Shown piece by piece: positions 1-64,000 of a stretch of 64,000 bases of DNA. The position numbers and the translations under genes were made by a program. Each line of letters opens with the position of its first letter. The first letter of the stretch is position 1. Source of the stretch: Streptococcus orisratti DSM 15617 (lineage in GTDB: Bacteria; Bacillota; Bacilli; Lactobacillales; Streptococcaceae). The notes under the pieces are model-generated. The model had not been told where the DNA came from. It ran no database searches and worked only from the letters and a program-made list of their open reading frames with translations. The DNA lies in NCBI RefSeq assembly GCF_000380105.1, contig NZ_KB904448.1:62001-126000 (forward strand). The letters run 5' to 3'.

Positions 1-125
1 AAATTTTGATTTAACCCTAAATATCTATTTACTCTATTTAAACGACATACTATATCTTTCACTACCTTCTGAGAATAACTTTTATTTAATACAAGCCAAT
101 CCCTGAACTCAAATTCATTAAGCAT
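1..125 (-). CDS. 5' end of an unidentified gene leaving the window
   Basis: An open frame starts at ATG 125 and runs off the left edge (about 41 codons visible). A Shine-Dalgarno-like AAAGG lies 8 bases upstream. The visible N-terminus begins MLNEFEFRDWLVLNKSYSQK and continues with a basic helix ending near NRYLGLNQN. The pattern F-x-x-WL-x6-YS-x-K-VV resembles the SAM-like helical N-terminus of some mobile-element DNA-binding proteins, but I do not recognise the family. It is divergent from the SOS-type repressor gene, so the 126-295 interval is a shared control region. That it is a gene rests on frame plus ribosome site; its function is unknown. Confidence 0.5.
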   Translation of the reverse strand, partial: MLNEFEFRDWLVLNKSYSQKVVKDIVCRLNRVNRYLGLNQN

Positions 126-233
126 ATGATCTACCTTTCTAAAGTACAATCATACCACAAACCCAAAAAGGCGTCAATTTTTATTCTTTTTTGGGAATTA
201 AAAATTTTAGATACGAACGAAATTATTCTATTC

Positions 234-262
234 TTGAAAAATTTATCTTTTTTTTATATAAT
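234..262 (+). promoter_or_regulatory. promoter of the SOS-type operon
   Basis: A -35 TTGAAA (234-239) and a perfect -10 TATAAT (257-262) are separated by 17 bases, 34 bases before the repressor ATG. The -10 box abuts the palindromic operator, so repressor binding would block RNA polymerase. Confidence 0.8.
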
Positions 263-283
263 TGTTGCATAATAAAGCAACAA
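262..283. promoter_or_regulatory. palindromic operator TTGTTGC-N8-GCAACAA
   Basis: A perfect 7-base inverted repeat, TTGTTGC (262-268) and GCAACAA (277-283), spans the end of the -10 box and the likely transcription start. Another GCAAC lies at 291-295 next to the start codon. Its position fits autorepression by the downstream HdiR/LexA-like repressor. The repressor-operator pairing is inferred. Confidence 0.65.
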
Positions 284-295
284 AGGTAGAGCAAC

Positions 296-985
296 ATGTT
301 TTCGGGAATTCGTCTCAAAGAAAAAAGAATTGAAAAAAATTTAAATCAGTCTGAAATTGCCAATAAATTGGATATCAATAGAGCTTCTTATAGTAAGTGG
401 GAATCAGGTAAATCTATCCCAAATCAGAAAAACCTCACAGCTCTCGCCAAAATCCTAGATGTTCCAGTCACTTATTTTGAATCTGAATACAATATCGTCA
501 ATAACTATCTTCAGTTATCTCCTAACAACCAAGTAAAGGCAGAGGAGTATGTGGAGGAGCTTCTACTTTCACAACAAACCTCAAACGTCACTCCACTCTT
601 CTCAGTACAAGTTCTATCAGATGTTCAACTATCTGCTGGTCTCGGAGAAGGATTCTTTGACGAGTTTGAAACTGAAACTGTCTACTCCGATGAGGAACAA
701 TACGGTTACGACTTTGCAGCTTGGATTGAGGGAGATTCTATGGAGCCTGTTTATAAGAGTGGTGAAGTCGCGCTTATTCGCTCGAACGGATTCGATTATG
801 ATGGAGCTGTCTATGCATTATCATGGAATGACTCAGTTTATATCAAAAAACTCTACCGCGAAGAATATGGGTTCAGAATGGTTTCCCTGAATAAGGACTA
901 TCCTGAAAAGTTCATCCCTTATGAAGATGAGCCGAGAATTGTTGGTCTAGTTGTTGGACACTTTATGCCTGTCGAGGGAGTGTAG
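296..985 (+). CDS. HdiR/LexA-like self-cleaving repressor (HTH + S24 peptidase)
   Basis: A 229-residue SOS-type regulator. Residues about 5-60 form an XRE helix-turn-helix (LNQSEIANKLDINRASYSKW). After a linker comes a LexA-fold S24 domain: an Ala-Gly scissile pair at 114-115 (LSAGLG), the catalytic serine in EGDSME (Ser148) and the general-base lysine in VYIKKL (Lys184). Known relatives (HdiR of Lactococcus) cleave themselves when RecA is activated by DNA damage and so derepress their own operon. Here it heads an operon with a Y-family polymerase behind its own palindromic operator. Domain assignment is confident; the cleavage site is predicted by family position. Confidence 0.9.
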   Translation: MFSGIRLKEKRIEKNLNQSEIANKLDINRASYSKWESGKSIPNQKNLTALAKILDVPVTYFESEYNIVNNYLQLSPNNQVKAEEYVEELLLSQQTSNVTPLFSVQVLSDVQLSAGLGEGFFDEFETETVYSDEEQYGYDFAAWIEGDSMEPVYKSGEVALIRSNGFDYDGAVYALSWNDSVYIKKLYREEYGFRMVSLNKDYPEKFIPYEDEPRIVGLVVGHFMPVEGV

Positions 986-987
986 TC

Positions 988-1215
988 ATGAAATTAAAAG
1001 ATATTTTAGAACTTGGAACATATGGTTTCAATCCTGATTGTAAAGTTGAAATTTTCAAAATGGACAACTTTGAAGAGCGGCTAGAGAATGAAGGATTCGA
1101 TGAAATTCTTATTCCTCAAAATGATGACGTAACAATCTATCCCTACGCATTTTTGATTGAGGATTCTATTTTGATTGCTATGACCGAGGAGGATGACAAT
1201 ACCAATGTATGTTAA
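988..1215 (+). CDS. small acidic hypothetical protein of the SOS-type operon
   Basis: 75 residues, beginning 2 bases after the repressor stop, with a GGAG ribosome site inside the end of the repressor gene. It is acidic, especially at the C-terminus (EEDDN), with no membrane segment or recognisable motif. The next gene starts inside its last codons. Operon position ties it to the repressor/UmuC module. I do not recognise the family. Confidence 0.7.
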   Translation: MKLKDILELGTYGFNPDCKVEIFKMDNFEERLENEGFDEILIPQNDDVTIYPYAFLIEDSILIAMTEEDDNTNVC

Positions 1216-1333
1216 AGAAATGATTTACATCAAAGACGAACGTATTATCTTCACCCCTGACAAATTTGAATACGACATCACGGACTACATCGGTGAGCTT
1301 ATCGAAGAGCTAGAAAAACTCAAAAGAAGATAA
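1205..1333 (+). CDS. 42-residue hypothetical protein of the SOS-type operon
   Basis: A short frame starts at ATG 1205, overlapping the end of the preceding gene by 11 bases, and stops 4 bases before the polymerase ATG. The GAGGA Shine-Dalgarno is inside the upstream gene. The product begins MYVKEMIYIKDERI and ends in an acidic/basic helix (ELIEELEKLKRR). Tight packing on both sides supports it as a translated, translationally coupled gene. Function unknown. Confidence 0.7.
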   Translation: MYVKEMIYIKDERIIFTPDKFEYDITDYIGELIEELEKLKRR

Positions 1334-1337
1334 TCCT

Positions 1338-2753
1338 ATGGGCTATATCGACTATTCTATTGAACCTCAAAGTGACATAGCCTTCCTCGATATGAAGTCC
1401 TTCTACGCTTCTGTAGAATGTGTGGATAGAGGTTTGCATCCACTCTATACATCACTGTGCGTCATGAGCCGTGCAGACAACTCGGCAGGATTGATTCTCG
1501 CTTCTTCTCCAATGTTTAAAAAAGTATTCGGTAAAGCAAATGTAGGTCGTTCCTACGACTTGCCATTTGATATAAACACTCGAAAATTCAGCTACCAGAA
1601 TGCGTGGAAACAAGGTCTTGAGGTATCACCGAAGTATAAATCTTTCATCGAACACTGGGCAAAGCGTACACTCATTGTTCCGCCACGCATGGACAGATAT
1701 ATTGAGAAGAATCTAGAGATTCAGCATATCTTTCAAGATTATGCTGCTCCAGATGACATTCTCCCCTATTCGATCGATGAAGGCTTTATTGACCTTACTA
1801 GCTCACTCTCTTACTTTATTTCTGATAAGTCCATGTCAAGGAAAGATAAGTTAGATAATATTTCGGCTATGATTCAGAGAGATATTTACCGTAAAACAGG
1901 TATTATCTCAACTGTGGGAATGAGCAATTCCAATCCTCTTCTAGCTAAACTAGCTCTAGATAATGAAGCTAAGAAAACTGCTACAATGAGAGCTAACTGG
2001 TCATACGAAGATGTAGAAACCAAGGTATGGGCCATTCCAAAATTAACAGACTTTTGGGGGATCGGTAGTAAAACCGAGATTCATTTACAAAAACTTGGTA
2101 TTCATTCAATCAAAGAACTAGCCAATTTCAATCCTGATATTCTCAAAAAAGAATTCGGTAAAGTCGGTGTTCAACTTTGGTTTCACGCCAATGGAGTTGA
2201 CGAGAGCAACGTCCATGAACCCTATAAACCAAAATCACGAGGATTGGGTAACTCACAAGTACTTCCTAGAGATTACAGAACCCAAAGAGAAATTGAAATC
2301 GTATTAGCTGAAATGGCTGACCAGGTTGCTAATCGACTGCGTTCAGCCCATAAGAAAGCAACTGTTGTTTCAATCCATATTGGCTATTCTAGGACTGAGA
2401 TGAAAAAATCTATAAATGTTCAGAAAAAAATTGACCCCGCAAATCTTCCAAAAACAATGATTGGTCATGTACTTGAGTTATTCCGAAAGAAATACACCTC
2501 TGGTGCAGTGAGACAAATTGGTGTATCTTATAGTGGTTTCGTAGATGAAAGCTATACTCTACTATCACTCTTTGATGATGTAGAACAAATTGAAAAAGAG
2601 AATAGACTTCAGACAGCTATTGATGTTGTCAGAGAACAGTTTGGCTTTTTAGCCATACAAAAAGGAACCGTCCTAACTGAAGGTTCCAGAACTATTGAAC
2701 GCAGTAAACTTATCGGCGGTCATTCCGCTGGTGGATTGGAGGGATTAAAATGA
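1338..2753 (+). CDS. UmuC-like Y-family DNA polymerase (error-prone lesion bypass)
   Basis: 471 residues of the ImpB/MucB/UmuC family. The N-terminal palm begins FLDMKSFYASVE with catalytic Asp18; the second metal-binding motif is SIDEGFIDL with Asp147-Glu148. Helix-hairpin-helix elements follow near residue 235 (FWGIGSKTEIHLQKLGI), and a little-finger domain includes ADQVANRLRSAHKKA. This family copies across DNA damage after SOS induction; a homologue on Tn5252 is reported to give UV tolerance. The stop overlaps the next ATG by 4 bases (ATGA). No UmuD-like gene accompanies it, which is usual for Gram-positive members. Confidence 0.93.
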   Translation: MGYIDYSIEPQSDIAFLDMKSFYASVECVDRGLHPLYTSLCVMSRADNSAGLILASSPMFKKVFGKANVGRSYDLPFDINTRKFSYQNAWKQGLEVSPKYKSFIEHWAKRTLIVPPRMDRYIEKNLEIQHIFQDYAAPDDILPYSIDEGFIDLTSSLSYFISDKSMSRKDKLDNISAMIQRDIYRKTGIISTVGMSNSNPLLAKLALDNEAKKTATMRANWSYEDVETKVWAIPKLTDFWGIGSKTEIHLQKLGIHSIKELANFNPDILKKEFGKVGVQLWFHANGVDESNVHEPYKPKSRGLGNSQVLPRDYRTQREIEIVLAEMADQVANRLRSAHKKATVVSIHIGYSRTEMKKSINVQKKIDPANLPKTMIGHVLELFRKKYTSGAVRQIGVSYSGFVDESYTLLSLFDDVEQIEKENRLQTAIDVVREQFGFLAIQKGTVLTEGSRTIERSKLIGGHSAGGLEGLK

Positions 2754-3085
2754 AACAAGAAAAAAATACAGTACAATTTTCAGAAATCCGTAGCAAAGGA
2801 TGTAATGATATTGAAATGCTTGAAAGATTTTTACATGGAATCGTTGAAACAGCAACTTCAAAACTTCGTCAGAGAAAACTCAAAACAACTGAAATATCGA
2901 TACGACTAGTACATGCTAAATCTGAAAACCGATTACCATTGGAATTTACATTTAGCATTAAGCCAACAAGCTCTTCTATGATGATCTATACTGAGATAAT
3001 CAATCGCTTTAAAGAACATCATACAGGTGGGGAAATTCAAGGTTTTACGATTCAATTTGATAAAAATATACTTGCGACTACATAG
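2750..3085 (+). CDS. hypothetical protein downstream of the Y-family polymerase
   Basis: 111 residues, starting by ATGA overlap within the polymerase stop, so almost certainly co-translated. No catalytic motif is visible. A helix-strand stretch (VETATSKLRQRKLKTTEISI) resembles the polymerase little-finger segment (ADQVANRLRSAHKKATVVSI), which could mean a detached DNA-grip or clamp-interacting accessory domain; this is only a pattern comparison. The same small gene is expected beside UmuC homologues in Tn5252-like elements. Confidence 0.75.
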   Translation: MKQEKNTVQFSEIRSKGCNDIEMLERFLHGIVETATSKLRQRKLKTTEISIRLVHAKSENRLPLEFTFSIKPTSSSMMIYTEIINRFKEHHTGGEIQGFTIQFDKNILATT

Positions 3086-3097
3086 AAAGGATTTGAA

Positions 3098-3466
3098 ATG
3101 ATTGACCGTTCATACTTACCATTTCAGTCAGCAAGAGAGTACCAGGATACAAAGATGCAAAAATGGATGGGATTTTTCCTATCTGAGCATACATCTGCTC
3201 TTTCTGATGATGCTAACAAAGTAACGTACATGTCAGATTTGTCACTAGAGAAGAAATTATTACTCCTCAGTCAAGTATACGCTAGCCAACTAAACACGCG
3301 CATTCAAGTGATTGAAAAAAACAAGCGTGTTTCCTACACTGGAACAATACCAAGTCTGACCAAAGATTTCATTTTGATAAAAACTCCAACTGGTCACATC
3401 AATCTGAAATTGAAAGATATTATTTGTATTGAACTTGTTGAGGAGGTGCTTTATGAATCAGCTTGA
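3098..3466 (+). CDS. YolD-like family protein
   Basis: 122 residues preceded by AGAAAGGA. The layout matches YolD-like proteins, which commonly sit next to UmuC/UvrX-type polymerases in Firmicutes and are often proposed as functional partners of the polymerase. Visible signs: an early K-M-x-K-W-M-G-F-F segment, then a C-terminal small beta domain with a YTGTIPSLTKDFILIK pattern and a final IICIELVE strand. The next gene starts inside its last codons. The family call rests on overall pattern and neighbourhood. Confidence 0.65.
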   Translation: MIDRSYLPFQSAREYQDTKMQKWMGFFLSEHTSALSDDANKVTYMSDLSLEKKLLLLSQVYASQLNTRIQVIEKNKRVSYTGTIPSLTKDFILIKTPTGHINLKLKDIICIELVEEVLYESA

Positions 3467-3752
3467 ATTTCAGCGTAATCACCTGCAAATGGACTATTAC
3501 AGCGAGAGCTACCAAGATTTTGAACGTGACTTTTATCGCTACTCCAATATGAATATTCCATTGACCTTCCTGACCGATGATATCCTCAAAACAATGGCAA
3601 CTTCTCATAAGAATTACTTTGTCCTCAATAAGGAAAAGACTAGAGATAACCGTGATCACTTCTTCATTTTCGACGTAAGCACCGTAGATGAGAATCCACT
3701 AATCTATCATTATACATATAAGAAAACTACAACATATTTAGCAGAAAAATAG
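3453..3752 (+). CDS. DUF5960-like hypothetical protein
   Basis: 99 residues if started at ATG 3453, which has a strong AGGAGG 7 bases upstream; a longer frame from TTG 3429 lacks one. It overlaps the previous gene by 14 bases. It is rich in aromatic residues (FERDFYRYSNMNIPLTFL) with no membrane segment. It resembles small streptococcal mobile-element proteins filed as DUF5960; I hold this loosely. It is the last gene before a hairpin terminator, closing the seven-gene operon. Confidence 0.65.
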   Translation: MNQLEFQRNHLQMDYYSESYQDFERDFYRYSNMNIPLTFLTDDILKTMATSHKNYFVLNKEKTRDNRDHFFIFDVSTVDENPLIYHYTYKKTTTYLAEK

Positions 3753-3782
3753 GAGCAGTTCAATTGACTGTTCCTATTTTTA
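3751..3782 (+). terminator. intrinsic terminator of the SOS-type operon
   Basis: AGGAGCAGT pairs with ACTGTTCCT (9 pairs, one G-U) around the loop TCAATTG, followed by ATTTTTA. It lies directly after the last stop codon. Confidence 0.8.
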
Positions 3783-3869
3783 ATCTTCATAAAATCTCAA
3801 GTCTTTATACTCTTTAACAATGGAGTCGCCAGCCAGAACAGACTATACTGACCAGCGACTACCTAAAAT

Positions 3870-5333
3870 TTAATGTTTCAGCTTAATTTTCTTATCTCTA
3901 ATTTCATAAACTACATCAGCTACATTTTCGAGTAATCGTTTATCGTGGGTGATAAACACGATAGTTCCGGTGTACTCCTTCATTAGTATTTCCAAAGCCT
4001 CTAAACTTGGTATGTCAAGGAAGTTACTGGGTTCATCCATTATTAGGATGTTATATCTACCCATGAGCATTTTAGCAAGCAACAATTTTATAATTTCTCC
4101 ACCGCTTAAAACAGATAAGCTTTTTCCAATATCGTTCTGTTTGAACCCTATAGATGCTAGCACAGAACGAATTTCTGATATATTGTAATCACAATCCGTC
4201 TGCATAAACTCCATAACATTCTGATTACTGTTGTACTTGTAACCATTCTGTGCAAAGTAACCTATTTTTGCCTTAGGTGAAATAGAAATTCCTTCTTCAT
4301 GGTTTAAGATCATTTGGATTAAAGTTGTTTTTCCGGTTCCATTACCACCAGTTAACGCCACTTTTGCTCCTAGCGGAATTTGAAAAGATGCATTTTCAAA
4401 CAGTGCCTTATCCCCAAATACTTTATTAATTTCCACACCGACTATAGGGTATGGATTATGGAGCTCCAATGCATTACTTTGCCTGAAACGAATTCTGCGA
4501 ATGCCTTCCGGAGCTTCTACTTTTCCTAATGCCGCAATCCTGTTCTCTAGGGATTTAGCGGCATTATACATCTTTTTTTCCTTACTTCCTATTGATTTTT
4601 GATGAGCTAAACGCCCTCCGCCTTCAGTACTTTTTTTCTTTGAAGAACCTTTTGCCTTCTGTTCTATTTTACGAGCCTGTTTCCGCTTTTCCTCCGCAGC
4701 CCTTTCCAATCGAGCACGTTCCGCAATAAATTGTTCGTATTCTGCAGCTTGACTCTTACGTTCTTCCTGTTTCTGACGAAGATAATCAGAATAGTTTCCC
4801 CAATACTCAGTGATTTTGCCATCTTTCAGTTCCCATATTTTATCTACTATTTCATCAAGAAAATAGCGGTCATGGCTAATAACTAACAGTGCACCTGTAA
4901 AATATTTTAGCTGTCCTATTAGAAAATCAATTCCTTCACGGTCTAAATGGCTCGTAGGTTCATCCGCTAAAATACCATGAACCTGTGCCGATAAGGCCTG
5001 TGCTATTTTAAGCCTTGTTTCTTCACCACCGCTCATGGTCTGTATATTTAATTGCTCAACACCTAGCTTGCCTACAAGTGCAAAACCTTTTTCCTCCTGC
5101 AGAGTTACTTCGTCCAACTGGGGAATATAGGCAAGTTCACCCAGATGATTCATTTTACATCCTGGGGGAATTAATTCTCCTAAAAGTACCTTGAATAAAG
5201 TGCTTTTTCCTGCACCATTTGCTCCTACTAAACCAATACGGTCATAATCATATACTTCTAATTCATTTATATCTAAAACATCGTGTCCTTTGAATTCCAC
5301 ACGAATGTCTTTTGCTTTTAATATTAATTCCAT
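3870..5333 (-). CDS. msrD: Msr(D) ABC-F ribosomal protection protein (macrolide resistance)
   Basis: 487 residues, the full length of Msr(D). Two ATPase domains lack membrane segments: Walker [10 protein letters not shown] (about residue 37) and GGNGTGKTT (about 329), signatures SGGEE and LSGGE, Walker [12 protein letters not shown] and [12 protein letters not shown], joined by a charged helical linker rich in KKK and E/R. ABC-F proteins of this class bind the ribosomal E site and displace macrolides, ketolides and streptogramin B. It follows mef on the same strand after a 119-base gap carrying its own leader peptide. A few residues near the first Walker A ([15 protein letters not shown]) seem to differ from the common allele as I recall it. 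Confidence 0.95.
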
Positions 5334-5377
5334 AACATTTCCTCCTGTCTATAATCGCATGCTTTCATTTGCTTGTA

Positions 5378-5395
5378 CGCAGGAAAAACCCTGCG
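5378..5395. promoter_or_regulatory. hairpin between msr(D) leader peptide and msr(D)
   Basis: CGCAGG and CCTGCG form a 6-base GC-rich stem around a 6-base loop, placed after the MYLIFM leader and before the msr(D) ATG. In msr(D) transcripts, structures here are reported to be controlled by drug-dependent stalling on the leader. On the minus strand no strong U-tract follows this stem, so it may be part of a larger alternating structure. Confidence 0.55.
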
Positions 5396-5411
5396 ATTTT
5401 AGCAGGAAGAA

Positions 5412-5432
5412 TTACATGAAAATAAGATACAT
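5412..5432 (-). CDS. msrDL: msr(D) leader peptide MYLIFM (MsrDL)
   Basis: Minus-strand ATG TAT CTT ATT TTC ATG TAA encodes MYLIFM. It is preceded by GGAGG 7 bases upstream and lies in the mef-msr(D) gap. It matches the published MsrDL hexapeptide, on which erythromycin-bound ribosomes stall and thereby allow msr(D) transcription. Confidence 0.85.
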   Translation of the reverse strand: MYLIFM

Positions 5433-5452
5433 AAATATCCCTCCAATATTGT

Positions 5453-6670
5453 TTATTTTAAATCTAATTTTCTAATCTCATTTATCATTGGGCAAACTAT
5501 TGCAATGCAAATAATTAAAATACCTGATAGTAAAAACCAATGATTTACACCGATTCTATCAGCAAAGAGTGCAGAAAGAATTAATCCAATTGGCATAGCA
5601 AGAGACATGATACTTCCAGTTAAAGAAAATACACGTCCTAAATATTCAGGCTTAATTTTCTCCTGAAAAAGAGCTGTTTGCACACCGCTGTAAAACGGAA
5701 CAGAAAGCCCCATTATTGCACAGCAGACTACAAAAATGAAAAATCCACTTTGGGGAAGTAATCCTGAAATGGTTAAGCTTATCCCCATCATAAAAATGGA
5801 TGCCGTTATTAATAAGATTCGCTTTTGGTAATTCCCAAATAACCCTAATAATAGACCCCCTATCAACATTCCAGATGCAAAGGAAATTTCCGTAATAGAA
5901 ATATGCACAGGTGTTCCATTAAAGTAATCCATGCTAATTAAAGGGAATAGTGCATTAATTGGCATATAAACAAACATATATAATGTTCCAACGAGTAATA
6001 AAGCAAATAATCCTTTATTTTGCCGTAGTACAGCCATTCCTTCTTTCATTTCTCTTATGAAATTTGGGTCCAAACTTTGCACGCGATCACCCAGCTTAGG
6101 AATACGTACAATTGCTACCGTAATAGATGCAATCACAGCACCCAATACATCGATGGCAATAATAGCATTTAGTTCCCAAACGGAGTATAAGAGTGCTGCA
6201 ACCGCCGGACTAACAATATAGCTTATAGACTGCAAAGACTGACTATAGCCTGCACATTTCGTAAGCTGTTCTTCTGGTACTAAAAGTGGCGTAACCGCAT
6301 TGAGAGCCGGGGTGTGAAAAGCTGTTCCAATGCTACGGATAAACAATACTATCATAACCATCCAGACAGGTAGCTCCATATAGAATGCAACAATAGTAAG
6401 CACCGAACCAGCTGCTGCGATAATTAAATCAGCACCAATCATTATCTTCTTCCTATCATGACGATCCACTAGCACACCAATTGCAGGTCCAAAGACCGCA
6501 TAGGGTAAAAAACCTAATAGTGAAGCCATAGACAAGACCATCGCGGATCCAGTTTTTTCTGTAAGGTAAAAAATAATCGCCATTTGCAAGATGGCACTAG
6601 TGATTAATGATACTGCTTGCCCTGCCCATATTGTATAAAACTTAAGTTTCCAATTGTTGTATTTTTCCAT
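5453..6670 (-). CDS. mef: Mef macrolide efflux transporter (major facilitator)
   Basis: 405 residues, the exact length of Mef(A)/Mef(E), and recognisable along its whole sequence from MEKYNNWKLKFYTIW to the end IRKLDLK. Twelve hydrophobic segments, with the MFS loop motif DRHDRKK between helices 2 and 3. It exports 14- and 15-membered macrolides by proton antiport and cooperates with Msr(D) downstream. A Shine-Dalgarno GGAG lies about 9 bases before the ATG. Regulation is by the MTASMRLR leader upstream. I cannot reliably separate the A and E subclasses from memory. Confidence 0.96.
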   Translation of the reverse strand: MEKYNNWKLKFYTIWAGQAVSLITSAILQMAIIFYLTEKTGSAMVLSMASLLGFLPYAVFGPAIGVLVDRHDRKKIMIGADLIIAAAGSVLTIVAFYMELPVWMVMIVLFIRSIGTAFHTPALNAVTPLLVPEEQLTKCAGYSQSLQSISYIVSPAVAALLYSVWELNAIIAIDVLGAVIASITVAIVRIPKLGDRVQSLDPNFIREMKEGMAVLRQNKGLFALLLVGTLYMFVYMPINALFPLISMDYFNGTPVHISITEISFASGMLIGGLLLGLFGNYQKRILLITASIFMMGISLTISGLLPQSGFFIFVVCCAIMGLSVPFYSGVQTALFQEKIKPEYLGRVFSLTGSIMSLAMPIGLILSALFADRIGVNHWFLLSGILIICIAIVCPMINEIRKLDLK

Positions 6671-6887
6671 TTATATTATCTCCTGCATATTATTTTGCTT
6701 GAATTTCTATTTTGAATAGCATTCTAGGCAATAAAAAATGCAGGCCAAACCCCACAATGTGGCTTTTGGTCTGCATACATACAATTTGGAAACATTCATA
6801 TTAAAGACATAGTTAAATAAAGGTATAGTTAAATAACCAATATCCTCACCGTAACTAATGAATGCTCAATATCGTATAAATAAGCAC

Positions 6888-6928
6888 AACAAAAAAGCCT
6901 ATCATCGGGTATAGATTCTGCTTTTTTT
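6888..6928 (-). terminator. mef transcription attenuator
   Basis: On the minus strand AAAAAAAGC and CTAT pair with ATAG-GCTTTTTT around ACCCGATG, with a 5-base bulge (AGAAT) on one side. It follows the leader peptide stop closely. This is the known position of the mef attenuator, which macrolide-stalled ribosomes on the leader are reported to disable. Confidence 0.7.
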
Positions 6929-6937
6929 ATTGCCAGC

Positions 6938-6964
6938 TTATCTTAAACGCATTGAGGCTGTCAT
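6938..6964 (-). CDS. mef leader peptide MTASMRLR
   Basis: Minus-strand ATG ACA GCC TCA ATG CGT TTA AGA TAA encodes MTASMRLR, preceded by AGGAGG. It contains the R-L-R stalling motif known from erm and mef leaders. Stalling by 14/15-membered macrolides induces mef/msr(D). Confidence 0.9.
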   Translation of the reverse strand: MTASMRLR

Positions 6965-7004
6965 AGTTTCGGTTCCTCCTACATCTTTGTTTATATCAAT
7001 TTAT

Positions 7005-7033
7005 AGTATAACACAACAAGATGATATGTTCAA
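7005..7033 (-). promoter_or_regulatory. promoter of the mef-msr(D) operon
   Basis: Minus-strand TTGAAC (7033-7028), a 17-base spacer and TATACT (7010-7005). It lies about 40 bases upstream of the MTASMRLR start. Confidence 0.8.
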
Positions 7034-7055
7034 TATAAAAGTTATGGAATGAGTC

Positions 7056-7283
7056 TCATACTTCCAATTCGATGCCAGATTTAAAGGATATGACGAAGTG
7101 TTCTTCATAGACTGTAACGCTCTGGATTATCTTCCTTAGTAGCAAGCGATTAGCTTTCACAAAATCTTCTGTTTGTAGTTTAAAAAATTCATCAGGATTT
7201 TCTAACTCAACCTCAAAATATTTCATTTTACATTCCCTCATTTCATTTATTGATAAATTGAGTTTACAAAAAAGAGTGGACAA
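7056..7283 (-). pseudogene. C-terminal remnant of a large serine recombinase (probable)
   Basis: 75 codons from the first possible start; ATG at 7223 (MKYFEVELENPDEFF) is also possible. The end (NRLLLRKIIQSVTVYEEHF, then VISFKSGIELEV) has the look of the final beta strands of large serine recombinases, where a V-x-V-Y-x-x-H-F-x-I-x-F-K-x-G pattern is usual. The catalytic N-terminal and zinc-ribbon domains are absent. It lies 334 bases from the 3' end of rlmCD, a documented target of ICEs using such enzymes. I read it as the tail of an ICE integrase cut off when the MEGA-like segment inserted or the ICE decayed. Confidence 0.5.
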
Positions 7284-7418
7284 TTTTTGTCTACTCTTAA
7301 CCTTTAAAATAGTTTTTTTTAATCGATTTGAAGTTGCCTAAATTATTACTTATTCGGTAAAATGAAGTATAGCTTTCAACAGATTTCCTTCAACTACACT
7401 TCACTTGATTAAAACAAG

Positions 7419-7475
7419 GTGGGTACGTTTCTATTCCCACAAACTCCTTGTCAATGGAAACAAACACGTACCCAC
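7419..7475. repeat. 10-base inverted repeat near the rlmCD 3' end
   Basis: GTGGGTACGT (7419-7428) and ACGTACCCAC (7466-7475) are perfect inverted copies 37 bases apart, inside the 333-base gap between the recombinase remnant and rlmCD. A further CCCAC at 7436-7440 can pair with the first arm. No gene lies in this gap. It could be an integration-site arm or an element end; this is inference. Confidence 0.45.
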
Positions 7476-7564
7476 AGGGTAAATGGAAATAAAAACTAAT
7501 AATTTCTAGCTATCACTTCTACTCATTCCAAAAATTTCCTCACTCTGATACTTCCCCCCATACG

Positions 7565-7592
7565 ACAAAAAGCCTTGCAATCAAGGCTTTTC
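7565..7592 (-). terminator. terminator of rlmCD
   Basis: A perfect stem AAAAGCCTTG/CAAGGCTTTT around a 4-base loop, followed on the minus strand by TTTTTGTC, 25 bases after the rlmCD stop. Confidence 0.85.
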
Positions 7593-7616
7593 ATTATCCC
7601 TTTCGTTCAAAGGTTT

Positions 7617-8987
<1,371 letters not shown>

Positions 8988-9014
8988 TTACGAAGCTCTG
9001 CTATTTTCAAAATG

Positions 9015-9038
9015 AAAAAAGAGAGATTGTCATCTCCC
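9015..9038 (-). terminator. terminator of the aroA-aroK-pheA-LCP operon
   Basis: On the minus strand GGGAGAT/ATCTCTC (7 pairs, one G-U) with loop GACA is followed by six T residues, just after the LCP gene stop. Confidence 0.8.
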
Positions 9039-9051
9039 TATTATATCATAT

Positions 9052-10488
9052 TTACCGTAAGCCAAGGTCAGCTAATTGTCCTTGATATTTTTCAAAATCG
9101 ATCAAGATTCCTAAACCACCGTACATATCATACTCATCCACCCAATCTCCTTGTGATGGAACGGTTATGTGCTCGATACCTTTACCACCAATCATCGTTG
9201 ATAGTCCTTCCTTAAGAAGAAGAGGATAGGAAATGTTGGTTGAGGTCAATGCATAAATTTTTCCAATGGCTGCTGAACCGGTAAAGAGTTTAGTCGGATC
9301 TTTAACCTGACTAATGAGTGCTGAAATTACTTGCTGTTGGCGTTCTGTACGACCGAAATCAGCAGAATCATCACTTCTGAAACGAGCATAGTTTAAAAGT
9401 GTTTGACCATTCATCCGTTGTTTGCCCACCTTGATCGTTTGATAGGCAGTAGACTGATCTCCAAACCCAATATCGTTTGGCACTTCAACAGAACTTACTT
9501 CTTCCCCATTAATCGTATGAAATTTAGCATTAATCTCGACACCATTTGGGAAAAGTGTGTCAACTGCTTCAGCAAAGGTCTCAAAATCAACCATAACATA
9601 ATATTTTATATCAAGATCAAAATTATTCTTCAAGGTCTGCCGCATCAATTCAGCTCCTTGATTATTATCTTGTTCACCGATATTAAATGCTACATTAAGT
9701 TTTTGATCGTAAGAATCTCCGTAACTAACATTTGGAATATTAACTAAAGTATCACGCATAAAACTAACTAGCTTAATCTTACCATCCTTATTGCCGATGT
9801 TCATAACCATGATAGTATCTGTACGAGCATCAGATGACCCTTGAGTGATCCGCTGATCACTCCCCAAAATTAGAATATTAGTACCATCTGCTGTATCAAC
9901 ACCATTAAATTCCTCTGTAACTGCAGGCGAATAATTAGTTTTTCCGCTAGAGACATCTGACATTCCTTTATAAAACATGTAAATCATGCCTGCAAAAACA
10001 AGTAAAAGTAAAATAGCCAATAGTTGAAAGAAACGTTTAATTCTCCCTTTTTTTCGCTTTTTTTTCGGTCTTTTCACCTTTTTAGGAGCGGGTGAGGTTG
10101 AGACTTCATCAGGTATTCTTTCTGGATAGGGAGGGACTTCCTGATAAGAATTAAGGTTTTCAGATTTCAACTTTGATTGATGTCGTGTAGATCGTCTAGA
10201 TCTAGAATCCTCTGTTGGGAAAATGGGCAACCCTTGTTCTGTAAACTTACTAGGCAGGTTGGTGGTTGGCTCTTCAACATCTATTTCCATGGTTTGGTCA
10301 TACACAGACTGTAAATATGTGGATGAATTATCTTGTTGAACTCTGGTGTGATTCGATTGTTTTAACTCCGATTTTTGACGCAAGTAGTCAAATTCTTGCT
10401 TCTCATATTCATTCAAAAAACGCAAATTAGAGAGCAGATAGCGATAACGGAGCTGTTCGTGATGGTTTAAATTACTATTGTTTGACAT
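9052..10488 (-). CDS. LytR-CpsA-Psr (LCP) family cell-wall glycopolymer ligase
   Basis: 478 residues. A long charged cytoplasmic N-terminus (about 150 residues) ends in a lysine-rich stretch (KKVKRPKKKRKKGRIKR), then one membrane helix (about 151-170, LLAILLLLVFAGMIYMFY), then the extracellular LCP domain with ILGSDQR, arginine-rich TDTIMVMN and NYARFRSDDSADFGRTERQQ signatures. LCP proteins transfer teichoic acid or capsule from the lipid carrier to peptidoglycan. Position after pheA matches the gene called psr or lytR in S. pneumoniae. The N-terminus is longer than in most LCP proteins. Confidence 0.9.
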   Translation of the reverse strand: MSNNSNLNHHEQLRYRYLLSNLRFLNEYEKQEFDYLRQKSELKQSNHTRVQQDNSSTYLQSVYDQTMEIDVEEPTTNLPSKFTEQGLPIFPTEDSRSRRSTRHQSKLKSENLNSYQEVPPYPERIPDEVSTSPAPKKVKRPKKKRKKGRIKRFFQLLAILLLLVFAGMIYMFYKGMSDVSSGKTNYSPAVTEEFNGVDTADGTNILILGSDQRITQGSSDARTDTIMVMNIGNKDGKIKLVSFMRDTLVNIPNVSYGDSYDQKLNVAFNIGEQDNNQGAELMRQTLKNNFDLDIKYYVMVDFETFAEAVDTLFPNGVEINAKFHTINGEEVSSVEVPNDIGFGDQSTAYQTIKVGKQRMNGQTLLNYARFRSDDSADFGRTERQQQVISALISQVKDPTKLFTGSAAIGKIYALTSTNISYPLLLKEGLSTMIGGKGIEHITVPSQGDWVDEYDMYGGLGILIDFEKYQGQLADLGLR

Positions 10489-10554
10489 ATCTCATTCCAA
10501 ATCATTCTTTATTTTCTCATACGTACTTTTCTTTGGTGGAGGATACGGTGAACC

Positions 10555-11372
10555 TTATGATATTTTATAAACGTTATATTGTCCTAAAATTTTATAGCTA
10601 ATACCTATAGCCTGCAACTCTTCAAGTGCAAAAGAAACTAGTTTTTCATTATGATTATCAAAATCAATAATAAAAAAGTATTCGCCAAGGACTGTTTTCA
10701 ACGGACGACTCTCAATTTTAGTCAAATCAATCCCTCGCCAAGCAAAAACCGAGAGGGCTTTATAGAGGGCTCCAGGAAGATTATCCGGAAGAGTAAACGC
10801 CAGCGAAATAGTTTTTGCAATCTTGGGCAGATTAATATTGACACGACAGTGACCAATAACCCAAAAACGTGTGTAATTGTCCTCTATTTCGTGAATGTCC
10901 TGCGCAACGATTTCCAAACCATACTCATCAGCTGCCGCATGTGGTGCAATCGCAGCAAAATTATCATTAGGGTGAGCCGCTACCAAGCGAGCTGCATAGG
11001 CAGTGCTGGGTGTTGCTTCAATTATAACATTTGGATAATTTTCTGTCACATATTTTTTGCCCTGAGCAATCGCTTGTGGATGCGAAAAAATCTTTTCAAT
11101 TTTTTTATCCTTTGCCGTTGCCATCAGTTGCTGTTTGATAGGCTGTATGATTTCCGCAACAGCTGTAATATTGGTGCTATGAAAAAGGTAATCTGATGTT
11201 TCATGAACGGGTCCTTCAATGGAATTTTCGATGGGAACAATGGCAAGATCCACCTGACCTTCTTCATAAGCCTTGATAACTTCTGATATTGTTGGCAAAG
11301 AAACCAAATCCTCATTTGGGAATGTTTCCAAGGCCACATTATGCGTAAACGAGCCGCTTGGCCCCAAATAAG

Positions 11373-11382
<10 letters not shown>
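10555..11382 (-). CDS. pheA: prephenate dehydratase
   Basis: 275 residues, converting prephenate to phenylpyruvate in phenylalanine synthesis. The N-terminal catalytic domain starts YLGPSGSFTHNVALE and includes the NYTRFWVIG motif (TRF); the C-terminal ACT domain (from about 195) carries LTKIESRP for phenylalanine feedback. There is no fused chorismate mutase; a separate one is at 17183-17467. It overlaps aroK by 10 bases, showing operon translation coupling. Confidence 0.94.
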
Positions 11383-13595
<2,213 letters not shown>

Positions 13596-13939
13596 ATCGA
13601 GTAGAGGTTAACCTCTACCCCCTCTCACACCATCGTGCATGCCGTTCAGCACATGGCGGTTCAACTAAACTGCAGCGGAACCTCTTCATGTTCCACATCT
13701 ACCTATATAAAATTCCATTCTGCCTGTGCTGTCCTATATTTATGAACAGCCCCTTTCGACATTCGTTCCGCGAGTACCGTCATTTCAGACCAGGTGATAG
13801 GGCAGACAAAATCAATTAGATAAGTAATCATTTAATCCGCTACCTCGCGATAGTCAGGCTCGGGAGTCGCTACTGGGTTCACTGGTAGCAAGTGTCCTTG
13901 GAGAACTTTCACCCCAGATGTACGACATGCCCGTCGTAC
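13596..13939 (-). mobile_element. decayed class C group II intron (ORF-less)
   Basis: Read on the minus strand, a segment beginning GTACGAC contains a domain I-like tract (CTGGGGTGAAAGTTCTCC and later GACTCCCGAGCC). It ends with a domain V match: GAACCGCCATGTGCTGAACG followed by GCATGCACGATGGTGTGAGAGG split around the bulge, then a domain VI-like hairpin TAGAGGTTAACCTCTA. The CGC triad version of domain V is typical of bacterial class C introns. At 344 bases it is far too short to hold the reverse transcriptase, and no frame remains. It sits right after the tRNA-Arg terminator, the preferred class C target. Confidence 0.65.
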
Positions 13940-13940
13940 T

Positions 13941-13974
13941 AAAAAACAAAAGAACCCCTGTTTTAGGCTCTTTT
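13941..13974 (-). terminator. terminator of tRNA-Arg
   Basis: Minus-strand AAAAGAGCCT and AGGGGTTCTTTT pair with a small bulge around AAAAC and are followed by a T-rich tail (TTTTGTTTTTT) immediately before the intron remnant. Confidence 0.65.
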
Positions 13975-13985
13975 GCTTTTAACTA

Positions 13986-14057
13986 TGTCCCCTGCCGGAA
14001 TCGAACCAGCAACTACTCCTTAGGAGGGAGTTGTTATATCCATTGAACTAAGGGGAC
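13986..14057 (-). tRNA. tRNA-Arg(CCT)
   Basis: A 72-base cloverleaf: acceptor GTCCCCT/AGGGGAC, anticodon stem ACTCC/GGAGT with loop CTCCTAA giving anticodon CCT, and T-arm with GGTTCGATTCC. CCA is not encoded. This tRNA gene is a common integration target in streptococci, but no integrase lies beside it here. Confidence 0.95.
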
Positions 14058-14134
14058 CGTAACTTCTTTATTTTACCTTAGTCTTGATGACAATGCAACT
14101 GCTTTTTTAAAAAAGGTAAAATTGAAGTGTACTA

Positions 14135-14836
14135 CTATACCTCTTTGTTGCTCATTTCTTCTTTAGCTAGCTTACGATATTTCTTCATCTTTGATTTGAA
14201 CAACTCGCCATTTGTTGGCGGTGTAATCGTAATGGCATTCGCACCCACTTCAATAGCTTCACGGATGGTTTCTTCGGTTGGCCCACCCGTTGCCATAATT
14301 GGAAAATCAGGAAAATCCTGACGAATCTTTTTAATGATTTGACTTGTTTGTTCACCACCGCTAATATTTAGAATATCCACACCTGCCTCAATTCGAGAGA
14401 CGATATCAGTAAATTCGGACACAACGGTATAAATGATGGGAATATCAATCATCTGGTTGATTTTTTGAATAGTTTTGACATCTGTGGGGGCATTGACAAC
14501 GACAGCAAAAGCCCCTTCAGACTCAGCAAATAAGCTCATATTAGCCGATCGATCTCCAGTTGTCAGACCACCACCAACACCAACTAAGACGGGAACTGAA
14601 GCCACCAGCATAATACTCTTTAAAATGGTTGGAGCAGGGGTGAAGGGGTACACCGCCAAGACTGCGTCAGCATTATTATTTGCAATGATAGAAACATCCG
14701 TTGAAAAGAGAATGGATTTTATGCGACGACCATAAATGCGTATGCCAGAGCAAGATTTGATGATTTCAGGCATTTCGACAATTTCTTGACGTAGGTCTGA
14801 AAAGACATGAGGAATTTTTTTCTTAGATTCAGTCAT
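14135..14836 (-). CDS. predicted TIM-barrel protein, function unknown
   Basis: 233 residues from ATG 14836, which has AAGGAG 7 bases upstream; a start 16 codons earlier lacks one. Repeated beta-strand endings in ILFSTDVSIIANN, VPVLVGVGGG, GAFAVVVNAP, IPIIYTVVS, VDILNISGGEQT, FPIMATGGPTEET and ANAITITPP fit a beta/alpha barrel; the late GG-P-T pattern resembles phosphate-binding loops of ribulose-phosphate-binding barrels. Often annotated as a hydrolase in streptococci, without evidence I can see. Monocistronic upstream of tRNA-Arg. Confidence 0.75.
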   Translation of the reverse strand: MTESKKKIPHVFSDLRQEIVEMPEIIKSCSGIRIYGRRIKSILFSTDVSIIANNNADAVLAVYPFTPAPTILKSIMLVASVPVLVGVGGGLTTGDRSANMSLFAESEGAFAVVVNAPTDVKTIQKINQMIDIPIIYTVVSEFTDIVSRIEAGVDILNISGGEQTSQIIKKIRQDFPDFPIMATGGPTEETIREAIEVGANAITITPPTNGELFKSKMKKYRKLAKEEMSNKEV

Positions 14837-15269
14837 AGGTACTCCTTTGCTAAGGATTATTTTTTCACATTCTTTAGAAATCAAAACTCAGATATTATTA
14901 CTTTGATTGATGGCCTCAGTTCTATCTACATTAGCATCGCCCAGTTTGCCTTTGATATCATTGAGAATCACATATATACAGAGAAAAGTTTATTTCTTGC
15001 AAAAAAGTCATCAAGTAATTGAAAAGTGGTAAAAACATGCAAAACATTTCTGATTTTTATCTAGTTCCAATCCAAACAAGGTGCTTTGATTAGAGAAAAG
15101 GCAGTCTCATTTTACCACACTTCAAACACATTGCAACTCTTTTTAACAATTTAGCGACTAGATTATTACATTTGGTGTTTTAGTTTTTGTTTGGTAAGTA
15201 TTAGATGTTTTACTACACTGGAAATAACTTAAAAACTCCACTCAAAAAAGAAATAGAATATGCTATTTA
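14837..15269. other. non-coding gap with degenerate repeat
   Basis: No credible gene. The stretch from 14881 to about 14975 (CAGATATT...CTCAGTTCTATCTAC...ATTGAGAAT) resembles the interior of the 104-base ATACTC element found at 15270 but has lost its ends. The promoter of the barrel gene must be within the first 100 bases. Confidence 0.4.
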
Positions 15270-15373
15270 ATACTCTTTGAAAATCAAATTCAGACATTGT
15301 TGTCCTGATTTGATGAACTTCAGTTCAATCTACATCTACGTCGTCTAGTCTAATTTTAATTTTCATTGAGTAT
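15270..15373. repeat. 104-base ATACTC-ended intergenic element (RUP/MITE-like)
   Basis: Left end ATACTCTTTGAAAATCAAA and right end, read inverted, ATACTCAATGAAAATTAAAA give near-perfect terminal repeats; the interior is CAGACATTGTTGTCCTGATT-like. Same length and ends as 23686-23789, and a truncated near-identical copy occurs at 42061. Such elements are common between streptococcal genes. Confidence 0.75.
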
Positions 15374-15430
15374 GAATATAAAACCAAATATCTCTATAAG
15401 CCAGATGGGAACTATTAATAAAGTGAAAAA

Positions 15431-15458
15431 TATTAAAAAGCCCTAAAGTTAGGGCTTT
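15431..15458 (-). terminator. terminator of rplS
   Basis: AAAGCCCTA/TAGGGCTTT with a 4-base loop; on the minus strand the stem is followed by a T-rich tail. It lies about 30 bases after the rplS stop. Confidence 0.85.
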
Positions 15459-15489
15459 CTACGCAAGTAACCAGCAAATCTGGTTCATC

Positions 15490-15837
15490 TTAACGACGGA
15501 TTTCTTTGATACGGGCAGCTTTACCTTGCAATGCACGCAAATAGTAAAGTTTAGCACGACGAACTTTACCGTAACGAACAACTTCAATCTTGTCAACACG
15601 TGGAGTGTGGATTGGGAAAGTACGTTCTACTCCGATACCACCAGAGATTTTACGGACAGTGTACATTTCTGAGATTCCTTGACCCTTACGTGAAATAACA
15701 ACACCTTCAAAGACCTGGATACGTTCGCGGTTACCTTCGACAACTTTTGCGTGAACGCGAACTGTGTCACCTGGGCGGAAAGATGGAATGTCAGTACGAA
15801 GTTGACCTTCAGTCAAGCTTTGGATTAATGGATTCAT
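15490..15837 (-). CDS. rplS: 50S ribosomal protein L19
   Basis: 115 residues from ATG 15837 ([20 protein letters not shown]), with AGGAGA upstream; this is the family start and length, so an in-frame extension of 26 codons is not real. Typical L19 segments are [32 protein letters not shown] and the C-terminal [20 protein letters not shown]. It lies at the 30S-50S interface. It has its own promoter and a leader hairpin. Confidence 0.97.
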
Positions 15838-15855
15838 GTAATTTTCTCCTATCTT

Positions 15856-15889
15856 GCTAATCATAAAGTTCTTGTCCCAGCGGATTAGC
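15856..15889 (-). promoter_or_regulatory. rplS 5'-leader hairpin (L19 leader candidate)
   Basis: In the untranslated leader, GCTAATC and GATTAGC form a perfect 7-base stem around CGCTGGGACAAGAACTTTAT, ending 19 bases before the rplS ATG. Firmicutes are known to carry an L19 leader RNA here; assignment to that family is by position and general shape only. Confidence 0.5.
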
Positions 15890-15922
15890 CGTATTTTCGC
15901 GTGTCCATTACACACAAAACTT

Positions 15923-15951
15923 ATTGTATCAGAATTTCAAAAGACTGTAAA
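15923..15951 (-). promoter_or_regulatory. rplS promoter
   Basis: Minus-strand TTTACA (15951-15946), 17-base spacer and TACAAT (15928-15923), giving a leader of about 80 bases that contains the hairpin. Confidence 0.7.
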
Positions 15952-15966
15952 GTCACAATCATTATT

Positions 15967-17193
15967 TTAATCAAATTTTAGTATTTTTTGAAGTCCATAA
16001 ATAGACTGTCTACGATTAACGATATAAGCAAAACTTGATACGAGGAAAAAAGCAGGTAAATTAGCATAACCAAAAACCTCAGCACCAATAAGAATGGGCG
16101 CTAAAAAGGTATTGGTTGCGGAGCCAAAAACTGAGATATAGCCCGCTGCGGCAACCAATTCTACTGGCAAATGAAAGAAACCTGCTAACACAACGCCAAG
16201 TGAGGCACCAACAGAAAACAGAGGAGTTACTTCGCCACCCTGAAAACCTGCTGCCAAAGTTATAACAGTAAGGAGGAGTTTTAAAAACCAGTCATAGGCA
16301 TAAATTTCTTGACCTCCAAAACTTGCTGAAATCAAATTAGTACCTAAGCCAGAGTATCGACCATAATGTAGAATAAGAAAGAATAAGCTTAGAACTAAAC
16401 CAAATCCCAAAATACGGTAATAGGCATTTGGAATAAGCTCAGCCATCTTTGACTTAGTTATTGCCAAACTGTAGGCAAAAAGATTTCCCACTAGCCCAAA
16501 AATTAACCCCAGCACAATCAATTTAAAAAAAGCAACCCAATCAATATTCAGTGACGTTGAGAGCACATGACTAAATTTCTCAAGTCCTAGAGTATGCGAG
16601 ATTGTACTAGCCGTAAAAGCAGCTATAATCGCAGGAACTAGGGCATCCAAAGCCAGATTCCCTAACAATAAAACTTCCAAGGCGAAGAGGACAGCTGCCA
16701 TAGGTGTTTGAAATAGTCCAGCAAAACCAGCTGCCATCCCCGTGACAAGAAAGATGCGTGAATGATTTTTAAAAGTAAAAAATCTGCTAAACCAGTGTGA
16801 AATAGTAGCCCCTAACTGAACAGCGACCCCCTCACGTCCAGCGCTACCACCAAATAGATGTGTCAGCCAAGTTGTCACCATCACTAGTGGAACCAGACGC
16901 TTAGGAATAACCTCTTCATCACCATGCCCAACTTCAAAAATCAAACTCATGCCTTTACTGCTTTCACCGCCAAATTTTTGATAGAGAAAGACAATTAAAA
17001 GACCTACTAAAGCTAAAAAAGGGATGAGAATACCGACATGAGCCGTTCTAAAATCTGATAAAAATAGAAGTACACGTCCAAAAATAGCATCAACGGTCCC
17101 CACAAGAAGACCGATAATCAGTCCCATGACTCCCAAAATTAGCAAAGTTTTGTAAGAAAGTGAGTCAGCAGCTTTTAATGTTTTACTGTTCAT
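15967..17193 (-). CDS. eriC: CLC-family channel/antiporter, CLC-F type (fluoride) likely
   Basis: 408 residues from ATG 17193 with GGAGA upstream; a TTG five codons earlier is less likely. About ten hydrophobic helices. CLC signatures are variant: GSAGREGVAVQLG in place of the usual G-(K/R)-E-G-P, GLFQTPMAAVLFALEV with a Met at the filter region, and GGEVTPLFSVGA. These changes match the fluoride-exporting CLC-F clade, and the neighbours rplS and chorismate mutase match the S. mutans locus (SMU_1288-1291) where two such fluoride antiporters were described. Only one copy is present here. It overlaps chorismate mutase by 11 bases. Confidence 0.85.
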   Translation of the reverse strand: MNSKTLKAADSLSYKTLLILGVMGLIIGLLVGTVDAIFGRVLLFLSDFRTAHVGILIPFLALVGLLIVFLYQKFGGESSKGMSLIFEVGHGDEEVIPKRLVPLVMVTTWLTHLFGGSAGREGVAVQLGATISHWFSRFFTFKNHSRIFLVTGMAAGFAGLFQTPMAAVLFALEVLLLGNLALDALVPAIIAAFTASTISHTLGLEKFSHVLSTSLNIDWVAFFKLIVLGLIFGLVGNLFAYSLAITKSKMAELIPNAYYRILGFGLVLSLFFLILHYGRYSGLGTNLISASFGGQEIYAYDWFLKLLLTVITLAAGFQGGEVTPLFSVGASLGVVLAGFFHLPVELVAAAGYISVFGSATNTFLAPILIGAEVFGYANLPAFFLVSSFAYIVNRRQSIYGLQKILKFD

Positions 17194-17467
17194 TATCTTG
17201 TTCTCCAAGCTTTGAAGACTGATAATCTCTAGAATTCTTCATAATATCAGCAAACGTTGCCACAATCGTTTGTTCAAAATCCTTATTTCGAACACAAGTA
17301 GCAGCCTTTTTCAAAACTGCTACCTCACGACTGCTATCTAAAATAGCTTTCCCTGTTGCCTTCTTGTAATCCGTCACTTGAGTAACTAGCTGCATGCGTT
17401 TTTCCAACAAGACAACTAATTCACTGTCCACAGCGTCAATTTCTTGACGAATCTGCTCCAAATCCAT
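17183..17467 (-). CDS. chorismate mutase (AroQ type)
   Basis: 94 residues, all helical, beginning MDLEQIRQEIDAVDSELVVLLEKRMQLV. It carries the AroQ pattern: D-x-x-L-V-x-LLEKR-M, the KATGKAILDSSREVAVL region and a final catalytic helix. It converts chorismate to prephenate, supplying PheA at 10555-11382. The CLC gene overlaps its end, so the two are cotranscribed. Confidence 0.9.
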   Translation of the reverse strand: MDLEQIRQEIDAVDSELVVLLEKRMQLVTQVTDYKKATGKAILDSSREVAVLKKAATCVRNKDFEQTIVATFADIMKNSRDYQSSKLGEQDNEQ

Positions 17468-17505
17468 TTATATTCACTCCTTTACATCTTCCTTTCCAGT
17501 ATAGC

Positions 17506-17535
17506 AAAAAAAGACTAGACCAGCTAGTCTTTTTT
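17506..17535 (-). terminator. bidirectional-looking terminator after flavodoxin
   Basis: AAAAAAGACTAG and CTAGTCTTTTTT form a 12-base stem with loop ACCAG, between the flavodoxin gene and chorismate mutase. T-runs on both sides allow function on either strand. Confidence 0.8.
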
Positions 17536-17671
17536 CAAGCTCCGCCCTTTGTAAAAGGTGAGAGTGAAACGCTCTAGGAATAGAATAGACTGTCTCAGAT
17601 TAACAGCTAGCAACTAAGATTTGTTTGAGAAATCAAATTTCTTCGATATCCACAATTTCTGATACGCTACC

Positions 17672-18115
17672 TTATCCAATTTTGTTGGCAATCGTTTCAG
17701 CAAAAGCTTCTAATTTTTCAATATCTTCGTCTTCAGCCGCCAAGTCAACCTTGATAGAGTCAGCTCCTTTGATAGCACCTGTCAAGGCAAATTGGTTTTC
17801 AAATTCATCAACTGACTTGCAGAAATAATCGTAAAAGGTATCTCCCGAACCGACAACACCAAAAATTTTTCCTTCCAAGTCCACATCGGCTAGATCTTCA
17901 TAGAAATCAACGATTTCATCTGGTAAATCCCCATCACCATAAGTGTAAGTGGCTACGATAGCTACGTCAGCATCTTCAAAATCTGCAGCATCAACTGTTG
18001 TACACTCATCAATATCAACCGTGTGACCCAATTCTTCAAATTTATTTCCAACGATGTCAGCAATTTCTTCAGTATTACCTGTCATGCTGGCATAGACAAT
18101 TTTAACTAAAGCCAT
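17672..18115 (-). CDS. flavodoxin
   Basis: 147 residues from ATG 18115, preceded by GGAGG; the ATG four codons upstream contains the ribosome site itself and is unlikely. The FMN phosphate loop is ASMTGNTEEIAD, followed by TYTYGDGDLPDEIVDFYEDL and VVGSGDTFYDYFC flavin-contact loops. Very acidic, as usual for flavodoxins. Low-potential electron carrier in the cytoplasm. Confidence 0.93.
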   Translation of the reverse strand: MALVKIVYASMTGNTEEIADIVGNKFEELGHTVDIDECTTVDAADFEDADVAIVATYTYGDGDLPDEIVDFYEDLADVDLEGKIFGVVGSGDTFYDYFCKSVDEFENQFALTGAIKGADSIKVDLAAEDEDIEKLEAFAETIANKIG

Positions 18116-18330
18116 AATTTCCTCCAAAAGTAAATTACCCTTATTTTAGCACATTTTTAAAGAAATGGCTCGTATAATTTTTTAATTTTGACCAAAAGCT
18201 CCGCATTTTTATTTAATCGCCAAAAAAATTCCAACAACATTCTGAATTTGCTGTAGAAAATGCTTAAATAATACGAGAACTCAATCTTCCTGTACACTAT
18301 TCATATTTTTAGAAATACCATCTTATATTT

Positions 18331-18359
18331 TTGAATTTCTTCTCAAAATCTGTTAGGAT
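18331..18359 (+). promoter_or_regulatory. possible promoter of the glutathione-transferase gene
   Basis: TTGAAT (18331-18336), 17-base spacer, TAGGAT (18354-18359) in the 355-base divergent region between flavodoxin and the transferase. The rest of the region shows only AT-rich sequence and a short palindrome GTACTAAAGTAC. Confidence 0.45.
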
Positions 18360-18470
18360 TAAGACAAGAAAAGATAGTCTTTGAGATTATTTTTTGTGTA
18401 GTTCGGCCACTTTAAACTGTACTAAAGTACAGCGAAGCATGCCAATAAAACGATTAAAAAGGAAAACACT

Positions 18471-19262
18471 ATGTCAGACTATATTTTACCTGAAGTTTGG
18501 GAAATCCCAACCAGCATGGGTGGTGCTTGGGGGAGCCTCAATCAACCAACCGCTGGTAGCCGCTTTGAACAGCATTTGCCAAAAGGTGATAAGCCTTTCC
18601 AACTATATTCACTGGGAACGCCAAACGGCATCAAGGCGACTATCATGCTAGAAGAACTCAAGGAGTTAGGGGTAGAAGATACCGATTACGACCTTTACAA
18701 GATTGACATCGGAGAAGGTGACCAATTTGGCTCAGGCTTTGTGTCCATCAATCCTAACTCTAAAATCCCAGCTCTGCTTGACCAGTCTGGTGACCAACCT
18801 GTCCGTGTTTTCGAGTCTGCCTCAATCCTGCTTTACTTGGCGGATAAATTTGGCAAGCTCATCCCTCAAGACTTCGAAAAACGCACTGAAGTCTTGAACT
18901 GGCTTTTTTGGTCAACGGGTGCAGCTCCATTTCTCGGTGGAGGTTTTGGTCACTTCTTTCACTATGCCCCTGAAAAAATTGAATATGCTATTAACCGCTT
19001 TGCCATGGAGGCTAAACGTCAATTAGACCTTTTGGACAAAGAACTAGCGCAGAAAACCTACATCACAGGTGACAGCTACACCATCGCTGATATTGCCATC
19101 TGGTCATGGTATGGCCGACTGGCTGAGGACAAAATCTGGGAGCGCGCAGGCATCTTTCTTAATGTCAAAGAGTACAAAAATCTCCAACGCTGGACAGCTA
19201 TCATTGCTGACCGCCCAGCCGTCAAACGCGGATTGAAAGCTGACTATAAAAGTATTAAATAA
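18471..19262 (+). CDS. YghU-like glutathione S-transferase family protein
   Basis: 263 residues; AAAGGA upstream of the ATG. An N-terminal extension (LPEVWEIPTSMGGAWGSLN) precedes the thioredoxin-like domain with YSLGTPNGIKATIMLEEL, the P-A-L substrate motif (KIPALLDQ) and VFESASILLYLADKF (Glu-Ser for glutathione), then an all-helical C-domain ending with the typical PAVKRG. The E. coli YghU/YfcG type acts as a disulfide-bond reductase. Monocistronic, with a MITE-like repeat downstream. Confidence 0.88.
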   Translation: MSDYILPEVWEIPTSMGGAWGSLNQPTAGSRFEQHLPKGDKPFQLYSLGTPNGIKATIMLEELKELGVEDTDYDLYKIDIGEGDQFGSGFVSINPNSKIPALLDQSGDQPVRVFESASILLYLADKFGKLIPQDFEKRTEVLNWLFWSTGAAPFLGGGFGHFFHYAPEKIEYAINRFAMEAKRQLDLLDKELAQKTYITGDSYTIADIAIWSWYGRLAEDKIWERAGIFLNVKEYKNLQRWTAIIADRPAVKRGLKADYKSIK

Positions 19263-19305
19263 CGATTTGATTTGAGCCAGTCCAGCAGGGTTGGTTATTT
19301 CATGT

Positions 19306-19515
19306 TATAGTCATTTAGTTTATCTTTGATTACTTCAACGTAAGAGGAAACTCCGTTTCCTTATTTCCAACTTCAAACACTCCACTGGGTTGTTTGAACT
19401 CACTTTGCCGTACTTTACGAAAGTGACTTGCTTCGCATGTCTTATTTCCAACCTAGAACAGCCTAGAGGCTGTTCTAGCAACCTGCAGCTCGTTGCCTTG
19501 TACTAAAAGACTATA
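19306..19515. repeat. TATAGTC-ended element with two hairpin modules
   Basis: Ends TATAGTCATTTAGTTT-like and inverted TATAGTCTTTTAG-like flank a 210-base element shared with 58720-58882. Inside are two modules: GGAAAC-TCC-GTTTCC, linker TTATTTCCAAC, stem TTCAAACA/TGTTTGAA with ACT loop; then CGAA/TTCG, linker CTTATTTCCAACC and a perfect 11-base stem CTAGAACAGCC/GGCTGTTCTAG. No protein is encoded. Confidence 0.7.
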
Positions 19516-19541
19516 TAATAAAAAACTTGTAAAGGAAACTC

Positions 19542-20480
19542 ATGAACACTTTTGAAGATATTTTAGACCAAATCAAAACCTACGACACCATCATCATTCA
19601 CCGTCATCAACGTCCTGACCCTGATGCCATCGGAAGCCAGTGCGGCTTGCGTGAACTGCTACGCCACAATTTCCCAAACAAGCGTATCCTTGCGACTGGC
19701 ATCAACGAGCCAACCTTGACTTGGATGACAGAAATGGATGAGGTAACTGATGGCGACTACTTGAGTTCCCTGGTTATCGTGACCGACACAGCCAACACAG
19801 CTCGCATTGACGATGATCGCTACGGCAAGGGCAACTGCCTCATCAAGATTGACCATCACCCCAACGAGGATGTCTACGGCGACCTCCTCTACGTCGATAC
19901 AACTGCCTCTAGCGCCAGCGAGATTATCACCGATTTTGCTCTGAAGACTGGCCTTGAGCTCTCTAACAGCGCTGCTCGCCTCCTCTACACTGGCATTGTA
20001 GGTGACACCGGCCGCTTCCTCTATCCTGCCACAACCAGCAAGACCATGAGTATCGCCAGCACCCTGCGCAGTTACAATTTCAATTTTTCAGCCATTTCAC
20101 GACAGATGGATAGTTTCCCCTTCAAAATTGCTAAGCTTCAAGGCTACATTTTTGATAATCTTGAGGTTGATGAAAATGGAGCTGCGCGGGTTGTCCTGAC
20201 GCAGGAAACCATGAGAGCATTTGATGTGACTGAAGCTGAAACATCAGCAATTGTCAGTACCCCAGGTAAAATTGATTGCGTGCAATCATGGGCAATTTTC
20301 GTCCAACAAACTGATGGTCAATCTTACCGTGTACGCCTACGTAGCAAAAACGTCGTCATTAATGAAATTGCAAAACGCCACGACGGTGGCGGACATCCCT
20401 TAGCCAGCGGAGCCAATTCCTACAGCCTAGCTGAAAACGAGCAAATCTATCAAGAAATCAAAGATTTATTGAAAAAGTAA
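19542..20480 (+). CDS. DHH/DHHA1 phosphoesterase, NrnA-like
   Basis: 312 residues; AAAGGA before the ATG. DHH motifs in order: RPDPDAIGS (about 24-32), VTDTANT, IDHHP (about 104-108), then TGIVGDTGRFLYP; the C-terminal DHHA1 domain ends with RHDGGGHPLASG. The family includes NrnA (nanoRNase and pAp phosphatase) and c-di-AMP/pApA hydrolases such as Pde2 of S. pneumoniae; sequence alone does not separate them. The gene is richer in GC than its flanks. It is directly upstream of rpmE2. Confidence 0.9.
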   Translation: MNTFEDILDQIKTYDTIIIHRHQRPDPDAIGSQCGLRELLRHNFPNKRILATGINEPTLTWMTEMDEVTDGDYLSSLVIVTDTANTARIDDDRYGKGNCLIKIDHHPNEDVYGDLLYVDTTASSASEIITDFALKTGLELSNSAARLLYTGIVGDTGRFLYPATTSKTMSIASTLRSYNFNFSAISRQMDSFPFKIAKLQGYIFDNLEVDENGAARVVLTQETMRAFDVTEAETSAIVSTPGKIDCVQSWAIFVQQTDGQSYRVRLRSKNVVINEIAKRHDGGGHPLASGANSYSLAENEQIYQEIKDLLKK

Positions 20481-20489
20481 AGAAAAACC

Positions 20490-20518
20490 TTGTCAAAATA
20501 CCCTTCTTTTGATAAACT
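20490..20518 (+). promoter_or_regulatory. promoter of rpmE2
   Basis: TTGTCA (20490-20495), 17-base spacer, TAAACT (20513-20518). The leader then contains GGTGCGGACAGTGCC/ATGGCA, a small possible hairpin that might belong to the ribosomal L31 leader class. Confidence 0.55.
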
Positions 20519-20578
20519 AGAGTAGTTAAAAATAACTATGGTGCGGACAGTGCCATGGCAGAAAGGAAAATTTTAACA

Positions 20579-20821
20579 ATGAAAAAAGATATCCATCCAG
20601 AATACCGTTCAGTCGTATTCCTTGACACAACTACGGGCTACAAATTCCTTAGCGGATCAACTAAGTCTTCTAAAGAAACTGTAGAATTCGAAGGTGAAAC
20701 TTACCCACTTATCCGTGTGGAAATTTCATCAGATTCACACCCATTCTACACTGGTCGTCAAAAATTCACTCAAGCAGACGGACGTGTGGACCGCTTCAAC
20801 AAGAAATACGGTCTCAAATAA
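20579..20821 (+). CDS. rpmE2: 50S ribosomal protein L31 type B
   Basis: 80 residues from ATG 20579 with AAAGGA upstream; this matches the family start [10 protein letters not shown]. It lacks the CxxC zinc cysteines of type A L31, so it is the zinc-independent form, with FLSGSTK and the C-terminal [17 protein letters not shown]. It closes with a strong terminator. Confidence 0.95.
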
Positions 20822-20857
20822 TCAGCGCTTTGAAATTGCTGAAAATGTTGATTTTAA

Positions 20858-20888
20858 ACCATTCCTATTCGTTAGGAATGGTTTTTTT
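20858..20888 (+). terminator. terminator of rpmE2
   Basis: ACCATTCCTA/TAGGAATGGT, a perfect 10-base stem with a 5-base loop and seven T residues. Confidence 0.9.
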
Positions 20889-20905
20889 ACTTATCCTAGG
20901 GACAT

Positions 20906-20926
20906 AAAAAACTCCTTATAAGGAGT
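20906..20926 (-). terminator. terminator of the glucosaminidase gene
   Basis: The self-complementary ACTCCTTATAAGGAGT (20911-20926) is followed on the minus strand by a T-run, 80 bases beyond the stop of the glucosaminidase gene. Confidence 0.65.
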
Positions 20927-21005
20927 CTTTTCAGATTGATTAATTCTATACACTGGTTAAGTAGTCTAAAAAAATAATTTTTGATCACATAAAAGTTTTC
21001 CTGAA

Positions 21006-21743
21006 CTACTGTCCTCCACTTGTGTAGGCTAGCCATGCATCATCTTGAGCTAAAGTAGCTACGTCTGTATAAGCTCCTCTGTGTACATTCCAAACATAAT
21101 CTCCACTACCAATCTCGCTTGATAGCATTCCCGATTGATAATAATCCTGAGTATAGAGTGGCTGATCATAGGTTGTCAGCCCATAAGTTTCAATAATGCT
21201 GTTGAGTTTAGTTGCATATAGGGTATCCGTTGCATATAAACCAGTTAAAGCTGCAGTAGCATCTGCATACGAATTTGTATTTGATTTCCAAGCCCCTGCA
21301 TAAGTATCTGTACTCAAAAGTGCGGCATAATCATACAATGAGCCTGAGGCAGTCCCATAAGAACGAAAAGCTTGGTCAATTTCAAACACATTGCCAGTAC
21401 CATCATCTTCCCAAGTTGGCATCGTCACAGAATTTCCGTAATAATCCCCTTTGATTCCAAAGTAGTTATAGTAAGGAGCCTGACTGAGTGTTGATTGTCC
21501 GTTATTAGATTCCAAAATGGCTTGAGCAATCATAACAGAGGCATAAATATTATAATCTTGACCGATCTGACGAGCAGATTCTCCGATTGAAGCAATAAAT
21601 TCTGAAGTTGTCTGACCAGTATAACCTGTCTCAGCAGTTACAGATTTACTAGCTTCTTCGCTCATTATTCCCATAACCAAACCGACCAGAGCAACTACAG
21701 CGGCTAGACTCAGAGCTAATTTAAATAAAATCTTTTTAGTCAT
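21006..21743 (-). CDS. secreted glucosaminidase-domain murein hydrolase
   Basis: 245 residues from ATG 21743 with GGGAGG upstream. The N-terminus (MTKKILFKLALSLAAVVALVG) is a signal or anchor helix. Residues about 50-190 form a glucosaminidase (LytG/FlgJ type) domain: FIASIGESARQIGQDYNIYA, MIAQAILESNNGQS with the catalytic Glu, YNYFGIKG and FRSYGTASGSLYDYAALL. The C-terminal tail is unlike cell-wall binding repeats I know. It cleaves glycan strands of peptidoglycan. It is paired on the same strand with the CHAP protein upstream. Confidence 0.88.
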   Translation of the reverse strand: MTKKILFKLALSLAAVVALVGLVMGIMSEEASKSVTAETGYTGQTTSEFIASIGESARQIGQDYNIYASVMIAQAILESNNGQSTLSQAPYYNYFGIKGDYYGNSVTMPTWEDDGTGNVFEIDQAFRSYGTASGSLYDYAALLSTDTYAGAWKSNTNSYADATAALTGLYATDTLYATKLNSIIETYGLTTYDQPLYTQDYYQSGMLSSEIGSGDYVWNVHRGAYTDVATLAQDDAWLAYTSGGQ

Positions 21744-21788
21744 AAAACCTCCCTCTGACAACAAGTATTATTTTTAATTATAGCAAAG

Positions 21789-21872
21789 TTTTCCACAGGG
21801 TAACATGACAATCTGATGACATTTGATGTTTTTTCCACAATAAAATAAAAGAAAATGACAAACTTATCCACA
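21789..21872. promoter_or_regulatory. three DnaA-box-like sites
   Basis: TTTTCCACA at 21789-21797 and 21831-21839 and a perfect TTATCCACA at 21864-21872, all in the same orientation, lie in the 168-base gap between the two murein-hydrolase genes. They cover the region where the glucosaminidase promoter must be. Confidence 0.45.
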
Positions 21873-21911
21873 GAAATAACTAAAAAGCTGAGGAGGTCCC
21901 CAGCTTAGGAT

Positions 21912-23585
21912 TTAATTAGGGTAAATGTAGAAGACGGTCCCTCCTCCACACCATGAGGCTGTTGGGTTAAACCAGTTACGATAATTTGCAATACTTTGGT
22001 TCCCAGCATAGTTAGCCTCTTTAACCTGAATTCGAGTGCTTGATTCTACAGCTGTGACATAGGCCACATGCCCATATCCTCCACCATCGTAAGGCCAAAC
22101 AGCAATAGCACCAACCTCAGGCGTAGTTCCAGTTCTAAAACCAAGATTTTTAGCTCCGTTTGTCCATTCCTTGGCATTTCCTAAATAATTTGGAATCCAA
22201 GGTGCTAATGTCTTCACTCCCCAAGTACACTGCCCAACAGGATAAGTATTGGTTTCATTGATATAGCGCGTGATTCGTGGACTAGCAGAATTAGTCGTTG
22301 ACGGTTGAGGTGTCGTTACTACTGATGGTGTGAATTTTTGTTCTGCTAGATTAAAGATAGCCTGACTGTTATCAGAGTAAATAGCATAGGCAGTAACTGA
22401 AAAATTGTCAGCTGTTGTGGTTAGTTGTTTGAGGTCTACAGAGATATTAGCCCTTTGATTGCTTGTTTTTACTTCATAGGTTTTTGTTTTGCTAACGTTA
22501 GTTTTAGATGTTACAACCACCTTCAGACTTATGACTTTCTTTGACATCAAAGTCTCTAAGATTGATACAGTAAACAATCCCTGAGTTGAATTGGTTTGGT
22601 TTAAGTTGATGACAGGATTTTCCAATCCGCTGATATTGTCAATAGTAAAGCTTGTCGCAGCAAGACCTTCTTCATTCCCTGTCTGGCTATTTTTCCCATA
22701 AAAATGCGCATGATAGGTTCCAAGGTCAAAGCCATGGTCAACCATATTGACTCGAACTTTAAAATTGCCCTCACCTACTTTTTGAGCCTGATACCATTTG
22801 ATGTCATCTTGACCATTTACCTCTGACCATGTCGGTATTTTCACTGAAGAGATGTAATTAGGCAGACCGCTAATGCTGATATCAACCGTCTTATCTGATA
22901 TTTTTGTAACTTGAGTAGAAATTTTTGCTGGAGCTGGTTTTTCCAAAGTAAAACTCTGACCACTCAAGCCTTGCATTTTATTATCTTGGTTAAGGTAGGT
23001 GTGAACATGATAAGTTCCATAACCTTTATGATTACTGAGTGCTACTGAAAGATTGGTGGTATCCCAATTGTACCATTTGATATCATCTTGACCATTTTCA
23101 TCCGACCAAACAGCTGTCTGAAATTTAGCATTTGATGGTGGAGCAAGTGTTGAGGAAATCTTAACTTGCCCATCTACAACTTGAACAGGATTTAGGGATG
23201 TCTTAATGTTTACACTGCCTAAATTAGTTCCAACTCTTTGTCCATCTGTAAAGGTTGTGTACACATGGGTAATATAATTGCCAGCGCGATTGCCATGATT
23301 AGCTATATTAAACTGAAGTTTGGTTTGATTATTGGAAATAGCAGAGCTACTATACCATCTCAGATCATCCTGACCATTTTCTTCTGACCAGATTGCGACT
23401 TCAACGGTTTTTATTGCTTTTCCGCCAGCTTTTCTTGAGACAAGCACATCAAATGTTCGACTGGAAGTATTGTATTCAGTTTTACTAACATTTGCCTGAC
23501 CAATCTCTTCAGCTGATGCTGATTGCCCCAGAGCAACCATCCCTAATACACAACTTGTAAATAAGAAAGATTTTATTAACTTCAA
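21912..23585 (-). CDS. secreted CHAP amidase/endopeptidase with GBS-Bsp-like repeats
   Basis: 557 residues with a clear signal peptide ([20 protein letters not shown], cut after SASA). Three Bsp-like repeats follow, each with W-S-x-x-NGQDD-(I/L)-(K/R)-W-Y at about 66-78, 160-172 and 253-265, then a diverged Ig-like region (about 320-420). The C-terminal CHAP domain has the catalytic Cys in [11 protein letters not shown] and His in GYGHVAYV, followed by EANY. CHAP domains cut peptide or amide bonds in peptidoglycan, as in PcsB-like division enzymes. AAAGGAGA ribosome site. No LPXTG or choline-binding module. Confidence 0.9.
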
Positions 23586-23685
23586 ATAGGTTCTCCTTTA
23601 AATTTGATACACCTATTCTATTCGGGAGAAACTGGAAAAAATGTCAGATTGCTTATTTATTTTCAAAAATCAAGAAACATTTCTT

Positions 23686-23789
23686 ATACTCAATGAAAAT
23701 CAAAAGTAGCCTAGGAAACGAAGCCGACGATAGAACTTGAGTTCATCAAGGCAAGTTGACAACAGATAATTTTGATTTTCGAAGAGTAT
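23686..23789. repeat. 104-base ATACTC-ended element, second copy
   Basis: Left end ATACTCAATGAAAATCAAAA; right end, inverted, ATACTCTTCGAAAATCAAAA. Same length and terminal repeats as 15270-15373 but opposite orientation and a different interior (GATAGAACTTGAGTTCATCA). It lies between smpB and the CHAP gene. Confidence 0.75.
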
Positions 23790-23819
23790 TAGTATATCTA
23801 ACTATTTTAAAGGCATATC

Positions 23820-23872
23820 AAAAAGCTAGTACAGACACTTTGATTGTTATACAATCATGGTATCTGCACTAG
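23820..23872 (-). terminator. terminator of the pmrA-smpB operon
   Basis: Minus-strand CTAGTGCAGATAC pairs with GTGTCTGTACTAG (13 pairs, two G-U), with an inner GATTGT/ACAATC stem, followed by CTTTTTG. It directly follows the smpB stop. Confidence 0.85.
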
Positions 23873-23875
23873 TCT

Positions 23876-24343
23876 TTATCGTGCATTATAATGTTTAATT
23901 TGACGCTTAATGTCACGATCTTGTTCACGGCGTTTGATAGACTCACGTTTATCATAGTCATGTTTCCCTTTAGCAAGTCCTATAAGAACTTTGGCGAAAC
24001 CATCTTTTAAATAAACCTTTAAAGGTACTAATGTCATCCCAGTCCCCTTTAGTTCATTAGCTAATCTCTCAATTTCTTTTTTCTTAAGCAGGAGTTTTCG
24101 GGTACGCTCTGGCTCTTGATTCCAGATATTTCCTTGTTCAAAAGGTGAGATATGAACATTAACCAACCAAGCCTCACCATTTTTGATTTGGGCATAGCCA
24201 TCTTTGAGCTGAATCCTAGCCGCCCGTACAGACTTGATTTCCGTTCCAGTCAGCACAATACCGGCCTCAATAGTATCCACTATCGTATAATCATGTCTAG
24301 CTTTTTTATTTTGAGCCACTACATTTCCTTGACCTTTGACCAT
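23876..24343 (-). CDS. smpB: SsrA-binding protein (trans-translation)
   Basis: 155 residues, standard length. Begins [19 protein letters not shown]; contains [20 protein letters not shown] and [13 protein letters not shown], and ends with the basic tail [18 protein letters not shown]. It brings tmRNA to stalled ribosomes. It starts 2 bases after the rnr stop with GGAGG inside the end of rnr. The tmRNA gene itself is not in the window. Confidence 0.97.
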
Positions 24344-24345
24344 AC

Positions 24346-26703
24346 TTACCTCCTCTTCTTACCTTTCTTAGACACCTCTTTATAGAAAGGCTTTTTTGCG
24401 GTTTTCTTCTTAGAAAAAGTAGATTTATTTGACCGCTTATGACTTAATTTGCTGTCGCTTTCGGATTTTGAGCGACGCTTTTTATTTTTGGACTGTGTCT
24501 GCCTATCAGATAACCGACTTCTACTTGATTTTCCCTTTTTGTCTGATTTCGACACTTTTTCAACAATATCAAAATCACTTGGAAGATACTCAAAATCAAT
24601 ATCACCGGTATCCTTATCAGCCTTGACCAACTTTACCTTGATTTGTTGCCCAACGTGAAAAACTTTACCTGATTTTTCCCCCTGCAAAGTTAAAGCACGT
24701 TCATTATAATGGTAATATTCTGGTAAGGTCGTGATATGAATAAGACCTTCAATAGTATTCGGCAATTCGACAAAAAGTCCAAATTTAACCACACTGGCAA
24801 TGACAGCGTCAAATTCCTCACCAATGAACTCAGCCATGTACTCAGCTTTTTTCATAGCCTCAACAACACGCTCAGCATCAATAGCACGCCGCTCCAAACT
24901 TGAACTTTGACTTGCTATTTCAGGAATGATATGCGCAAAATGCTCTGCCTTTTCAGCAGTCAAATGACCATATTCCCTTACCATACGGTGAACCAAGAGA
25001 TCCGGATAACGTCGGATTGGACTCGTAAAGTGGGTATAATACTCCGCAGCTAAACCATAATGTCCATGATTGTGTTCTGAATAGCGTGCTTGCTGCATCG
25101 AACGCAGCAGCATGGTATTGAGCACCGCCGCTCCTGGCTTACCTTCAATCTTCATCATAAATTCCTGCAAAGCCGACTGGCTCATTTTATTAGCTGTGCC
25201 CTGTACTTGAACACCAAAGATACTAGCATAATCAAGGAATTTCTGAATTTTTTCAGCCTTAGGTTCCTCATGAATACGATAAATAAAGGGCAGTTTCAGT
25301 CGTGTAAAATGTTCGGCAACGCATTCATTGGCTGCCAGCATAAAGGATTCAATCATCCGCTCAGCCAAACCTCGCTGACGAAGGACGATATCAACAGGCA
25401 TCCCCTTACTATTGACCAAAATCTTAGCTTCGTTGGTGTCAAAGTTTAGCGCTCCTCGCCGAGTGCGCATCTTTTCTAAAATCTTGTGTAAACTCACCAT
25501 GTGATGAATAGATGGAACAATGGGCTTATACTGCTCAATAAGTTCTTCATCTCCAGCAATAATATCGTTAACATCCGTATAAGTCATGCGGAAGGTAGTT
25601 TTGATAACAGACTGACAAATTTGGTGACTAACGACATGACCATTTCGATCAATTTCCATTATGGCTGACTGCGTTAAGCGATCAATATTGGGATTAAGAG
25701 AGCAGATACCATTTGATAGACGTTCTGGCAGCATTGGAACCACTCGGTCAGTCACATAGACAGAAGTCCCACGGTTTAAGGCTTCACGATTAAGCGCAGA
25801 ACCTTCAGTCACATAATAAGAAACATCAGCAATGTGCACGCCTAATTCAAAGTGACCATTTTCAAGCAACTTAACATGAACCGCATCATCTAAGTCTTTG
25901 GCATCGGCACCATCTATAGTAAATGTAATTTCCTTACGCAAATCCACACGCCCAACCATATCCTTATCAGAAGGCGCATCTGGAATAGCATTGGCTTCTG
26001 ACAAAACATCCTCTGGAAAGTCAGAAACAATATCCATAGATTCTAAAACTTCAAGAACATCGATGCCAACTTCACCTTGATGCCCAATGATATCACGCAC
26101 ATTAGCAACAAAGTAATCGTGTTTTCGGGTCGGGTATTTTTCAATATCAACTTTAATAATTTCCGTGCCATCAAGAAGCACTGGCTCCTTCTTAATATAG
26201 ATTTTTTGTTGGATTTTCTGATTTTTTGAGCGGATATAACCAGCGTACTTGGGACGCTCATCGTCAAGGACAAATTGACCGACCGCAGTCTTTAAACTAC
26301 GATCGACAATAGCAACTACCTTAGCTTCTGCAGCTGTTCCTTTAAGTCTATCTGCAGGTTTAGTAACTACTACTTCTACAGTATCCCCATCAACAGCATA
26401 ACCGACATCGTTTCGACCGATGAACATATCTTCTTCATCTTGGTCAACATTCAAAAAACCAAAGCCCGCTTTATTAGCCCGAAAAATACCTTTTACTGTG
26501 ATTGGCTTTTGTTTTTCTTCATTTCTACGCAAAGCAAGATTGCCATCATTATCAAAACGCAATTTCCCTTTGCTCTCTAACTTGGAAATTTCTTTAATCA
26601 AAAATGGAAATTTTTTGGCACCTGCCATATCAAGACCAGATGCCAAGTCATTAACATTTGATTTTCCGTGCTCCTTTAAATATGCAATAATTTGTTCTTT
26701 CAT
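24346..26703 (-). CDS. rnr: ribonuclease R
   Basis: 785 residues from ATG 26703, where family members begin ([17 protein letters not shown]). No ribosome site precedes this ATG, whereas TTG 26733 has GAGG in good position, so a 10-residue extension by TTG is a real alternative. Domains: winged helix (1-70), cold-shock RNA-binding domains, RNB catalytic domain with [13 protein letters not shown] (four Asp), S1 domain (about 620-700), and a lysine/serine-rich tail. A 3'-5' exoribonuclease degrading structured RNA and working with SmpB/tmRNA. Confidence 0.95.
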
Positions 26704-26795
26704 AATATTCTTGCAAGAAGATATCTTATTCAACTTGCATTTCCTCTCGTTTATTCTGTGTGGAAAGTTTTTGGATCTTATTTATTTAGATATGT

Positions 26796-26838
26796 TAAAA
26801 AAATAAGCTAGACGAAAACTGTCCAGCTCACTTATTTA
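26796..26838 (-). terminator. terminator or attenuator between secG and rnr
   Basis: Minus-strand AGCTGGAC/GTCTAGCT with extra A-T pairs, then a T-rich run. It overlaps the secG stop codon, so rnr-smpB would be partly separated from secG transcription. Confidence 0.7.
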
Positions 26839-27068
26839 CTTGATAAAATGGCAAGCGCAAGAGCAATAAGCAACCAGAAGAAGACTGCAATTGCTGTGAA
26901 ACGTTGCATGAATGCTTCAAAGCCACGAGCTTTTGTACGTTCAAACAAAGCTTCTGAACCGCTGCTATCAAAAACGTTGCTGCTTGGATTTTTCTGTGGT
27001 TGCATAAAAATCGCAATCACAATAATGACAGACAAAACAAGCAACACTGTCAATAGTAAGTTGTACAT
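26832..27068 (-). CDS. secG: preprotein translocase subunit SecG
   Basis: 78 residues from ATG 27068 (MYNLLLTVLLVLSV), the family start. Two membrane helices (about 1-22 and 55-77) flank a loop with MQPQKNPSSN. It assists SecYE in protein export. A weak GGTAG ribosome site precedes it. Confidence 0.92.
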   Translation of the reverse strand: MYNLLLTVLLVLSVIIVIAIFMQPQKNPSSNVFDSSGSEALFERTKARGFEAFMQRFTAIAVFFWLLIALALAILSSK

Positions 27069-27202
27069 GATTTTTTCTACCAAGAACATTGAAAATGATG
27101 CTGCTAGAAAAGTTATAAACAGCTCAACTCTTCTTAGTCATTTTCAAACGGGTTCAATTCCTTTCCTCCACTATGGTCTTAATCATTTTAACATAGTTTG
27201 TC

Positions 27203-27349
27203 CTAAGATTCAACATGTAAGGTCACTTTTCGCTCTTTGGGACAATACTTTGGTACCTGAATTTTATCAGGATGGTTAACTTTATTTTTACTGGTCAAAT
27301 AATTCTTGCTGCCGCAAGATGTACATTTCAAATTAATTTTTACTCTCAC
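27203..27349 (-). CDS. rpmG: 50S ribosomal protein L33
   Basis: A 48-residue frame from GTG 27349, with AAGGA upstream inside the MFS gene. Product [20 protein letters not shown], then a YCPKERK region. It has the CxxC pair but the second zinc pair is reduced to one Cys (YCPKERK), so zinc binding is probably lost. The GTG overlaps the MFS stop TGA (GTGA). The order transporter-rpmG-secG is typical of streptococci. Confidence 0.9.
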
Positions 27350-28467
27350 ACAATTTCCTTAACCTTAACATATTTTCTAAAATTGATCATGCTCCAGACA
27401 AAGTTGATAAAAACAATGAGACTTGTCATGTAAAAAACTGAACGGTAACCCATACCTGTCGCCACGGCAGAACCAACAAAAGGTCCGACAACTTGCCCAA
27501 AATTAGTGAACATTTGATTATAGCTGAAAATCCTCGAAATACCCTCGCGAGGGGTAATCTTTGTTAAAAGTGAATTAATACTTGGCATCAATGCCCCTGT
27601 TCCAAAACCATACAGAAAACGCAAGATTCCTAACTGAATCGGAGTTTTTGCTAGAGCACAAAGTAAATACATTGTAAAGCTATAAAATAAAGCTACTAGT
27701 AAGAGGCGATGATTCCCAATTCGGTCGCCTATCTTCCCCAAATGTGAACTTGATAATATGCTAGAAAAGCCCATAGCAGAGACAATCAATCCCGAAACAA
27801 ACATGAGATTCTCACTTTGACCAAGATGACGAATGTAAAGAGCCAAAATTGGAGCAATTGATTGAGCAGAAATTTGAATAATCATGCTAGTGATAAATAA
27901 TCCAAATAAAATTTGCTTATTACTAACTCGCTTTAGTACTTCGCTTGTTGGCATGACATCTGCCCTCTCAATGACTTCAAAATCTTCCTTAACAAAAAAG
28001 ATAGTCATTAAACTACAAATCAACAAGATTCCACCAACAAGGAGAAATACTTGTCTAATTCCAAAAAACTCTGCCAAAAGCCCTCCCATCAGTGGTCCAA
28101 TTAGCGATCCCGCCGTTACACCTGTCGCCAAAGTTCCTAAGGCATATCCCGAACGCTGTTTAGGTGCCTGACTAGCAATCAGGGCCGTTGAATTTGGAAC
28201 ATAGCCTGCAAAAATACCATTTAATATCCTAAGAAAAAGCAGCCAGAATACATTCGGGGCAAAAGCTAGGCCTCCCATGGTAAAAGTCATCACAAGGCTA
28301 GCACGAATCATCATGGGTTTACGACCATAACGATCAGCCAAACGTCCCCAGACAGGAGCAACTAGCGCAGAAACCAAGGCAGATAAAGAAACCGCCAAAC
28401 CAGCATACCACTCTACCTTACTCTTTGGAGCACCCAATTCTTCTACATAAAGTGCCATAAAGGGCAT
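27346..28467 (-). CDS. pmrA: PmrA-like multidrug MFS transporter, N-terminus probably frameshifted
   Basis: 373 residues from the first in-frame ATG (28467). Similar along its length to PmrA of S. pneumoniae: [47 protein letters not shown] and the ending KYVKVKEIV. Start 28467 falls inside helix 1. Upstream, the same frame continues in homologous residues (NWQQNLRVAWLGNFFTG, then ASFSLV) to a stop at 28567-28569 without a usual start codon. An ATG with GGAAAG ribosome site (28570) is one base out of frame. A 1-base insertion near 28561 explains this; restored length would be about 407. Function in this strain is doubtful. Confidence 0.8.
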
Positions 28468-28682
28468 GACAAGTGAAAAGCTTGCCCCAGTAAAAAAGTT
28501 ACCAAGCCAAGCTACTCGTAAATTTTGTTGCCAATTAACTTGGCTGATTACTTGTTCATCGATTAGTCATCATCTTCTTTCCAAAAAAAGTCCAAGGACT
28601 ATTATAGCATAAAATAGTTGTTTTTGATTAGCAATCCGTCTCATCTGAAACTGTTTTTATTTCCCTTCACAGCCGGTTAAGA

Positions 28683-29516
28683 CTAGACTTTAGGCTTATG
28701 AGCGGCAATGAGAAACTGTAAGGGCAGATTTTGAGAACCCTTTTTGAGGACATAGCCGCCTGAACGCTCTTCCATCAAATCCGGCCAGATATTCCAAGCG
28801 GATTGCTGACTTTCATCAACCACATCAATCTGCAAACCTGCTTCAATCAAGGCCATAATGATTTCACTGAGTGCATGGTTCCACTGGTGATTGCGCGGAT
28901 GCTGGATTTTTTCTGAAGACTCATCTGCTTCAATATAAGATCCTTCGTCTTCCCAAGTCATAGGCTCTGTCTGTTCAAAATAAGGCTGTTCGATTTTAAA
29001 GCCTTGACTGATATCCTCATCAAGGGTCATAAACATGGGATGGTCATCGCGAATGATAAATTTGCCGCCCGGTTTCAAAAGGCTGGCAACAACTCTGCCC
29101 CAAGTAGCAACGTCTGGCAGCCAGCACAAGACACCCAAGGACGTATACACCAAATCAAAGTCTCCCTCAATGGCTGACCTAGCATCATAGACATTTGCTT
29201 CTATAAATTCAATATTGGCATTGGCCTTTTCAGCTAGCTCTTTAGCACGCTTCAAAGATTCATCAGAAAGGTCTAGACCGACGAGACGCTCAGCTCCTAG
29301 ACGTGCCAGGCTAATAGTATCTGTCCCTAGATGGCACTGGAGATGCACAACATCTTTACCTGTCAGTTCTCCTATTAAATCCTTATCCTGAGCTACCTCG
29401 GGTGTGATATAACTTTTGTCTTCTAAGAGCTTGTCAATTCCGTAGCCTGACTCTTGATGCAGACGGGCACGGTCATTCCAGTTGACACGATTGTCTTCAA
29501 AATAATTTTCAGTCAT
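28683..29516 (-). CDS. class I SAM-dependent methyltransferase
   Basis: 277 residues. Motif I is VVHLQCHLGTDTISLARLGA, followed by VGLDLSDESLKRAKELA and the IEFIEANVYD segment, DLVYTSLGVLCWLPD and LKPGGKFIIRDDHP. Substrate cannot be told; resembles small-molecule methyltransferases. It is the last gene of the ybeY-era-coaE run, 16 bases after coaE. Confidence 0.82.
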   Translation of the reverse strand: MTENYFEDNRVNWNDRARLHQESGYGIDKLLEDKSYITPEVAQDKDLIGELTGKDVVHLQCHLGTDTISLARLGAERLVGLDLSDESLKRAKELAEKANANIEFIEANVYDARSAIEGDFDLVYTSLGVLCWLPDVATWGRVVASLLKPGGKFIIRDDHPMFMTLDEDISQGFKIEQPYFEQTEPMTWEDEGSYIEADESSEKIQHPRNHQWNHALSEIIMALIEAGLQIDVVDESQQSAWNIWPDLMEERSGGYVLKKGSQNLPLQFLIAAHKPKV

Positions 29517-29532
29517 TGCTTTTTCCTTTCAA

Positions 29533-30129
29533 TCAACCATCTGCTAAACGTTTTAACTGCAGCTGGAGCTGCTGCAGAGTCTCTTTCGGACTGCCATTAT
29601 TGTCAATAATAACCTGAGCAAATTTCTTCTTATTTTGTAAGGGCATCTGGGCAGCCAGCCGTTTAGCAGCCTCATCAAGACTGTAGTGATTGCGCTTCAT
29701 CAAGCGCTCTAACTGCTTGTCCTCATCTACATAGACCAGCCAGATTTCATCAAACCAGTCCTGATAGTCCAGCTCCAGCAAAAGCGGAATATCCATAAAA
29801 AAGATAGACTCTTTAGCAGCCAAAGCATCACGCCTGCCTGCCAATTCCTCACGGATAATCCGATTTTGCAGCTTGGCAGATTTTTCCTGATTTTCCTTGC
29901 TAGAAAAAATCAGCTGAGCTAATTTAGGTCTGTCCAGCTCCCCATCAGCCGCTAAAATCTCTGTCCCAAAGGCAAGAATGAGAGCCTGATAGAGTCTGCC
30001 TCCCTTTTTTTGCAGCTCATGCACGACCTGATCAGCGTCTATGACCTTGTAGCCAGCTCGGCGAATGTGCTCAGCGACAGTGGATTTGCCGGAGGCAATG
30101 CCGCCTGTAATTCCAATAATCTTTGTCAT
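29533..30129 (-). CDS. coaE: dephospho-CoA kinase
   Basis: 198 residues from ATG 30129, overlapping the mutM stop as ATGA; the family start is [11 protein letters not shown]-loop GGIASGKST, then [14 protein letters not shown] and [15 protein letters not shown], and a lid with R-x4-R. Last step of coenzyme A synthesis. Confidence 0.95.
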
Positions 30130-30947
30130 CGTTTTTGGCAGGACGGGCAAAAATGCGTCCCGCGTCCTCCTACTTTGATTTTCTGAATTTCTGCTCCACA
30201 GCGCGGACAAGGCTCACCTGTTCTACCATAAACCTGCAAATATTCCTGCATGGTTCCATCTTCACCCAGAGCATTTTTATAAGTACGGATAGTCGAGCCC
30301 CCTTTGTCAATTCCCATCTGCAAAATACGAATGGTCTCGTCGTGCAGTCGCTTGATTTCCGCCTTTTTCAAACTAGACGACGGGCGCTCAGGATGCACCT
30401 TAGCAGCCCAAAGCACCTCGTCCACATAGATATTACCCAGACCAGCAACAAGCCTTTGCTCTAAGAGCAGCGGTTTGATTGGCTTATGAGAAGACAAAAC
30501 AGCCCGCTCAAAAGGCGCCAGTTTAAAGTCTTTTTTGCTTGGCTCAGGTCCTATTTTCTTTTTGATAAAATAAGCCTCTTCTTCTGATTTTGCCAGCAGT
30601 TCAAAGGTTCCAAACTTACGGACATCCTGATAAACCAAGGTTGAGCCATCAACTAAGTGAAAGAAGACATGAAAGTGCTTATTATCAGGCACTTGTTCAG
30701 GAAAGAGCAGATACTTGCCTTCCATTCGCAAATGAGAAATCAGCACTTGAGCGCCTAAATCAAAAATCAAATATTTCCCACGACGACGCATGGCTTTAAT
30801 TTTCTGTCCTAAAAGATCAAGCTTGAAGATTTCTAAGTCCGTCTTGACCATCTTGGGCACACGCACCTCAACAGCAACAATCGTTTTACCGACAACTAGC
30901 CGTTCTAGGCCTCGCCTGACTGTTTCAACTTCTGGTAATTCAGGCAT
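30126..30947 (-). CDS. mutM: formamidopyrimidine-DNA glycosylase
   Basis: 273 residues beginning [14 protein letters not shown], with catalytic Pro2-Glu3, Lys in GRRGKYL, and the C-terminal zinc finger [10 protein letters not shown]...CPSCQ (about 244-271). It removes 8-oxoguanine and nicks the strand. Translationally coupled to coaE. Confidence 0.96.
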
Positions 30948-30996
30948 AATTTCTCCTTCCCGTTTTTATCAAGAAAGCTGAGCCACAGCCCAGCCT

Positions 30997-31473
30997 TTAA
31001 TGCCCCATGGCAAAGCTATTTGTAAAATACTCTTCTAACATGAGACGATGCTTATCTGACACACTTTCCAGCTCTGCTATTTCTTCTTTAGAGAAAAAAC
31101 GCAGACGAAGGGTTTCCTCATTGTGAAAATCAGAAATATCAAAGTCCTCCAGTGCCTTGAACTCATATATCATGACAATAGTCTGCACCTTGTCGCCATT
31201 GGGATAGGTTTCCTCAAAATTACTGTAAACATTAAGAAAACGAATAGGCTCGACTTCAATACCTGTTTCCTCAAAAAATTCACGTTTGGCTGTGTCAAGA
31301 GTTGACTCACCCAGTTCCATGGAGCCGCCTGGAATGGCCCACGTCTTTTTATCACCGCGTAGCTGCAGGAGCACACGCCCCTCATCATCTGACAAAATAC
31401 CACCTGCAAAAGTCAGCAAGACCTTGTCATGCCCCACCTTAGAGCGTATGTAGGAAATGTAGTCTTGGTTCAT
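30997..31473 (-). CDS. NUDIX hydrolase
   Basis: 158 residues. The Nudix box is GSMELGESTLDTAKREFFEE followed by TGIEV, preceded by WAIPGG. Substrate unknown; the neighbouring mutM would suit a nucleotide-pool role but this is inference. Ten bases separate it from the upstream acetyltransferase gene. Confidence 0.9.
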   Translation of the reverse strand: MNQDYISYIRSKVGHDKVLLTFAGGILSDDEGRVLLQLRGDKKTWAIPGGSMELGESTLDTAKREFFEETGIEVEPIRFLNVYSNFEETYPNGDKVQTIVMIYEFKALEDFDISDFHNEETLRLRFFSKEEIAELESVSDKHRLMLEEYFTNSFAMGH

Positions 31474-31482
31474 GGATTCTCC

Positions 31483-31908
31483 TTAAAAATCTATCACATA
31501 ATTAACAGTCCGATTAACTTCTTTAAAACCTATTGCACTATGAAAAGCTTGGCTAGTCAGATTATCTAGTTCACAATTTGATGCCAGTTGCCTGATACCC
31601 TGATTTTTAGCCCATCGGCGCGCAAAATCAATTAGTTTTTTCGCTATACCACTTCTCTGGTATTCTGATAGAACGCTGATACCTTCCAGATACGCAACTG
31701 GACTGGTTTTTGCCCCTTCAACATAGTCCTTTCGGATAGATAGACTGATAAAAGCAATCGCTCTACCATTTTGCCAAAAGAGAAACTCATAAGGGAAGAC
31801 TCCATTTTGAAAGTCTTTTTCCAACTGCGTTCTTTCTGCCTGCCAAACGGTTGACGCTAGGGCCGACCAGTCAGACAAAGAGTAGCTATCAACTTGTTTA
31901 ATCATCAA
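31483..31908 (-). CDS. GNAT-family N-acetyltransferase
   Basis: 141 residues. The acetyl-CoA loop is [20 protein letters not shown], preceded by [10 protein letters not shown]; the C-terminus has [20 protein letters not shown]. It resembles aminoglycoside 6'-acetyltransferase-type GNATs in layout, but the substrate is not determined. Start overlaps the era stop as ATGA. Confidence 0.85.
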
Positions 31909-32804
31909 TACTCCTTCTCATTATATCCAAAGTCAGCAAGGTCCAGTTTCTTATCACGCCAGTTCTTCTTGACCTTAACCCAAGTTTCGAGGTAGACCTT
32001 GTCACCCAGCATGAGTTCAATATCGCGGCGAGCCATCTTGCCGATTTTCTTGAGCATAACTCCTTGCTTGCCAATGATGATGCCTTTTTGGCTGTCACGC
32101 TCAACCATGATCGTTGCTCGGATATGAACCTTATCGGTCTCTTCATCGCGTTTCATAGAGTCAACGATAACGGCAACAGAGTGTGGCACTTCTTGTTCAG
32201 TCAGTTTCAAAATCTTCTCACGAATCATTTCAGATACCAAGAAACGTTCCGGATGATCAGTAATTTGGTCTTCTGGGAAATATTGGAAGCCTTCTTCCAG
32301 ATTATCCTTGAGAATGGTCATCAGAGTTTCAACATTGTTACCTTGCAGTGCCGAGATTGGAACAACTTCCTTGAAATCCATCTGACTACGGAAGTCATCA
32401 ATCTGCTCCAACAACTGATCTGGATGTATCTTATCAATCTTGTTGATAACAAGGATAACAGGGATTTTGGCAGCCTTAAGGCGTTCCATAATCATATCGT
32501 CGCCTTTACCGCGTTTTTCATCGGCAGGTACCATAAAAAGCACTGTCTCAACTTCACGCAAAGTTGAATAGGCAGACTCTACCATAAAATCACCTAGAGC
32601 CGTCTTAGGCTTGTGGATGCCTGGGGTGTCAATAAAGACGATTTGCTCGGTCTCCGTCGTGTAAATGCCCATAATCTTATTACGAGTCGTTTGTGATTTA
32701 TCACTCATGATAGCAATTTTTTGTCCCATGACGTGATTTAAAAAAGTCGATTTCCCAACATTGGGACGACCAAGTATCGCTACAAATCCTGATTTAAATG
32801 TCAT
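31905..32804 (-). CDS. era: GTPase Era (30S assembly)
   Basis: 299 residues. G1 [10 protein letters not shown]3 [10 protein letters not shown]4 NKIDKI, then a KH RNA-binding domain with [13 protein letters not shown]. It binds the 3' end of 16S rRNA during 30S maturation. Located between diacylglycerol kinase and the acetyltransferase. Confidence 0.97.
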
Positions 32805-32851
32805 ATAATCTCTTTTCTGTATATAGTAAGTCTTTTTTCTTAACAGCTCTG

Positions 32852-33259
32852 CTATTGTCCAAAAATCATGGCAATAATTTTCGGAACAAAAATAATTAAG
32901 CCTGTCACCACAGCATAGCCAGAAATGACTAGAACCGCACCAGCAGCCATGTCTTTAGCATTCTTAGCCAACATCGAAAAATGATAGTTACTAGCTAAGT
33001 CAACCACATTTTCAATGGCAGAGTTGATGATTTCAAAGGTGATAACCAAAAAAATAGCTAAGAGTAGAAAGAGCCATTCAATGGCTGTAATCTGAAAAAT
33101 CGCTCCAGCAACTGTAACCAAAATCGCCGAAATAGCATGCTTACGCATGTTTCTTTCTTCCTTAAAGGCTGTAATCACACCAGTAATCGCAAATTCCATA
33201 CTGGCGACTAGATCTCTATTCTTCCACTTTTTTTGTGGATTATTGTCGCGTAAGTCCAT
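32852..33259 (-). CDS. dgkA: undecaprenol/diacylglycerol kinase
   Basis: 135 residues. A cytoplasmic start ([20 protein letters not shown]), then three membrane helices, with E-x-(I)[12 protein letters not shown], the catalytic family signature. In Gram-positive bacteria the enzyme phosphorylates undecaprenol for wall polymer synthesis. It overlaps the end of ybeY by 20 bases. Confidence 0.93.
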
Positions 33260-33737
33260 AAGCAGTCAATATCTCTTCCTGTAAGGTGAACATTTCTTTT
33301 TCTTCTTCGGGAGTATAATGGTCATAACCGTTGATATGCAAAAAGCCGTGCACCGCTAGAAAGCCCATTTCACGTTCAAAAGAGTGACCGTATTCATTGG
33401 CCTGTTCGCGCGCTTTGTCAATAGAAATAAAAAGTTCACCGATATAGCTGTCAAATTCAGCAAGCATCTCTACCAGTTCAGGATTATCTTTCAACTCTTC
33501 TTCATCAAAGGCAAATGGTACCTCAGGTTTGTATTCCAAGCTGATGACATCTGTCGGACGATCCGTATCACGGTATTCCAAATTTAATTCATGGCTACGC
33601 TCATTGGTCACAAAAGTCACAGCCATCTCCTTGTTTTGTTTGCCTAACTTTTCAGCAGCAAAATTCAGCAAGTCCAACGTCTGCTGCTTAATCTCTTCAG
33701 AAACTTGACCAGTTTCATCAAACATCTCAACGTACAT
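33240..33737 (-). CDS. ybeY: endoribonuclease YbeY (rRNA maturation)
   Basis: 165 residues from ATG 33737 ([13 protein letters not shown]), the family start; a 12-codon extension is unlikely. The metal motif [11 protein letters not shown] is near residue 130-140, with [14 protein letters not shown] before it. It acts in 16S rRNA 3' processing and ribosome quality control. No phoH gene is next to it here, unlike many Firmicutes. Confidence 0.94.
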
Positions 33738-34014
33738 AATTAATATATAAGGACGTAAACCACAAAACGACATTAGGCTTGAGGTGTATCATCAAGCATG
33801 TGGTCATGTTCAATCAACTGCCTACACAAATTTGTAGACACTGATTATCCTTATTCCTTCCCTTTGTTTTCGATATCTCTAACTATTTTATTATATCACA
33901 AGAAGAAAGAAAAAGGGAGCACGAAGAAACCTCAAGCCAAATTGAGGCTGAGCAAAAAGCCCAGCACCGCTTCTCAGAGTTCTTGTCAACATCTCATCGC
34001 AGTGGTTGATTGGG

Positions 34015-34210
34015 TTTAACAGTCCAGTGGACTGTTAAAGGTTGGAGATAAGGTTTGCGAAGCAAATCTCAGCAATTCGTGTTTCACACTCCAAATCTGA
34101 CCTCTACGACTGATGCGAACAGAGTTCGCTTCATTTCCAACCTCAAAAGGTTCACTGAACCTTTTGAGATGTGCGGGGGTGGGAGTAAAATAGTCCAGTG
34201 GACTATTTTA
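34015..34210. repeat. cluster of three hairpins with two-hairpin modules
   Basis: In the 630-base gap before the DUF1846 gene. Perfect stems: TTTAACAGTCC/GGACTGTTAAA (34015-34039, loop AGT), CTCAAAAGGTTCA/TGAACCTTTTGAG (34142-34168, one-base spacer) and TAAAATAGTCC/GGACTATTTTA (34186-34210, loop AGT). The second is preceded by GCGAAC/GTTCGC and TTCATTTCCAACC; the first carries the same arrangement on the minus strand (TTTGC/GCAAA and CTTATCTCCAACC). Upstream, 33940-34015 has no gene and resembles 57320-57400. Nothing else was recognised in 33738-34367. Confidence 0.7.
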
Positions 34211-34367
34211 GCCTGAACCTAGATGTTTGGAAGTGAGGAGAACTCTTTTTGACTTATTGAGGGTAACTGAATTAGCTACTTAAAAAATTTTCTATCAAAC
34301 TTAGAATTTGATATAATAAGGTATTAACTTTGGAAAGGAAGATTTGGGTTCGCGCCCACTCTATCAC

Positions 34368-35852
34368 ATGAAAACAATTGCCTTTGATTCTGAAAAATAT
34401 CTAAACTTGCAACGCAATCACATTCTGGAACGCATCAATCAATTCGACGGAAAACTTTACCTAGAATTTGGTGGTAAAATGCTGGAAGATTTTCATGCTT
34501 CCCGCGTCCTTCCTGGCTATGAACCTGACAATAAAATAAAACTCCTTCAAGAACTAAAAGAAAAAGTCGAGATTGTCATTGCTATCAATGCTAACAACAT
34601 TGAACATTCAAAGACACGAGGTGACCTAGGCATTTCCTATGATCAGGAAGTTTTTCGGCTTATTGATAAGTTTAAAGATTTAGATATTTATGTTGGTTCA
34701 GTTGTTGTCACCCAATACACGGGACAGCCCGCTGCCGATAACTTCCGCAAACAATTAGAAAAAAATGGCATCACGTCCTATCTCCACTACCCAATCAAAG
34801 GGTATCCGACAGATATTAATCATATCATTTCCTCAGAAGGCATGGGGAAAAATGACTACATCGCAACTAGCCGAAATCTCGTGGTTGTGACAGCGCCTGG
34901 ACCTGGTTCGGGAAAATTAGCCACCTGCATGTCCAATCTCTATCATGACCAGATAAATGGCGTGACTTCTGGCTATGCCAAGTTTGAAACCTTCCCCGTT
35001 TGGAATTTGCCTTTGCATCATCCTGTCAATTTAGCTTATGAAGCCGCAACTGCTGATCTTGATGATGTCAATATGATAGACCCTTTCCATTTAGAAACTT
35101 ACGGTAAAACAACCGTAAACTATAACCGTGACATCGAAATTTTTCCCGTTGTCAAGCGTATGTTAGAACGCATTTTAGGTAAGTCTCCTTATGCTTCTCC
35201 CACCGATATGGGAGTAAACATGGTTGGGTTCTCCATCATTGATGAAAAAGCTGCTATTGAAGCCTCTAAGCAGGAAATCATTCGCCGTTACTATCAGACC
35301 TTAGTAGATTTCAAGGCAGAACGTGTCACTCAAACAGCCATCAAAAAAATTGAGCTCTTGATGAATGACATCAACATCACTCCTGAGGATCGTCAGGTAG
35401 TCCTATCTGCTCGTGCTAAGGAAGAAGCCACTGGAAATGCTGCCCTAGCTCTGCAATTACCAAATGGCGATATTGTTACGGGGAAAACATCCGAATTTTT
35501 CGGACCATCAGCTGCAGTTCTTATTAACGCCGTTAAAAATTTAGCACAGATTGATAAAACAACACCGCTAATTGAACCAGAATACATCATTCCTATCCAA
35601 GATTTGAAAATCAACTATCTAGGAAGTAAAAATCCAAGACTCCATTCTAACGAAATCCTAATTGCCCTTGCCATTACAGCACAAGTAAGTCTTGAAGCAA
35701 GACACGCAATGAATCAATTAGCCAACTTAAAAGGCAGTGAAGCCCACTCAACAGTTACCCTACCTGAAGAAGATAAAAATGTCTTTCGAAAACTCGGAAT
35801 CAATGTCACCTTTGACCCCGTTTATGAACAGGATAAACTTTATCGTAGATAA
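34368..35852 (+). CDS. DUF1846 domain protein
   Basis: 494 residues from ATG 34368 ([20 protein letters not shown]), which matches the S. pneumoniae homologue in start and length. The only good ribosome site (AAAGGAAG) is about 25 bases upstream and better placed for TTG 34344, which would add MGSRPLYH. A highly conserved P-loop-like fold with [18 protein letters not shown] and NMIDPFHL. Structures of the family exist, but its biochemical role is not established to my knowledge. Monocistronic. Confidence 0.88.
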
Positions 35853-35865
35853 TTCATGGCTCTAT

Positions 35866-35904
35866 AACGCAAAAGCAACGGTATTATACCGTTGCTTTTG
35901 CGTT
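35866..35904. terminator. long perfect hairpin between convergent genes
   Basis: AACGCAAAAGCAACGGTA pairs perfectly over 18 bases with TACCGTTGCTTTTGCGTT around TTA. It separates the DUF1846 gene from the convergent YtxH gene. T-richness inside both arms but no U-tail suggests bidirectional termination or RNA end protection. Confidence 0.7.
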
Positions 35905-35938
35905 AGTTGGGGATAAGTTTGTTCCTGACTCTTTTTAA

Positions 35939-36400
35939 CTAAACTTCATCACTAGAATCTTTCTCAGTGTCTTTGCTTTCAGATGATGGGTAATCAATAA
36001 TGATATCTTCTTCAGTGTTGTCTTCTTTAATATCAAAGTCGGCATCAACAGTAACATCATCATTTGGTTTCTGATTTTCTGTTATCTCAGAAACCTTTTC
36101 AGCAATAAAGTTCAAGGCATCTTCACCTTTTGTTTTAACGGTGGCAAGCACGTCATCAACAGTCAACTCACCAGATTCAAATCTTTCTTTGTAGTCATTA
36201 AACGTATCGGTTGCCAAATTAGTATATTCTGCGGTTTTTTCTTTAGCCTTTTGATGGTATTCGTCAGGATTCTCTTTATAGGCTTCGTAAGCTTTAGTAG
36301 CTCGTTCTTTGATTTCTTTACCTTTTTCCGTTGATAGGAAGTAAGCTGCCGCAAAACCTGAAACGGCACCTACGATAACTGTTTTAAAAAATTTATTCAT
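35939..36400 (-). CDS. YtxH domain-containing protein
   Basis: 153 residues. A membrane helix near the N-terminus (TVIVGAVSGFAAAYFLSTEKG) with the glycine-rich YtxH pattern, then a charged coiled-coil region and a strongly acidic C-terminus. The family is linked to general stress in Bacillus. It follows the DUF948 gene with a 40-base gap; the two are usually paired. Confidence 0.88.
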   Translation of the reverse strand: MNKFFKTVIVGAVSGFAAAYFLSTEKGKEIKERATKAYEAYKENPDEYHQKAKEKTAEYTNLATDTFNDYKERFESGELTVDDVLATVKTKGEDALNFIAEKVSEITENQKPNDDVTVDADFDIKEDNTEEDIIIDYPSSESKDTEKDSSDEV

Positions 36401-36440
36401 CTTTCTCCTCCAAACAAAAAATATCTTTCAAACTGGTAAA

Positions 36441-36857
36441 CTATGATTTACCTTTTTTAGAAAATAGTTTTGAAGCAACTCTACCGACAGCAAGTGCTGC
36501 ACCAGCTTTTCCTGCAGTCGAAGTGGCTGAAGTAGCTCTTTTACTGAGATAGCGTGCCTGTGTGTTAAGATCAGACACACTTTCAGATAAGTCAGCAATT
36601 GCTACAAAAAGTGGATCGATTGTTGCGACCTTTCCATTAACATCCTCCACCAAAACATTAGCCTTGGCTAAAATGTCGTTCGTCTGATGAAGAGTGATGT
36701 TTATGTCACTTGACAATACCTTCAAGGTTTGCTTTGTTTCATCAATAGTTTCATTTATAGCCTCTACTGTGCGGTGAAATTTAATAACAACGGGAATGCA
36801 CACACCAATTAAAATAGCAAATGCAATCGCAATAATTAATAAAGCAATACCAACCAT
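36441..36857 (-). CDS. DUF948 domain-containing protein
   Basis: 138 residues. One N-terminal membrane helix (ALLIIAIAFAILIGVCIPVV), then a long coiled coil with TVEAINETIDETKQTLKVLS and VATIDPLFVAIADLSE, and a basic end (KLFSKKGKS). Family function unknown; position after lgt and before YtxH is conserved in streptococci. Confidence 0.88.
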   Translation of the reverse strand: MVGIALLIIAIAFAILIGVCIPVVIKFHRTVEAINETIDETKQTLKVLSSDINITLHQTNDILAKANVLVEDVNGKVATIDPLFVAIADLSESVSDLNTQARYLSKRATSATSTAGKAGAALAVGRVASKLFSKKGKS

Positions 36858-36871
36858 AAATTCTCCTTTTT

Positions 36872-37654
36872 CTAATTTTGATAATATGGAATAGACTTTT
36901 TATACCGTCGCCAAACCATTAGCAAAAATCCAGTAAAAACTAATACTGCTGATAGCCACTGTGACACACGTAAACCACCAAGCATCAAACTATCTGTTCT
37001 CATTCCTTCAATCACGAAGCGACCACAGCCATACCAAATTAGGTAGAAGCAAGCGACTTCACCTTGCTTGAGAAGCCGAGGCTTACGTCGTAAAATGAGA
37101 ATAATAACAAAACCTAAAATATTCCACAAGGACTCATATAAAAAAGTTGGCACTCGATAACTACCATCAATATACATCTGCTTACGAATAAAATCAGGAA
37201 GGTAATCTAGTGATTTAACCGCTTTGCCATAGGCTTCTTGATTGATAAAATTACCCCAGCGACCGATTGCCTGTGCAATCATCACCCCTGGTGCAGCAAT
37301 ATCCAAAAAATCAATTGGATTGATGACACGATAGTAAGAAAAAGCAAAAAGAACAATCGCTCCTGTAATCAAACCGCCATAAATGGCAATCCCACCATGC
37401 CAAATAGCAAGCATTTCAATAAAAGGTTGGGTAGAGTAATAATCCCAGTCAAAGATAATGTAGTAAAGACGTGCACCTAAAATTGAGAGAGGAAATGCTA
37501 TTAAAATAAAGTCTAAAATATCATCCGACTTAATCTTTTTGCGAGACGCTTCTCTCATAGCCAGATAAACTGCCAAAACTACACCTGACATGATACAAAG
37601 GGCATACCAACGAATCGTTAACGGCCCCAATTGAATTGCAATAGGATCAATCAT
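36872..37654 (-). CDS. lgt: prolipoprotein diacylglyceryl transferase
   Basis: 260 residues from ATG 37654 ([19 protein letters not shown]), with GAGG upstream. Seven membrane segments; the Lgt signature is [13 protein letters not shown], preceded by H-GG-IAIYGG. It attaches diacylglycerol to the lipobox cysteine. The start overlaps hprK by 8 bases. Confidence 0.96.
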
Positions 37655-38582
37655 CTGCGGCCTCATTCTGACTAATTAGTTGGGTCAAGCGCTCTTCAAA
37701 TGTTTTAGTCGCATCATACCCCATTTGTTTAGCACGATGGTTCATAGCTGCTGCCTCAATGACAACTGAGACATTTCGACCTGTTTTAACTGGAATACGA
37801 ATACGAGGAATCTTAACACCCGATAATTCAATTTCCTCATTCCCATTACCCAGACGATCAAAGACCTTATCTGACTCAAAGTTCTCCAAATAAACAGCGA
37901 GTTGTACTTGTGAAGAATCTTTGACAGCACTGGCACCGTAAAGACTCATAATATCAATAATACCAACACCACGAATTTCCAATAAATGCCTAAGAACCTC
38001 AGCAGGCTCACCCCAAAGCGTTTCTTCATCTTTGGCAAAAACATCTACACGATCATCTGCAACCAAACGATGTCCACGCTTAACCAATTCAAGTCCAGTC
38101 TCACTCTTACCGATACCTGAATCTCCCTGAATCAATACTCCCATTCCATAAATATCCATGAGGACTCCGTGAACACTCGTACGTTCAGCCAAACAAGAAT
38201 CCAAATACCATGACATCTCTCCGGATAAGTGACTAGTAGAGACATGACTCTGCAAGATGGCTAATCCTCTTTCCTTCGCTGCACGATGCATTTCCTCTGG
38301 AATATCCAAATTACGTGCAACCACAACTGCAGGAGTCTCAGGTCTAAACATTTCTATCAATACTTGATAACGGTTATGTTCCGTCATCTTCATGAGATAG
38401 GACCATTCTTTCATCCCCAAAAGTTGTAATCGCTCAGGGGAATAGTAATCAAAATATCCAGTCATCTCTAAACCTGGTCGCGAAATATCAGCTGTTGTAA
38501 TTTCTTTAGCCAAAAGTTCCTCATCACCATAGATAACAGAAAGTTTGACCTTTTCAACTAGCATTTTTACAGTAACTACCAT
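37647..38582 (-). CDS. hprK: HPr kinase/phosphorylase
   Basis: 311 residues, with Walker A GDSGIGKS (153-160), catalytic His138 (TSVHG) and the family signature [11 protein letters not shown]. It phosphorylates HPr at Ser46 under rich sugar supply, giving the CcpA co-repressor; relevant to the cre site of the fructose operon at 45838. AGGAGA ribosome site. Confidence 0.97.
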
Positions 38583-39029
38583 AATTTCTCCTTTGGTAGT
38601 ATTATACCATAAATACCTTCAAAGGAAAGCGCTAACCAATTTTCAGAAAAATAAAATTCGTTACATAAAAAAACAAAAAGCATATTGCTAAAAAGGACAG
38701 AGAGCCTGCCCCTGTCCTATCATCATAAACGGTTTAATCGGCACTGGATAGTCATTACTCTGTGAAAACTAGACAGCCCTTCAAAGTCTAGAAATAGAGC
38801 GAATATCATCTATATTAGCCCTGTGTAAAATAGAATGCTGCCACTTTTTAGTTTTCGGGGGGCAGACTGTCGCAAGACTCCGCTGGAGATTTGCAATCAG
38901 CAAACCAAGTCAACAGGGTTTGAAGACGATTTTCGAAGAGTAGAATTCTTAAAAAGTAAGAGCTACGCAATACTAGGTTCCTGTTATTACCTAGAACAGC
39001 TAGACTCAGTCTAAGACGTAAAGATAAAT
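38583..39029. other. non-coding gap with decayed repeat
   Basis: No gene. The hprK promoter lies in the first 60 bases (a TATAAT at about 38600). A weak hairpin AGGACAG/CTGTCCT lies at 38694-38718. The tail 38922-38942 (GAAGACGATTTTCGAAGAGTA) equals one end of the 104-base ATACTC element, with the other end lost; a hairpin GCAA-CTCC-GCT-GGAG-TTGC lies at about 38872-38895. Confidence 0.45.
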
Positions 39030-39305
39030 TTACCAGAACCAACCGTCATTATTGTCATCATTAACAACATCTGCATCTTTTCGACGACGTGGTCCTGTCC
39101 CAAAATCCTCTCGAATGATATCTTCCTTGTAAGGCAAGAAAATTGCTAGTAAGATATATAAAACAATGCCAAACCCTGTAAAATACATAAGTAGGGCTGT
39201 TAGTACACGTGTCAAAGGTAAATCCCAACCAAACTTATCCGCTAGTCCTGCACAAACACCACCAACGACTTTTCCCTTTCGCACTTTATAAAATGTCGAT
39301 TTCAT
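39030..39305 (-). CDS. PspC-domain membrane protein
   Basis: 91 residues from ATG 39305 with AGAGG upstream. PspC pattern FYKVRKGKVVGGVCAGLADKF, DLPLTRVLTALLM, then a membrane helix (YFTGFGIVLYILLAIFLP) and a charged acidic tail ending NDGWFW. PspC proteins sense envelope stress; in streptococci this one is of unknown role. Here it is a single gene. Confidence 0.88.
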   Translation of the reverse strand: MKSTFYKVRKGKVVGGVCAGLADKFGWDLPLTRVLTALLMYFTGFGIVLYILLAIFLPYKEDIIREDFGTGPRRRKDADVVNDDNNDGWFW

Positions 39306-39390
39306 CTTTTGATCCTCTCTAACAATTTCTATGTTACTAGTATAACCCATTTCAGGTAAAATAAAATCAGCCTTACGACTGATTTTAACA

Positions 39391-39822
39391 TTATTGCAAT
39401 TTTAACTTCCCTAGGCATCTTCCGCAACGAAATTTTTTGGTGTCAACTAGACGTTTTCGGGGATACTGTTGCCCGCATTTTTGACAACAGTAGATATGGT
39501 AACTTGCCTCTTCTTTTTGAGATTTTGGCGCATAGCGAAGCCCATCGACTTTTTGTAAAAGTGTTTTAAAATCGGTATCTTGATGTCTGTAGCCTTTTTT
39601 CTCAAAATAAAGATGGTAATGGCAAAGTTCATGCCGAACAATCCTTCTGAAGATTTCTTGGCCAAATTCTTCATACAGTTTGATGTTAAAGTCCAGATGC
39701 CCATCTTTTGGAAAAAATCGTCCTCCAGTTGAACGTAATCGGCTATTCCAAACTGCCTGATGCCTAAACGGCTTACCAAAATCTTCCTCTGAAACCTTTT
39801 TCACATAATCAGTTAAGTTCAC
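39391..39822 (-). CDS. SprT-like zinc metalloprotease-fold protein
   Basis: 143 residues from GTG 39822. Zinc motif [11 protein letters not shown], and a C-terminal zinc ribbon with [14 protein letters not shown] and RCGRCLGKL. The family includes the human DNA-protein crosslink protease SPRTN; the bacterial proteins are uncharacterised. It overlaps the end of tex by 14 bases, so it is translationally coupled. Confidence 0.88.
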
Positions 39823-41941
39823 GCAAATCTACCAAAGACAAATTGATTTTGCCACGCTCCTTATCAATTTTCGACACCCAAACGGTAACAACATCTCCAA
39901 CTGACACTACTTGGCTTGGGTGCTTGACAAAGGAATTACTCATCTGAGAAATGTGTACGAGCCCATCGTCATGAAGACCAATGTCCACAAAAGCACCGAA
40001 GTCCACAACATTTCGTACCGTTCCTTCCAATTTTTGACCGATTTCAAGATCTGAAATATCAAGAACGTCTTGGCGGAGAACTGGTGCTTCAAATTCATCA
40101 CGTAAATCTCGGCCTGGCTTCAGCAAGTCAGCAATAATATCCTTAAGTGTCTCTTGACCAAGTTGCAACTGTTCCGCCATCTCCTCAAGATTGATTGCCA
40201 GCAGTTTTGCCTTAGCTGAGTCATCCAATTCAACGATATCAAGTAATCCCAGCAATTTTTCGACAGCCTTATAACTTTCTGGGTGAACCCCTGTGTTATC
40301 TAAAATATTTTCAGCATTGGGAATACGCAAGAAACCTGCTGCTTGTTCAAATGCCTTGGCACCCAGACGTGGAACTTTTTTAATTTCTTCACGGGAGTGA
40401 ATCCGGCCATTTTCTTCACGATATTTAACAATATTTTCTGAGATTGTCTTATTCAATCCTGATACATGAGACAAGAGAGCAGGACTGGCAGTATTGACAT
40501 TAACACCGACTTGGTTTACCACCGTATCAACCACAAAGTCTAAGTTGTCCGCTAGTTTTTTCTGGCTGACATCATGCTGATACTGACCGACACCAATAGA
40601 CTTTGGATCAATCTTAACTAGTTCTGCCAAAGGATCTTGCAATCGCCGAGCAATGGAAATAGCAGAGCGTTTTTCAACGGTCAAATCTAGAAATTCGTGA
40701 CGAGCCAACTCTGAAGCTGAGTAAACAGAAGCTCCGCTTTCATTAACGATGACATAGCTAACTTGAGGAAAATCTTTGAGCACCTCTGCCACAAAGGCCT
40801 CACTTTCCCGGCTAGCAGTACCATTTCCAATAGCAATAATTTCCACACCAAATGTTCGGATTAGTTCTGCTAAATCAACTTTAGATTGTTCAATTTTTAC
40901 TCTGCTAGCTGGCGGTACTGGATAGATGACTTGGGTCGTCATAAGCTTACCTGTCTGGTCAACAACAGCCAATTTTGCACCTGTACGAAAAGCGGGGTCA
41001 AAGCCTAGTACCACCCTTCCTTTGAGAGGAGAAACTAAGAGTAGATTGCGCAAATTTTCAGAAAAGAGACCGATAGCACCATCTTCTGCTTTCTCTGTCA
41101 ATTCTGTTCGAATACGACGCTCCATGGCTGGTACAATTTTTTTCTTAATCGTTTGATTAATTACCTCATCAATATAGACGTTTTTATCTTTAAAACGTGC
41201 TCCCATGAAGCGTAACATTTTCTCAACATTATGCTCAAATCCAACCTTTAGAATATCCAGTTTTTCCCCACGATTGAGAGCAAGTATGCGGTATCCTTGA
41301 ATTTCGTTAACTTTTTCACTGAAATCATAGTAGATTTGAAAAGTTTTATTCTCATCAGCAGATTCATCTTTAAGTTTTGAAACTATAAAACTGTACGACC
41401 AGATATCGTTATAGACCCAAGAACGGAGTTTATTATCCTCTGAAAATGCTTCAACCAAAATATCAACTGCACCAGAGAGCGCCTTGTCTGTTGATGGGAA
41501 AGCTTCATTAGTATAACTCGCTGCTTCGGCTTCAAGGGATGGCTTATTTTGTAAAATGAGGCGAGCCAGAGGAAAAAGACCTGCCTCACGTGCAATGGTT
41601 GCTTTCGTACGACGCTTCTCCTTGTAAGGTAAATAGAGTTCTTCAACATCAGCCAACTTATCAGCTTCGGCAATCGCCCGTTGAAGTTCTGGAGTCATTT
41701 TACCTTGCTCTTCGATTTTGGCGAGGACTGCTACTTTACGCTCCGCCAAAGTTGTCATACTCTTATCCAAGTCAATAATTGTCTTAATCTGTACCTCATC
41801 CAGATTTCCCGTCATTTCTTTACGGTAACGTGCGATGAAAGGAATGGTATTTCCCTCATTCGTCAATTCTAAAACCTTTTCAATTTGATGTTCATTGATG
41901 CCCAATTTTTGGGCAATTTCTTTAATATTTGAATTTTCCAT
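39809..41941 (-). CDS. tex: Tex-family S1 RNA-binding transcription factor
   Basis: 710 residues from ATG 41941 with GAGGGAG upstream. N-terminal helical Tex domain ([21 protein letters not shown]), YqgF/RNase H-like domain near 320-430 ([29 protein letters not shown]), helix-hairpin-helix repeats ([19 protein letters not shown]) and a C-terminal S1 domain ([19 protein letters not shown]). Binds nucleic acid; linked to transcription and toxin gene expression in other genera. Confidence 0.95.
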
Positions 41942-42060
41942 AACTCCCTCATTATAGCACATTTAGGAAAAAACTCAAAGTAACCATAATGCTTGTATCC
42001 TATAACGATACGATAAAAAAGAGGTTTTCCATCTTCTACATAGTTGATGAGATCATGCTT

Positions 42061-42122
42061 ATACTCTTTGAAAATCAAATTCAGATATTGTTGTCCTGAT
42101 TTGATGAACTTCAGTTCTATCC
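42061..42122. repeat. truncated ATACTC-ended element
   Basis: ATACTCTTTGAAAATCAAAT followed by CAGATATTGTTGTCCTGATT and GATGAACTTCAGTTCTATC, nearly identical to the first half of 15270-15373; the right half and right end are missing. It lies in the 280-base gap between tex and fruA, which otherwise holds only the tex promoter region and the fruA terminator. Confidence 0.7.
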
Positions 42123-42153
42123 TAGACAAAATAGAAATACCGACTATGAGAAA

Positions 42154-42179
42154 AGAGGCTGGACTTAAGTCCAGCCTCT
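42154..42179 (-). terminator. terminator of the fructose operon
   Basis: The fully self-complementary AGAGGCTGGACTT/AAGTCCAGCCTCT is followed on the minus strand by TTTTC, about 40 bases after the fruA stop. Confidence 0.8.
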
Positions 42180-42221
42180 GATTTTGGATAGGATAACCAA
42201 CCGATTATACCCAAACTAAGT

Positions 42222-44177
42222 TTATTTTGCTTTACGTAGAGCTCCGAAAAGAATACCAGATACGATAGCTCCAATTAGAACAAACAGAATATAGAGCAAC
42301 GGATTTGAAGTAAGTGCAATAACGAAAATTCCTCCGTGTGGCGCCATCAGTTTAATCCCTGCCAAGCCAACAAGTGCACCTGCAAGAGCTGAACCAACCA
42401 TAAAGCTAGGAATAGCACGCGCTGGGTCAGCAGCACCAAATGGAATTGCACCTTCAGTAATAAATGAAAGCCCCATAACGATATTGGTCAAACCTGAATC
42501 ACGTTCTTCTTGAGTAAATTTATCTTTGAAAAGAAGAGTTGCGACAAATACAGCCAATGGTGGAACCATACCTCCAGCCATAACCGCTGCCATGACTACC
42601 GATCCACCGTCAGCAATACTTGCTGCCAAAGTTCCTGTCCCAAAAACATAGGCCGCTTTATTGACTGGACCACCCATATCAACAGCCATCATACCACCGA
42701 CTAGCAAGCCTAAAAGGACAGCGGAACTTCCTGACAATCCCGTCAAGAAATCATTAAGGGCGGTGTTGATAGCAGACATTGGAATATTGACAGCCAACAT
42801 CAAGAGTCCTGTGATCATAACACCAAGAAGCGGCAAGATAAGGATTGATTTTGCCCCTTCCAGTGAACGAGGAACTTTGACATATTTTTTCAAGCAGTTA
42901 ACAACCCAACCAGCCAAGAAACCACCTACAAGTGCACCTAAGAAACCTGAAGGAACACCAGCAAGACTAGCAGTTGCTTCTCCACCAGCAGCGAAAGCAA
43001 CTTTTCCATAAGCCAAACCACTTGAAGCAATAGCTCCAGCCACAAAACCTGAAACCAAACCAGGTTTTTCGGCGATAGAATAAGCTACATAACCAGCAAA
43101 TACTGGAAGCATGAAACCAAATGCTGCACTACCGATTCCTTTAAAGATTGCTGCAAGTTCATGATATGATCCAAGATTGGATAGCTGATCTTTTGGAACA
43201 CCCATGATATTATCAAAGAGAAAGGCCAAAGCAATCATAATACCGCCACCAATAACAAATGGAAGCATCTGAGACACACCACTCATCAAGTGCTTGTAGA
43301 AAGCTCCACCAAGAGTTAACTTTTCTTCCGAGGCAGCCTCACCTTGTGCACCATCCTTAGCAACGTAAACATCCGCTTGATCGTTTAAGATAATAGTGAT
43401 CAATTCTTCAGTTTTCTTAATACCATCTGCTACTGGACGCGATACCAACGGTTTGCCATTGAAACGTGGCATATCAACAGCCTTATCAGCGGCGATGATA
43501 ACACCTTTGGCTCGCTTGATATCCTCAGCAGTCAATTTGTTACCGACTCCCGAAGCACCATTTGTTTCAACTTTGATGCCAACACCCATTTCAGCAGCTA
43601 CTTTTTTCAAGGATTCTTCTGCCATATAAGTATGTGCAATACCAGTTGTACAAGCCGTAACAGCAACGATGAAATCTTGACCTTCTTTTGGAGTAGTTGT
43701 TTGGTTTGCAGTGGCTTTATTATCATCTTCAGCAGCATCAAAAGTTGCAATCACTTCATCAGCTGATTTTACTTGACGTAATTTGTCAGCAAAGCCATCC
43801 TTCAACAAGTATTTAGACAAGTCAGCCAAGGCTGCCAAGTGAGTATCATTAGCCCCATCTGGTGCAGCAATCATAAAGAACAAATCTACTGGAGCACCAT
43901 CAAGCGCTTCATAATCAACACCACTAGCTGATTTTGCAAAAAGGACAGTTGCTTCTTTAACTGCAGCATTTTTGCTGTGAGGCATTGCGACACCTTCTCC
44001 CAAACCAGTTGTCATTTGTGCTTCACGATTCATGATACCAGCCTTAAATGTATCAAAATCACTAACAATTCCTTTATTGACAAGATTAGTAATCATCTCA
44101 TCAATAGCCGCCTCTTTAGAAGTCGCTTTCAAATCCAAAAGCATGACATCTTTTTTCAAAAGGTCTTGAATTTTCAT
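42222..44177 (-). CDS. fruA: PTS fructose-specific enzyme II (EIIABC)
   Basis: 651 residues, three fused domains. EIIA (1-150) with the phosphorylated His67 in MPHSKNAAV; EIIB (168-265) with Cys176 in VTACTTGIAHTYMAEE; membrane EIIC (about 300-650) with GLSFITEGAIPFGAADPAR. It imports fructose as fructose-1-phosphate. The start overlaps fruK by 4 bases. Third gene of fruR-fruK-fruA. Confidence 0.96.
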   Translation of the reverse strand: MKIQDLLKKDVMLLDLKATSKEAAIDEMITNLVNKGIVSDFDTFKAGIMNREAQMTTGLGEGVAMPHSKNAAVKEATVLFAKSASGVDYEALDGAPVDLFFMIAAPDGANDTHLAALADLSKYLLKDGFADKLRQVKSADEVIATFDAAEDDNKATANQTTTPKEGQDFIVAVTACTTGIAHTYMAEESLKKVAAEMGVGIKVETNGASGVGNKLTAEDIKRAKGVIIAADKAVDMPRFNGKPLVSRPVADGIKKTEELITIILNDQADVYVAKDGAQGEAASEEKLTLGGAFYKHLMSGVSQMLPFVIGGGIMIALAFLFDNIMGVPKDQLSNLGSYHELAAIFKGIGSAAFGFMLPVFAGYVAYSIAEKPGLVSGFVAGAIASSGLAYGKVAFAAGGEATASLAGVPSGFLGALVGGFLAGWVVNCLKKYVKVPRSLEGAKSILILPLLGVMITGLLMLAVNIPMSAINTALNDFLTGLSGSSAVLLGLLVGGMMAVDMGGPVNKAAYVFGTGTLAASIADGGSVVMAAVMAGGMVPPLAVFVATLLFKDKFTQEERDSGLTNIVMGLSFITEGAIPFGAADPARAIPSFMVGSALAGALVGLAGIKLMAPHGGIFVIALTSNPLLYILFVLIGAIVSGILFGALRKAK

Positions 44178-45085
44178 AGTTTTTCTACCTCTACTTTTTC
44201 ATAAGTTTCTTTGATATGTTCAGCAGTTGCCAAGTCATCTGAGAAGGTTGTAGCTGTCCCACAGGCAACTCCCCATTTTAGGGCTTCAACTGGATTACCC
44301 GATTTGACAAATTCACCTGTAAAACCTGCAACCATAGAATCACCAGCACCTACAGAGTTCTTCACCTTTCCTTTGATCGGTTTGGCAAAGTATGCTGCTT
44401 CAGGAGTAACTAAGAGAGCTCCGTCACCAGCCATCGAAATAATGACATTTTTAGCACCTTTAGCGAGAATTTCTCGGGCATATTTTTCAATATCAGCTAG
44501 TCCATTTAATTCAACTCCAAAGATGTCTGCAAGCTCATGATTATTTGGTTTCACCAAGAGTGGGTTATAAGCAAGAGAATCCAACAAAGTTTGTCCTTCA
44601 AAATCACAAACAACTTCTGCACCCGCTTTTTTAGCAATTGGGATGAGGGTGTTATAAACTTTGTTCCCCAAACTTGCAGGAGCTGAACCTGCGAATACTA
44701 CTGTATCATGACTAGTGAGACCAGCCAAGATAGCTTCCAATTCAGCTAATTTTTCACCTGAAATCGTTGGCCCAGCACCATTGATTTCTGTTTCTTGTCC
44801 CGCCTTAATTTTAACGTTAATACGAGTGTCTTCCTCAACATGGACAAACTGAGTTGAGATAGACTCTGCAACCAAACCATCTTCGACAAATCGTCCTGTA
44901 AAACCACCGATAAACCCTGTGGCAGTGTTGTCAACATTCAGTCGTTTTAAGATACGGCTGACGTTAATCCCTTTTCCACCCGCAAATTTATCATCGCTGT
45001 CCATGCGATTCACTGCGCCCATCTCAAGCTGATCTAGACGAACAATGAAATCAATGGATGGATTGAGAGTAACAGTGTAAATCAT
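44174..45085 (-). CDS. fruK: 1-phosphofructokinase
   Basis: 303 residues of the PfkB family: MIYTVTLNPSIDFIVRLDQL start, DDKFAGGKGINVSRIL signature 1 and SVGAGDSMVAGFTGEF signature 2 with the catalytic Asp. It converts fructose-1-phosphate to fructose-1,6-bisphosphate. Overlaps fruR and fruA by 4 bases on either side. Confidence 0.96.
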   Translation of the reverse strand: MIYTVTLNPSIDFIVRLDQLEMGAVNRMDSDDKFAGGKGINVSRILKRLNVDNTATGFIGGFTGRFVEDGLVAESISTQFVHVEEDTRINVKIKAGQETEINGAGPTISGEKLAELEAILAGLTSHDTVVFAGSAPASLGNKVYNTLIPIAKKAGAEVVCDFEGQTLLDSLAYNPLLVKPNNHELADIFGVELNGLADIEKYAREILAKGAKNVIISMAGDGALLVTPEAAYFAKPIKGKVKNSVGAGDSMVAGFTGEFVKSGNPVEALKWGVACGTATTFSDDLATAEHIKETYEKVEVEKL

Positions 45086-45825
45086 ACTTCAATAACCTCC
45101 GTTTTCTCCTTAATTTTTTCTAGAAGGGCTCCCTCAGATTTTGTTGTAATAAGACTTACATCTTCAATCCGGGCTACCTTGACAAAAGAAACTTGTCCCA
45201 GCTTAGTGGCATCAAGGAGGACATATGACTTTTGTGCATTTTCAATAATAGTTCTCTTAATTGCTGCTTCTTCAATATCTGGGGTTGTTAGAAATTCCTC
45301 ATCAACACCATTCATACCAATGAACGCTTTATCAAAATTAAGTTGAGAAATTTGTTCAACTGCAACTCTACCAATACTAGCATCTGTAGAATTCTTAACA
45401 AAACCACCAATAATAATTGTTTTAAAATTTTTATCAACTAATTTGGCGGCATGATGAATAGAATCTGTCACTACTGTAAGATTCTCTTGATATAAAAGAT
45501 CAACTAACAATTCTGTTGTTGTCCCCGCATCAATAAAAATCACATCTCCATCATTTATTAAAGTCGATGCTTTATTAGCCACCAAAGATTTGTGATGAAC
45601 GTTCTTGATAGACTTTTGTTTGTTGGTCAGTTCTTCACGAAGAGAGTGGTGAAGTTCAGCCCCCCCATGAACGCGGTGAAGCTTACGCTCACCCTCCAAC
45701 TCATCCAAATCTCGGCGAACTGTTGACTCCGATGTTTGTAAGAGTTCAACTAACCCTTCTAAAGTCACAAAACTATCTTCAGTAATCTTTTCCATAATCA
45801 GTTGTTTGCGTTTTGACTTAAGAAT
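45082..45825 (-). CDS. fruR: DeoR-family fructose operon repressor, apparently AUU-initiated
   Basis: 247 residues if begun at ATT 45825. From the first normal start (ATG 45795) the protein would be 237 residues and miss the first helix. The upstream frame reads (I)LKSKRKQLI, matching the MLKSERKQ start of pneumococcal FruR, and a perfect AGGAGG lies 7 bases before that ATT, too far (37 bases) from ATG 45795. DeoR helix-turn-helix: FVTLEGLVELLQTSESTVRR; sugar-phosphate sensor with VIFIDAGTTTELL and IGMNGVDEEF. Senses fructose-1-phosphate in relatives and represses its own operon. Confidence 0.88.
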   Translation of the reverse strand: MLKSKRKQLIMEKITEDSFVTLEGLVELLQTSESTVRRDLDELEGERKLHRVHGGAELHHSLREELTNKQKSIKNVHHKSLVANKASTLINDGDVIFIDAGTTTELLVDLLYQENLTVVTDSIHHAAKLVDKNFKTIIIGGFVKNSTDASIGRVAVEQISQLNFDKAFIGMNGVDEEFLTTPDIEEAAIKRTIIENAQKSYVLLDATKLGQVSFVKVARIEDVSLITTKSEGALLEKIKEKTEVIEV

Positions 45826-45837
45826 AATATCACCTCC

Positions 45838-45851
45838 TGAAATCGTTTACA
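45838..45851. promoter_or_regulatory. CcpA-binding cre site
   Basis: Minus-strand TGTAAACGATTTCA fits the consensus TGWAANCGNTNWCA at every position. It lies just downstream of the -10 box of the fru promoter and next to the ribosome site, a position suited to roadblock repression by CcpA. Confidence 0.75.
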
Positions 45852-45856
45852 GCTAT

Positions 45857-45884
45857 ATTATATTATATTTTTTAACAATGTCAA
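45857..45884 (-). promoter_or_regulatory. promoter of the fruR-fruK-fruA operon
   Basis: Minus-strand TTGACA (45884-45879), 16-base spacer, TATAAT (45862-45857). Confidence 0.85.
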
Positions 45885-45887
45885 GCG

Positions 45888-45938
45888 TTTTCTATCAAAT
45901 TCTCTCACAATTTTTCTATTTTCTATCATTTTCTGTCA
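45888..45938. promoter_or_regulatory. candidate FruR operator: three 10-base direct repeats
   Basis: Minus-strand TGATAGAAAA (45897-45888), TGATAGAAAA (45928-45919) and TGACAGAAAA (45938-45929), two abutting and one 21 bases away, just upstream of the -35 box. Repeated sites of this kind are usual for DeoR-family regulators. Binding is inferred. Confidence 0.6.
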
Positions 45939-45942
45939 TTTT

Positions 45943-45981
45943 AAAAAAAAAAGAACCGATTTCCAAAAGAAATCAGTCCTT
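45943..45981 (-). terminator. terminator of the rimM-trmD-grpB-fnr run
   Basis: Minus-strand AAGGACTGATTTC pairs with GAAATCGGTTCTT (two G-U) and ends in ten T residues. It overlaps the fnr stop codon. Confidence 0.85.
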
Positions 45982-46989
45982 CACTGTTTCGTCCTGAATC
46001 AATGAGGTCGAGTGAACTGCACGATTATCACGGTCTGGATATATATATTTGATAGCTTGGTTGATTGCAGTCGGTGCTTCTCCAAAACCAGTCGCAATCA
46101 AATCAACCTTACCTTCGTATTCGGCTGCATCACCAATCGCATAAACACCTTCTTGGCTCGTTTCAAAAAGCGGAGACACGTTAATGCTTGAGCGTTTGTA
46201 GTCAATATTCCAGTTTTTAAGATTTTTATTTGATGTCGAAAAGCCAAAACTAACAATGAGGGAATCCAATGGCAATTCAACCGTCTCGTCAGACTTAACT
46301 TTCTGCACGGTCAAACTAGTCACCTTACCATTTTCACCACTCAATGATAAAGGTACATAAGGTGTCAGAATTTGAACACCTGATTCTTTGAGTAACTCAA
46401 CACTATGCTCATGTGCACGAAAAGCATCACGACGGTGGATAAGGGTTACACTATCGGCAATCTTATCAAGGGCATTTGCCCAATCTACTGCCGAATCACC
46501 ACCACCACAGATAACCACTCGCTGCCCCGCAAACTGATCTAACTTGTGGACATTGTAGAAAAGGTTATTGTCAGCATAGTCTTCTTCACCGTCCACCCCC
46601 AGAGGACGTGGTGCAAAAGCACCATTACCACAGGCAATAATGATACATTTTGACAAATGTTGCGCTCTGTTTGTTTGAATAGTGAAAAGATTATCTGTCT
46701 TTTCAAAGCTTAGCACTTCTTCCTTTAAACAAATAGTAGTACGGTCTTCAAAGCGTTTTAGTTGTTCAATGAGTCGTTCTACTAACTCACCTGCTGGTAT
46801 AGTGGGAAATCCAGCTACATCATAAATTATTTTTTCTGGATATAAAACGGCAGGTTGTCCACCAAGTTCTGATAAACTCTCAATAATTTTTACTTTCATT
46901 CCACGTAAGCCAGCATAAAAAGCTGCAAAGAGTCCCACAGGACCACCACCAATAATTGTAATATCATATATTTCACGATTTTCTGACAT
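45973..46989 (-). CDS. ferredoxin/flavodoxin-NADP+ reductase, thioredoxin-reductase type
   Basis: 338 residues. FAD site [17 protein letters not shown] and second glycine motif [17 protein letters not shown] for NADPH, then [20 protein letters not shown]. No CxxC redox disulfide, which separates it from thioredoxin reductase and fits the YumC-type FNR. It would reduce flavodoxin such as the one at 17672. Start immediately follows the grpB stop. Confidence 0.93.
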
Positions 46990-47499
46990 TTATTTTTCCA
47001 ACTCCTTATAAATTTCTTCAATGACTGATGATTTATAAGCCATATAGCTCTCGATATCTTTGGGAAATAGCTGCGCTGCTTTCAGTTTAATAGCTCCATA
47101 AGTCTTAACAGCAGCAGGGTGACTACGCATATAATCACGAAAAGCAAGATGACATTTCAACTCGGGTGAATTTTCAGGACAAACATAAAGATGATGGCTT
47201 TGCAAATGCTCTTTACCAGAATACGTAAAAGCTTCCCTGCCTTCAATCCCTAGATTACCTTCATGCTGATAACCAATGGTAGCCAAGTTTTTAACAACAC
47301 TTGGAAAATCCTTTGATAAGATGACAAGGTCAATATCAATTATAGGCTTTGCTGCTAATCCTTCAACAGCTGTACTTCCAACATGCTCAATTCTGATAGT
47401 TAACTCACTAAGAACAGTTCGTAATTCTTGCGCAATTTTTTCAAAATCATCTTTCCAACTCTCTTGGTAGGGAAGAACAATCACCTCTTTTGTCCGCAT
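46990..47499 (-). CDS. GrpB-family (UPF0157) nucleotidyltransferase-like protein
   Basis: 169 residues from ATG 47499, preceded by GGAGG. Pattern: IRIEHVGSTAVEGLAAKPIIDIDLVI, a nucleotidyltransferase-fold core, HHLYVC and HLAFRDYMRSHP. Biochemical role unsettled; one group of relatives is fused to dephospho-CoA kinases. One-base spacing to fnr. Confidence 0.88.
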   Translation of the reverse strand: MRTKEVIVLPYQESWKDDFEKIAQELRTVLSELTIRIEHVGSTAVEGLAAKPIIDIDLVILSKDFPSVVKNLATIGYQHEGNLGIEGREAFTYSGKEHLQSHHLYVCPENSPELKCHLAFRDYMRSHPAAVKTYGAIKLKAAQLFPKDIESYMAYKSSVIEEIYKELEK

Positions 47500-47550
47500 A
47501 AAACCTCCACAAAAATAAAGAGACATACAATCCGCATGCCTTCTATTATA

Positions 47551-48288
47551 TCACATATTTTTAGCTTTCATGCCTTTCTCTGCAAGAATCTTTCGAAAAA
47601 TAACCTCTTCTTCCTCACTAAAAACATAATTTTCTAATAAATCTGGACGACGCTCCAAAGTCTTACGCAAACTTTGCTCCAAACGCCAAAGACGAATGTT
47701 CTCATGATGCCCTGACATAAGAACATCAGGTACTTTCATACCGCGAAAATCGTAAGGACGGGTATACTGAGGATATTCAAGCAAACCTGATGAAAAGGAA
47801 TCATCCTGATGACTGGCTTTCTTTCCTATAACATCTGGAATAAGTCGCACTGTCGCATCAACTATAGTCATTGCAGCCAGCTCTCCCCCCGTTAAAACGA
47901 AGTCACCCAAAGAAACTTCGTCCGTCACTAGGGTTTTAATCCGCTCGTCATAACCTTCATAGTGTCCACAAATGAAAATCAATTCATTTTCTTGAGACAG
48001 TTCTTCAGCGAAAGTTTGATCAAATTTACGCCCCGCAGGATCTAATAGAATAACACGTGGCTTCTGAGCGTTGATTTTCTCAATCGTGTCAAAAATAGGC
48101 TGCGCTCGCAAAAGCATCCCTTGCCCACCACCGTATGGCTCATCATCAACATGACGAGCTTTTTCTGCATTTTCACGAAAATTATGGTAGTTGATTTCTA
48201 GTAACCCTTTTTCCTGAGCTTTGCCAACAATGGAATGTTCAAGGGGAGCAAACATTTCTGGAAAAAGAGTTAGAATATCAATCCTCAT
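47551..48288 (-). CDS. trmD: tRNA (guanine-N1-)-methyltransferase
   Basis: 245 residues from ATG 48288 ([13 protein letters not shown]). Trefoil-knot SPOUT methyltransferase: [36 protein letters not shown] and [13 protein letters not shown]. It makes m1G37 in tRNA, preventing frameshifts. Overlaps rimM by 11 bases. Confidence 0.97.
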
Positions 48289-48796
48289 CGTCAAGTCCTT
48301 CCATTATTTCCACATCCACACGATTGTTGGGAATATCTACATTTAAAATAACTGGGGGAATATAAGGTAGAAGCAAGTCACGCTTACCCTTACGTTTGAC
48401 CACCCAGACATCATTAGCACCAGGTTGCAAGATTTCCTTAACCTGTCCAATTAGAACATCTCCTTCATAAACCTCAAGTCCAATAATCTCATGATAGTAG
48501 AATTCACCCTCATCAAGTTCAGATAAATCATCTTCTGCAACTTTAAGAGTAAAACCCTTGAATTTTTCAATAGCATTGATATGATACATACCCTTAAATT
48601 TAACAATATCAAAGTTTTTTTGCTTACGATGACTAGCAATTTCAACTTCCATGACAAAGTTATCTTTATCATCAAAAAGTGCCAATTTAGCACCTTTTTT
48701 AAAACGCTCGTTTGCAAAGTCAGTCACTGACAATACTCGCATTTCACCCTGAAGACCTTGTGTATTGACAATTTTTCCAACATTAAAATACTTCAT
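48278..48796 (-). CDS. rimM: 16S rRNA-processing protein RimM
   Basis: 172 residues from ATG 48796 with AGGTGG upstream; the family start is [20 protein letters not shown]. Two beta-barrel domains; C-terminal PRC-like barrel with [10 protein letters not shown] and [13 protein letters not shown]. Assists 30S head assembly. Coupled to trmD. Confidence 0.95.
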
Positions 48797-48843
48797 ATTA
48801 TGTCCACCTACATTTAATCTTAAATATTTTACCACGATAAGAA

Positions 48844-48874
48844 AGAAAAAACCAGTCACTTTCAGCAACTGGCT
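48844..48874 (-). terminator. terminator of tRNA-Glu
   Basis: Minus-strand CCAGT/ACTGG with possible inner pairs, followed by six T residues, between tRNA-Glu and rimM. Confidence 0.6.
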
Positions 48875-48878
48875 AAGA

Positions 48879-48950
48879 TAGTCCGTACGGGATTCGAACC
48901 CGTGTTACCGCCGTGAAAAGGCGGTGTCTTAACCCCTTGACCAACGGACC
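48879..48950 (-). tRNA. tRNA-Glu(TTC)
   Basis: 72 bases: acceptor GGTCCGT/ACGGACT with a terminal G-U pair, anticodon stem CCGCC/GGCGG with loop TTTTCAC (anticodon TTC), T-arm GGGTTCGAATCCC. CCA not encoded. A single tRNA rather than part of a cluster. Confidence 0.96.
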
Positions 48951-49303
48951 ATATTCATTAACAGAACAAAAACTATTTTACTCTAAAATAAAACACTTGT
49001 CAATACCTTTTTTTACTTTTTTATCTTACTATGGAAATTATCTCCTAGTGATGTTAAAATATCAATGAAATTCAGACTAGTTCCATAAATGCATAAAGGC
49101 TTGAATGCGATTATGACGAACATAAAAATAATCCCTGCGAATCAATCATAAAATAAATTGTTGTCCTCTTTCGATCTGTCTTTTATCAATTTCCCTTACT
49201 TAAAACAATATGGGATAATGTTTTCAAAAAACTACAAATATAAAAAAGAGAAACAGGTCTTATACAATTACAAAGTAATCGCATAAGATCTGCTCCAAAC
49301 TTT
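48951..49303. other. non-coding gap, nothing recognised
   Basis: About 350 AT-rich bases between tRNA-Glu and khpA. It contains the tRNA promoter region (TTGTCA near 48998 on the plus strand is not oriented for it) and no clear khpA terminator, repeat or open frame. Confidence 0.35.
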
Positions 49304-49543
49304 TTATTTCTCGTCAATAACAAGACGTACTTTTTTACCTTGGGTAGGTACCGAATAGACAATCGATCTTATCGCAGTAATCGTGCGACCTTTCTTCCCG
49401 ATAACACGACCGATGTCTTGCGCATCTAAGTCAAGATGGTACTCTAAAAACTCAGGTGTATCTTCAATTTTTATAGTAAGATTATCTGGTTGTGAAATCA
49501 AAGGTTTCACAATAGCGATAATAAGATTTTCAATGGTATCCAT
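49304..49543 (-). CDS. khpA: KhpA, KH-domain RNA-binding protein
   Basis: 79 residues with the KH signature [18 protein letters not shown]. KhpA pairs with KhpB to bind small RNAs and affect cell elongation in pneumococcus. It follows rpsP by 14 bases, the standard order. Confidence 0.95.
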
Positions 49544-49557
49544 AGGCTTTCAGTTTC

Positions 49558-49830
49558 TTATTTTGAGAATTTTTGTTCGTGGAATTTCTTCATAACTCCT
49601 TCTTTTGAAAGGATGTTACGTACTGTATCTGAAGGTTGCGCACCTTTAGCCAACCACTCAAGAACACGATCTTCTTTAAGTGTCACTTGGTTTTCAGCAA
49701 CAAGCGGGTTGTATGTTCCAACAGTTTCGATAAAACGTCCATCACGTGGTGCACGCGAATCTGCTACATTGATACGATAAAAAGGTTTTTTCTTAGAACC
49801 CATACGAGTCAAACGGATTTTTACTGCCAT
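49558..49830 (-). CDS. rpsP: 30S ribosomal protein S16
   Basis: 90 residues: [20 protein letters not shown] start, [19 protein letters not shown] and ending EQKFSK. First gene of rpsP-khpA, with a strong promoter upstream. Confidence 0.97.
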
Positions 49831-49901
49831 TTTTTAAAATATCTCATTTCTTTTTATTATTTCTTTGCGTCCAATAGCAAAGCTATCAAACTACTTTATT
49901 T

Positions 49902-49929
49902 ATTATAACATAAGAATCCTAGGTGTCAA
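49902..49929 (-). promoter_or_regulatory. rpsP promoter
   Basis: Minus-strand TTGACA (49929-49924), 16-base spacer and TATAAT (49907-49902), both perfect. Confidence 0.85.
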
Positions 49930-49951
49930 GAAAAAATCTTGACAGATAAAA

Positions 49952-49981
49952 AGTTTTTACCAGTTTTTACCAGTTTTTACA
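49952..49981. repeat. three tandem copies of AGTTTTTACC
   Basis: A 10-base unit repeated three times (the last ends in A), between the rpsP promoter and the methyltransferase stop. It may have arisen by slippage. Confidence 0.8.
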
Positions 49982-49986
49982 ATCCT

Positions 49987-50736
49987 TCACAATTTTATCA
50001 CACCATAATGAAATTTCTGATTAGGACGGCTCTGTCTATCAAAACCAAAATCTTCAAAAACACTATCTCGAAAATGCGCCTTAACAATGATTTTCTTTCT
50101 AGCCACACGCACGGCCTCCACTAACCATTCGTCAGTAATCGTACTCTTATTAGCCAGGGGTTTTAGTCCAGAAAGGTTAGTTGATTCAGTAATAGTTTCT
50201 GAAAACATCGGGTCACAATAAATGATATCAACTGATTTGCTGGGTTGTCTTCGCAAATAAAACATATTGTCAATACATTCTGTCTTGATTGTTCGCATAG
50301 CCTCATCCAGTAATGTATTTCCTGTTTCAAAGGTTTGCAAGCCCTTAGAAACAATCAAGTGAATGAGAGGTTGACTTTCCAGCGCTGTTACCTCATACCC
50401 TGCGTAAGCCATGACTAGAGCGTCACTAGCCAATCCCATTGTTGTGTCAAGGATTGATAGTTTCTCCTGCCCAAGCAATTCCAAAAGTGGGTCGTGAGCA
50501 CTCTTAATCCGAAGCATGGCTGTATCTGGATGAAAAGCCAGTTGACTTCCATCTTGGTTAACCAATACCAACTTATTCTCGTAAACCAAAAGCACATGAT
50601 CATAAACTTTCAAAAAACTTTTCACCGATTGCTTGCGACGGTTCAGTACGGAATAACCCAATTTTTGACCTAATAGCTGCGCTTCTTTTTGTAGTTTGAG
50701 ATTTTCTCCCAAACTCGTTGTTATCACAATTGTCAT
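49987..50736 (-). CDS. RsmJ-like SAM-dependent methyltransferase
   Basis: 249 residues. Motif I LSILDTTMGLASDALVMAYAG, acidic loop TALESQPLIHLIVSKGL and the catalytic-loop-like IIYCDPMFSET resemble the RsmJ (YhiQ) family of 16S rRNA m2G1516 methyltransferases and Bacillus YpiP. Substrate in streptococci not shown. Monocistronic. Confidence 0.8.
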   Translation of the reverse strand: MTIVITTSLGENLKLQKEAQLLGQKLGYSVLNRRKQSVKSFLKVYDHVLLVYENKLVLVNQDGSQLAFHPDTAMLRIKSAHDPLLELLGQEKLSILDTTMGLASDALVMAYAGYEVTALESQPLIHLIVSKGLQTFETGNTLLDEAMRTIKTECIDNMFYLRRQPSKSVDIIYCDPMFSETITESTNLSGLKPLANKSTITDEWLVEAVRVARKKIIVKAHFRDSVFEDFGFDRQSRPNQKFHYGVIKL

Positions 50737-50827
50737 AGCTTTATTATAACAAATTTCAACAACAAATAAGAGAGTGAGGTAAAACTTTTAAAATGCTACA
50801 AAAGCTTCTCCCCAACTCTCTAAAAAA

Positions 50828-51412
50828 TTATTTAAAAAATAATTTTCCACCATATATCCAGAAATAGCTGTAAGCTAAGATAGATATTGGCTTCGCTAGC
50901 AAAATGATAAGAATAAATTTTCGATAAGACATTTTGCTTAGTCCAGTTATCATCACCAAAATATCAGCTGGAGATATAGGCGAAAGCATATTTAGAATGA
51001 AAAATCTTTCATAAGTCGGGCTAAATAATTTCCTCTCATAATGATTATAGGCTTTATCATCAATGAACAATAAGATGAACATTTTCCCGAAATGTCTGGT
51101 TAAGGCAAATAATATGATACTTCCGATAATAATACCAACATAATTTAAGATAAAACCAAGGAAAGGACCAAATGCCATAAAACCAACTACTGTCGTCACT
51201 CCTCCTGGGATGATAGGAATAACAACTTGAATAATCTGTAAAAGCAGAAATACCAGCGTTCCCACCAATAAATGGTTCCTTAATGAATGTGCGAAAGCAT
51301 TTGGATTATGAAGAATATCAAGGCCTCTCACCAAATAAACTAAAAAGGCGATTGTCAGCAAAATTGAAAAAATGCTGAAAAATTTAACGACCTTTCTCCC
51401 TAATTCGTACAC
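50828..51412 (-). CDS. TVP38/TMEM64 (VTT/DedA-like) membrane protein
   Basis: 194 residues, five or six membrane segments. The family signature appears as PGGVTTVVGFMAFGPFLGFIL, then NYVGIIIGSIILFALTRHFG and LNMLSPISPADILVMITGLS. VTT proteins include lipid scramblases and DedA undecaprenyl-phosphate flippases; the substrate here is unknown. A hairpin with AGAGAGT/ACTCTCT arms at about 50768-50820 may terminate it. Confidence 0.85.
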   Translation of the reverse strand: MYELGRKVVKFFSIFSILLTIAFLVYLVRGLDILHNPNAFAHSLRNHLLVGTLVFLLLQIIQVVIPIIPGGVTTVVGFMAFGPFLGFILNYVGIIIGSIILFALTRHFGKMFILLFIDDKAYNHYERKLFSPTYERFFILNMLSPISPADILVMITGLSKMSYRKFILIILLAKPISILAYSYFWIYGGKLFFK

Positions 51413-51454
51413 ACACTCACCTCCATTCTGGGATTTTCAAGCTATTTAAAGTTA

Positions 51455-51613
51455 AAAACCTGTATTCACAGTTCAGCACTTTCATTTAAGGTTAGTTTTT
51501 CAGCTACTCATCATTAGTTTTTTTCAAAATACAGCCAGTATTCCTCAAAAAATTGCCTTGATTAGCAAAAAACTATCTCTTATCTATAAGCACTTCACTT
51601 GTGAATACAGGTT
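51455..51613. repeat. 159-base segment bounded by 14-base perfect inverted repeats
   Basis: AACCTGTATTCACA (51455-51468) and TGTGAATACAGGTT (51600-51613). The segment ends 8 bases before the permease stop codon and has no open frame. It looks like a small non-autonomous element; no clear target duplication is visible. Confidence 0.55.
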
Positions 51614-51620
51614 CTAAAAA

Positions 51621-52847
51621 TTACTCATAACGAAGGGCTTCAATCGGATCAAGTTTACTTGCCTTATTTGCGGGTAGAATACCAAAGATAATACCGATAC
51701 CTGCTGAGAAAGCAATAGCAACAACAGCGACATTCAATGATACTGTTGCGCCTGGAAGTCTAAGCGCCTGTCCAAGAGTGCCAACCAAACAGTAAGCCAG
51801 ACCAAGACCAACTAAACCACCAAGGATAGTCAACACAATGGATTCAATCAAAAATTGTGTCAAAATTTTACCACGTGTGGCACCAAGTGCCTTACGCAAA
51901 CCAATTTCACGCGTGCGTTCCGTAACAGATACTAGCATAATATTCATAACACCAATACCACCAACTAAGAGGGAAATACCTGCAATTGCCCCAATAACTG
52001 TTGTCATAATACCAAACTGTGTGTTAATCTCATTTAAGATTGAACTGTTATCTGGAACTTTATAAACACCGTCTTTGTCATGTGCCAAAGTAGTCAGTAA
52101 TTTTGCTGCATTTTCACCAATCGTAGCGCTTTGAGTGGCATCAGTAATATGGAAGAACATCTGCCCTACCTCATCCGTTCCAAATTCAGAGGCAACTTGT
52201 GTGTTGGTCATGACTGCACTTCCACTCAAACCACCAATAGAAATGGCACTGGTTTTAGTTTTGAAAATGCCAACAACCAAATAATCCTTATCTCCCAAAT
52301 TAACAACTTGGTTAAGGGCAGCCTTATATTGACCTTTACCAAAAAGACTATCTGCGCTCACCGTATCAAGCATAATAACACGTGAAAACTTATTATAGTC
52401 ATTGGTTTGAAATTGACGCCCTGCAACAATGTCATAGTCTTTGACTTTAAAGTAATCTTTGCTAACCCCTGTAATCATCGAGTCCTTCACCTGTTTCTTT
52501 TGATAAGATATGGTAGATGAAGCACTATTTGTTACATAATAAGAATCAATGCCATCAACTGTATTTGCAATCTGATCTAGCCACTCCATCTTAATCTTGG
52601 TCGAACTAGACTGTGCAAAACCATAAAATGCTGCATAGGGGTCATCTTCAGCATCATTTGCTTGATAATAAAGTTGAATTTCTTTTTTATCACCTGTATA
52701 ACTGTCTGCAACGCTTTTTTTCATGGAATTCCCAAGTCCCATAATAATGACGACTGCGGATACTCCAATGATAATTCCTAGCATAGTCAGGATAGACCGC
52801 ATCTTATGAGCCCAAATTGAACTAAGGGCGAATTTCCAATTTTCCAT
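51621..52847 (-). CDS. MacB/FtsX-type ABC transporter permease
   Basis: 408 residues. An N-terminal helix after W-K-F-A-LSSIWAHKMRSILTMLGIIIGV, a large extracellular domain (about 45-280), then three helices with the FtsX signature GGIGVMNIMLVSVTERTREIGLRKALGA. It forms a MacAB-like exporter with the ATPase and adaptor genes, 11 bases after the ATPase gene. Confidence 0.92.
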   Translation of the reverse strand: MENWKFALSSIWAHKMRSILTMLGIIIGVSAVVIIMGLGNSMKKSVADSYTGDKKEIQLYYQANDAEDDPYAAFYGFAQSSSTKIKMEWLDQIANTVDGIDSYYVTNSASSTISYQKKQVKDSMITGVSKDYFKVKDYDIVAGRQFQTNDYNKFSRVIMLDTVSADSLFGKGQYKAALNQVVNLGDKDYLVVGIFKTKTSAISIGGLSGSAVMTNTQVASEFGTDEVGQMFFHITDATQSATIGENAAKLLTTLAHDKDGVYKVPDNSSILNEINTQFGIMTTVIGAIAGISLLVGGIGVMNIMLVSVTERTREIGLRKALGATRGKILTQFLIESIVLTILGGLVGLGLAYCLVGTLGQALRLPGATVSLNVAVVAIAFSAGIGIIFGILPANKASKLDPIEALRYE

Positions 52848-52858
52848 AAAACTCCTCC

Positions 52859-53569
52859 CTAATCAATTCTGACACTTTCTGTTGTATCTGCCGTAATCAC
52901 TCCATCACGAATGACAATTTTCCGTGTCGCAAAGTCTGCAATCTCAGGCTCATGAGTAACCATAATAATGGTTTTCCCCTCCCTATTTAGCGCAGTCAAC
53001 AAGTCCATTATCTGTTCACCGGTCTTAGTATCAAGAGCGCCCGTTGGCTCGTCCGCCAATATAATGGACGGATTATTAACCAAAGCACGCGCAATTGCCA
53101 CACGCTGTTTTTGACCACCAGATAATTCTGAAGGAAGATGGTTCATACGCTCACCGAGCTCAACTTTTTTGAGAAATTGCTCAGCTAGCTGACGACGCTT
53201 GAGAACACTCACTCCAGCATAGATTAGGGGAATTTCCACATTTTGCCAAGCTGATAATTTTGCAAGAAGAAAGAATTGTTGAAAAACGAAACCAATTTCC
53301 TCATTTCTCACTTTAGCAAGTTTTTTATCACTTAGTTCCTCAACCTGAGTACCGTTGAGGGCGTAATCACCTGAAGTTGGTCGGTCAAGCAAGCCGATAA
53401 TATTCATCAGCGTTGATTTACCAGAACCAGACGGCCCCATAATTGCTAAAAATTCACCTTCATAGACTGTTAGATCAATTCCTTTTAAAACCTGAAGTTC
53501 TTGATCACCATTGCGGTAGCTCTTGACAATATCGTTTAATTGAATTAAAACTTTTTGATCATCTGTCAC
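52859..53569 (-). CDS. ABC transporter ATP-binding protein (MacB/LolD type)
   Basis: 236 residues from GTG 53569, overlapping the adaptor stop by one base. Walker A GPSGSGKST, Q-loop FQQFFLL, signature LSGGQKQRVAIARAL, Walker B IILADEPTGALD, H-loop VTHEPE. Energises the FtsX-type permease downstream. Confidence 0.95.
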   Translation of the reverse strand: MTDDQKVLIQLNDIVKSYRNGDQELQVLKGIDLTVYEGEFLAIMGPSGSGKSTLMNIIGLLDRPTSGDYALNGTQVEELSDKKLAKVRNEEIGFVFQQFFLLAKLSAWQNVEIPLIYAGVSVLKRRQLAEQFLKKVELGERMNHLPSELSGGQKQRVAIARALVNNPSIILADEPTGALDTKTGEQIMDLLTALNREGKTIIMVTHEPEIADFATRKIVIRDGVITADTTESVRID

Positions 53570-54807
53570 TACTTACTCACCTCAGATTCTTTGGTGCTAG
53601 TCTTTTTACTTGAATCTGCTGTCTGGACATCTTCAATTTTAGTACCATCTTTCAAATCGTTATCAGGATTTGAAATAACTATTTGACCAACTTCAAGTCC
53701 TGTTAAAACTTCTTGTTTTTCTGCATCAGCATTTCCTAAAGTCACCTCAGTCTTTTTAACCTTACCAGTACTGTCATCATAAACCCAGACATAATGCTTA
53801 TCTTTCTTCGAAACGACTGCTGATAGAGGAACGAGTTTAAATTTATTTTCATTAACAACTTCAACAGAAACAGTAAATCCTTGCTTGAGATTGCCAAGTT
53901 CGCTAGTGATATCTACCTTGTAGTCATAAGATGAGGACGTGCTTGTAGTAGCACCAGTCGCTGAACTCAGAGAATCCGAATTTTGATTTGGATAATTTGA
54001 AATGTATGAAATTGTTCCAGTCCATTCTTGATCAGGGTAAACTTTTGACTTAATCTTAACTGCTTGACCTGTATGGATATTTGCCAAATCATACTCTGTC
54101 AAAGTTCCTTGAATTTGCAACTGTCCTTCTGTTGCTACATGAACAAGAGTTTGGCTATTTTTAGATGAGGGATCAATATCATTATTAACCTCAACAACAG
54201 TCCCTGAAACATCGCTAGTGATAATTGTCTGATTGATTGCATCTTGAGCTTTATCAACTTCTGCCTGTGCATCTGCATAAGCATCGTTCAAATCCTGAAC
54301 TTGCTGATTATATTCCGCATTCTGCTGGGCAGTTGGTTGGGTAGTAACGGTCTGTGTCTCTCCAGTCTCTTCGTCAGTAGAGGTTGTTGTCTGCGGAAGA
54401 TTTCCATAGGTTTTCAAATAATTCAACTGACGACCAACTTTGTTTAAATTACGAACAGCCGTATCATAAGCAGCCTGAACAGTAGTTTTGTCGTACTGAA
54501 CAAGTTGTTGACCAGCTGTTACCTGATCACCCACTGCAACGGTTACTGTCGCATTTACTCCCTTGGTTGCATCAAAATAAACATATTGTTCATTCAAGGC
54601 TTTTACACTCCCAGATAGGAGAGTTGATGAGGCTATTGTACCTTCTGTAACATTTTCTGACTGGTATGGTACTTTAGTTGCTGACGCTTTAGACTGTTGT
54701 TGCTGAATCCACAGCAAACCTGCAACTGCCAAGATACAGACAGCACCAACACCACCAATAATTCCCTTTGTCTTTTTAGACATTTTTTTCTTTTCTCTTC
54801 TGGACAT
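53569..54807 (-). CDS. HlyD/MacA-like membrane-fusion (adaptor) protein
   Basis: 412 residues from ATG 54807 with GGAGGAG upstream. Cytoplasmic KKK stretch and one membrane helix (GIIGGVGAVCILAVAGLLW), then lipoyl and beta-barrel domains (VAVGDQVTAGQQLVQYDKTT, GQAVKIKSKVYPDQEW) around a coiled coil (about 130-200). In Gram-positive bacteria such MacAB-like sets export peptides or drugs or give antimicrobial-peptide resistance; the substrate is unknown. First gene of the three. Confidence 0.9.
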   Translation of the reverse strand: MSRREKKKMSKKTKGIIGGVGAVCILAVAGLLWIQQQQSKASATKVPYQSENVTEGTIASSTLLSGSVKALNEQYVYFDATKGVNATVTVAVGDQVTAGQQLVQYDKTTVQAAYDTAVRNLNKVGRQLNYLKTYGNLPQTTTSTDEETGETQTVTTQPTAQQNAEYNQQVQDLNDAYADAQAEVDKAQDAINQTIITSDVSGTVVEVNNDIDPSSKNSQTLVHVATEGQLQIQGTLTEYDLANIHTGQAVKIKSKVYPDQEWTGTISYISNYPNQNSDSLSSATGATTSTSSSYDYKVDITSELGNLKQGFTVSVEVVNENKFKLVPLSAVVSKKDKHYVWVYDDSTGKVKKTEVTLGNADAEKQEVLTGLEVGQIVISNPDNDLKDGTKIEDVQTADSSKKTSTKESEVSK

Positions 54808-54845
54808 AATCTCCTCCAAAAACTTTGTATTAATTTTATAGAACA

Positions 54846-54874
54846 AGTATAAAATCTTTTTAGAAGTTTGTCAA
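54846..54874 (-). promoter_or_regulatory. promoter of the MacAB-like operon
   Basis: Minus-strand TTGACA (54874-54869), 17-base spacer, TATACT (54851-54846), 38 bases before the adaptor ATG. Confidence 0.8.
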
Positions 54875-54956
54875 GAATTTAATCATTCTGACAACTACTC
54901 CGATGACAGTTTCATTATACTGAAAATAAAGGCTTTGCGACCTTACAGTTTTGTAA

Positions 54957-54979
54957 GAAAAAAGAGGCTCTATGGCCTC
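54957..54979 (-). terminator. terminator of the YeiH-family gene
   Basis: Minus-strand GAGGC, loop CATAGA, GCCTC, followed by six T residues. Confidence 0.75.
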
Positions 54980-55107
54980 ATAAAACGAAAAGTCACTATC
55001 ATGCACTCTTGGTGAAAATGACAAAATAGAGATAACCTCCTCGATCGACCGCGCTAGTAATAGAAAAATCAATTTTTAATCAGCCTAATGTCATTATAAA
55101 AGATACC

Positions 55108-56133
55108 CTACCAGGTTCCAAGAAGTGCTTGCATGAGCAAGCTGACTGCTGTAATTGCCAACCAACAAGCCGCACCAACACCGATTGCTTGGCCCCCTGT
55201 TTTTACCAATCTAATCAGATTAGTATTCAATCCAATAGCTGCCATTGCCATGACGATAAAAAATTTTGACAGGATCTTGAGCTGCTCAAAAACGGCAGTA
55301 TTTAAGCCGACCGAACTGGCAAATGTTGTTATCACTGAGGCTAGCAAGAAATAGAGAACAAACATCGGAAAAGCTCTCTTAAAACTAAAAGTTTTCTCAG
55401 AAGCTCTGCCATTGCCCGAAACTTTATAGGCCTGATAGAAAGACAAACCTAATGTAATAGGGATGATAGCCAAAGTTCTGGTCAACTTGACAATGGTAGC
55501 CCCATCAAGGGTGTTACTGTGGTGAATTGCATCCCAAGCTGTCGCTGTCGCTGTTACTGATGAGGTATCATTGACCGCTGTTCCAGCAAAGATAGCAAAA
55601 CCGTGATTAGATAGCCCAATCATATCTCCCAAAGTTGGGAAAATCAGCGCTGCTAAGATATTAAAGAGGAAGATGACCGAAATCGCCTTAGCTACCTCAT
55701 CATCCTTGGCTTTAATGACTGGAGCTGTCGCCGCAATAGCAGATCCTCCACAGATTGAAGAGCCTACACCAACAAGTGTTGCTGTATTAACATCAATCTT
55801 GAAGACTTTTTGTAAACCATAGGCAACCAGAAGCGAGATGGTAATGGTACTAAGAATAATAGGCAAGGAAGATAGCCCCACCTTCATAACCTGAGCTAAA
55901 TTAAGTCCAAACCCCAACAGTACAACTGCTGCTTGTAGAATGTATTTTGATGTGAAGCCGATTCCCGCTGCGGTCTGTTCACGTTTGGTATGAACTAATC
56001 CAACAAGCATACCAATAAAAATAGCGAAAACAGGCGCTCCAATCAATGGAAGCCATTGACCAAGAAACCAAGCTGGTACAGCAATAAGAACGCACAAGGA
56101 AACTCCAAGAATTTTTTTCTGAATAGATAACAT
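55108..56133 (-). CDS. YeiH/YadS-family (UPF0324) membrane protein, putative sulfonate/sulfate exporter
   Basis: 341 residues from ATG 56133 with GAGGAG upstream. About ten membrane segments; family pattern [21 protein letters not shown] and [14 protein letters not shown]. Members are listed as putative sulfate or sulfonate exporters. The divergent LysR regulator next to it is the usual partner. Confidence 0.88.
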
Positions 56134-56168
56134 GATAACTCCTCTCTTAACTATTATAACCATTTCTT

Positions 56169-56189
56169 ATCATAATATAAAATTATGAT
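56169..56189. promoter_or_regulatory. candidate LysR-type operator
   Basis: ATCATAAT-ATAAA-ATTATGAT, a perfect 8-base inverted repeat containing the T-N11-A arrangement of LysR sites, in the 98-base divergent region between the YeiH gene and the LysR gene. Confidence 0.65.
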
Positions 56190-56231
56190 TTTTTATGATA
56201 CAATAACAAAAAAGAATAGTTAGGAGATTTT

Positions 56232-57101
56232 ATGCTTGATTTTCGTGTTTTTACCTTTCTCAAAGTCTGTGAAACTCTGAATTTTACCCAGGCGGCTAAA
56301 GACTTGCATATCACTCAACCAGCAGTAACCAAACATATCCAAGCCCTTGAAAATGACTACCAGTTTAAACTATTTACCTTTAAGGGAAAACAATGCCGAC
56401 TAACCAAACAAGGAAAAGAATTGCTAGATCTGCTTGTTACCATGAACAACGACCTCCAACATTTCAAAACGAAGCAAAAACAAGAAAATATTCCACTTAA
56501 TTTTGGAGCCACCTTAACCATTGGAGAATTTGTCATGACAGATCTTTTGCTAAAAATATTATCTGAAAATGAAAACCTTCAAGTTAAAATGCTAGTTGAT
56601 AACACCGAATCTCTTTTAAAATCCATTGATCAGGGACAAATTGATTTTGCCTTAATTGAAGGCTTCTTTTCTAAAGATAAATATGACTTTCTGCCTTACC
56701 GTAAAGAACCTTTCGTTGCTGTTGCCTCACCTACTTTTGATTTCAATGGCAAAGCTGTCACCTTAGAAAACTTACTTACCTTTCCACTAATCATTCGCGA
56801 AGAGGGGTCAGGTACTCGGGAATTACTCGAGTTAACATTAAAAGAGGCAAACTTAACTGTCCACGATTTTGCCAAAATCATCGAAATTGGTAACCTCAAT
56901 ACTATTAAAAGTCTGGTCAAGCACCAGTTAGGTCTCACCTTTGTTTATCAGAGTGTTGTTCAACAAGAACTGGACCGTGGCGAATTAGTACTTGTTCCCA
57001 TCAAAGACCTGACGATAAGCCATGATTTCACTTTTATTTGGCGGAAAAATAGCCAGTTTAAAACACAGTATCAGGACATTTTCAACCTTTTTAGACCGTA
57101 A
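56232..57101 (+). CDS. LysR-family transcriptional regulator
   Basis: 289 residues; AGGAGA upstream. Winged helix at 1-60 (FLKVCETLNFTQAAKDLHIT, QPAVTKHIQALE), then a substrate-binding domain with DFALIEGFF and REEGSGTRELLE. Divergent from the YeiH-family transporter, which it probably activates together with control of itself. Confidence 0.93.
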   Translation: MLDFRVFTFLKVCETLNFTQAAKDLHITQPAVTKHIQALENDYQFKLFTFKGKQCRLTKQGKELLDLLVTMNNDLQHFKTKQKQENIPLNFGATLTIGEFVMTDLLLKILSENENLQVKMLVDNTESLLKSIDQGQIDFALIEGFFSKDKYDFLPYRKEPFVAVASPTFDFNGKAVTLENLLTFPLIIREEGSGTRELLELTLKEANLTVHDFAKIIEIGNLNTIKSLVKHQLGLTFVYQSVVQQELDRGELVLVPIKDLTISHDFTFIWRKNSQFKTQYQDIFNLFRP

Positions 57102-57125
57102 AAGCTAGGGCACAGGCCCTAGCTT
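57102..57125 (+). terminator. terminator of the LysR gene
   Basis: AAGCTAGGGC/GCCCTAGCTT, a perfect 10-base stem with loop ACAG, directly after the stop codon, followed by a T-containing tail. Confidence 0.8.
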
Positions 57126-57200
57126 CTTGTACTTTTATAGTGTTACTTCCAAAATACTGTGAGTTGGAACATGGTCAAGAAAATCTATCCTTCCCACTTG

Positions 57201-57485
57201 AAACTCTTTAAAAATCAACTACAGACATCGTTGACTTAGAATGAATGTTACGCTAAATGCTTGCTCACCGAAAATTGAAAGTAGCAAAGTTCTATTGATA
57301 CGAACTAGGGTCACTTCATTTTCAACTTTCAACGAGACTAGGCAAAAGTCCAACACCTCTTCATAGAGTTAGTGTCAACAACTCAGTGCAGTGGTTGATT
57401 GTTATATTTGTTTGTGTTTTACACTCCAAATCTGATCTATACGGCTGTTGCGAACGAGTTCGCTCTATTTCCCACCCCCATTGAG
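57201..57485. repeat. decayed repeat cluster
   Basis: Starts with AAACTCTTTAAAAATCAAC and CAGACATCGTTG, a diverged end of the 104-base element. Continues with GTGTCAACAACTCAGTGCAG and GTGGTTGATTG, shared with 33985-34015. Then ACACTCCAAATCTGATCTAT and GCGAAC/GTTCGC followed by CTATTTCCCACC, a decayed form of the two-hairpin module whose second hairpin is lost. No gene. Confidence 0.6.
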
Positions 57486-57491
57486 GTTAGT

Positions 57492-58196
57492 TTAATTTGG
57501 ATTTCCATTGTGTGCTAACAAATTTTTCAATTCTTGATAATTTTTGATGGTATAAGTGGGAATGGCAGAGCTATCATTGCTAATTTCCTTTGGATTGTAC
57601 CAAGCAGTGTCAATTCCAGCGTTATTCCCACCTTGAATATCTGCTAAAAGGCTGTCACCCACCATCAAAGCTCTGCTATTGTCAAATCCAAGAGTATCCG
57701 AAGCAATCCAATCAAAGAAAGCTTTATCCGGCTTTTGCAATCCAGTTGCTCCGGAAATAAAGACACGTTCAAAGAATCCACCAATTTCCGAAACCGCTAA
57801 GCGCCCTTCTTGTATAGACTGGATACCATTAGTCGCACCTAAAACTCTATAACCATGTTCATCCAAATTCTCCAAAAGTTCCTTGGCACCATCAAAAGTT
57901 TGTCCTTGCTGACTTAAAAAGGTCTGATAACGTTGCGCAAAGGCCTTACCATCAACCTCTTGACCAAAATGAGCAAAGAGCCTAGAAAACCGTGTCTCAA
58001 CCACTTCCTTTTTACTAATTTGCTTCAAAGATAAGGCATCCCATAAGGCTTTATTCATGGGAACATAATAGTCCTTGTAAGCCTGCACATCAGCGACTCG
58101 CGCTTCTTGCAAAAGTTCTGTCAAAGCCACATCCTCTGCTGCATCAAAATCAAGCAAGGTGTGATCAAGATCGAATAGTAGAAATTTGTAAGACAA
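57492..58196 (-). CDS. YjjG-like HAD phosphatase (noncanonical pyrimidine nucleotidase)
   Basis: 234 residues. HAD motif I LFDLDHTLLDFD, motif II LGATNG, Lys in GLQKPDKAFFDWI, motif III MVGDSLLADIQGGNNAG. The length and cap match the YjjG/YfnB group that dephosphorylates nucleoside monophosphates. Monocistronic. Confidence 0.9.
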   Translation of the reverse strand: MSYKFLLFDLDHTLLDFDAAEDVALTELLQEARVADVQAYKDYYVPMNKALWDALSLKQISKKEVVETRFSRLFAHFGQEVDGKAFAQRYQTFLSQQGQTFDGAKELLENLDEHGYRVLGATNGIQSIQEGRLAVSEIGGFFERVFISGATGLQKPDKAFFDWIASDTLGFDNSRALMVGDSLLADIQGGNNAGIDTAWYNPKEISNDSSAIPTYTIKNYQELKNLLAHNGNPN

Positions 58197-58299
58197 AATA
58201 ATTTTCCTTTTCTAAAAAATGTATTGATAATACAACACTCTAGCCACATTATACCATATTTCCAGATTAGAATGACTTATTTTACAATCGCCTTTTTAG

Positions 58300-58328
58300 T
58301 TGACTTATGATGTAAAAACTGTTATGAT
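58300..58328 (+). promoter_or_regulatory. promoter of the cold-shock gene
   Basis: TTGACT (58300-58305), 17-base spacer, TATGAT (58323-58328). It gives a leader of about 90 bases, as usual for cold-shock mRNAs with temperature-responsive 5' structure. Confidence 0.75.
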
Positions 58329-58424
58329 GGCTTAAGTAATAATGATTTAGAGTTAAAGTATCAGTTTCATCTTTTGTTTTCCTCTTAATAATTTTTACAA
58401 ATAAATATTTAGAGGAATATACAG

Positions 58425-58628
58425 ATGTCACAAGGTACAGTAAAATGGTTTAACGCAGAAAAAGGTTTTGGCTTTATTTCTCAGGAAAATGGTCCTGATG
58501 TCTTTGCACACTTTTCAGCTATCCAAAGCGATGGTTTTAAATCCTTAAACGAGGGTGAAAAAGTAGCATTTGATGTTGAACAAGGTCAACGTGGCCTTCA
58601 AGCAACAAACATTACAAAACTTGGTTAA
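58425..58628 (+). CDS. cold-shock protein (CspA family)
   Basis: 67 residues; AGAGGA before the ATG. RNP1 KGFGFI and RNP2 VFAHF, with [11 protein letters not shown] start. A single-stranded nucleic-acid chaperone. Confidence 0.97.
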
Positions 58629-58640
58629 ATAGACCAAGCG

Positions 58641-58671
58641 AAAAGGAGCACATCGCTGATGGCTCCTTTTT
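58641..58671 (+). terminator. terminator of the cold-shock gene
   Basis: AAAAGGAGC/GCTCCTTTT with a 12-base loop containing a CATCG-TGATG inner pairing, then T-rich sequence. Confidence 0.8.
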
Positions 58672-58719
58672 ATATTACCTACTCACATGACACTGTATCC
58701 TAATGCCTAGCTGTACTAG

Positions 58720-58882
58720 TATAGTCAATTAGTTTATCTTTGATTTCTTCAACGTAAGAGGAAACTCCGTCTCCTTATTTCCGAGTTCAAACACTCCACT
58801 GGATTGTTTGAACTCGCCTTGCCGTACTCCAGTACTGCCTACAGCCCGTTACCTTGTACTAAAAGCAAACTAAAAGACTATA
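58720..58882. repeat. TATAGTC-ended element, second copy
   Basis: Same ends as 19306-19515 (TATAGTCAATTAGTTT, and inverted TATAGTCTTTTAGTTT). It holds one two-hairpin module: GGA-AC/GT-TCC, linker TTATTTCC, then an extended stem GAGTTCAAACA/TGTTTGAACTC with the TCC-ACT-GGA centre. About 50 bases shorter than the first copy because the second module is missing. Confidence 0.75.
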
Positions 58883-59027
58883 TCATACTCGCCAAAAATC
58901 ACTCTGTTTTTGTCAGTTCTCCTTGATGAGTAAGATTTACCAATGAAAAATTCAGATAACTAACCAAGCAGAGGCTATTTTAAAAATGTTTCCTCTATTT
59001 GATTCCCACTTCTCCTTACTATTTGCC

Positions 59028-59516
59028 TCAAATTCTCTCTTTAAGCTTTTCCACAAAAAGATAAGCTGCTGGACAGGTCAAAGTATTCTTGATAGTCAAG
59101 TGATTGATTTGATAGATTTTCTTGCGATCTGTGTGAGGAAATTCTCGACACGCCTTTGGTCGTACGTCATAGATTGAACAAAGGTTATCATCCCCTAAAA
59201 AAGGACAAGGCATGGATTGAAAAACCTTATCACCATCTTCATCAACACATAAGTAAAGTTCTTCAAACACAGGTAATTTCATGCGGAAATGCTTGGCAAT
59301 GCGGGTAATATCTGCCTCGGTAAACAGAGGACCTAAGCTTTTACAACAGTTGGCACATTGGGTGCAATCTATCTCCCTAAAAACTTCTCCATGAACTTGC
59401 TGGACAATCTGATCTAAATTTTTGGGAGCCTTTTTCTTCAGAGATGCCAAAAATTTACGGTGCTCTCCTTGCTTTTGTTGTGCCAAATCATGGTACTTTT
59501 CAATATCTATCGTCAT
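59028..59516 (-). CDS. YkgJ-family cysteine cluster protein
   Basis: 162 residues. Cysteines in CTQCANCCKSLGP and in MPCPFLGDDNLCSIYDVRPK followed by ACREFPH give the eight-Cys YkgJ pattern (zinc or Fe-S). Function unknown; related domains occur in Fe-S-binding flagellin-modification proteins. Monocistronic. Confidence 0.88.
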   Translation of the reverse strand: MTIDIEKYHDLAQQKQGEHRKFLASLKKKAPKNLDQIVQQVHGEVFREIDCTQCANCCKSLGPLFTEADITRIAKHFRMKLPVFEELYLCVDEDGDKVFQSMPCPFLGDDNLCSIYDVRPKACREFPHTDRKKIYQINHLTIKNTLTCPAAYLFVEKLKERI

Positions 59517-59597
59517 AAATCATTCTTTCTAATTGACCACAATGGAAATTTTATACTAGCTTGTCATACATTCATTATAACATAGCTTCACATATCA

Positions 59598-59623
59598 TCA
59601 AAAAAGCTGGATAATTCCAGCTT
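59598..59623 (-). terminator. terminator of the polysaccharide/galU operon
   Basis: AAGCTGGA/TCCAGCTT, an 8-base stem with a 4-base loop, followed on the minus strand by six T residues, about 125 bases after the galU stop. Confidence 0.8.
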
Positions 59624-59747
59624 CTTCTATTTTTATAACCTCCCAGAGAGTAAATAGTTAATTCCTGGCTAGCAGCAAAGAAATCATCCTTTTCCAAACT
59701 ACAACCTCTGAGATTACTGGCTGACTCTCAATCAGACCAATTTATTT

Positions 59748-60638
59748 TTACTTATCTAGTTTTTTACCAAGTTCAATGATATATTGTTTTAAATCATCTT
59801 TTACCTGAGGATGTTGAAGGGCATAATCAATGGAAGTCTTCATAAATCCAAATTTATCCCCAACATCATATCGGTTTCCTTTGAACTCCCTTGCAAAAAC
59901 ACGTTGTGTTTTGTTAAGTGTATCAATAGCATCTGTTAGTTGAATCTCATTACCTGCCCCTGGCTCTTGATTTTCCAAAATATCGAAAATTTCTGGAGTC
60001 AACAGATAACGACCGATAATAGCAAGATCACTTGGAGCGTCTTCTGGTGCTGGCTTTTCCACAAAAGTCTCAACGCTATACAGCCCATCAACTCCTTCAC
60101 CTTGAGGAGCAATGACACCATAAGCAGACACTTCATCATGAGGCACTGGCATTACTGCAATTGTAGAAGCAAATGTCTGCTCATAATCGTTCATTAGTTG
60201 TTTGGTCAATGGCAGAGCTTTCTCATCTGTGATATCCATAAGATCATCACCAAGCATAACCACAAAAGGTTCATTACCAACAAAAGCCTTCGCCTGTAAG
60301 ACAGCATCTCCCAGACCACGCGGATGAGACTGACGAATAAAGTGCAAACGAATACCTGTTGTCTCATCCACAAGTTTCAAGAGATCCGTTTTCCCTTTTT
60401 CCTTCAAGTTATATTCCAACTCAAAGTTTGAATCAAAATGATCTTCGATAGAACGTTTTGACTTCCCAGTCACAACAAGAATGTCTTCGATACCAGACTT
60501 CAAAGCCTCTTCAACAATAAATTGAATTGTCGGCTTATCAACAATCGGTAACATTTCCTTCGCCAAAGCCTTGGTCGCTGGTAAAAAACGCGTTCCTAAA
60601 CCTGCTGCTGGAATAACAGCTTTTCTAACTTTTTTCAT
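59748..60638 (-). CDS. galU: UTP-glucose-1-phosphate uridylyltransferase
   Basis: 296 residues, with [20 protein letters not shown] (nucleotide loop and catalytic Lys), [19 protein letters not shown] and [13 protein letters not shown]. It makes UDP-glucose for polysaccharide precursors. It sits at the distal end of the polysaccharide operon, without the gpsA partner common in pneumococcus. Confidence 0.96.
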
Positions 60639-60698
60639 AAATAATCCCTTAATATTTTAACTTTATTCAATTATATTCAATTTACAAAATTAAGTTTA

Positions 60699-61811
60699 TT
60701 AACTTTTTTGATGTGCTTTTTTCCACCTTATCATATCATCTATTATAAATAATATTGATAATAGCGAAGTAATAACCCCACATGAATTTAAAACCATGAT
60801 GATGGCATAAGGTTTCTTCACATAAAGTATGCCTGATCCATGTCTTAATATTGTCTCATTTTTATCTGTAACAACTACTGGTTTCGTAAAATTTTTAAAA
60901 TCTTTAGTTGAAATCACATATTGATTTTTAAGAAAATTTGTAGTCCCCTCATATTTATCAAAATAGATATAATAAGTCTTGTTCAATTGTAAAATAAATT
61001 GGCCTTCCGTATAATCAATAGGATTTCCCAATGCAAAGCTTAGAAAATCCTCTTTGATTAACTTCCAACTCTTAAGGTCATTAGACTGATAATAATCAAT
61101 TGTCTTTTGATATTCATCCTTGACTAATAAATGGTATACTCCATTTCTGTAAAATATACTAGGATCAATGTAGTTTTTACTAGACTTCAAATTTAGCTTC
61201 CAAGACTTCTTTGATATAAAATCATCCATGTCCATTTGGGATATGTAGAGACTGTGTTGAAAAATAATTTCATTATTTTTATCAATCGTTTGACCTCTAT
61301 CATTAGCAACCGATAACAAATAAACGGATTGATTACTTTTATCTTCAAAAAATTCTGGTGCCCAGATTTGATGGACTTCTCTTCCTTCTGCTTCTGCTAC
61401 TTTACGAATACCAAGATTAACATAGTGAGGTGTCAAATGATGGACATCATAGCCAGTATAAATTGTCGTTTCAAAACCTTGTGATAAGTTATAGTTTGTG
61501 ACTGCACCATAAATTCTACCGGATTTATCTTGCCACAGAGACATATCTCTGCCAGGCATCTCTTTCGAAGTATAAGACACTAGCTTATCCAGATTATTAG
61601 GCTTATCTACTGTTGCCTTATAAAAAATGAATCCATTATTCTGAGTCCAATCACCATCAGGCATAAAACTGTAAAGAACTTCTGAACTTATCATAAAATG
61701 AGAAAATATAAATCCAAGCAAAAAAAGTATTACGGTTATTGCCAAAACTACTTTTGATTTATAAAAGCTCCCACCAAACAGTCTCAAAATAGTTCTCCTT
61801 CTAAAAAACAC
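60699..61811 (-). CDS. membrane-anchored GH43-like beta-propeller protein
   Basis: 370 residues. An N-terminal membrane helix (about 20-40, VVLAITVILFLLGFIFSHFM) and a C-terminal one (about 337-357, AIIMVLNSCGVITSLLSILF) bracket an extracellular region with propeller-like blades: RDMSLWQDKSGRIYGAVTNY, QIWAPEFFEDKSNQSVYLL, YIDPSIFYRNGVYHLLVKD and YTEGQFILQLNKTYYIYFDK. W-A-P-E and D-P-S resemble the glycoside hydrolase 43/arabinanase fold, including the D-P-S/E signature, but the catalytic triad is not assured. It may trim, bind or modify the nascent polysaccharide. It lies between acyltransferase and galU genes. Confidence 0.6.
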   Translation of the reverse strand: MFFRRRTILRLFGGSFYKSKVVLAITVILFLLGFIFSHFMISSEVLYSFMPDGDWTQNNGFIFYKATVDKPNNLDKLVSYTSKEMPGRDMSLWQDKSGRIYGAVTNYNLSQGFETTIYTGYDVHHLTPHYVNLGIRKVAEAEGREVHQIWAPEFFEDKSNQSVYLLSVANDRGQTIDKNNEIIFQHSLYISQMDMDDFISKKSWKLNLKSSKNYIDPSIFYRNGVYHLLVKDEYQKTIDYYQSNDLKSWKLIKEDFLSFALGNPIDYTEGQFILQLNKTYYIYFDKYEGTTNFLKNQYVISTKDFKNFTKPVVVTDKNETILRHGSGILYVKKPYAIIMVLNSCGVITSLLSILFIIDDMIRWKKAHQKS

Positions 61812-61826
61812 TAAGTAACACCAAAC

Positions 61827-62849
61827 TTATTTTTTCAAATATTTTACTGGATAAAATACAAAATCACTATATGGAATTTTAGAGGTCAAATAGATAACTA
61901 AAGTACTTCCAAACCAACCCGCACATAAACCAATACAAATATGAAGGAAGACATTACCTATTCCCAGTTTTAGAAGAAAAATCCTGGTTACACTCACTAT
62001 TGGTGCGTGTAACAAATAAATTATTATACTATCTTTCCCAAGTCTTCTAAAATACGAACCAAATTTGTTAGTTCGATTCATAATAGGATAGCTCGCAAAA
62101 GCTAAAAAGACGGAAATAGGAAATATCAACCCTAAGAGACCTGGTGTATCATACGATATATAAAAATCTGGTTTACTCAATTCCCAAAATAGCATAAAAA
62201 TAGCAATAACCAGCACAGTTGAACTCACAATCAATTTCCAATGTTTTTCCAAAAACTTAGTCAATTCGGATTTTCTTAACCAGTAACCTAAAATAAAGAA
62301 AAACGACCACAATAATAGTTTCTGAACAATATATATCTTAACTGGCACTATCATTGATACTCCATAAGCTATGATAGTCACTGTTAGCAGATAATTATGA
62401 TTTTTAATCCATAGTGTTAGAACACCTAAGGTAGCATAAATCCACCATAAGACATAAAGGTACCACGAAACTCCAAGCGGTGTATGAAAAATACCTAGCA
62501 ATTCCGAAAAAGAAGCAGGATTTCTGACCGTACTTCCTCCAATACTCTGTAATATGAACTGCACAATTGAATAAAAAATGTAAGGAATTCCAAGTGCAAT
62601 AGTTTTATACTTCATATACTTAAAATAGCATTTTAAATCCAAGATTGGTTTAAAGAAAAATCCTGATAATGCAAAAAAGACAGGGATGTGGAAGAGATAA
62701 AAAACTTGTACAATGAACAAAAGTGCTGTTTCGCTTGATTCAAAACGATTTGATTCAAACAACCCTAAAATGACATGGCCAAATACGACCATCAGAACCG
62801 TTAACCCCTTGCCAAAATCAATCCAATCAATACGTTCTGCGCTACTCAA
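61827..62849 (-). CDS. acyltransferase 3 family membrane protein
   Basis: 340 residues with about ten membrane helices. The N-terminal signature is IDWIDFGKGLTVLMVVFGHV with the likely catalytic His, followed by FHIPVFFALSGFFFKP. Family members O-acetylate polysaccharides using cytoplasmic acetyl-CoA. Gene is 14 bases downstream of the Stealth gene, implying modification of this locus's polysaccharide. Confidence 0.9.
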   Translation of the reverse strand: MSSAERIDWIDFGKGLTVLMVVFGHVILGLFESNRFESSETALLFIVQVFYLFHIPVFFALSGFFFKPILDLKCYFKYMKYKTIALGIPYIFYSIVQFILQSIGGSTVRNPASFSELLGIFHTPLGVSWYLYVLWWIYATLGVLTLWIKNHNYLLTVTIIAYGVSMIVPVKIYIVQKLLLWSFFFILGYWLRKSELTKFLEKHWKLIVSSTVLVIAIFMLFWELSKPDFYISYDTPGLLGLIFPISVFLAFASYPIMNRTNKFGSYFRRLGKDSIIIYLLHAPIVSVTRIFLLKLGIGNVFLHICIGLCAGWFGSTLVIYLTSKIPYSDFVFYPVKYLKK

Positions 62850-62863
62850 TAGTATAACTCCTT

Positions 62864-63856
62864 CTATTTTTCAAACTCTGATTTTTCTGGGAATTTTTCC
62901 TCAAAAGCCTGCCTTACTTTCGCAGAACTTTCTTCATAATCATAATTGTTATTTTCATCATTGATACAGATCACTTTATATTTATTCTTCAACATTGCTT
63001 CGACAATTTCATCTTCAGATTCTGCTGAAAAATAATGTCCAAAGTTAATCTTTTGTGGAACAAAACGACCACTCTCAATATTCCAATGCGACATTGCCCA
63101 GTGGTTAATATCCTCGATAGACCGAAAACGATGTTGACAAACTTTATCCAAATACTCCCCTTCCAACTCCCAAATCTCTTTAAAAGTTGATTTAAGATGA
63201 GGAACTGTTATATGAAAACTTTTATAACCCATGATTCCTGAATAAAGAAGTGCAGAAAGATTATTAACATTAAACATACCATAATCTAGACGGAAAAATT
63301 TTCTAACTGACTTCAGGACACGCTTTTTATGATTAGTGAAATGTCTATTGAGCACAATGGTATTATTTAATTCCGTATGACTAAAACTTTCCTTTGGAAT
63401 AATCGGCTTGTAGATGCCAAAATCTTTAACTTGATCACCAACAAAAAAGTCTTCAGGGCTAGTCTGATTGACCAAATAGACATCATCACTAAATAGAACA
63501 AATCGTTGACTTAATTCTTCAATACGATGAAGATTCAACTCAATCACTGCTGAGTTATACGTTGGTAAATACTTTTCAGGAATAAATTCTTTGTGAGTGA
63601 CCACTCGAAGCTTAGGATGATCGGTATTCAACCACTCTGGAACATGACCGTAGGTGATGAAGAAGATTTTATTCACCCAAGGGGCATTTTTCTCAATCCC
63701 ACGAAACCAATAACGAAATAAATCAGACGGTCTATAGCGCTGAGTATTATCAGCTTCATCAAAAGTTCCATCTGATGAGTAGGCTTTCTTTTCAGCTAAC
63801 CAAACGGGATCTGTTCCATCAACCCAAGTCACTACGACATCTATTGCACTTTCCAT
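62864..63856 (-). CDS. Stealth-family sugar-phosphate transferase
   Basis: 330 residues. Stealth conserved regions in order: DVVVTWVDGTDPVW (CR1, about 6-19); RYRPSDLFRYWFRGIEKNAP and WVNKIFFITYGHVPEWL (CR2, about 40-78); HRIEELSQRFVLFSDDVYLV (CR3, with the D-D pair) and the HWAMSHWNIESG end (CR4-like). Such enzymes link hexose-1-phosphates by phosphodiester bonds in capsules, and relatives such as WefC build receptor polysaccharides of oral streptococci. It predicts a phosphodiester-containing repeat unit here. Confidence 0.9.
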   Translation of the reverse strand: MESAIDVVVTWVDGTDPVWLAEKKAYSSDGTFDEADNTQRYRPSDLFRYWFRGIEKNAPWVNKIFFITYGHVPEWLNTDHPKLRVVTHKEFIPEKYLPTYNSAVIELNLHRIEELSQRFVLFSDDVYLVNQTSPEDFFVGDQVKDFGIYKPIIPKESFSHTELNNTIVLNRHFTNHKKRVLKSVRKFFRLDYGMFNVNNLSALLYSGIMGYKSFHITVPHLKSTFKEIWELEGEYLDKVCQHRFRSIEDINHWAMSHWNIESGRFVPQKINFGHYFSAESEDEIVEAMLKNKYKVICINDENNNYDYEESSAKVRQAFEEKFPEKSEFEK

Positions 63857-63857
63857 A

Positions 63858-64000
63858 TTACTTTCCTAGCTGTTTCAACGCAGTAGAGATTGCTGTTTTC
63901 AAATAGTGACCAGCCTGCAATTGTTCTTTTATTTTTTTTGTATTATCAACCATTTGCTGATAGTCTTCTTCAGTGATATCATCCAATTTTTCCTTCAATT
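63858..64000 (-). CDS. 3' end of a glycosyltransferase gene (partial)
   Basis: 47 codons visible, ending one base before the Stealth ATG. The end LDDITEEDYQQMVDNTKKIK followed by EQLQAGHYLKTAISTALKQL resembles the C-terminal helix of sugar transferases of the receptor-polysaccharide loci (WefE-like galactofuranosyltransferases). The catalytic part is outside the window, so the family is tentative. Confidence 0.5.
   Translation of the reverse strand, partial: LKEKLDDITEEDYQQMVDNTKKIKEQLQAGHYLKTAISTALKQLGK

What the first reader, a model, noticed from the sequence alone, without database searches (positions are those of the whole stretch)
19346..19478. Two-hairpin repeat module with covarying stems around a constant CTTATTTCCAAC linker
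In at least five places (19346-19398, 19418-19478, 34015-34066 on the minus strand, 34115-34168, 58760-58815; decayed at 57450-57475) the same order recurs: a short first hairpin, a linker close to CTTATTTCCAAC, then a longer second hairpin with an ACT/AGT-type loop. The stem sequences differ (CAAACA, AGAACAGCC, TTTAACAGTCC, CTCAAAAGGTTCA) while pairing stays near-perfect. Conserved structure with changing stems implies selection on the fold or a generation mechanism that copies hairpins. It is found inside different host repeats, so it behaves as a module in its own right. I do not recognise it as BOX, RUP or SPRITE.
Basis: seen in the sequence. Interest (0 to 1): 0.65.

Follow-up and report, generated by a model that had tools for sequence, protein, structure and literature searches.

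The report
boxB hairpin module of BOX repeats
The repeated pair of DNA hairpins is the known middle unit (boxB) of BOX-type repeats, small mobile DNA elements scattered through many streptococcal genomes; it is a known kind of thing in another host, with some hints about how it moves and why its stems stay paired.

Summary
In detail: all five two-hairpin copies are present, and a covariance model finds the three copies outside its training set. Stems covary between subfamilies. The claim that it is not BOX is wrong. The module is boxB of BOX-type elements: the same model picks out boxB in canonical boxA-boxB-boxC elements of S. oralis DD15 and S. peroris, which carry an exact BOXA2R primer site. 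It gives 125, 86 and 89 matches in three S. suis genomes, where loci show A-(D)-B(n)-C arrays and a 116-bp E-type end, as Croucher et al. 2011 describe. The host repeat at 19306-19515 is mobile: three other genomes show the empty site, implying a TA duplication. IS630-family elements in related genomes have similar ends, strongly for the ATACTC class, weakly for the window's TAGTC class; four of nine genomes searched have no such transposase. Pairing is almost purely Watson-Crick with no G.T excess over A.C, and 19 recent copies show no compensated change, so selection on a host RNA fold is not supported. New member of a known kind.

The parts
19306..19515 (+). BOX-type element 'alpha' with two boxB modules; TA copies at 19306-19307 and 19514-19515 flank TAGTC...GACTA
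   Evidence: genome-wide repeat, copy alignment, empty sites in L295, L296, L292
19345..19400 (+). boxB-type module 1 of alpha
   Evidence: R1 46.7 bits, E 1.4e-9
19424..19480 (+). boxB-type module 2 of alpha
   Evidence: R1 51.6 bits, E 7.1e-11
33944..34240 (+). second host repeat 'beta', E/F-type, with one inverted and one direct module
   Evidence: seven further genome places covering at least 165 of the 301 queried bases, alignment, 87-89% in S. suis phage records
34012..34069 (-). boxB-type module, inverted in beta
   Evidence: R1 76.3 bits, in the training set
34113..34170 (+). boxB-type module, direct in beta
   Evidence: R1 78.4 bits, in the training set
58720..58882 (+). alpha-type element with a single boxB module (A-B-C)
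   Evidence: TATAGTC...GACTATA ends read; repeat D1
58759..58814 (+). boxB-type module of the 58.7-kb element
   Evidence: R1 36.7 bits, E 7.1e-7
57344..57498 (+). remnant of a beta-type repeat, hairpin 1 and linker kept
   Evidence: repeats D5, D6, D10; no R1 match at E 0.01
15270..15373 (+). module-free BOX-like element 'gamma' (ATACTC...GAGTAT)
   Evidence: 43 matches in the genome, 40 of 129 candidates scored; alignment
23686..23789 (-). gamma element
   Evidence: inverted repeat I1 with 15268-15373; sequence
42061..42121 (+). left part of a gamma element
   Evidence: repeat D3, L099

Best explanation
The module is boxB, the internal, tandemly repeatable two-hairpin unit of BOX-type elements: small composite mobile elements without genes that insert at TA and are most likely moved in trans by a transposase, with the IS630 family the best candidate. 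boxB is a passenger shared between different end pairs (A/C and E/F types) and varies in number by unit gain or loss. Shown here: sequence-plus-structure identity with boxB, variation in module number, an empty site with TA duplication for the window element, covariation between subfamilies. Inferred: which transposase acts; that pairing is kept in the source copies that spread, while dispersed copies collect one-sided changes.
For: R1 picks boxB in canonical BOX elements of S. oralis DD15 (L146, E 5.2e-8) and S. peroris (L137, E 6e-7); their boxA holds the BOXA2R site 22/22 and BOXA1R at 19/22 and 14/22. R1 gives 125, 86 and 89 matches in three S. suis genomes and 0 in S. agalactiae, 150 candidates scored in each. 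S. suis loci show six modules in tandem at 55-bp spacing between A-like and C-like ends (L210) and an E-like end of 116 bp (L118), as in Croucher et al. 2011. Alpha occurs with two modules and with one within the window. Empty site: CATGATATAAT in L295, L296, L292 against CATGTTA[TAGTC...GACTA]TATAAT. A ~1.1-kb IS630-family element in G025 is 17/20 and 18/20 identical to the left and right ends of gamma. 17 of 17 distinct stem variants in 19 alpha copies are one-sided, whereas subfamilies differ by compensated pairs.
Against: Alpha has no pneumococcal boxA (best 12/22 and 13/22 to the BOXA primers on the + strand) and different ends. The 900-bp IS resembles alpha in only 6-9 of the outer 9 bases and 7-11 of 20. 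G002, G005, G008 and G011 carry modules (86, 23, 128 and 127 matches) but gave no PF13358 match, so the mover in those genomes is unknown. The ~1.1-kb IS matches the S. oralis BOX at only 13/20 on the left (17/20 right), and its right end also matches gamma's left end at 17/20. Stems vary less than the rest of alpha (0.29 against 0.64 variant cells per site, loops 1.0), which could mean constraint after insertion. The published box HMMs could not be run.
Confidence: 0.85

Rival explanations
1. The hairpins are functional RNA: transcribed within mRNA leaders or 3' ends, they attenuate, stabilise or are processed, and selection for the RNA fold drives compensatory change.
For: Strong predicted fold of alpha (z -5.2); covariation between subfamilies; stems less variable than the rest within alpha; BOX elements are transcribed in S. 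pneumoniae (PMC3049150 section 9).
Against: No G.T excess: 35 G.T, 59 A.C in 6662 pairs of 365 modules; 19 and 27 in 1823 pairs of 196 distinct hairpins. Split by flanking gene direction: sense 6 and 12, antisense 3 and 4. In G.U-permissive model alignments G.U is 13 of 1654 and 30 of 1474 cells, against 40 of 577 pairs in 27 tRNAs. No compensated variant in 19 alpha copies.
Confidence: 0.1
2. Pairing is renewed at DNA level by arm copying (template switching at the palindrome), so stems covary without selection for any fold.
For: Almost exclusively Watson-Crick stems with G.T and A.C alike; 23 compensated variants beside 44 one-sided ones within clusters of near relatives; two symmetric haplotypes at leuS ends.
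Against: None of 17 distinct stem variants in 19 alpha copies is compensated, only two restore a pair at an already mismatched position, so renewal is not fast; single-position compensations are common between subfamilies.
Confidence: 0.1
3. A separate, unnamed module family that only resembles boxB in layout.
For: Ends of alpha and beta differ from the pneumococcal BOX ends.
Against: Sequence-plus-structure matches to canonical boxB, the AC/EF/B/D arrangement in S. suis and the BOX-like gamma class in the same genome.
Confidence: 0.03

Closest known systems
BOX-type repeat families of Streptococcus suis (Croucher et al. 2011, PMC3049150, section 7)
   Same: boxB-like modules shared between A/C-type and E/F-type ends; tandem B arrays; D-like part beside B; E-like end 116 bp against a stated mean of 115; alpha and beta occur in S. 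suis records
   Different: Host here is another, unnamed streptococcus; alpha has two unlike modules and TAGTC...GACTA ends; beta carries an inverted module inside the E part that S. suis L118 lacks
Pneumococcal/mitis BOX element (boxA-boxB(n)-boxC)
   Same: boxB matched by R1 in S. oralis and S. peroris elements; gamma shares the ATACTC...GAGTAT ends
   Different: Alpha lacks a pneumococcal boxA and has other ends; its modules are longer than the 45 bp given for pneumococcal boxB (PMC1315331 passages)
RUP, moved by IS630-Spn1 (as cited in PMC3049150)
   Same: Works alike: short gene-less element proposed to be moved in trans by an IS630-family transposase
   Different: A simple ~107-bp repeat without exchangeable modules; no RUP sequence was compared here

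Membership tests
BOX-type elements, boxB module | Sequence and two-hairpin structure of boxB | tested here: met
   R1 matches boxB in canonical elements L146 (E 5.2e-8) and L137 (E 6e-7)
BOX-type elements, boxB module | Variable number of B modules, tandem arrays between end modules | tested here: met
   Two modules at 19.3 kb, one at 58.7 kb; six in tandem in S. suis L210
BOX-type elements, boxB module | Score above threshold with the published box HMMs | not testable with these tools
Pneumococcal BOX | boxA sequence | tested here: not met
   Alpha: best 12/22 (BOXA1R) and 13/22 (BOXA2R), + strand of the element
Pneumococcal BOX | ATACTC...GAGTAT ends | tested here: not met
   Alpha starts TATAGTC in 13 of 21 aligned copies and ends GACTATA in 13 of 21, the rest variants or cut; gamma does have ATACTC...GAGTAT
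S. suis BOX-type families | A and C ends of about 50 nt | tested here: met
   Alpha: 40 nt before module 1 and 48 nt (31 + 17) after module 2 on the consensus
S. suis BOX-type families | boxE about 115 nt, boxF about 133 nt | tested here: inconclusive
   S. suis L118: 116 bp before and 108 bp after the module, the far end chosen by eye
Non-autonomous IS630-type element (MITE) | TA duplication on insertion | tested here: met
   Empty sites in L295, L296, L292, 3 of 9 stretches printed; the spacer has diverged and one flanking base differs
Non-autonomous IS630-type element (MITE) | Ends shared with an autonomous element | tested here: inconclusive
   Gamma 17/20 and 18/20 to a ~1.1-kb IS; alpha 6-9 of 9 and 7-11 of 20 to a 900-bp IS; no PF13358 match in 4 of 9 genomes
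SPRITE | 18-bp duplex followed by a U-rich tract | tested here: not met
   Second hairpins have 11-12 pairs and no T tract follows them in the five window copies
Rfam families | Match at gathering score | tested here: not met
   Window matches: sRNA_1300 and two tRNAs only

The most novel reading that the evidence does not exclude
boxB stems stay Watson-Crick through a DNA-level requirement or process (hairpin DNA used during transposition, or arm copying) and not through RNA function; boxB would then be a natural record of palindrome upkeep in a mobile element, able to take host sequence as a stem arm, as the leuS 3' ends suggest.
Probability: 0.2. Interest if true: 0.55.

Novelty: new member of a known kind. 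Interest (0 to 1): 0.32.

Why it matters
It files an unrecognised repeat under a known family and finds its modules in streptococci beyond S. pneumoniae, S. mitis and S. suis, to which the 2011 survey largely confined BOX. It also makes an open point testable: whether the paired stems of BOX matter as RNA or at DNA level, and which IS moves these elements.

Tried and rejected
The linker alone as evidence: barely above chance. Rfam: no family for the module. RNA-fold selection by G.T excess: not seen. Naming the window species: one genome-contig scan gave at most 79% identity of the DHH protein (S. equinus), and records near the window genome may be left out; other window proteins did not settle it. 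An IS in the window genome with exactly alpha's ends: seven IS630 fragments there end AACTATA and one starts TATAGTA, near but not GACTATA/TATAGTC. A wholesale pneumococcal BOX assignment of alpha: rejected, boxA not found.

Limits: at most 150 candidates per genome were scored with R1, so the counts are lower bounds. Alignments A3-A6 were fitted to R1's structure. The Watson-Crick-only scan also requires hairpins, so near-perfect pairing is partly a condition of detection; the G.T to A.C comparison is not affected by that. L020 and L021 (no 5' part) were dropped before the within-family count, leaving 19 of 21. Some of the 365 modules come from overlapping loci; distinct hairpins were counted and 343 distinct inner modules. 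The tRNA control shows no A.C because the program brackets accepted pairs only. The single empty-site test was done for one of the window's elements only. Published box sequences were known to me only through primers and text, and the original BOX paper was not held.

Full report
What was checked. A covariance model R1, built from 12 modules of the 34-kb type, scores the three copies outside its training set at E 1.4e-9, 7.1e-11 and 7.1e-7 in a 607-kb search. The linker by itself is barely above chance. The decayed copy near 57450 lies in a remnant of the 34-kb repeat (D5 and D6) and gives no R1 match at E 0.01.

What surrounds it. The 19346-19478 module pair sits in a repeat here called alpha, window 19306-19515, with 19 near-complete places in the 2.4-Mb genome and two lacking the first ~58 query bases. 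Of the 21 aligned copies 13 start TATAGTC and 13 end GACTATA; the rest are variants or cut. The element at 58720-58882 has the same ends but one module. The 34-kb modules, one inverted and one direct, lie in a second repeat, beta, with seven further genome places covering at least 165 of 301 queried bases. A third class, gamma, about 108 bp with ATACTC...GAGTAT ends and no module, has 43 matches with 40 of 129 candidates scored.

Identity. R1 was run over twelve genomes: three S. suis (125, 86, 89 matches at E 0.01), S. hillyeri 128, sp. ZJ373 127, S. varani 43, sp. DD10 26, S. oralis DD15 23, S. equinus 7, S. peroris 5, S. agalactiae 0, and the window genome 86; 150 candidates were scored in each. 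In S. oralis DD15 (L146) and S. peroris (L137) the match is boxB of a canonical BOX element. Their boxA contains the BOXA2R primer site exactly, and BOXA1R at 19/22 and 14/22 (primers from passages of PMC7291552; identities; 2 of 342 loci held then have the exact site). In S. suis the modules form arrays such as six units at 55-bp spacing between A-like and C-like ends with a D-like part (L210), and L118 has an E-like end of 116 bp. Croucher et al. 2011 (PMC3049150; abstract, background and sections 5, 6, 7, 9, 10 and 13 read) describe two S. suis BOX families, with A/C or E (mean 115 nt)/F (mean 133 nt) ends around the same boxB, and D modules always in addition to B. Alpha also matches an S. 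suis plasmid record at 81%, and beta two S. suis phage records at 87% and 89% plus a short piece in a third phage record.

Mobility. In other genomes the two genes flanking the 19.3-kb element lie about 200 bp closer, for example G148, where the spacer between the two matches is 98 bp against 300 in the window. Of nine stretches printed, three (L295, L296, L292) show CATGATATAAT where the window has CATGTTA[TAGTC...GACTA]TATAAT: a TA duplication, right at the TATAAT box before the DHH gene, with one flanking base different. L289 keeps the gene pair without the element but its spacer is too diverged to read; the other five did not show this junction. DDE_3 (PF13358) transposases occur in the window genome (12 matches, 11 over the cut-off) and in 5 of 9 related genomes; G002, G005, G008 and G011, all with modules, gave none. 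A ~1.1-kb IS in G025 has ends 17/20 and 18/20 identical to gamma's left and right ends (cross-comparisons 14/20 and 17/20; against the S. oralis BOX 13/20 and 17/20). A 900-bp IS in G033 has TATAGTT...GACTATA ends, alike to alpha over 6-9 of 9 bases but 7-11 of 20. Relatives of the 900-bp IS lie in two of the three S. suis genomes and, as fragments, in the window genome. Croucher et al. cite a low similarity between BOX ends and ISSpn2; whether the ~1.1-kb IS is ISSpn2 was not established.

Covariation. On 91 distinct S. suis rows 92.9% of cells pair, against 73.9% in shuffles, and 16 of 19 pairs change on both sides. On 80 distinct rows, from the window genome for a large part, 92.5% against 70.5%, and 18 of 19 pairs. 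These alignments were fitted to the structure. Detection that scores only Watson-Crick pairs gave 365 modules with 35 G.T, 59 A.C and 126 other mismatches among 6662 stem pairs; over 196 distinct hairpins, 19 G.T, 27 A.C and 41 others in 1823 pairs. By flanking gene direction: sense 6 G.T and 12 A.C, antisense 3 and 4. In the G.U-permissive model alignments G.U makes up 13 of 1654 and 30 of 1474 cells; in 27 distinct tRNA genes from the same loci it is 40 of 577 pairs. Within clusters of near relatives, 23 compensated variants stand beside 18 G.T, 18 A.C and 8 other one-sided ones. Among 19 full alpha copies all 17 distinct stem variants are one-sided; stems carry 0.29 variant cells per site, loops 1.0, the rest 0.64.

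Reading. Pairs change on both sides between subfamilies but not among recent alpha copies, and there is no sign of G.U tolerance on either strand. This fits upkeep of the hairpins in the source copies that spread, and does not support a host RNA function in dispersed copies. The lower stem variation in alpha copies speaks the other way and leaves room for constraint or repair after insertion. Which step of transposition, if any, uses the hairpins is not known. In the library, the three searches for BOX-type repeats in S. suis and other streptococci listed no paper other than PMC3049150 that was seen to describe BOX-type repeats of S. suis; only 12 of 1,015 papers were listed, and papers not held were not seen.

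Noticed in passing
L125, L127, L247-L276 (leuS 3' ends in S. oralis, S. peroris and unnamed genus members): A related hairpin-linker-hairpin block sits at the stop codon of leuS: its first stem pairs with the leuS coding tail, in two main haplotypes with matching changes in both arms (a few mixed ones, e.g. L261, L265, L269), followed by a second copy of the leuS tail. Other genomes, e.g. G100 and G043, look empty at this place.
   Followed up: partly
19509-19542: The alpha insertion ends at the TATAAT before the DHH phosphoesterase gene, so the element now supplies the sequence upstream of that box.
   Followed up: partly
L314 (900 bp, G033) and L320 (~1.1 kb, G025): IS630-family elements, each with two open frames, whose ends resemble those of alpha and gamma respectively.
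   Followed up: partly
6731-6961 (-): Rfam sRNA_1300 (described in Enterococcus), 275 bits.
   Followed up: no
L019 and L036: Nested repeats: an alpha copy starting at the GAGTAT end of a BOX-like element, and a beta copy beside an alpha left end.
   Followed up: no
343 distinct modules in fetched loci: Flanking genes: 140 modules sense, 73 antisense, 93 between convergent genes, 22 between divergent genes, 15 at locus edges; modules of one element were counted apart.
   Followed up: no
L343 (NZ_CP135066.1), L344 (OP662532.1): BOX-type elements in an S. suis plasmid record, beside aroB (unusual for a plasmid), and in an S. suis phage genome; neither stretch is annotated there.
   Followed up: no
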